Shown: positions 1-26,351 of the stretch, in pieces
Layout of the letters: each line of letters begins with the position of its first letter
How positions within the stretch are numbered: position 1 is the stretch's first letter
DNA from: a virus
Strand: one strand, 5' to 3'
Virus record (IMG/VR): IMGVR_UViG_3300030012_000272
Coordinates: 1 to 26,351 of that record
DNA: 26,351 nucleotides
The notes under the pieces: model-generated
Told to the model about the DNA's origin: nothing
The model's database searches: none
The model's input: only the letters and a program-made list of their open reading frames with translations
Program-made: the position numbers and the translations under genes

Positions 1-312
1 AGACTAATTTTTCAATATGCAAGCTTTAACAATTCTCGTGCTCTACACTTTTTTCTGGCTGTATGGCCAGTCGTGGGCATATGGTTCACCTCTATGGGGA
101 TAGCCACAATGGCTTTCAACCTTAATGGGTTTAACTTTAACCAGTCTATTACAGACGCTAACGGAAAGATCGTTCCTACATGGGCTGACGTATTAAACAG
201 AGCTAATCTTGGCTTTGAAGTTATGCACGAGCGTAACGCACACAACTTCCCACTTGATTTAGCATCAGCTGAGTCAACACAAGTGGCACTCACAGCACCA
301 TCATTAGGATAA
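1..312 (+). CDS. psbA: Photosystem II D1 protein, C-terminal part (5' end outside window)
   Basis: This is the last ~103 codons of D1, the reaction-centre subunit that binds the Mn4CaO5 cluster and cofactors of photosystem II in the thylakoid membrane. The frame is open from base 1. Diagnostic blocks are [15 protein letters not shown], the last transmembrane helix ([10 protein letters not shown]...[13 protein letters not shown]) and the lumenal tail [15 protein letters not shown]. That tail keeps every C-terminal manganese-cluster ligand of D1 (His332, Glu333, His337, Asp342 and the Ala344 carboxylate in standard numbering). A 15-residue extension ([15 protein letters not shown]) follows Ala344 and would be removed by the host CtpA protease. 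Phage psbA is known to replace host D1 during infection, and in cyanopodoviruses it lies just upstream of the capsid gene, as here. The fragment looks intact and functional. The TAA stop overlaps the next ATG (TAATG). Confidence 0.97.
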
Positions 313-413
313 TGGCACAACAGTCTACCTCTGGACTTGGTGTAGCACACCCAGTTCAGTATTCACCAATACAAGAAAAAGAAAAAAAGAAAGAAGATAA
401 AAAGAAAAAATAA
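312..413 (+). CDS. Small Lys/Glu-rich protein, 33 aa, coupled to psbA
   Basis: This ORF of 33 codons starts on the TAATG overlap with the psbA stop, so it would be translated by re-initiation after D1. The N-terminal half ([20 protein letters not shown]) is neutral. The C-terminal half is almost only Lys, Glu and Asp, ending in four lysines. I do not recognise a family. The first four residues (MAQQ) match those of the capsid protein starting at 695, and the first ten bases or so are nearly the same, so it could be a degenerate copy of the capsid gene's start left by insertion of the psbA/riboswitch segment. Its own TAA again overlaps an ATG (413), which opens only a 10-codon frame running into the riboswitch. 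Existence as a protein is uncertain; no function is assigned. Confidence 0.5.
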   Translation: MAQQSTSGLGVAHPVQYSPIQEKEKKKEDKKKK

Positions 414-418
414 TGCCA

Positions 419-470
419 CGTCCGTTCATCCTTCGGGACGCATGACAACCTAGCATGGAACGGGGCTAGG
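419..470 (+). promoter_or_regulatory. Glutamine-II (downstream-peptide) riboswitch
   Basis: The element folds as an H-type pseudoknot. CCGTTC (422-427) is complementary to GAACGG (458-463). The latter sits in the loop of a 6-bp hairpin formed by CCTAGC (449-454) and GCTAGG (465-470). Between these lies a small TCC/GGA hairpin (429-431 with 436-438) capped by a TTCG tetraloop. The order CGTTCATCC-TTCG-GGACG, then a hairpin whose loop pairs back to the start, is the architecture of the glnA/downstream-peptide RNAs. These bind L-glutamine and occur in marine picocyanobacteria and at least one cyanophage. As in that class, the next gene is a very short peptide ORF (487). A candidate Shine-Dalgarno (TGGAG, 476-480) lies directly 3' of the aptamer, so control of translation is plausible. 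I matched the family from memory, without a covariance search. An alternative pairing CGTCC (419-423) / GGACG (436-440) could be the unbound state. Confidence 0.82.
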
Positions 471-486
471 GTATATGGAGTTTACA

Positions 487-543
487 ATGACTGTAACTTA
501 CGTATATCGTGGCATTGAGTACACAAGAGTAGTTGGTAAATAG
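487..543 (+). CDS. Riboswitch-linked 18-aa peptide (YRG-type, DUF4278-like)
   Basis: This ORF encodes MTVTYVYRGIEYTRVVGK and ends at TAG. ATG 487 is preceded at normal spacing by TGGAG (476-480), immediately 3' of the pseudoknot. The Tyr-x-Tyr-Arg-Gly-x-x-Tyr core resembles the tiny cyanobacterial DUF4278-type proteins (pattern YRGxxY). It also fits the known habit of downstream-peptide riboswitches to precede similar peptides of about 17-100 residues. The function of these peptides is not established. By analogy with glutamine-controlled glutamine-synthetase inactivating factors in cyanobacteria, a role in nitrogen assimilation is possible, but this is inference. The last third of the ORF doubles as the 5' strand of the tRNA-like minihelix at 526-578. 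Confidence 0.7.
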   Translation: MTVTYVYRGIEYTRVVGK

Positions 544-578
544 GCCACACAGGGAGGTTCGAGTCCTCCCAACTCTCT
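526..578 (+). other. tRNA-like acceptor/T-arm minihelix
   Basis: GGGAGG (552-557) and CCTCCC (565-570) form a 6-bp stem around the 7-nt loop TTCGAGT, which fits the tRNA T-loop consensus TTCRANY exactly. Directly 3', with no gap as in tRNA, AACTCTCT (571-578) pairs with AGAG-t-AGTT (526-534, one bulged base), imitating an acceptor stem. The 17 nt between (535-551) are too short for D and anticodon arms, so this is not a complete tRNA. No CCA is encoded. The segment AGTTGGTAAA (531-540) also resembles a tRNA D-loop. It could be a decayed tRNA, a tmRNA-like fragment or an mRNA processing/stability signal. Pairing is visible in the sequence; function is unknown. Confidence 0.5.
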
Positions 579-694
579 TGGCGAGAGCCCTCTACGGAGG
601 ATACCTTGAGCCGTCTAGACGGTGGGATAGACCACAAAATCTCGAGAAAAAATTTGTACAAGAAATACTAACCTTTACTTTTTTATTTTGAACA
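575..694 (+). promoter_or_regulatory. Structured 5' leader of the capsid gene
   Basis: This gene-free stretch upstream of the capsid ATG contains several short foldable elements. CTCTC/GAGAG closes around TTGGC at 575-589. CCTC/GAGG closes around TACG in the next ~15 nt. A perfect 12-bp palindrome, CCGTCTAGACGG, lies at 611-622. The last ~50 nt before the ATG are A/T-rich, with runs of T and no convincing Shine-Dalgarno. CTCTC here overlaps the 3' strand of the tRNA-like minihelix, so the two folds exclude each other. No consensus -35/-10 pair is clear. RNase processing or mRNA stabilisation of the capsid message, as T7 uses RNase III sites, is a reasonable but unproven reading. Confidence 0.4.
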
Positions 695-1897
695 ATGGCA
701 CAACAAGCCACAACAGCTACAGCCAATGGTCCTATTTATGGTGGTGCCTCCAACGGTACACTAACAGGACTTGGTACAGCTGACCAAAGAAGAGCACTTT
801 ATTTAAAGCTGTTCAGTGGAGAGATGTTCAAAGGATTCCAGCACAATACTATAGCTAGAGACTTAGTGACAAGACGTACACTATCAAATGGCCGTAGTCT
901 ACAGTTCATCTACACAGGTAGAACTAAAGCTGAGTTCCATGTCCCCGGACAGAGCATCCTCGGTAATGATGAGAAGACACCTCCAGTAGCAGAGAAAACT
1001 ATTGAGTGCGATGATCTCTTAATCTCAAGTGCGTTCGTCTATGAATTAGATGAGACACTTGCACACTACGATTTACGTGGTGAAATTTCTCGTAAGATCG
1101 GTTACGCTCTTGCAGAAAACTATGATAGACGAATCTTCAGAGCTATCACAAAGGCTGCTAGACAGCCATCCCCAGTTACAATGAGTAACTTTGTTGAGCC
1201 CGGTGGTTCTGTAGTTAAAGTTGGTGCTGCCAACAGTACAGTAGCTGCTGACGCTTACAATGCTGGTCACTTAGTTAACGCTTTCTATGACGCTGCTGCT
1301 ATCCTTGACGAAAAAGGAGTAAGTGGTGACGGTAGAGTTGCTGTAATTAACCCAAGACAGTACTACGCACTTATACAAGACATCAATAACAACGGTCTAA
1401 TTAACCGTGATGTACAAGGTACAGCGTTACAGTCTGGTAATGGAATCATCGAAATCGCTGGTATCAGAATCTTCAAGTCAATGAACATTCCGTTCTTTGG
1501 TAAGTTTGGTACTAAGACAGACATGAATCCAAGAGCTTCTAACGATAACGAAGGTAGTTTCGTAGGTGAAGCAATGGGAGATCAGGATTCTAAGACAACA
1601 CCTTCAAACTCTAACACACAGAAGACAATCAACAACTATGGTACAGCAACTAAGTTTGCTAATAGCTGTGGATTAATCTTCCAGAAAGAGGCTTGCGGTG
1701 TAGTCGAAGCAATCGGCCCACAAGTACAGGTAACATCTGGAGACATTTCAGTTGTATACCAAGGTGACGTAATCTTAGGTCGCCTAGCAATGGGTGCAGA
1801 CTTCCTAAACCCTGCCGCTGCTGTTGAATTAGTAGCTGGAATTGACGTTTCTTCTAACTTCAATAACACTGCTGTTTCTAACGCATCATTCACTTAA
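695..1897 (+). CDS. Major capsid protein (T7 gp10-like)
   Basis: This 400-residue protein assembles the icosahedral head and has the HK97 fold known for T7 gp10. The N-terminus (MAQQATTATANGPIYG...) leads to the block LYLKLFSGEMFKGFQHNTIA and the stretch SLQFIYTGRTKAEFHVPGQ, both typical of cyanopodovirus and T7-group capsid proteins. Later come the E-loop-like and spine-helix region (residues ~100-150) and a C-terminal half ending in SGDISVVYQGDVILGRLAMG, a pattern near the end of this family. At 400 aa it is longer than T7 gp10A (345). ATG 695 is the only start that preserves the conserved N-terminus; it lacks an obvious Shine-Dalgarno. A terminator follows at 1915, and the structured leader and riboswitch lie upstream. 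I see no sign of a T7 gp10B-style frameshift extension. Confidence 0.95.
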   Translation: MAQQATTATANGPIYGGASNGTLTGLGTADQRRALYLKLFSGEMFKGFQHNTIARDLVTRRTLSNGRSLQFIYTGRTKAEFHVPGQSILGNDEKTPPVAEKTIECDDLLISSAFVYELDETLAHYDLRGEISRKIGYALAENYDRRIFRAITKAARQPSPVTMSNFVEPGGSVVKVGAANSTVAADAYNAGHLVNAFYDAAAILDEKGVSGDGRVAVINPRQYYALIQDINNNGLINRDVQGTALQSGNGIIEIAGIRIFKSMNIPFFGKFGTKTDMNPRASNDNEGSFVGEAMGDQDSKTTPSNSNTQKTINNYGTATKFANSCGLIFQKEACGVVEAIGPQVQVTSGDISVVYQGDVILGRLAMGADFLNPAAAVELVAGIDVSSNFNNTAVSNASFT

Positions 1898-1914
1898 TAG
1901 TGATTATTCATATA

Positions 1915-1938
1915 GGGGGCTTCGGCCTCCTTTTTTTT
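1915..1938 (+). terminator. Intrinsic terminator after the capsid gene
   Basis: GGGGGC (1915-1920), TTCG tetraloop (1921-1924) and GCCTCC (1925-1930) form a 6-bp GC-rich hairpin with one G-T pair, followed by eight T residues (1931-1938). This is a textbook rho-independent terminator, 17 bp after the capsid stop. T7 has its single late terminator, Tphi, at the same place between genes 10 and 11. It would lower expression of the tail genes relative to capsid. Confidence 0.9.
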
Positions 1939-1952
1939 ATTTACAAAACTTC

Positions 1953-2564
1953 ATGGCTTCCACAACTATTGACATCGACACCGAACTGTCCGCAGTAAAC
2001 AATATACTGGGGGCTATTGGACAATCACCAATAACAACAATTAATTTTGACAACCCAGAAATATCCGTAATTTACAATCTACTCCGTGATGCCAACGTAG
2101 ACACGCAGGCAGAGGGGTGGCACTTTAACAGAGAGGAACACGTAACCTTTTCACCCGACTCAAATAAAAACATAATTATTGGTAATGATATTTTATCAAT
2201 AGACTTTCACGATAATTATGCAAAAAGAACTAATAATTTAGTACGACGTAACGGTAAGTTATATAATAAACAAACCCATTCAGATGAATTTGATGGAGAC
2301 ATAGATCTTGATGTTGTACGGTTATATCCGTTTGAAGATCTACCTATAATATTTAGACGCTACATTACATATAAAGCAGCTAGAGTTGCTGCTACACAAC
2401 TTGTTGCTAATCCACAATTAGTTAGACTATTAGCTGTACAAGAAGAGCAATCGAGAGGAGCTCTACAAGAATACGAGTGTAACCAAGCAGATTACAGCAT
2501 GTTTGGTCTACCAGAAAATACAACATATCAAGCTTATCAACCTTGGAGAAACCTTAGACGATAA
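1953..2564 (+). CDS. Tail tubular protein A (gp11-like)
   Basis: This 203-residue protein matches T7 gp11 (196 aa), the adaptor/gatekeeper ring between the portal and the nozzle gp12. Recognisable features are the N-terminal block LSAVNNILGAIGQSPITTI and the pattern NVDTQAEGWHFNREEHVTF. The latter has the W-x-F-N motif of the family. The C-terminal helical part (RYITYKAARVAATQLV..., EEQSRGALQEYE) is also typical. The frame is open upstream, but ATG 1953 lies just after the terminator and gives the family's normal length, so longer starts reading through the capsid gene are rejected. There is no strong Shine-Dalgarno. The TAA stop overlaps the ATG of the next gene. Confidence 0.93.
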   Translation: MASTTIDIDTELSAVNNILGAIGQSPITTINFDNPEISVIYNLLRDANVDTQAEGWHFNREEHVTFSPDSNKNIIIGNDILSIDFHDNYAKRTNNLVRRNGKLYNKQTHSDEFDGDIDLDVVRLYPFEDLPIIFRRYITYKAARVAATQLVANPQLVRLLAVQEEQSRGALQEYECNQADYSMFGLPENTTYQAYQPWRNLRR

Positions 2565-5500
2565 TGGCAGGCATAACACAAACTATTCCTCAGTTTTCTT
2601 TAGGTATGTCAGAACAGCCTGACAACTTAAAGTTTCCGGGTCAGGTAACCGAAATACTCAACGCCATACCTGACGTAACTAAGGGATTATATAAAAGACC
2701 GGGAAGTAAAAGAATAGATACATCACTAATTTCTGAAGCTAACAACAACTTTGCAACTAGAAATGTATCTACTGACGAAGGTAAATTAAAAGATGTGCAG
2801 TCTGGTGGCTCTTGGTTTCATTATTATAGAGACGAGACTGAAGGATCGTACATAGGACAAGTTGCATCTGATGGCCAGTTAAGAGTTTGGCGTTGTAGCG
2901 ATGGGCGGCTAATGACTACTGTTTACGGTACAGGTGGGCAAACAGCTATACAAAACTATCTGCAAACAGCAGCACCAGAAAACTTGCAGTTTCTAACTAT
3001 TAATGATAGTACATTTGTTAGTAATAGGGACTCTACTAATGCTCGTTTGCCTTACACTACAGTTAGAAATTATTTTACAGCAACATATAGTCAGTCAGGA
3101 ACTACTATTACAGTTACCTTTACAGATCACGGACTGACAGCAGGGGAGTTAGTCTATGCAGACTTTACATCGGGTACTGCTTCAGACGCTAATCTTGTAA
3201 TTGCTACAGTTGCCAACCCAAACACATTTACATTAACAGCATCTGGTAGCGCAAGTACATCAGGTAATGTTAATATCAAACCACTTACACAACAAACACC
3301 ACACAAGTACTACGCTTTTGTTGAGCTATTACGTACAGAAAACGGAAGACAGTACGGTCTTGATATCTTTAATGATGCAACAACTGCAACACTTAACCGT
3401 GCTACCAAGCTTAGGCTAACATCTGATAACTTAGATGAGTCAGATGATACAGGACACTGTCCCGGTATCGGTACTCAAGTATTTACAGTAACAGCAGCCA
3501 ACAGCTACTCAGGCACTACTACTGTGTCCGTTAAAAACTCTAGCAACCAAGCTGTTACTAGCGGTAAAAGCAATCTTACTTTTAGACTTAACATATTAGG
3601 TCAACAAGGAACTTCTCCAACTGATAACAATAAATTTAGGTGTAGTTATCAAAGAGAAGTTGTACTATTACATGGCGGAGAAGGCTGGGTAACAGGAGAT
3701 AAGGTTGAAGTTATACTTGATTCAGCTCAGGGTGGTACATCAGGTGGAGGAGATGCTACTTACGAAATTACTATAGAGGATCACGAGACTACGCAAGTCA
3801 ATGCTAACTTAGCACTATTACGACCAACTCCTACACCATTTGATGCGGATACAGCAGTTACATCTGATACGGTTATTGGAGGAATCACAGCGATTGCTAA
3901 CAGTATTGGTGTAAGCACAAAGGTTATTGGTAATGGTATTTATTTTTTTAGTGACACAACTTCTTTTAATATTAATGTTGTTGAAGATGACTTAATGAGA
4001 GTTATGCAAAGTTCTGTAAATGATGTACAAAACTTGCCTAACCAATGTAAACATGGATATATTGTTAAGATAGCTAACGCTCGTATATCTGATGAAGATG
4101 ATTACTACTTAAAATTTGAAGGTCAAAACGATAAAGATGGTGTTGGATCTTGGACGGAATGTGCCGCTTCAGCTATAGCTAAAAGGTTGCATAATATGCC
4201 TCTAGTTATTCAACGTACAGCTGCTACTGAATTTACTGTTAAACAGTTTAATTATTCAGATAGACTTGTAGGAGACGACGGCACAAATACATTCCCATCG
4301 TTTCTAAATAAACGTGTAAACAAGGTATTATTTTTCCGTAACAGATTAGCATTTTTATCAGAAGAAAATGTAATAACCTGTCGACCGGGTACATTAGGAG
4401 AACCTGATTTCTTTATTGAAACAGCTCTGACAGTATCTACATCTGATCCTATTGATATATCAGCTGCATCTATGTTTCCTTCAGAGTTATTTGATGGTGT
4501 AGAGCTGAATACTGGTTTGCTTGTATTTAGTACTAATCAACAGTTTCTGCTATCATCTGACGATACAGTACTTAACCCTGATACAGCTAAACTTAGAAGT
4601 ATAGCTACCTTTAACTATAATAAGAATATACCTCCCATATCGTTAGGAACAACTATAGCTTATGTAGATAATACTAATAAGTTTAGTCGATTCAATGAAA
4701 TGGCAAACGTAGCCAGAGAGGGAGAACCTAATGTTTTAGAAGTTAGTAAAGTAGTTCCAGCACTATTGCCAAAAGATATAGACTTAATCACAAACTCTAG
4801 AGAAAACTCTATAGTTTTATTTGGTAAAACAGGAACTGATGTTGTATTTGGCTACAAGTATTTTCAAACAGCTGAAAAAAGGCAACAGGCTGCTTGGTTT
4901 AAATGGAAGTTTAACAATCCAATTATTTATCATTTTATTGTAGATGACGAGTATTTCTTTTTAGACAGCGATTACTACTTACAAAGCATACAATTAATAC
5001 AGGCAGAGTCTAATATAGAGCCAAGTATAGATCAGAATAATGTTAACTTCTTGTTACATTTAGATAACCGTGTTGATCTTAGTGGCGGTACTTATAGCGC
5101 AGCTACAAAGAAAACAACTTTTACAAATGTTGACTGGCTATCAGGTGTTACCACACCTAACTATACTCTAGTCGTTATAGATGCAAATGCAGGGTCTTCT
5201 AGAGTTGGCCGATATGCTGAGGTTACAACAACCGGTTCAAACAGCTTTACGCTACCGGGAGATTGGGCAACAGGAGTTACAAGCAGTAACCCTCTTCAAG
5301 TAGGATACATATATGACTATCAAGTTAAGTTTCCTACACTATATCCTACAAAAATTACAGGTCAAGCATCTACGACTGACGTAAACTCATCCTTAGTTTT
5401 ACATAGAATCAGATTACACTTTGGTAAGATAGGTCTATACGAAACTACGCTAGAGCGTGTAGGTAAAACAGACTACACAGAAGTATATGAATCTACAACT

Positions 5501-5680
5501 TTAGATGAGTATGATGTAGCTGATGCACCATATCTAGAAGAGTTTATCAAAACTATACCTGTATACGAAAGAAATACAAATGTTGATATAACATTAAGAT
5601 CCACACATCCCGCCCCTGCTACGCTACTTGCACTATCATGGGAGGGGGATTACTCACCCAGATTTTACAAACGTGTATAA
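2564..5680 (+). CDS. Tail tubular protein B / tail nozzle (gp12-like)
   Basis: This 1038-residue protein corresponds to T7 gp12 (794 aa), the six-fold nozzle at the end of the tail. The N-terminus (TIPQFSLGMSEQPDNLKFPGQVTEILNAIPDVTKGLYKRPGS) is the family signature. An insert around residues 170-235 is a small beta-rich repeat-like domain (TITVTFTDHGLTAGELVYADF...NTFTLTASG), seen in many cyanophage tail proteins. Further family blocks are FFRNRLAFLSEENVI (~600), DPIDISAASMFP (~640) and the WFKWKFNNPIIYHF segment near 790. The C-terminus ends with RSTHPAPATLLALSWEGDYSPRFYKRV, as in other gp12 proteins. It starts on the TAATG overlap with gene 11. Insertions explain the extra length over T7. 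Confidence 0.93.
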   Translation: MAGITQTIPQFSLGMSEQPDNLKFPGQVTEILNAIPDVTKGLYKRPGSKRIDTSLISEANNNFATRNVSTDEGKLKDVQSGGSWFHYYRDETEGSYIGQVASDGQLRVWRCSDGRLMTTVYGTGGQTAIQNYLQTAAPENLQFLTINDSTFVSNRDSTNARLPYTTVRNYFTATYSQSGTTITVTFTDHGLTAGELVYADFTSGTASDANLVIATVANPNTFTLTASGSASTSGNVNIKPLTQQTPHKYYAFVELLRTENGRQYGLDIFNDATTATLNRATKLRLTSDNLDESDDTGHCPGIGTQVFTVTAANSYSGTTTVSVKNSSNQAVTSGKSNLTFRLNILGQQGTSPTDNNKFRCSYQREVVLLHGGEGWVTGDKVEVILDSAQGGTSGGGDATYEITIEDHETTQVNANLALLRPTPTPFDADTAVTSDTVIGGITAIANSIGVSTKVIGNGIYFFSDTTSFNINVVEDDLMRVMQSSVNDVQNLPNQCKHGYIVKIANARISDEDDYYLKFEGQNDKDGVGSWTECAASAIAKRLHNMPLVIQRTAATEFTVKQFNYSDRLVGDDGTNTFPSFLNKRVNKVLFFRNRLAFLSEENVITCRPGTLGEPDFFIETALTVSTSDPIDISAASMFPSELFDGVELNTGLLVFSTNQQFLLSSDDTVLNPDTAKLRSIATFNYNKNIPPISLGTTIAYVDNTNKFSRFNEMANVAREGEPNVLEVSKVVPALLPKDIDLITNSRENSIVLFGKTGTDVVFGYKYFQTAEKRQQAAWFKWKFNNPIIYHFIVDDEYFFLDSDYYLQSIQLIQAESNIEPSIDQNNVNFLLHLDNRVDLSGGTYSAATKKTTFTNVDWLSGVTTPNYTLVVIDANAGSSRVGRYAEVTTTGSNSFTLPGDWATGVTSSNPLQVGYIYDYQVKFPTLYPTKITGQASTTDVNSSLVLHRIRLHFGKIGLYETTLERVGKTDYTEVYESTTLDEYDVADAPYLEEFIKTIPVYERNTNVDITLRSTHPAPATLLALSWEGDYSPRFYKRV

Positions 5681-5846
5681 CATAGACTTAACAGAAACAG
5701 AACTTAGATACCTTTATTGGAGAATGAAAACTAATAAATGGTATAAACGATACAAATTTGCCAGTAAGAGAGATAATCCTTGGCAAGAATGGATGCAAGA
5801 AACAATAGATAAGCTTGAACCAATATATAAGAAAATAGATGAGTAA
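5673..5846 (+). CDS. Small aromatic/basic protein, 57 aa, unknown
   Basis: This ORF overlaps the end of the nozzle gene by 8 bp if it starts at GTG 5673, within GTGTATAA. The same frame is open back to a TTG at 5628, but that would overlap conserved nozzle codons, and no ATG occurs before the internal one near 5724. The protein is rich in Tyr, Trp, Lys and Arg (for example LRYLYWRMKTNKWYKRYKF), with a C-terminal amphipathic helix (WQEWMQETIDKLEPIYKKIDE). No known domain is recognised. Its stop overlaps the next gene (ATGAGTAA), so it is part of the structural operon and may be a minor virion or assembly protein. The start codon is the main uncertainty. Confidence 0.65.
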   Translation: MYNIDLTETELRYLYWRMKTNKWYKRYKFASKRDNPWQEWMQETIDKLEPIYKKIDE

Positions 5847-6285
5847 GTATATTCATCCGATAACAATGGAGGCTGCTGTAAATGTAGCCTCTAATCTACG
5901 CTCAGAGGACCGCAGAGAGCTCTCAGAGGGCTATGGAACTATGCCAGAGCTACATCTACCCTTATTAGCAAAGAACCCCTCCTGTGTGTATTTTACGTCG
6001 CCTAGCGGCAAGATTGCTGGAATGGCAGGCGTAGATCCAGACGGAAAAAATGGGATTATTTGGATGCTTTGCACCCCGGTCATCCATGAAAAACCAGTAT
6101 TATTTGCAAGAGAGGCAAAACGGTATGTCGATAACCGACCAGAACCTCTCCTTTGGAATATTGCTGATAGTCGAAACACAGTACATCTTAGATTACTAAA
6201 GTTTCTTGGCTTCAAGTTTTTACGCAAGTTAAAACACGGGCCAAACAATGTAACATTTATTGAATTTTGCCGTGTGCAGAGATAG
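5839..6285 (+). CDS. Internal virion protein gp13-like (DUF2833 type)
   Basis: At 148 aa it is close to T7 gp13 (138 aa), a protein needed for correct assembly of the internal core. The sequence has an N-acetyltransferase-like flavour: GKIAGMAGVDPDGKNGIIWMLC in the middle, then a helix (FAREAKRYVD) and NTVHLRLLKFLGFKFLR near the end. These resemble the beta4/beta5 region and the terminal 'N-xx-xxx-L-xx-LGF' motif of GNAT folds. Gp13/DUF2833 proteins share this pattern. No acetyl-CoA loop of the R-x-x-G-x-G/A type is clear, so enzymatic activity is doubtful. It lies between the nozzle and gp14-like genes as in T7, and overlaps its neighbours by 8 and 14 bp. Confidence 0.82.
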   Translation: MSKYIHPITMEAAVNVASNLRSEDRRELSEGYGTMPELHLPLLAKNPSCVYFTSPSGKIAGMAGVDPDGKNGIIWMLCTPVIHEKPVLFAREAKRYVDNRPEPLLWNIADSRNTVHLRLLKFLGFKFLRKLKHGPNNVTFIEFCRVQR

Positions 6286-7066
6286 AAACGCAGCCGAACG
6301 AAGAAGGGCTCAACAACTAAAAAGACAAAAAGACGCTGTTTTTGCTCAGAAGAAACTACAATTCTTTAACAAAGAAACAAGTTTTGCCAGAGCTAAGAAT
6401 AGAAATATCATGGGATACAGCCGTGATATAAGCGATGCTAAAGTAAGAGCATTGTATACAGCAGGCAAGGGTAGAAAAGCAAAAGAGACAGCAGCTAAAA
6501 GATTCTTTGGATCAAAAGCTAAAGGTATTGCATTACAAGGCGGTCGATCACGTACAGCTGGTAGAAACGCATATTTAAAATATTTAAATACCGCAGCTAA
6601 AGTAGATAGTGTTATGGAAACTACATTTGGTAGAAACATGGCTTATGCTCAACAAGGTGCTACTCGTAGATTCTTAAATCAAAACGCAAAAGCTAGACAG
6701 AAATTAGGTATACCAGCTTCATACGGAGCTTCTGTTATGATGCCTCCTAGAGATAGACTTGGTGGTGCATTAGATATGGCACAACAAGGTTTAGCTATTG
6801 CTGCACCATTTATACCCGGTGGTCAGGTTTATACCGCTTTTAATTGGCAATGGTCAGATAAAAGACTAAAAGAAAATATAGAAGAAATTGGTATATCAGC
6901 ACAAGGTTACAAAATCTATGAGTTTAACTACATAGGTGGAGATGTAAGATTCCGTGGAGCTATGGCTCAAGATGTTCTTAAAAAGAATCCAATGGCTGTA
7001 GGTATAGATCAAAACTATCTAACCGTAGATTATAGTAAAATAGATGTTGCTATGGAGGTCGTATGA
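6272..7066 (+). CDS. Internal virion protein gp14-like with C-terminal S74 chaperone domain
   Basis: This is the position of T7 gp14, which forms the ejectosome pore in the host outer membrane. The reading frame is open to TTG 6260. GTG 6272 is preferred because it gives the M-C-x N-terminus common in the family (VCRDRNAAERRRAQQLKRQ), a 264-aa product. T7 gp14 is 196 aa. Residues ~1-45 are a basic coiled-coil-like helix, and a Gly/Ala-rich hydrophobic patch follows at ~165-185 (ALDMAQQGLAIAAPFIPGG). The last ~70 residues look like the intramolecular chaperone (peptidase S74) module of tail spikes: SDKRLKENIEEIG (195-207), GYKIYEFNYIG, RGAMAQDVLKKNP and LTVDYSKIDV. An S74-type module on an internal core protein is unusual compared with T7. 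The next gene starts on ATGA with GGAGG at 7054-7058. Confidence 0.85.
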   Translation: MCRDRNAAERRRAQQLKRQKDAVFAQKKLQFFNKETSFARAKNRNIMGYSRDISDAKVRALYTAGKGRKAKETAAKRFFGSKAKGIALQGGRSRTAGRNAYLKYLNTAAKVDSVMETTFGRNMAYAQQGATRRFLNQNAKARQKLGIPASYGASVMMPPRDRLGGALDMAQQGLAIAAPFIPGGQVYTAFNWQWSDKRLKENIEEIGISAQGYKIYEFNYIGGDVRFRGAMAQDVLKKNPMAVGIDQNYLTVDYSKIDVAMEVV

Positions 7067-9843
7067 CATCTTCATTTGAAAACTTCGGTAATGTCATAGG
7101 TACACCTAGAGACCAGTTACCAGATATTCGAGATACTAATTATCTTGAAACAGAAGCTGACATGACAGAGGCTGTCAATAAACAGATTGACGAAGACATT
7201 GTAAATACTAAAGCTTTCTACGATCAGGCAATGAGAATAGAAGAGCTTAGAGGTAAAGCATTTGATAAAAACTTAACTGCTTTAGCCAACATAACTGGTA
7301 AGATAGGTGAAATAGCTACAGCAGTACAGGCTGACAGAGTTAGAAGAGAAACAGAAAAAATTAACTGGGGTCTTAATGCAAAAGATATTGAAGAGTTAGA
7401 AAAATCTGAAGATAAGAATAAGTATTTATCTGATCTATTTATAAATCAACTTAACCAATTAAAATCTGAAGGTCTAACTTTTGATGAAAATGTAGATATA
7501 GAAGAGCTTGTAGCTGAACAACTTGGTCAGTTTGAGGTAGATGGTAACATACGAGAAAACCTATCTCAATATCAAACTCAACTACAAACTCTTGCTAATA
7601 ATATATTTGACCAATTAAATTATGATAATCTAACAGATAGAGGTCAAGCAGTAGGAGTAAATGATTTTGTAAAAAGAGTAATATCTAATGCTATTCATGC
7701 AAATTCTTTAAAAGCTGGTTTAGATATTAGTAGTGGTAATTATAGAAGACAGTTTTTAAAAGTTATTAATACAGACTTAAAAAAAACTATAGACGACCGT
7801 GCTACTGCTTGGGAATATAATTATCGTAATAATCTAAACAGCAAAAGAAAAGAAGCATTAAACCTTGATATACAAAACAAGTTTGATTCAGCTAATTCAA
7901 CAGATGCTCAAGGTAATAGAGTAAACTCAAATATTTTTTCTGGTGAATTAGTAAACCGAATTGCTATTAACCAATTTCCGGGAGATCCACAAGCCAAACG
8001 AAAAGCTTTTGATTACTATATTGATGAGATGGCTTCGTTGGGAGAGACTAATGAGACAGAAGCAAATAAATTAGCTTGGATTTTAGAAAACGTAGAATAC
8101 GTTGACGGATCTACAGGTACAACTTATTCAAACTTTAACGAGTATCTTAACAGTATAGATTCTGAAAAAGAACCATTACGATATGCGTTAGCGTTAAGAC
8201 GTTTCACTACACTTGACCAAGCTGTAAATAAAGGCAGAGCTACAACGAAAGAACTAGACGACAATCAGCGTACTGCCGACTTGGATGCGTGGAAAAAAAA
8301 GTATTATACCCCGCTTATTGAAGACGCTAATAAAGAGAGAAGAGACATTACTCAAGCTGAGAAATTTCGTTTAATAACACAATTTACTGAATCAGGTTTG
8401 TATGATCGAAATGATCCAGACAAAGACATACCAGAATATTTACAGAAATTTTTTGCAGATGTTGGTAATCTAGATCCAGAAATAACAAGACGGTTAGATT
8501 ATGTTAAACTGATTAACAATAAAAGTGATATAATCAAGCAAATGATATTACAAAGAAAGGTAGATCGAGGACTTCCTAATGCTGGTACATTTACTGAAGA
8601 TGATGCGTTTTTAGCTAGGCACTTAAGCGATGTTTTACTTGCAGAATATGGCGAAGCTCTAACTGGTCCAGAAAGCCAGTTTGGAACTGAAGTATCTGCT
8701 GGTTCAGATCCTCTTACATTTCTTTCTGGAAAAGTTGAGGAACTAAAACAAAAATTTGAAAGAGGAGATTATGATGGATTTGCACGTAAACTTAATATAT
8801 CACTAGCTGAAAAATCAGCATCATTAAGAAAGGCTTACAAAAATGATAAAAGCTTGATTGAGTCTAATGTACCACATGATGGTGAAGAGCTTTTTTTATC
8901 GAGAGCATTAACATATATAAAAACTGGTGGAAAAGTTAATGCAGAAGTATTATCTTATTTCAAACAATTTAGCAGACAGTTAGGCATGAGCCCTCGTAAG
9001 ATTATGTTGGAACGTTTAAAAGCTACAGGTGCATTTCAAGATAATGAAGAGTATGGTTTTTATATTGAAAGAGAGTCACCTTATATGACTGAAGGTGAAA
9101 AGTTAAGCCTGTTAACTGGTGGTACACATGCTGTTTATAATATAGCTACAAAAGACGGTGGTAAAAATCTCAAATTTGTATTAGATGATTTAGAGCATCC
9201 TGATGCTATAAAAGGTACAGCTGGTAATAAAAAAACTGGGTATGATTGGTATGATGCTTCAAATGCTACCACCAATTCTTATATCCCAGTTCCAAACGGT
9301 TATATATCTGCTCAATCCGTGCTTGGTACAAAATTAACAAATCAGTCCTTTACTGCTGTATTAGCAGCTGCTAAACTTAATCCTGATATTGAAATTGGTA
9401 GATATGGTCTAACAGGTAAAATGTTGCTAGAAATAGCTGATGCAAACAACGGAATAGTTAGAACTCTAAACAGTAAGGCTAAATTTGATGCAAACTTTCA
9501 AGACTATATAGCTATGGAAGTTATGCGTTATAAATTAAATAGGTCAAATTCCGCTAGAGGTTTTTCTATTAACAAAAAAGGTAAAACTGTTTCAAGTCTT
9601 ACTAAGTTTAGTCTAGAAGAACAACAAATGCTAAATGCAGTATTTCCACAATTAAAAGATATGTCATCTGCACAGTTACAAAATTTAGCTCCACAGATTG
9701 CAGATGTTATTTTAACTGAGCTTGAGAAGGCACAAAAGAAAGGACCAGAAGCTGTAAAAGAATTTAAAGAAAAACAAAGAAAAGAAAGAATTGAGAAAGT
9801 AAAACAAAAACAAATACGTGAAGGAGATGTATTTACACCATGA
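7063..9843 (+). CDS. Internal virion protein gp15-like
   Basis: This 926-residue, mainly helical hydrophilic protein sits where T7 encodes gp15 (747 aa), the ejectosome protein that crosses the periplasm with gp16. The N-terminal ~100 residues (MTSSFENFGNVIGTPRDQLP...) contain long charged helices (AFYDQAMRIEELRGKAFDKNL). They lead to repeated helical modules and a central YKNDKSLIESNVPHDGEELF region. The C-terminal ~45 residues are a strongly charged Lys/Glu tail. No signal peptide or membrane segment is visible. The assignment rests on position, size and overall composition more than on a sharp motif. ATG 7063 is preceded by GGAGG (7054-7058) and overlaps the gp14 stop. The last four bases overlap the gp16-like start. 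Confidence 0.82.
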   Translation: MTSSFENFGNVIGTPRDQLPDIRDTNYLETEADMTEAVNKQIDEDIVNTKAFYDQAMRIEELRGKAFDKNLTALANITGKIGEIATAVQADRVRRETEKINWGLNAKDIEELEKSEDKNKYLSDLFINQLNQLKSEGLTFDENVDIEELVAEQLGQFEVDGNIRENLSQYQTQLQTLANNIFDQLNYDNLTDRGQAVGVNDFVKRVISNAIHANSLKAGLDISSGNYRRQFLKVINTDLKKTIDDRATAWEYNYRNNLNSKRKEALNLDIQNKFDSANSTDAQGNRVNSNIFSGELVNRIAINQFPGDPQAKRKAFDYYIDEMASLGETNETEANKLAWILENVEYVDGSTGTTYSNFNEYLNSIDSEKEPLRYALALRRFTTLDQAVNKGRATTKELDDNQRTADLDAWKKKYYTPLIEDANKERRDITQAEKFRLITQFTESGLYDRNDPDKDIPEYLQKFFADVGNLDPEITRRLDYVKLINNKSDIIKQMILQRKVDRGLPNAGTFTEDDAFLARHLSDVLLAEYGEALTGPESQFGTEVSAGSDPLTFLSGKVEELKQKFERGDYDGFARKLNISLAEKSASLRKAYKNDKSLIESNVPHDGEELFLSRALTYIKTGGKVNAEVLSYFKQFSRQLGMSPRKIMLERLKATGAFQDNEEYGFYIERESPYMTEGEKLSLLTGGTHAVYNIATKDGGKNLKFVLDDLEHPDAIKGTAGNKKTGYDWYDASNATTNSYIPVPNGYISAQSVLGTKLTNQSFTAVLAAAKLNPDIEIGRYGLTGKMLLEIADANNGIVRTLNSKAKFDANFQDYIAMEVMRYKLNRSNSARGFSINKKGKTVSSLTKFSLEEQQMLNAVFPQLKDMSSAQLQNLAPQIADVILTELEKAQKKGPEAVKEFKEKQRKERIEKVKQKQIREGDVFTP

Positions 9844-12800
9844 CACAATCTTATGGGTCTCCTAACCAAGAACCAGATGAGATAGATATTGTTGCAAATA
9901 AAACCAGAGAAGCTATAGACGAGCTTAGAAAGCGAGAAGAGGCAAAACAACTAGCTGCTACAAATCAGCAAGAGCAAGAGATGCAAGCTAAAGCAGAGCA
10001 AGTTGATCCACGTAACGCTAATACTTGGGGTGCTAAGGCACTTATAAAAGAAGGTCAGTCTATAATTTCTGGTGGTTTGCAAGATACAGCATCATCACTA
10101 GCCACATTCCCTGAGCGCACTATGGATGCGTTGTCAGGGGAAATGCAACGAGAAAAGGAAGAAAAAGGGTATTATAAACCTGAGTGGACTCCTTTTAATT
10201 CTTATGATAATCCTATAGAAACCAAAACATGGTGGGGTAAACAGTTAAGAAGTCTTGTACATTTTGGCAGCTTGGCATTAGGAACAGTAGTCACAGCTAA
10301 GGCTGCGGCAGCAACAGGTATAATAAGTATACCAGCTGGACTTGTTGGTTTAACTAGCAGCAGTCTAGCAAGAGGTGCGGCAATCGGAGCTGTATCTGAC
10401 CTTGTATCTAAAGAGTCAGATGAGCAGAACGCATTAGGTGCATTACGAGATAGATATGGGTGGGCAGATACACCACTATCTACAAAAGACACAGACCACC
10501 CTGTTATGATGAAGATAAAAAACATCATAGAAGGAATGGGTATAGGATTAGTATTTGATGGTATAGCCTATACACTTAAAAAAGGTAGCAAAGAAGTTGT
10601 AGATCAGATAGTTAAACGAAACGAAAGCTTAGATAAACAAACTATCGAAGCAGGCGTAGCGCAGATACGTAGAGCAGAAACAGAATTTAGAGCAGATAAA
10701 AACAGACCTATAGCCGAACCACACCAAGGGGCACACATATCCGAGGTTGAACCAGAAGTAGCTCGTCAACAGTTATCTCGTACTCGTAAGGAGTGGGGAT
10801 CAGAAGAAGGATCTGCTGGTAGTGTAACCACACCTGTAGAACGAGAGCGTATAGCACAGTATGGTGGCACAGACGAGGAGACTGTAGAGCGTGTTCTTAA
10901 AGATTTAATGAGTAGTGATAAGTTTGCAAAAGAACTAGCTAAAGCTAAAGGTGATAGAAAGAAGCTAGCAGCTACATATAAAGAAGCTGTAGAAGCTCAT
11001 CAACGCATCACACAAGGTAGAAATGCAGCTGACATGTCTGCATCAGAATACTTAAAAGAGTTAGAAGAAGCTACAAAAGACATAGTAGATGGAGTCGAAA
11101 TACTTACTTCTAGGGATGTAGTGACTGCTGACTTAGTATTAGGTACCTTAATGAAACAGTTACGTGATACAGGCATAGCGGGTAGAGAAATATCTGATTT
11201 AGTCAACTTACAAGATATAGATGGACCAGCTAAACAAGTAGTCGATACAATGTTATCAGCAATGTATATGACTAAAAAAGCTAGATTTGTAAAGTCAGAC
11301 AGCTTTAGAGGACTAGGTGCTGGTAAACAACGTAAAGGTTTATTAGAAGAAGCATTGACTAAAGAGATGCAAGATTCTAGAGACGCAATTCTTGGTGTAT
11401 TAAATATTGCTAAAGAAGGTGATGACGATTTACTTTTAGCAGTATTTGAAGCATTTTCTATGATGAAAGATGTAAATAATCTAGATGACTTTGATAACTG
11501 GGCAAGAAAAGTTATACTTGGTGGAGCTCTAGAGGAGGGTGGTATAAATAGAACTGGTACGCTTATACGTGAATTAGAAGCTGTTATGTCACACAGCATC
11601 TTATCCGGTCCTAAAACACCAATTCGAGCAATTATGGGTACATCTGCTGCAACATTTCTAAGACCACTAGCTACAGCTATCGGTGCTGGTATACGTTATC
11701 CGTTCAACTCTGATGCTATTACATTAAAAGCTAGTTTGTCTTCTGTTAACGCTATGATAGAAGCTATACCAGAATCCTTCACATTATTTAGAGATAAACT
11801 AAATTCATACTGGAAAGGAGATATAGCAACTATAAAAACTAGATTTTCTGAGTATACAAAAGGTGATGAAAACTGGGAAGTAATACGTAGATGGGCAGAA
11901 GATAGTGGTAGAGCTGATATTGGAGAGCAAGCAGCTTTTTTTGTAGCTAATATGGCACGTCAGATGAACAACAGTAATTTTCTTTCGTATTCTACTAAGC
12001 TTATGGCTGCGACTGACGACTCATTTGCGTATATATTAGGTCGTGCTAAAATGCGTGAGAAAGCTATGCGTAAAGTTCTAGAGTTACAAGAAGGTGGATA
12101 CAAAACACCTAAGATAACAAAAGAACTTATGAAAGCTTACGAAGATGATTTTTATGCACAAATATTTGATTCAAATGGTGATATAGTTGACGAAGCTACT
12201 AAGTTTGCACGTAAAGAAGTTACACTAACACAAGAGTTAACTGGCTTTGCAAAAGGTCTTAATGATGTATTTAGTGCTACACCTCTAGCTAAACCATTCT
12301 TTTTGTTTGCTAGAACTGGTGTAAATGGTCTTGCATTAACAGGTAAGTATACACCCGGATTTAACTTCTTAGTTAAAGAGTTTAATGATATAGCACTTGC
12401 AAGTCCTGATAAGCTTGATGCTGTAGGTAAGTATGGTATTACTAATGCTACTGAGTTAGCTAATGCTAAAGCTCTACAAACAGGTAGACTTGCTATGGGT
12501 TCTGCTGTTGTCTTTATGGCAGCAAACGCTTGGATGCGTGGTGATCTGAATGGAAATGGACCAGTAGATCGTCAAAAAAGACAGATGTGGATAGACGGTA
12601 AATGGGAACCTAGAACAATCAAAATCGGAGCTGTACGTGTAGGATACGATAGCTTTGAACCATTCAACCTTATTATGTCTACAATAGCTGACGTTGGCGA
12701 CGCTAGTGAACTTATGGGCGCAGAGTGGACAGAAGGAGAACTACAAAAGATCTCTCTTGTGGTAGCACAGGCTATAACCAGTAAGTCATATTTAGCAGGC

Positions 12801-13538
12801 ATACAGTCCTTTGTTGATTTATTTGGTGGTAGACCCGGCCAAGGTCCACGTATCGTAGCTGGACTTCTTAATAATCAAATACCTTTAGCTGGTTTACGTA
12901 ATGAGTTAGGTAGATTATTTACTCCTTATATGCGTGAAATAGGATCTGGTATTGACCAATCTATTCGTAACCGTAACTTACTGTTTGAACAATTAGCAGG
13001 GGAAAACACTCAACTGCCAATTAAATACGATATGTTAAACGGTCAGCCAATTAAAGATTGGGACTTCTTAACTCGTGCATATAATGCTGTTAGTCCTATA
13101 AGTCTTAATTTAGATCAAAGTCCCGGTAGAAACTTCTTATACGATAGTGGATACGATTTACGACAGTCTACATACTACGCTCCAGACGGCACTAATCTAA
13201 CTCGTCAACCAGTAGTAAGGTCTAAGTTTCAGCAAGCTATAGGCATGCAAAATCTTGAACTTGAACTTAATAAACTTGCAAAAGATCGTAAAATTATAGC
13301 ATCTATGGAGCAAATGTATGCTGACATTAGAGCTGGTAAAAGATCACAGTATGATGCAAGAGACTATTACCATAACATAGTATTAAGAAGATTATTCTAT
13401 AATGCTAGACGTAAGGCTTGGGCGACAATAAGTTCTGATGCACAGATAGCGCAACTAATTAGAGAAAGACAGCAAGAAGAATTAGCACAAAAACAAAAGC
13501 AGTTTAGTACTGCAAACATCCTCAACATATATAAATAA
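9840..13538 (+). CDS. Internal virion protein gp16-like
   Basis: At 1232 aa it corresponds to T7 gp16 (1318 aa), the largest ejectosome protein, which enters the cell first and spans the inner membrane. Unlike T7 gp16, I see no lytic transglycosylase domain at the N-terminus. Residues 1-65 are a charged coiled coil. A hydrophobic Gly/Ala-rich segment (~135-185, [20 protein letters not shown]...[14 protein letters not shown]) could cross a membrane. The C-terminal third is the most family-like part: [42 protein letters not shown], and [13 protein letters not shown] near 990. Peptidoglycan hydrolysis for DNA entry would have to come from another virion protein or be unneeded. It starts on ATGA, and the stop overlaps the fibre ATG (TAATG). 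Confidence 0.85.
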
Positions 13539-16500
13539 TGTCACAACAATCCTTTCACCAACAACCGGCGAACGGCTCTAATATTGCATTTACTATTACT
13601 ACATTTTCTGAAGATGAGATAAAAGTATATGTTGATGGAGTGGAGAGCACAAATGGAGGCTCTAGCCAAAATGACTACACTATACCTAACTATACTACTA
13701 CTGGTGGTACAGTAACATGGAATACATCCGGTAGTCTCACAGCCCCAGCTAGTCCTAGTGTCGTTCGTGTTGTACGTCAAACAGATGTACTAAACAATGG
13801 TAACACTGCTGTAGAAGGTAGAGCTACATATCAAGCTGGAGCTTCTGTAAAAGCAGACGATTTAAACAACAACCAAAAACAGGTTCTTAGAGCATTACAA
13901 GAACATAACGATCAAAAAATACAAACGTATGATCTAGAAGATGGCGCAGTCAACTCGGCTAAAATAAAAGACGCAAGTATTGTTGAAGGTGACTTAGCAA
14001 ACTCAGCAGTCACGTCAAACAAAATTGCAGACAATGCAGTTACAACAACTGAAATACTTAATGGTGCAGTAACTAGAGCAAAGCTAGAAGCTGACATTAT
14101 TGATGGAACAAAACTAGCAGACAACGCTGTTGACTCTGAGCACTATACTGACGGATCTATTGAGCGTGTACATTTAGAAGCAGATATAATAGACAGCACT
14201 AAATTAGCTGATAACGCAGTTAACTCAGAGCATTATGTAAATGGTTCTATAGACAGAGAACATCTTTCAGCTGACATTATAGACAGCACAAAACTAGCTG
14301 ATAATGCTGTAGGAGCTGAACATATACAAGCTGGAGCTATTACTGGAACTGAAATAGCAACAGGAACATTAGACAGTAGATATTATACAAAAGCCCAATC
14401 AGACGCTGCATATTTTAACGTAAGTACTGGAGACACTATTAAAGATGGTGATACATTTCCTGACAACGATACTACGATTGCTACAACCGCAGCTATCAAC
14501 GACAGAATAATTGACCTAGTTGATGATGTAGGTGGTTTTGTACCAATAGCTAATGAGACAAGTTTTCCTACATCTAATCCGGATGTAAATGATGGAGCTG
14601 GAACCATAGTCTCAGTATCCGCAGCGTCTACTAACTTAGTACCAAGCGGAACTACAGTTACTATTGCAAATGGTAGAGGAAGTGGATTAGCAGTTATTAT
14701 AACTGGTGTATCTGCAACAATACCTTCTGGTTTTGGTTTTTTAGTAGAAACAACAACTACAGATCATACATACACATTTCACAGATTATCTCCGAAAGCA
14801 ACAGAGGTTACAACTGTAGCTAGTAAGGCAACAGAGATAGGCAGACTCGGTACTGCTGATGCTGTGGCAGACATGGCAATACTTGGGACAGCTGATGTTG
14901 TAGCAGACTTAAATACTTTAGGTACAGCAGATGTTGTATCTGATATGAATACGTTAGGTACTGCTGATGTTGTAGCAGACATGAACACTCTTGCAGTAAC
15001 CAGTGTTGTTAATAACATGGATACAGTAGCTGGTGCGGTGACTAACGTAAATAATGTCGGTAGTAGTATTACAAATGTAAATAACGTAGCCGGTGCTTTA
15101 ACTAATATAGCTAATGTAGCTGGTGCTTTAACTAATGTAAATCATGTTGGCGGTTCTATAACAAACGTAAATAATGTTGGTAACTCTATAAGCAACGTTA
15201 ATAGTGTAGCTTCTAATTTAGGAACTGTTAATGATTTTGCTGCACGGTATCGTTCTGGTGCAAACAATCCTACAACCAGCTTAGATACAGGAGACTTATT
15301 CTTTAATACTACATCTAGCTCGCTTAAGGTTTATACTGGTAGTGCTTGGGTAGACGGTGTTACAACTACAGGTAACTTTGCTCTTAAAACTGGTAACACA
15401 TTTACTGGTAGTAACAGATATAACGACAGCGCAAAAGCTGAATTTGGTACAAGTGCAGATTTAGAAATTTTTCATTCTGGGTCAAATTCCTTTATAAAAC
15501 AAGTAGGTACTGGTGATTTATTTTTACAATGTGATAACGGAGAAACAATCTATTTAAGACCTAAAGCTAATGAAGATGGTGTAAAAATTATCAATGATGG
15601 AGCCGTAGAACTCTACTACGACAACAGTAAGAAGTTTGAAACAGCTTCTGGCGGAGTCGGTGTAACAGGTAACATCACAGTATCAGGAACAGTTGACGGT
15701 GTAGATATAGCTGCATTTAAAACATCATTTGATAATTTAAGTACAGATATAGTTAATGACACAACACCACAACTAGGCGGTGACTTACAAAGTAACGGCA
15801 ACGATATTGATTTTGCTGATGATGATAAAGCAATATTTGGAACTGGCTCAGATTTGTCTATAAGACATTCATCATCTGGCAATTCATTAATAGACAATAC
15901 AACTGGAACATTTTATATAAGAGCTGATGATTTGCAGTTAGCAAGTTATGCTGCTACTGAACCTTACTTAAAAGGAATTTCTAACGGAGGAGTAGAGCTA
16001 TATCACAACAACGTTAAGCAGTTTCAGACCGAATCAAACGGAATTCAAGTTTTTGGACATATATATACGGATGATAATGATCAAATAAGAATGGGTGCAG
16101 GGTCAGATCTAAAGATTTACCACGATGGTAGCAATAGTTATATAGATGATACAGGTACAGGAAACCTTAATCTAAATGGTTCTGCAATACAAATATTAAA
16201 GGCTGGTGGAACTGAAAACATGGCTAGGTTTATATCAGACGGAGCCGTAGAACTGTATCACGACAACAGTAAAAAGTTTGAGACAGACAGCGGTGGAGTT
16301 AATGTAACAGGTAATGTTAATGCCGATGGTATCAGACTAGATGATAATCAGACCGTTCGTATGGGTACTGGTGGAGATCTACAAATTTTTCACGATGGAA
16401 CCAACAGTAGGATAAATAATACTACTGGTAAATTAATGCTTAAAGATGATGTCATTGAGTTTGTAAGACAAGCTGATGATTCTGTTTCTTTTGTAGTTAA

Positions 16501-17722
16501 TGAAGGTGGATCTACAGAGTTATATCATAATCATAATAAAAGGCTTGAGACACATGCAAACGGAGTTGTAATACCTAGTGGTTCAAATAATTGTCTAAGA
16601 ATTTTTGGTACGAATAATGCTCATGCAACTTCTGGTTTTGTTATTTCACAAAACGATGGCACTAATTCACAACTTAGAGCTTATGGATCAGATGCGTCTA
16701 CTAATGGAAAGATACATCTTAATTCCTCAAGATCTGATGGGTCTAATGCTAAAGAAATTATTTTTGATTCTGGTAATTTAGAGTTTCCTGATAATCAAAA
16801 AGCAATATTTGGAACTGGTGATGACCTAGAAATTTATTCATCAGGATCAATGGCTCATATAAAAGCAGCTAATGACGATTTAAGAATAGAAACATCCCGT
16901 CTTACTGTTTTAAATCGAGCAGGGAATGAAACCTTAATTGATACTTACCAAGATGGAGCCGTAGAGCTATATCACAACAACAGTAAAAAGTTTGAGACTA
17001 CTTCATTAGGAACAACAATTATAGGGGATTTATTTTTTGATAACCCTGATTATGCTGGTAGTGATTTACATTGGGATTCATCGTTAAAACATTTAAAGTT
17101 TGAGGATGGTGTAGCTGCTAAGTTTGGAGCAGGTACTGATTTGTCCATTTACCACGATGGGTCTACTAATCACATTAAAAGTGGTAATGCAGGTACTAAC
17201 GATTTAAAAATAACTAATACTGGTAATTTTATAGTAGACACTAACGAGTCAGAATTTCTAATACGAGGAATTAAGAACGCACAAGCAGAGCTATACTACG
17301 ACAACAGTAAAAAGTTTGAGACTACAAGCAGTGGTGCAAAAGTTACAGGAAGTTTGGTTGTTTCGGATGGAAGTCAATTACAACTTCAAAACGGTTTTAA
17401 TAATAGAAGTGCAGAAATTTTAAATAATGGAGCAACTGGTAACTCTGCCATTCAATTTAAAACAAACGGAACTAGTAGACTTACAATTCGTAGTGATGGT
17501 CATTGGGAACCAGCAGCTAATAATACTTATGATTTAGGTACATCTACATACCGTTGGAGAAACATCTACACCAATGACCTTAACTTATCTAACGAAGGTG
17601 GTAAGAATGACGTTGACGGAACTTGGGGTGACTGGACAATACAAGAAGGAGAATCAGACTTGTTCTTAAAAAATAACCGTTCTGGTAAGAAGTACAAATT
17701 TAATTTAACGGAGGTTTCATAA
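13538..17722 (+). CDS. Tail fibre protein (T7 gp17-like N-terminus, repeat-rich shaft)
   Basis: This 1394-residue fibre is far longer than T7 gp17 (553 aa). Residues 1-130 match the T7-type tail-attachment domain: FTITTFSEDEIKVYVDGVES, VVRVVRQTDVLNNGNTAVEGRAT and ASVKADDLNNNQKQVLRALQE. The shaft has four repeat types. KLADNAV-type repeats lie at ~185-265; LGTADVVADMN-type at ~438-488; ALTNVNNVG/SITNVNNVG-type at ~498-551. At ~635-1265, DLxIxHxGSNSxI and GAVELYxDNSKKFET alternate, six copies of each. The C-terminal ~110 residues include YDLGTSTYRWRNIYTNDL and end in WTIQEGESDLFLKNNRSGKK, likely the tip or trimerisation region. It should form the trimeric fibre that recognises the host surface. 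Near-identical DNA in the repeats favours recombination and host-range change. It starts on TAATG after gp16. Confidence 0.93.
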   Translation: MSQQSFHQQPANGSNIAFTITTFSEDEIKVYVDGVESTNGGSSQNDYTIPNYTTTGGTVTWNTSGSLTAPASPSVVRVVRQTDVLNNGNTAVEGRATYQAGASVKADDLNNNQKQVLRALQEHNDQKIQTYDLEDGAVNSAKIKDASIVEGDLANSAVTSNKIADNAVTTTEILNGAVTRAKLEADIIDGTKLADNAVDSEHYTDGSIERVHLEADIIDSTKLADNAVNSEHYVNGSIDREHLSADIIDSTKLADNAVGAEHIQAGAITGTEIATGTLDSRYYTKAQSDAAYFNVSTGDTIKDGDTFPDNDTTIATTAAINDRIIDLVDDVGGFVPIANETSFPTSNPDVNDGAGTIVSVSAASTNLVPSGTTVTIANGRGSGLAVIITGVSATIPSGFGFLVETTTTDHTYTFHRLSPKATEVTTVASKATEIGRLGTADAVADMAILGTADVVADLNTLGTADVVSDMNTLGTADVVADMNTLAVTSVVNNMDTVAGAVTNVNNVGSSITNVNNVAGALTNIANVAGALTNVNHVGGSITNVNNVGNSISNVNSVASNLGTVNDFAARYRSGANNPTTSLDTGDLFFNTTSSSLKVYTGSAWVDGVTTTGNFALKTGNTFTGSNRYNDSAKAEFGTSADLEIFHSGSNSFIKQVGTGDLFLQCDNGETIYLRPKANEDGVKIINDGAVELYYDNSKKFETASGGVGVTGNITVSGTVDGVDIAAFKTSFDNLSTDIVNDTTPQLGGDLQSNGNDIDFADDDKAIFGTGSDLSIRHSSSGNSLIDNTTGTFYIRADDLQLASYAATEPYLKGISNGGVELYHNNVKQFQTESNGIQVFGHIYTDDNDQIRMGAGSDLKIYHDGSNSYIDDTGTGNLNLNGSAIQILKAGGTENMARFISDGAVELYHDNSKKFETDSGGVNVTGNVNADGIRLDDNQTVRMGTGGDLQIFHDGTNSRINNTTGKLMLKDDVIEFVRQADDSVSFVVNEGGSTELYHNHNKRLETHANGVVIPSGSNNCLRIFGTNNAHATSGFVISQNDGTNSQLRAYGSDASTNGKIHLNSSRSDGSNAKEIIFDSGNLEFPDNQKAIFGTGDDLEIYSSGSMAHIKAANDDLRIETSRLTVLNRAGNETLIDTYQDGAVELYHNNSKKFETTSLGTTIIGDLFFDNPDYAGSDLHWDSSLKHLKFEDGVAAKFGAGTDLSIYHDGSTNHIKSGNAGTNDLKITNTGNFIVDTNESEFLIRGIKNAQAELYYDNSKKFETTSSGAKVTGSLVVSDGSQLQLQNGFNNRSAEILNNGATGNSAIQFKTNGTSRLTIRSDGHWEPAANNTYDLGTSTYRWRNIYTNDLNLSNEGGKNDVDGTWGDWTIQEGESDLFLKNNRSGKKYKFNLTEVS

Positions 17723-18237
17723 TGGCTATTTATACTGCTGGTGGTAATACAGATCATCTAATTTTAAATGCTAAATCCACACTTATGACAAGTACTTTTT
17801 CCAGAAACTCTAGTAATACTGATTTTGCCGATATAACTGGTTTAAATGTAGAAATGACCGCTACTCACTCTTCGGCAAAAATTCTTTTAATGGTTGAGCT
17901 GAGTATTGAAGGTAATGGAGGTCAAAGAATTGGATTTCGTATAAAAGCTCATAATAACAGTACTAATGCTGATGAATATAACGACTTTAGAGCACCTAGT
18001 GCTGGTAGTAGAACTAGAAGCTTAGCTTCGCTAGCACCTACTGGAGGTAATGCTCTAAGTCATTTATCAATGAATGTAATGTGGACACCCGGAAATACTA
18101 ATTCTTATACTTATACGGTCCAATGTAGTGCTGAAGGAAGTCAACCACAATATGTAAATAGAAGTCAAAGTGATAGCGACTCACACTCTGTATACAGAGG
18201 ATGTAGTTCAATAACAGCTATGGAGGTTAGAGCATAA
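17722..18237 (+). CDS. Tail-fibre accessory / beta-sandwich virion protein
   Basis: This 171-aa protein follows the fibre gene on a TAATG overlap and has a strong Shine-Dalgarno (GGAGG, 17710-17714). The sequence is Ser/Thr/Asn-rich with alternating beta pattern and no signal peptide. The middle (SAKILLMVELSIEGNGGQRIGFRIKAH) and the end (VYRGCSSITAMEVRA) are typical of small phage proteins placed after fibres. The closing S-S-I-T-A/V-M-E motif recurs in cyanophage and pelagiphage receptor-binding or fibre-tip proteins. It may bind the fibre tip or decorate the virion. Location and composition support a virion role; the exact function is not known. Confidence 0.65.
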   Translation: MAIYTAGGNTDHLILNAKSTLMTSTFSRNSSNTDFADITGLNVEMTATHSSAKILLMVELSIEGNGGQRIGFRIKAHNNSTNADEYNDFRAPSAGSRTRSLASLAPTGGNALSHLSMNVMWTPGNTNSYTYTVQCSAEGSQPQYVNRSQSDSDSHSVYRGCSSITAMEVRA

Positions 18238-18518
18238 TGGATCATAATGCAATACATAAAGCGTACCCAAACATAGAAATTTTATCTAGCGAGTTTAAAA
18301 CTTACGGACTAGATAAAGATGGTAAGCAAATTTATTTCGACCAGAAACTTGTTGATGCGGCACGAGTAGAACTTGATAAAGAAAACTACAAATGGCAAAG
18401 ACAAGAAGAGTATCCAGACTGGGGTACACAACTCGATTACATCTACCACAACGGGATTGACAAATGGAAAACAGATATTGTCGATCCTATTAAAGATAAG
18501 TATCCAAAACCAAAATAA
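18237..18518 (+). CDS. Possible tail-fibre assembly chaperone-like protein
   Basis: This 93-aa acidic/aromatic protein starts on TAATG with GGAGG at 18222-18226. Its C-terminal half (WQRQEEYPDWGTQLDYIYHNGIDKWKTDIVDPIKDKYPKPK) has the pattern R-x-x-x-YP-x-x-x-QLD-x-IYHxG-x-DxW-x-x-x-I-x-x-IKxKYPK. That pattern is common in small proteins next to fibre genes of marine phages and at the end of some fibre-assembly proteins. A helper role in fibre folding or attachment is inferred from this and from position. It overlaps the next gene by one base. Confidence 0.65.
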   Translation: MDHNAIHKAYPNIEILSSEFKTYGLDKDGKQIYFDQKLVDAARVELDKENYKWQRQEEYPDWGTQLDYIYHNGIDKWKTDIVDPIKDKYPKPK

Positions 18519-18823
18519 TGGCAATTACAAAAACTTGGGAAATAAACACCCTAGAAAGAGAACTAACTGACGGCTACGTTAAAAAAGTTATATACCGTGT
18601 AAAAGGTATAGACGGTAGTGAAGAAAAAGCAAGAGCAACTGGTGAAGTAAATCTTGAAAAACCAAAGACTCTTATACCTTATAAAGACCTTACTGAGTCA
18701 ACAGTACTTGGTTGGGTTAAAACAAAACTTGGAACTGATGAAGTTGCTGCTATTGAAAAATCTTTAGAAGATGAAATAGCACTTATTAACACACCAGTTA
18801 CAGCAGAAGGAAAACCTTGGTAA
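18518..18823 (+). CDS. Conserved cyanophage protein, 101 aa, unknown
   Basis: It starts on a TAATG overlap. The protein begins MAITKTWEINTLERELTDGYVKKVIYRVKG, a beta-strand-rich opening with alternating hydrophobic residues. It continues with a charged loop and a helical C-terminus (STVLGWVKTKLGTDEVAAIEKSLEDEIALINTP). Proteins of this type ('WEI-xx-LER-xxx-D-GyVxxVhyrv') recur in tail regions of cyanophages and other marine phages, and I recognise the pattern from that context only. No enzyme motif, signal peptide or membrane span is seen. A minor structural or assembly role is likely but not proven. Confidence 0.7.
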   Translation: MAITKTWEINTLERELTDGYVKKVIYRVKGIDGSEEKARATGEVNLEKPKTLIPYKDLTESTVLGWVKTKLGTDEVAAIEKSLEDEIALINTPVTAEGKPW

Positions 18824-18829
18824 TTATTT

Positions 18830-19009
18830 ATGACTAAACCATCCACAGAAGAATTAAAACAAACACTGCAAGAGTTAGTTAAGCAATATAACGAAGCTTT
18901 AAACGTTCAAAACCAGTGTAAAGAAAAGATAATAGCAATAAATGCCGTTATACAAGATAGAGAAGATGGAAATACCAACAATAGTTCTTCCGACTACTCA
19001 GAAGATTAA
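18830..19009 (+). CDS. Small coiled-coil-like protein, 59 aa
   Basis: This 59-codon ORF begins 6 bp after the preceding stop. Residues ~5-45 (STEELKQTLQELVKQYNEAL..QNQCKEKIIAINAVIQD) form one heptad-patterned helix, followed by a Ser/Asn/Asp-rich tail. No family is recognised, although short coiled-coil proteins at this position are common in cyanophages. It overlaps the start of the next gene by 44 bp if that gene begins at 18966. There is no strong Shine-Dalgarno. Tight packing and the absence of any other reading of these bases support it. Confidence 0.6.
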   Translation: MTKPSTEELKQTLQELVKQYNEALNVQNQCKEKIIAINAVIQDREDGNTNNSSSDYSED

Positions 19010-19349
19010 AACGGTAGAAATACCTTTACCTACAGCTGACGTGCCTTATTACATTCCTATGGTTGTCCCACCCAGCGACCTTAGAGATCAAAAAGCTAAA
19101 CCTGTCAAGACTGAAGAAAAAGTTGAACCACCTACTTTAAAAATACCGTTTATTAAACAGCCAGTACCTCAACCTTCTACGGAAGTTATAGTAGTGGCAG
19201 CTACAACGGCAATTACAGCTGTGGCAGCTACAACACTTACACAGCCTATAATTGAATGGATACGTAAAAAGGTCCAAAAATTTCTACAAGATAAAATAAA
19301 TAAATGGAGACAAAACCGCCAGAAAAGAAAGGAATCATCAGCAAGTTAA
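18966..19349 (+). CDS. Pro-rich single-span membrane protein, 127 aa, unknown
   Basis: Start ATG 18966 (MEIPTIVLPTTQ...) is chosen over the in-frame ATG 18942 because MEIPTI/MELPTI openings are what I associate with cyanophage relatives, and it gives less overlap with the upstream ORF. Residues 1-70 are rich in Pro, Ile and Val with few charges in the first 40. Residues ~73-91 (EVIVVAATTAITAVAATTL) are a likely transmembrane helix. Residues ~97-127 are strongly basic (IRKKVQKFLQDKINKWRQNRQKRK). This topology, next to a probable holin, suits a membrane-associated virion or lysis accessory protein, but no family function is known to me. The end overlaps the holin-like gene by 46 bp. Confidence 0.65.
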   Translation: MEIPTIVLPTTQKIKTVEIPLPTADVPYYIPMVVPPSDLRDQKAKPVKTEEKVEPPTLKIPFIKQPVPQPSTEVIVVAATTAITAVAATTLTQPIIEWIRKKVQKFLQDKINKWRQNRQKRKESSAS

Positions 19350-19618
19350 AAGATGCTGCTGAGGACAAGGAGCATCAGATAGAAATATTAGGAACATTTG
19401 TAAGGCTTGGTGTAGTTGTCTGGTCTGGTTTTATCATCACCATGAACTATATAGATATACCAATGGTTAAAAAGTCTGGTAACTCAGATATTACTTTTGT
19501 CGCCAGTGTTTTTACTGGGGCACTTGCTACCTTTGGTTTAACTACTGGTAAAAACGGTAGTAGTAAACCACCCGAATGTCCAATGATGAAAAAACAACAA
19601 CCTATTACAAAGACATGA
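19304..19618 (+). CDS. Probable holin, two transmembrane segments
   Basis: This 104-aa protein has a charged N-terminus (METKPPEKKGIISKLKDAAEDKEHQIE). Two hydrophobic helices follow at ~29-50 (LGTFVRLGVVVWSGFIITMN) and ~62-81 (ITFVASVFTGALATFGLTTG), with a polar tail rich in Lys and Pro. This resembles the class II-like holin candidates of cyanophages, which share the phrase EILGTFVRLG-x-xVWSGFI and SGNSDITFVASVFTG. T7 also encodes its holin (17.5) just after the fibre gene. It would open the inner membrane at the end of infection. No endolysin is found in this window. Its stop overlaps the next ATG (ATGA). Confidence 0.75.
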   Translation: METKPPEKKGIISKLKDAAEDKEHQIEILGTFVRLGVVVWSGFIITMNYIDIPMVKKSGNSDITFVASVFTGALATFGLTTGKNGSSKPPECPMMKKQQPITKT

Positions 19619-19977
19619 AAAGATGGATACTACTCTTAGCTCTGTTGTCCCCCGCAGTTGCAAGAGCAAACACGGTCACGCCCTCGTTTACAACAGGGTC
19701 AATGCAGAGTACAACAACTACACAGCAAACAATAACAGAGGAAATAATTCACGAAATCGAGGGATCGGCTTCTACATCTTACAGTGGTACAAACATTACA
19801 GCAACTGGTGCTGGAGGCATTGGCCACGCAGATACGATATACACACCTACCAACAACGCAACGGATTGGGATTTACAGATCACAACCAGAGATGCCGGAA
19901 CTATCGAAACTATAACCATAGATCGAGTAATCGAAACAGACTCAACTACCTCGTCTTACTCTATTTTCTCTCAATAG
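19615..19977 (+). CDS. Exported protein with signal peptide, 120 aa
   Basis: ATG 19615 overlaps the holin stop (ATGA). It opens directly on a classic signal peptide, MKRWILLLALLSPAVARA, with predicted cleavage before NTVT. A longer in-frame ATG at 19576 would hide the signal behind 13 polar residues and is rejected. The mature part is Thr/Ser-rich (TTGSMQSTTTTQQTITEEIIHEIEG...) with repeated Ile/Thr strands, and ends in SSYSIFSQ. There is no lipobox cysteine, so it is not an obvious o-spanin lipoprotein. I recall similar neighbours after holin-like genes in cyanomyoviruses. A periplasmic or lysis-related role is inferred from position. The last ~110 bp overlap the next ORF in another frame. 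Confidence 0.72.
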   Translation: MKRWILLLALLSPAVARANTVTPSFTTGSMQSTTTTQQTITEEIIHEIEGSASTSYSGTNITATGAGGIGHADTIYTPTNNATDWDLQITTRDAGTIETITIDRVIETDSTTSSYSIFSQ

Positions 19978-20477
19978 GCACACCTATATTTGCTGAAGAC
20001 GGAGAAGATACAAATGTTAGTAATCCAGTGGCCGCAGCTACTGGTAATGTCACTAATCAGGCAGTGCAGTTTCAGAATAACGGGGCACAGAGTCGTCAGT
20101 TTTTTGGTCCTAATATAAGCTGTAATGGTAGCACAATGACATTTCAGCCTTTTTATATGGGTAATCATACTAAACCACTTGATGAGTTTATGCAGCCAAC
20201 CAGTTACACACTAGCCGAAAACTGGGGATTTCAAGTTAACTTTATGGTTCCGTTAGATAAGTCAGGATATAAACAATGTAAAGAAATGGCAAAACGCCAA
20301 GAAGAAAAGATGCGTCTTGAGTATGAACTTACTCGAGCTCATAAATGTGCAGAATTAATGCAAAAGGGTTTCATGATTCGACCTAATACGCCTATATCTA
20401 TATTATGTCAGGACATAGTACCTATAGTCAAAGCAAAACCACCTAAAGATAATAAAAAATGGTCATGGCCAAAATAA
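19866..20477 (+). CDS. Exported protein overlapping the previous gene; start uncertain
   Basis: The body is clear: a signal-like segment (NYLVLLYFLSIGTPIFA, then EDGED) followed by SNPVAAATGNVTNQAVQFQN. Next come ISCNGSTMTFQPFYMGNHTK and a helical region (YKQCKEMAKRQEEKMRLEYE), then ELMQKGFMIRPNT, with several cysteines suited to disulphides in the periplasm. Cyanophage relatives share these blocks. What is missing is a normal start: no ATG or GTG precedes the signal segment in this frame near the expected place. TTG 19866 is the nearest recognised start and gives 203 aa with an over-long polar N-region. Alternatives are a non-canonical codon just before the hydrophobic core, or a programmed frameshift out of the preceding gene. 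Function is unknown; lysis or envelope action is suggested by context. Confidence 0.65.
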   Translation: MGFTDHNQRCRNYRNYNHRSSNRNRLNYLVLLYFLSIGTPIFAEDGEDTNVSNPVAAATGNVTNQAVQFQNNGAQSRQFFGPNISCNGSTMTFQPFYMGNHTKPLDEFMQPTSYTLAENWGFQVNFMVPLDKSGYKQCKEMAKRQEEKMRLEYELTRAHKCAELMQKGFMIRPNTPISILCQDIVPIVKAKPPKDNKKWSWPK

Positions 20478-20614
20478 GTTCTATTCAAGCAGAATGGGAC
20501 GCTGTAGTAAAAGCAGCTATTCAAAAAATTAACAACTCAAAAACCACTAAACACCACTATGATTACAATAATCAAACCAATAATATTTGCATTTCTGAAA
20601 ACAGATGCAGTTAA
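20465..20614 (+). CDS. Tiny ORF, 49 aa, unknown
   Basis: This ORF starts at ATG 20465 (or ATG 20459, two codons longer), overlapping the end of the exported protein gene. It reads MAKISSIQAEWDAVVKAAIQ, then a polar Lys/Asn/His-rich half with two cysteines. The first 25 residues could form one amphipathic helix. It overlaps the next small ORF by 56 bp in another frame. No family is recognised. It is accepted mainly because otherwise ~80 bp would be left unused in a very compact region. Confidence 0.4.
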   Translation: MAKISSIQAEWDAVVKAAIQKINNSKTTKHHYDYNNQTNNICISENRCS

Positions 20615-20711
20615 AAAGCTTGTAGTAGAATTACTAGAAGCATATGTAAAAACAACAGACAATACAGTTGACGATAAGTTAGCTGAACTTGTTAAGAAAA
20701 ACTTATTATGA
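20559..20711 (+). CDS. Small hydrophobic-helix protein, 50 aa
   Basis: This 50-codon ORF ends on the ATGA overlap with the small-terminase gene, which supports translational coupling. The N-terminus (MITIIKPIIFAFLKTDAVKK) is a short hydrophobic helix with a positive residue. It is followed by an amphipathic helix (LVVELLEAYVKTT) and an acidic/basic tail (DDKLAELVKKNLL). It is too short to be confident of a membrane span, but inner-membrane peripheral attachment is plausible. I do not recognise the family. Position between exported/lysis-type genes and terminase is where T7-like phages keep small lysis or unknown genes. Confidence 0.6.
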   Translation: MITIIKPIIFAFLKTDAVKKLVVELLEAYVKTTDNTVDDKLAELVKKNLL

Positions 20712-20974
20712 CAGACAGCGTAAGGGTAATACCTAAAAAAGCAAAAGAAGAGAGTTTTAACGAGCTACACTACCTTGTTACAGAGGACTTTCTACGAAGA
20801 ATACGGAGTGGAGAAGCTACAACACAGGATTTAAAAGCAGCTTGTGATTGGTTAAAAACTAATGACATCACTGGCGTTGCTTATGAGGGTAGTCCCTTAG
20901 ACAAGCTAAATAAAATGATTCCTACTGTAGATCCATCCTTAGTTAAGAGAAAGGTCTATGGCAAAAACTTCTAG
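20708..20974 (+). CDS. Terminase small subunit (gp18-like)
   Basis: At 88 aa it matches T7 gp18 (89 aa), the DNA-recognition subunit that positions the concatemer for packaging. The sequence ELHYLVTEDFLRRIRSGEATTQDLKAACDWLKTNDITGVAYEGSPLDKL is the family core: an N-terminal helix, then L-x-AACDWL-x-xNDITG, typical of cyanophage small terminases. The start on ATGA follows the 50-aa ORF. The end overlaps the next gene by 17 bp. The large subunit lies 2.5 kb downstream rather than adjacent, separated by three inserted genes. Confidence 0.85.
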   Translation: MTDSVRVIPKKAKEESFNELHYLVTEDFLRRIRSGEATTQDLKAACDWLKTNDITGVAYEGSPLDKLNKMIPTVDPSLVKRKVYGKNF

Positions 20975-21209
20975 TTATTACAAAAAGAATCCAAAAGCTG
21001 CTGCAAAACGACGTAAACAGCAGCGAAAATACAACAAAACACGTAAAGGTCTATCAATTAGAGTCAATGCAAACAAACTTAATAGAAAACTTGGTACTTA
21101 TGGAAACCGTGACGGCCTCGATGCCGCACATTATAAGGGTAGCAAGACCCGTGGCAGAAAACAAAAGCCATCTATTAACAGACGAAGCAGACTTAAAATT
21201 AGAAAATGA
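20958..21209 (+). CDS. Small highly basic conserved phage protein, 83 aa
   Basis: The protein is about one third Lys and Arg (MAKTSSYYKKNPKAAAKRRK...). It has a conserved-looking middle, LNRKLGTYGNRDGLDAAHYK, and a basic end. Proteins that open MAK-x-x-xYYKKNP-x-AAxKR and contain N-R-x-x-GTYGN-x-DG-x-D are frequent in cyanophages and pelagiphages. I know them only as unknowns, often close to terminase. Nucleic-acid binding is likely from charge. It overlaps the terminase small gene by 17 bp and the HNH gene by 4 bp. Confidence 0.72.
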   Translation: MAKTSSYYKKNPKAAAKRRKQQRKYNKTRKGLSIRVNANKLNRKLGTYGNRDGLDAAHYKGSKTRGRKQKPSINRRSRLKIRK

Positions 21210-21532
21210 CCCCATTACTACCTAAACCTGATTACTATTTACACAACTTAATAACGATGACAAGTTCAGAATCAAAACGGCTCTGGAGAAGAGCTATTAA
21301 AGAGCACTTTAATTGTCAATGCGTTTATTGTGGAGGAATTTATGAATTACACAAACTTACTATCGACCATGTACATCCTAAATGTAAGGGTGGGGAAGAT
21401 ATTACAACGAATGTTGTTCCCTCGTGTCGACGATGTAATCAGGACAAGGGTAGTCAAAACTGGATGGACTGGATGAGGTCGACATTCGGCATAACTGAAC
21501 GAGAACAAATTATCTTATCACATATTAAATGA
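21206..21532 (+). CDS. HNH endonuclease, zinc-binding type
   Basis: In the 108-aa frame starting at ATGA 21206, two Cys pairs (Cys39-x2-Cys42 and Cys74-x2-Cys77) frame the HNH core. Asp54-His55 lies in TIDHVHPKCKGGED, Asn69 in TTNVVPSC, and Asn78 plus Lys81 in CNQDKG. This is the standard HNH ordering with structural zinc. ATG 21257 is an alternative start that leaves out 17 non-conserved residues. The position is directly between the small and large terminase genes. Two readings are possible: a packaging helper like the HNH proteins that stimulate terminase cleavage in other phages, or a free-standing homing endonuclease. Compact overlaps on both sides (ATGA in, ATGA-type out) favour integration into the packaging operon. 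Confidence 0.88.
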   Translation: MTPLLPKPDYYLHNLITMTSSESKRLWRRAIKEHFNCQCVYCGGIYELHKLTIDHVHPKCKGGEDITTNVVPSCRRCNQDKGSQNWMDWMRSTFGITEREQIILSHIK

Positions 21533-23475
21533 ATGAAGACGAATTAACCCAAGAAGACATAGATGCCTATAATCAACGTCGTCAAAAAGAGTATGATGAG
21601 TACACAAAAGGCAACGAAGCACTAAGAAGACGTGCTAACAAAAAATTAACTGACGATCAAATTAGAGAAAAAATACAAAAAGAAGATGCGCAACGTGCTA
21701 AAGAAGGTAACTTACCGAGTTCTTCACCTAGAGAAAAGATAAAACAGCAACGGGATATGGAAGAAGGAAACTTCTTACAAGATCCAGAAGAAGAAGGTAA
21801 CTTTCTAGATCCAAACAGCGGATTTCGTACAACCCTTGCTATAGGTACAGAAGTACTTGGTAATACAATACTTGACCTGTTTTCTGCTGATCCTACTCAA
21901 CTAACTCAGATTTTTGGTGCACAAGGTATAAACGCCATAGCACAGCGTATTAGAGGCGGCAAGTTTAGTCGTGGCGAGATGATTGCTTCTGGTATTGCTA
22001 GTCTTATTCCGGGTGGAGCACAAGCTAAGTCATTAGGCGGTACTATAGGAAGAACTGCACTTAGAGGTGGAGTATCTGGAGCTATTGAAACTGGTGCTGC
22101 TGACCTTATTGATACAGGAGAAATTGATGCAGAAAACGTAGCAACTGGGTTTGGCGTCGGTACTGCTTTTGGTGGACTATTTGGTGTAGCTGCTGGTCAA
22201 AAAGAAACTAAGCAGTTTTTTAAACGTCTTCGAGCTAGAATGGGAAGTAACTTAGACCCAGAACAAGCTGTATTTACACCAGAGGAGCTACGTGCAATGG
22301 GTATAGGAGAAGCAATGACGTTTGCTAAACCTACTGAGTTTTCAAATAATCCACCTAAAAATCCTAGAGAATGGATTTATAAGCCGCCTGATGCTACTCA
22401 AACTTATAAAATAAATCAAACCTTACTTAATAACGCAGTGTTAGACAATGGTACGTTTAGTACTAAATTGTATGAGTCTGGAAAAGTAGATAGCAAATGG
22501 GGTAGAATGATAGGTATAAATTATCAGACTAATCCTAATACTCGAGTAGGCTGGGATACAACCAAAAGAGAACTAAGGCATACTTGGGAGGGTTTATATG
22601 GTGCGGCTATGAAACGAAACGGATATACAACTAAAGATATACAAATAGAGCATATCTTTACAATACAACAGTCCATGCCTATCTATGAAGGTGTAAGATT
22701 TGGAAGTGATCTTTATAATCAAATTCAAGAAAGAATTTTAAAAAGAGGTTACGACCCCGGTAATACTGATAGAAACTTAATGGCTATATTACCACATCTA
22801 CATCAACAAAAGACTAACTATTTTAACGCATTACACGGCAAAGATGGTAGAAAATTTTTTACTCAAGACATGATAGATCGTTTTGCTGCTGGAGATAATG
22901 ACTTTAGATTTGAAATGTTAGACAAGTATTTAGACGAGATAGATCAGGGTAAGAAAATACTAAATGATGCTATAGAAGTATTTGATAGTCTAAATGTGGA
23001 AAGAGGTTATATGCCAGAAGAGATTGCGGAAAGATTAGGTCAGATTGAGTTAAATAAATACTCAGCTCCAGAATTGAAAAAGATATTTTCAGATATGGAA
23101 GCAGAGGGCTTTAAGTTAAATCCTAAACAATCTGCAAAAGCAGAAGCAGCTGAAATAAAAACAGAAAAACAGGCAGCTGATGATAAAGCTAAAAAACAAA
23201 AACAACTTGATAAAGATGATGCTTCAGTAGAAAAAGTTGGTGAAGCCATTGATAAGTTTGTTAATAAAAATCTCAACAAGTTTCCAAAAACACCATACGC
23301 TTTAGGTATGAAAGATGAAGCTTTAAGAGAGAAGGCTGAACAGTTCTATGAAACTATGAGAAAAAATAGATTAATTAGAGAAGATATACAGGGATCTATA
23401 TTTGACGAAGAAGCTAAAGAAAGGTTTATTCAAAAAATGATGAAATCTATTCTTAAACAACAGAGGGGTAGATAA
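21529..23475 (+). CDS. Large HNH-like nuclease-domain protein with glycine-rich hydrophobic segment
   Basis: The 648 residues divide into four parts. Residues 1-95 are charged helices, with a short repeat (EEGNFLQDP / EEGNFLDPN). Residues ~150-225 are Gly/Ala-rich and hydrophobic (MIASGIASLIPGGAQ, GTAFGGLFGVAAGQ), resembling glycine-zipper membrane segments. Residues ~345-440 contain an HNH-like pattern: Glu374-His375 in IQIEHIFTIQQ, Asn417 in NTDRNLMAIL, and His425/Lys428 in HLHQQKTNYF. That is the D/E-H ... N-L ... H-x2-K-T layout of HNH nucleases, without zinc cysteines. Residues ~540-648 are a Lys/Glu coiled-coil tail. The architecture suggests a virion protein that could be ejected and cut DNA, or a toxin-like protein. 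I know no named family for the whole chain. It overlaps the HNH gene upstream and lies 8 bp before terL. Confidence 0.65.
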   Translation: MNEDELTQEDIDAYNQRRQKEYDEYTKGNEALRRRANKKLTDDQIREKIQKEDAQRAKEGNLPSSSPREKIKQQRDMEEGNFLQDPEEEGNFLDPNSGFRTTLAIGTEVLGNTILDLFSADPTQLTQIFGAQGINAIAQRIRGGKFSRGEMIASGIASLIPGGAQAKSLGGTIGRTALRGGVSGAIETGAADLIDTGEIDAENVATGFGVGTAFGGLFGVAAGQKETKQFFKRLRARMGSNLDPEQAVFTPEELRAMGIGEAMTFAKPTEFSNNPPKNPREWIYKPPDATQTYKINQTLLNNAVLDNGTFSTKLYESGKVDSKWGRMIGINYQTNPNTRVGWDTTKRELRHTWEGLYGAAMKRNGYTTKDIQIEHIFTIQQSMPIYEGVRFGSDLYNQIQERILKRGYDPGNTDRNLMAILPHLHQQKTNYFNALHGKDGRKFFTQDMIDRFAAGDNDFRFEMLDKYLDEIDQGKKILNDAIEVFDSLNVERGYMPEEIAERLGQIELNKYSAPELKKIFSDMEAEGFKLNPKQSAKAEAAEIKTEKQAADDKAKKQKQLDKDDASVEKVGEAIDKFVNKNLNKFPKTPYALGMKDEALREKAEQFYETMRKNRLIREDIQGSIFDEEAKERFIQKMMKSILKQQRGR

Positions 23476-23483
23476 CCGAAAAA

Positions 23484-25220
23484 ATGGAAAATTCTTTAGT
23501 TTTACTACAACAAGACTTTAAGCTCTTCCTACAGGCATTGTGGGCAGAGCTAGGTCTACCTTCACCAACGAGGGCACAATATGCGATTGCAGATTACTTG
23601 CAGAATGGTCCCAAGCGACTACAGATACAGGCGTTTCGGGGAGTTGGTAAGAGCTGGATTACTGGTGCTTTTGTTCTCTGGACTTTATTTAATGACTCCG
23701 AAAGAAAAATTATGATTATCTCTGCGTCAAAAGAACGTGCAGATAACATGTCTATCTTTTTACAAAAACTTATTATTGATACACCATGGCTTTTACATTT
23801 ACGTCCGAAGTCCGACGATGCAAGATGGTCGAGGATAAGCTTCGATGTGAACTGCTCACCCCACCAAGCTCCAAGCGTAAAGTCGGTGGGCATCACTGGA
23901 CAGCTCACCGGAAGCAGAGCAGATTTAATGATTCTCGACGATATCGAAGTACCCGGTAATAGCTTAACGGAGTTTATGCGTGAAAAACTTTTACAACTCT
24001 GTACGGAAGCAGAATCTATCCTTACGCCAAAAAACGACAGCCGTATTATGTATCTCGGGACTCCTCAGACTACTTTTACTATTTACCGTCGCTTGGCAGA
24101 GCGGAACTATAAACCGTTTGTTTGGCCCTCCAGATATCCAAGACCAGACAAGCTATCGAAATACGAGGGAGTTCTAGCACCAGACATACAAGAAGATATG
24201 GATAATGGTGCGGAAGAATGGTCTCCTACCGACAGCAGATTTACAGATGAAGACTTATTAGAGCGAGAAGCTTCTATGGGTCGTAGCAACTTTATGCTAC
24301 AGTTTCAAATAGACACAACACTATCAGATGCACAGAAGTTTCCACTTAAGATGGCTGATCTCATCGTTACTAGCGTTAATCCTACTACTGCACCCGAAAA
24401 TATCGTATGGTGCTCAGATCCAAGCAAAGTCATCAAAGATGCACCAACAGTCGGGCTACCCGGAGATTACTTTTACTCTCCTATGCAGCTCGTCGGAGAA
24501 TGGGGAGAGTATTCAGAGACGATTTGCAGCATTGACCCGAGTGGTCGAGGCACAGATGAAACGGCTGCCGCCTTCCTCTCTCAACGAAACGGACTTATCT
24601 ATTTGCATGAGATGTCGGCGTACCGTGATGGGTACTCGGATACTACCTTGCTCGACATCCTCAAACGATGCGGAAAGTATGGAGTTACACGACTGGTTAT
24701 TGAAACAAACTTTGGAGATGGTATCGTAGCAGAACTGTTTAAAAAACACTTGATTAACACAAGACAACACATAGATATTGAAGAGGTAAGAGCAAATGTT
24801 CGGAAGGAAGACAGAATTATTGACTCCCTTGAACCTGTCCTTAATCAGCATCGTCTTATTATTGACCGGGGTGTTATTGAATGGGATTATTCGTCCAACA
24901 AAGACAGTCCAGCTGAAGAGCGGCTCCTCTATATGCTATTTTATCAGATGAGTCGTATGTGTAGAGAAAAACGTGCAGTAAAACACGACGATAGACTTGA
25001 TTGTCTAGCACAAGGCGTTAAATACTTCACAGATGCCCTCTCTATCAGCGCACAGCAGCAAATAGACCTAAGAAGGAAGGAAGAGTGGGATATAATGTTA
25101 GAAGAGTTCCTAGACGATCCTCAAGCCAGTGCAGACCACATGGTATTAGGACTTAGTCTTGAACAAAGACGTGAAACTCTAGGATCAGGTAACAGTACAC
25201 ACCACTATAACTGGCGTTAG
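23484..25220 (+). CDS. Terminase large subunit (gp19-like)
   Basis: The 578-aa length equals that of T7 gp19 (586). The ATPase domain shows Walker A at 51-58 (FRGVGKSW) and Walker B with catalytic acidic residues at 148-155 (LMILDDIE). A coupling motif follows at ~186-194 (SRIMYLGTP). The RNase H-like nuclease domain has Asp351 (SIDPSGRGTDE), Glu407 (VIETNFGDG) and the C-terminal Asp cluster at 502-506 (HDDRLDCLAQG). All key residues are present, so the motor should be active: it cuts concatemers and pumps DNA through the portal. ATG 23484 has no good Shine-Dalgarno. It is the last gene of the late block, and the gene-free region with promoters begins right after. Confidence 0.95.
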   Translation: MENSLVLLQQDFKLFLQALWAELGLPSPTRAQYAIADYLQNGPKRLQIQAFRGVGKSWITGAFVLWTLFNDSERKIMIISASKERADNMSIFLQKLIIDTPWLLHLRPKSDDARWSRISFDVNCSPHQAPSVKSVGITGQLTGSRADLMILDDIEVPGNSLTEFMREKLLQLCTEAESILTPKNDSRIMYLGTPQTTFTIYRRLAERNYKPFVWPSRYPRPDKLSKYEGVLAPDIQEDMDNGAEEWSPTDSRFTDEDLLEREASMGRSNFMLQFQIDTTLSDAQKFPLKMADLIVTSVNPTTAPENIVWCSDPSKVIKDAPTVGLPGDYFYSPMQLVGEWGEYSETICSIDPSGRGTDETAAAFLSQRNGLIYLHEMSAYRDGYSDTTLLDILKRCGKYGVTRLVIETNFGDGIVAELFKKHLINTRQHIDIEEVRANVRKEDRIIDSLEPVLNQHRLIIDRGVIEWDYSSNKDSPAEERLLYMLFYQMSRMCREKRAVKHDDRLDCLAQGVKYFTDALSISAQQQIDLRRKEEWDIMLEEFLDDPQASADHMVLGLSLEQRRETLGSGNSTHHYNWR

Positions 25221-25270
25221 GTCGATCCCTCACGTATACAGGGGAAGAGAAGGGTGGACTCGACCCCTCT

Positions 25271-25321
25271 GGAGAAAGCCGCTGCCTTTGGACAAACATA
25301 TCCAAAGACATCTCTTTCTCC
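25271..25321. repeat. Nested inverted repeat downstream of terL
   Basis: GGAGAAAG (25271-25278) pairs with CTTTCTCC (25314-25321). Inside it, CTTTGGA (25286-25292) pairs with TCCAAAG (25301-25307) around an 8-nt loop. The two helices of 8 and 7 perfect pairs are separated by a 7/6-nt internal loop. No T-run follows, so it is not a standard terminator. Just upstream, AGGGG and CCCCT around 25240-25268 can also pair. A structured RNA, a packaging/terminus signal or a processing site are all possible. Confidence 0.65.
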
Positions 25322-25384
25322 TAAACCTATTACTGGTTATCTTATGAGTAGATAACTCTTAATACACTACCCAAACCTCACAAA

Positions 25385-25432
25385 ACAGCAGTTTTTACCG
25401 TATTATACCGAACTATACAGGCGGTAAGCTGT
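25385..25432. repeat. Interrupted inverted repeat
   Basis: ACAGC (25385-25389) and TTACCG (25395-25400) pair with CGGTAA (25422-25427) and GCTGT (25428-25432), leaving a 5-nt bulge on one side and an A/T-rich central loop. It lies between the terL-proximal hairpin and the first promoter. There is no terminator-like T-tract 3' of it, although five Ts occur in the bulge region. It may be a protein-binding or replication/packaging site; the function is unknown. Confidence 0.45.
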
Positions 25433-25500
25433 AAATTTTAACATAAATTTGAGAGGTCGATATACGTATGCAGCAAGGTCAGGATTCCCCCATTGGGTCT

Positions 25501-25509
25501 TGCTATAAT
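25501..25509 (+). promoter_or_regulatory. Extended -10 promoter, copy 1
   Basis: TGC-TATAAT is a perfect extended -10 element for the housekeeping sigma factor, the type that works without a good -35 box; none is visible at 16-18 bp upstream. It is followed by the first TGAGTCTCA repeat (25518-25526). Host RNA polymerase would start near 25516. Confidence 0.6.
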
Positions 25510-25515
25510 ACAGAG

Positions 25516-25790
25516 GCTGAGTCTCATTGCGTCTTGCGAGTCTGGTGAGTCTCAGCGCAACAAGGACGTAACTGGTGTAAGACGCAGGCTAAGACTGGTC
25601 AAGTGCGGATGGTGCGACTTCACAATCATGCAACATGGACGCATTAGACACGCATGAGACTGTTACAATGTGTAGCTATCTGTTGGCGTCTCAGTTATAT
25701 CAGTATCATACCGTTCTTAGTCTTAGACTCACAATCATATGCGACTCAAATTAGATGTGTGAGTATGCTCAAATCTTGAGTGAGTCTCAG
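25516..25790. repeat. Array of TGAGTC/GACTCA-type short repeats
   Basis: TGAGTCTCA occurs at 25518 and 25546. Related GAGTCT, AGACTCA, GTCTCAG, GCGACTCAA and TGAGTCTCAG forms recur up to 25790. GCTGAG (25516-25521) and CTCAGC (25551-25556) make one inverted repeat, and ACTCA/TGAGT (25744/25760) and CTCAA/TTGAG (25768-25780) make two more. A longer unit with TCACAATCA followed by ATGC is repeated near 25620, 25729 and 26262. Similar repeats resume at 26235-26335. Candidate roles are regulator binding next to the promoters, or the short-repeat zones found beside T7 terminal repeats. Confidence 0.6.
25661..25669 (+). promoter_or_regulatory. Weaker extended -10 promoter candidate, copy 2
   Basis: TGT-TACAAT matches an extended -10 with one mismatch. 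It lies ~40 bp after a TCACAATCATGC unit, in the same arrangement as the stronger copies near 25798 and 26336, which all follow such a unit. No -35 is seen. Confidence 0.4.
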
Positions 25791-25797
25791 ATGGTGT

Positions 25798-25809
25798 TGC
25801 TATTATAAT
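25798..25809 (+). promoter_or_regulatory. Extended -10 promoter, copy 3, driving the first small early ORF
   Basis: TGC-TATTATAAT provides both an extended -10 (TGC-TATTAT) and an overlapping perfect TATAAT (25804-25809). Transcription would begin near 25816. That gives a ~22-nt leader with a good Shine-Dalgarno (AAGGAG, 25824-25829) before ATG 25838. TTGAGTGAGTCTC lies upstream in the -35 to -45 area. Confidence 0.7.
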
Positions 25810-25837
25810 AGTGTAAGAGACAAAAGGAGACAAACTC

Positions 25838-26038
25838 ATGACCAACATTCAGACTCAACCTAAGACAGCCTTCGGTCGTACATTACATTATGTTACAGAC
25901 GAATGTCAAGCTCAGGCACTACAATCTTTAACTGGTAAGAAAACACTAACAGAAAATGATCTAATTAGTTTACAAATGCTAGGTTTACAAATTAACGGCA
26001 CTAACTTTATTCAACAATTAGAATTTGTAGGAGTTTAG
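25838..26038 (+). CDS. Small early-type protein, 66 aa, unknown
   Basis: ATG 25838 follows AAGGAG (25824-25829) at good spacing and a strong promoter. The chain (MTNIQTQPKTAFGRTLHYVT...) is neutral, with a helix-loop-helix-like pattern: DECQAQALQSLTGKKTLTENDLISLQMLGLQI. There is no signal peptide, membrane span or enzyme motif. Early T7-like proteins of this size often inhibit or redirect host enzymes, but nothing here shows a target. The stop is two bases before the next ATG. Confidence 0.75.
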   Translation: MTNIQTQPKTAFGRTLHYVTDECQAQALQSLTGKKTLTENDLISLQMLGLQINGTNFIQQLEFVGV

Positions 26039-26040
26039 TT

Positions 26041-26238
26041 ATGAATTTACAAAAGTTTAAGTTTTATCATCATAGTGCAGAATATTATCGTCAACTATAC
26101 AATTCAATTAAACAACTAGAAGATAATTGTAAAGAAGTAAACTATACAGTATTACCATCAACAATTAATTACAATCGTAAAAGTAAGTTTATTAAATCAA
26201 ATAATAATACAAATAAATTACATAAACAAGTGGGGTGA
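26041..26238 (+). CDS. Small Lys/Asn-rich early-type protein, 65 aa, unknown
   Basis: The ORF begins 2 bp after the previous stop, with AGGAG about 10 nt upstream inside the previous gene, so both are probably one transcript. The N-terminal half is aromatic and charged (FKFYHHSAEYYRQLYNSIKQ), likely one helix. The C-terminal half is Asn/Lys/Ser-rich and probably flexible (INYNRKSKFIKSNNNTNK). Its base composition is the most A/T-rich of the window. No family is recognised. The stop lies inside an inverted repeat (26235-26256). Confidence 0.65.
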   Translation: MNLQKFKFYHHSAEYYRQLYNSIKQLEDNCKEVNYTVLPSTINYNRKSKFIKSNNNTNKLHKQVG

Positions 26239-26256
26239 GTCCAGTTTGAGACTCAC
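26235..26256. repeat. Perfect 7-bp inverted repeat at the end of the small early ORF
   Basis: GTGAGTC (26235-26241) and GACTCAC (26250-26256) pair perfectly around an 8-nt loop. The stem is made from the same GAGTC core as the upstream repeat array. No T-run follows, so an operator or mRNA-processing hairpin is more likely than a terminator. Confidence 0.55.
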
Positions 26257-26335
26257 ACTCATTCACAATCAATCTCATGCGACTCAAGATACTTATGTGG
26301 GATTCAACAAATCTCATGTCAGTCTCACAATGAGA

Positions 26336-26344
26336 TGCTATAAT
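26336..26344 (+). promoter_or_regulatory. Extended -10 promoter, copy 4, at the window edge
   Basis: TGC-TATAAT is identical to copy 1. About 60 bp upstream is a diverged duplicate of the segment before copy 3, sharing TCACAATCA, ATGCGACTCAA, CAAATCT and AGTCTCA in the same order. It would drive genes beyond the window. Confidence 0.65.
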
Positions 26345-26351
26345 AGAGATA

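Follow-up and report, generated by a model that had tools for sequence, protein, structure and literature searches.

A riboswitch aptamer of the Glutamine-II family, followed by an 18-codon open reading frame with a YRG motif, is located between the end of psbA and the major capsid protein gene of a phage genome fragment. The fragment, a virus record of 26,351 nucleotides that is referred to as the window, has the gene order of T7-like cyanopodovirus late genes: the psbA end, the capsid gene, and tail genes. The identity, structure, conservation, and position of the aptamer, the coding constraint on the peptide, and its kinship through the YRG motif to host proteins were established computationally. 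We propose, with a probability of approximately 0.72, that glutamine turns on the translation of the micropeptide, which would act late in infection as a single-repeat, DUF4278-like mimic or competitor of a host nitrogen regulator. The features of the junction are listed in Table 1.

Table 1 Features at the start of the window and the basis of their assignment.
Feature	Position	Strand	Basis and components
psbA (photosystem II D1), 3' end	1–312	+	Open frame truncated by window start; position matches annotated psbA in P-SSP7 and relatives
33-aa lysine-rich ORF, ends KKKK	312–413	+	Sequence reading; ATG overlaps psbA stop
Glutamine-II (formerly Downstream-peptide) riboswitch aptamer	420–470	+	RF01704 covariance match, covariation, mapped ligand contacts
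Shine-Dalgarno GGAG, context AUGGAG	477–480	+	Sequence reading; UGGAG enrichment at such micro-ORFs
YRG micro-ORF, 18 aa MTVTYVYRGIEYTRVVGK and stop	487–543	+	Coding constraint, conserved YRG
tRNA-like structure without anticodon arm	526–576	+	Acceptor 526–530/572–576, short D-like arm, T-arm 552–570
Capsid-leader RNA	578–635	+	Hairpin (variable, AYACC bulge) inside a GGC/GCC stem; palindrome CCGUCUAGACGG; terminal hairpin, GANAGA loop
Major capsid protein gene	695–1897	+	Homology to the gp10/major head protein annotated in P-SSP7 and relatives

The aptamer and the YRG micro-ORF

The covariance model RF01704 matches the aptamer over its whole length (model positions 1–60) with a score of 44.6 bits and an E value of 5.4e-8 in a search of both strands of the window. 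The curated cut-off of the family is 33 bits, and the match therefore confirms the proposal of the first-pass annotation that the phage encodes a glutamine-class riboswitch ahead of a YRG micropeptide. Of the Downstream-peptide/glnA class that had been named, the assignment holds for the Downstream-peptide/Glutamine-II family and not for the glnA family. Apart from RF01704, no Rfam 15 family was found in positions 300–720 up to an E value of 5. The H-type pseudoknot is present; however, it is formed by nucleotides 423–427 and 458–462, so that the ends proposed earlier (422–427/458–463) were off by one base. Hairpin P1 (429–431/436–438) is capped by UUCG at 432–435, and P2 (449–454/465–470) is the expected CCUAGC/GCUAGG stem. 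The Shine-Dalgarno sequence and the 18-codon reading frame that had been described together with these elements are likewise present on direct reading.

Glutamine is contacted in the crystal structure 6QN3 by C1, G2, G18, C19, C39, and G40 (PMC6698751). The published sequence and numbering of that structure map these contacts to C423, G424, G440, C441, C461, and G462 of the window, all of which are present. By analogy with the published relatives, the phage aptamer would bind glutamine. A scan of viral contigs for the exact core of the aptamer yielded at least 120 stretches. Among 105 distinct phage aptamers, the variable pairs at positions 2–6 of P2 are paired in 92–100% of sequences, compared with 44–74% after shuffling; the compensatory changes that had been suggested as a check are thus abundant in related phages. 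P1 is paired in 98–100% of the same sequences, with a few compensatory changes. The aptamer is a member of the known Glutamine-II family, and its structure is real and under selection.

A YRG reading frame with an ATG start comes after at least 139 of the 164 phage aptamers, and most of the exceptions have GTG starts or lie at contig ends. The micro-ORFs occur in two sizes. The shorter form, which includes that of the window, encodes 13–22 residues of the MTVTYVYRGxxYTK type, and the longer form, of about 31–45 residues, has an N-terminal extension (MSxxELQARxKEQ...LKYRGVxYTK). For a set of 91 unique sequences, pN/pS in the frame of the peptide is 0.51 for the whole set and 0.35 for the window-like family; the other frames have values above 1.2. 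Synonymous changes alone are seen in the codons of the YRG motif and of the later Y; YRG had been required for inclusion in the set, the later Y had not. The invariant second Y together with the in-frame pN/pS of 0.35–0.51 places the YRGxxY motif under protein-level constraint, which bears out the expected conservation of the peptide. The micro-ORF is real and under coding constraint. No annotation of it was found in the records of P-SSP7, P-GSP1, P-SSP10, P-SSP2, NATL2A-133, NATL1A-7, and 9515-10a. In P-SSP10 (positions 2480–2700 of locus L004), 9515-10a, and NATL2A-133, a gp222-like gene follows the micro-ORF almost directly, and translational coupling of the two is possible.

In Prochlorococcus genomes, the same aptamer class precedes proteins that are mostly 55–65 residues long and contain three YRG/YRR repeats. 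The one host protein that was scanned, a 57-residue product encoded behind an aptamer, belongs to DUF4278 (PF14105; E 6e-11, 42.9 bits). A 35-residue phage form matches the YRG segment of DUF4278 with an E value of 3.6e-5 and 24.5 bits, just below the gathering score of 25.3, and a Pfam scan of the 18-residue window peptide gave no match. Phage forms of 32–35 residues match phrog_5049, a PHROG without known function, weakly. Within the host protein, the last repeat is the one to which the phage peptide aligns, and it too ends in YTK; one P-SSP7 row of the alignment, taken in a wrong frame, was disregarded. As judged from the sequences, the phage peptide resembles one repeat of the three-repeat host protein, and membership in PF14105 is not claimed. 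Three strand pairs, one for each repeat, are seen in a predicted structure of the host DUF4278 protein; the confidence of the prediction is low (pLDDT 67), and the repeats can be described as hairpins only tentatively. A sequence search of the PDB found no relative.

Position ahead of the capsid gene

At the capsid junction, 15 named podovirus records were searched with RF01704, and 12 of them score above the cut-off. The records were chosen by their similarity to the region or to the capsid leader and are not a random sample. The positive records include P-SSP7, P-SSP2, P-GSP1, P-SSP10, 9515-10a, NATL1A-7, NATL2A-133, S-RIP1, S-RIP2, and KBS-P-1A; RF01704 was not found within the searched stretch of S-B28, S-SBP1, and WH11-B. 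The riboswitch is also present in 29 of 31 metagenomic loci that were fetched by capsid similarity only and have at least 1 kb of upstream DNA, some of them near-duplicates. It is near-universal in this phage group. When loci were fetched by the aptamer pattern only, a capsid homologue was located at most 1.7 kb downstream of the aptamer in 83 of 84, among the matches listed. By contrast, psbA was found within 1.5 kb upstream in 48 of 76 listed matches with at least 1.5 kb of upstream DNA, and it was absent from the other 28. Because the capsid gene is the far more constant companion, the switch belongs to the capsid junction, and psbA is a frequent but dispensable neighbor. The link between psbA and the riboswitch that had been drawn from the window is therefore not general. 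Among the listed loci of the aptamer scan with sufficient downstream DNA, L123 is the only one with no nearby capsid homologue, and it encodes a different YRG peptide, MCKTKLVYRGVVYYKATH.

No phage relatives of the 33-residue reading frame that precedes the aptamer were found by tblastn. Its product begins with MAQQS, similar to the start of the capsid protein, MAQQA. The capsid start codon is preceded by an AT-rich stretch only, with no obvious Shine-Dalgarno sequence, although very high expression of the gene is presumably needed.

The phage riboswitch shares its sequence core, pseudoknot, P1 and P2, ligand-contact bases, and a directly downstream YRG reading frame with RF01704 of Prochlorococcus and marine Synechococcus. 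Unlike the host versions, it belongs to a lytic phage, where it lies ahead of the capsid gene, and its reading frame encodes one YRG repeat (13–45 residues), whereas in most of the fetched host loci the frame encodes 55–65 residues and three repeats. Yfr6 of Prochlorococcus, which consists of a Downstream-peptide 5' untranslated region and a 33-residue peptide, similarly combines a riboswitch-class leader with a very short conserved peptide. However, Yfr6 is a stand-alone transcript of the host chromosome, and its antisense RNA Yfr14 rises early in phage infection (PMC2518516). Glutamine-class riboswitches borne by phages have been described before: a glnA-type switch in the T4-like cyanophage S-CREM1 and, in the methylophage Melnitz, a glnA-like switch at the tmRNA (PMC9964418, PMC9004378). 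These differ from the podovirus switch in that they belong to the glnA family and occur in larger myoviruses and in other gene contexts. DUF4278 proteins, which include the N-terminal part of the glutamine synthetase (GS) inactivating factor IF17, have the YRG motif and control by glutamine riboswitches in common with the phage peptides; by contrast, the phage peptides are single-repeat and score below the Pfam cut-off. A search of the literature for RF01704 in podoviruses or for this junction found no description, although an earlier mention is possible, and the podovirus RF01704 may already be listed without comment, because the Rfam model itself detects it. The aptamer class is already known; the phage cassette, its fixed setting ahead of the capsid gene, the single-repeat micropeptide, and the adjoining RNAs appear to be new.

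Proposed glutamine-dependent translation of the micropeptide

Type-2 glutamine riboswitches of Prochlorococcus are reported to activate DUF4278 genes in response to glutamine (PMC6316151). In this riboswitch class, glutamine stabilizes the pseudoknot, probably at the expense of an alternative fold in which the ribosome-binding site is hidden (PMC6698751). By analogy with these relatives, glutamine would activate the phage switch as well. The sequence UUCAU at 425–429, on the 5' strand of the pseudoknot, is complementary to AUGGA of the Shine-Dalgarno region and is a candidate anti-Shine-Dalgarno sequence, the pairing being predicted from complementarity. UGGAG is present at 56 of 77 micro-ORF sites and at 37 of 111 other reading frames from the same loci (p 1.4e-7, with relatedness ignored), and this enrichment fits sequestration of the site by the pseudoknot strand. 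Nested folding gave a mean unpaired value for the ribosome-binding site of 0.33 in the free state and 0.30 in the bound-like state, with no clear difference between them; support for the switching step therefore comes from published work and from the UGGAG enrichment.

In the mechanism that we propose, the riboswitch, carried by the late mRNA ahead of the capsid gene, would control the translation of the 18-residue YRG micropeptide. When glutamine is scarce, UUCAU would be free to pair with AUGGA of the ribosome-binding site, and translation would be lowered. When glutamine is plentiful, the pseudoknot would be locked, leaving the ribosome-binding site free, and the peptide would be made. The product resembles a minimal single-repeat version of the host DUF4278 proteins, which are themselves under the control of the same riboswitch class in Prochlorococcus. 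The phage would most likely produce this small mimic or competitor in step with host glutamine, late in infection. We infer the action of the peptide on host nitrogen metabolism and its timing, and a target in nitrogen metabolism is likely. The aptamer class suggests that the phage probably reads the nitrogen state of the host during infection, as the first-pass annotation had supposed. During phage infection of MED4, antisense RNAs of the host that are directed against Yfr6 and against a gene resembling its peptide rise early (PMC2518516).

The viral steering of photosynthesis and of the flow of carbon and nitrogen in the ocean is studied in the laboratory with T7-like cyanophages, P-SSP7 among them, as models; the hosts of these viruses are the most common photosynthetic bacteria of the sea. 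If the proposed mechanism is true, the near-universal glutamine-class switch ahead of the capsid gene would be a nitrogen sensor for these phages. The micropeptide is an unannotated candidate effector that is small enough for synthesis and direct testing, and it may serve as a minimal probe for YRG/DUF4278 function and for the targets of the host counterparts.

RNAs adjoining the capsid gene and possible alternative outputs of the switch

The tRNA-like structure and the leader RNA that precede the capsid gene are separate from the riboswitch, and they overlap or touch the micro-ORF in compact layouts such as that of the window. Both are candidates in their own right for shaping the capsid mRNA. 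The tRNA-like structure, which appears to be an RNA not reported before, has the canonical T-loop UUCGAGU and a fold z of −2.5. Its acceptor covaries, with a mean of 4.42 base pairs compared with 2.41 in shuffled sequences (maximum 3.38 in 500 shuffles). ARAGORN and Rfam searches for a tRNA in positions 526–576 found none, and the structure is not a complete cloverleaf. Structures of this kind, likewise without the anticodon arm and with the micro-ORF stop codon inside, are located at about 2669–2715 of locus L002 and about 2250–2293 of L184.

Three kinds of module occupy the site just upstream of the leader. In other phages, a complete tRNA-Gly(UCC) is found there, ending within one base of the leader, and in some phages it is degenerate. 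The tRNA-Gly(UCC) of NATL1A-7-type phages has its acceptor and T-arm in the same place as the window structure; by contrast, the window structure has no anticodon arm and is not recognized as a tRNA. The third module is a conserved G+C-rich hairpin with the loop CACCUCAGAGUCGGA (L126–L130, L134–L135, and other loci). The riboswitch lies upstream at a median distance of about 630 nucleotides in hairpin-type phages and about 780 nucleotides in tRNA-type phages. In this sorting of layouts, several window-like loci were placed under "other", since the pattern matched an earlier TTGG.

The micro-ORF stop codon (541–543) lies inside the tRNA-like structure, as it does in all 45 parsed loci, several of which are close relatives. 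The stop codon is often part of the acceptor strand, and several different acceptor sequences occur. This arrangement argues for a reading in which the switch acts on RNA processing and not mainly through the peptide. At high glutamine, ribosomes on the micro-ORF would end translation within the tRNA-like structure and melt it, whereas at low glutamine it would fold and be cut by the tRNA-processing enzymes RNase P or RNase Z, detaching the upstream mRNA and freeing a capsid mRNA headed by a protective leader. The stop codon is positioned between the acceptor strand and the T-arm in 45 of 45 loci despite the different acceptor sequences, the acceptor covaries, the leader begins directly at the end of the structure, and the complete tRNA-Gly(UCC) found at this place in other phages requires excision to be functional. 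Nevertheless, the reading is unlikely. The coupling cannot be general, because the switch is hundreds of bases away in the hairpin-type and tRNA-type phages; a pure timing device would not need the protein-level constraint on the peptide; and the overlap of stop codon and structure is explicable as simple compaction. The cutting of the structure is an assumption of this reading.

The capsid leader is a covarying, previously undescribed RNA that is absent from Rfam; the search of 578–635 against Rfam 15 for matches up to an E value of 5 found none. In alignment A1 of 54 sequences, the N–N' pair is kept in 96%, compared with 54% after shuffling, and the variable positions of the inner hairpin are paired in 100%, compared with 44–77% after shuffling. 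The enclosing stem and the terminal hairpin with the GANAGA loop also covary. The capsid gene is located within 500 nucleotides in 96 of 97 loci retrieved by the 3' half of the leader.

The presence of this leader bears on the possibility that the riboswitch governs the capsid gene through polarity, as suggested in the first-pass annotation, or through attenuation. The closeness of the capsid gene in 83 of 84 listed matches would suit such control, which is nonetheless very improbable: no terminator-like site was found between the switch and the capsid gene, a conserved leader RNA belongs to the capsid gene itself, several genes lie between the two in many relatives, at distances of as much as about 1.5 kb, and the capsid is required in every infection. 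The polarity claim is thus not supported. It is just as doubtful that the micropeptide acts as a leader and nothing more, with its translation setting that of the following gene through coupling, as might be imagined for the gp222-like gene in P-SSP10-type phages. The next ATG in P-SSP10 is about 6 nucleotides past the micro-ORF stop, in an open frame that includes the annotated gp222-like gene; however, the window and P-SSP7 have no gene between the micro-ORF and the capsid leader, and conservation of the peptide sequence extends over both layouts. That the cassette is a neutral remnant of host DNA retained by chance, as the same aptamer class before YRG genes in host Prochlorococcus genomes might suggest, is scarcely credible, being contradicted by the strong covariation, the purifying selection on the peptide, and the 29 positive loci out of 31 fetched by capsid similarity.

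A role of the leader as a recurrent phage promoter was considered and dropped, as it occurs as a single copy in the window even at three mismatches and once per locus. Nucleotides 611–622 of the leader form a perfect palindrome, CCGTCTAGACGG, which could fold into a hairpin, mediate a dimer contact, or serve as a site in the DNA. The sequence stays palindromic when its center changes to CATG or is shortened to TCGA.
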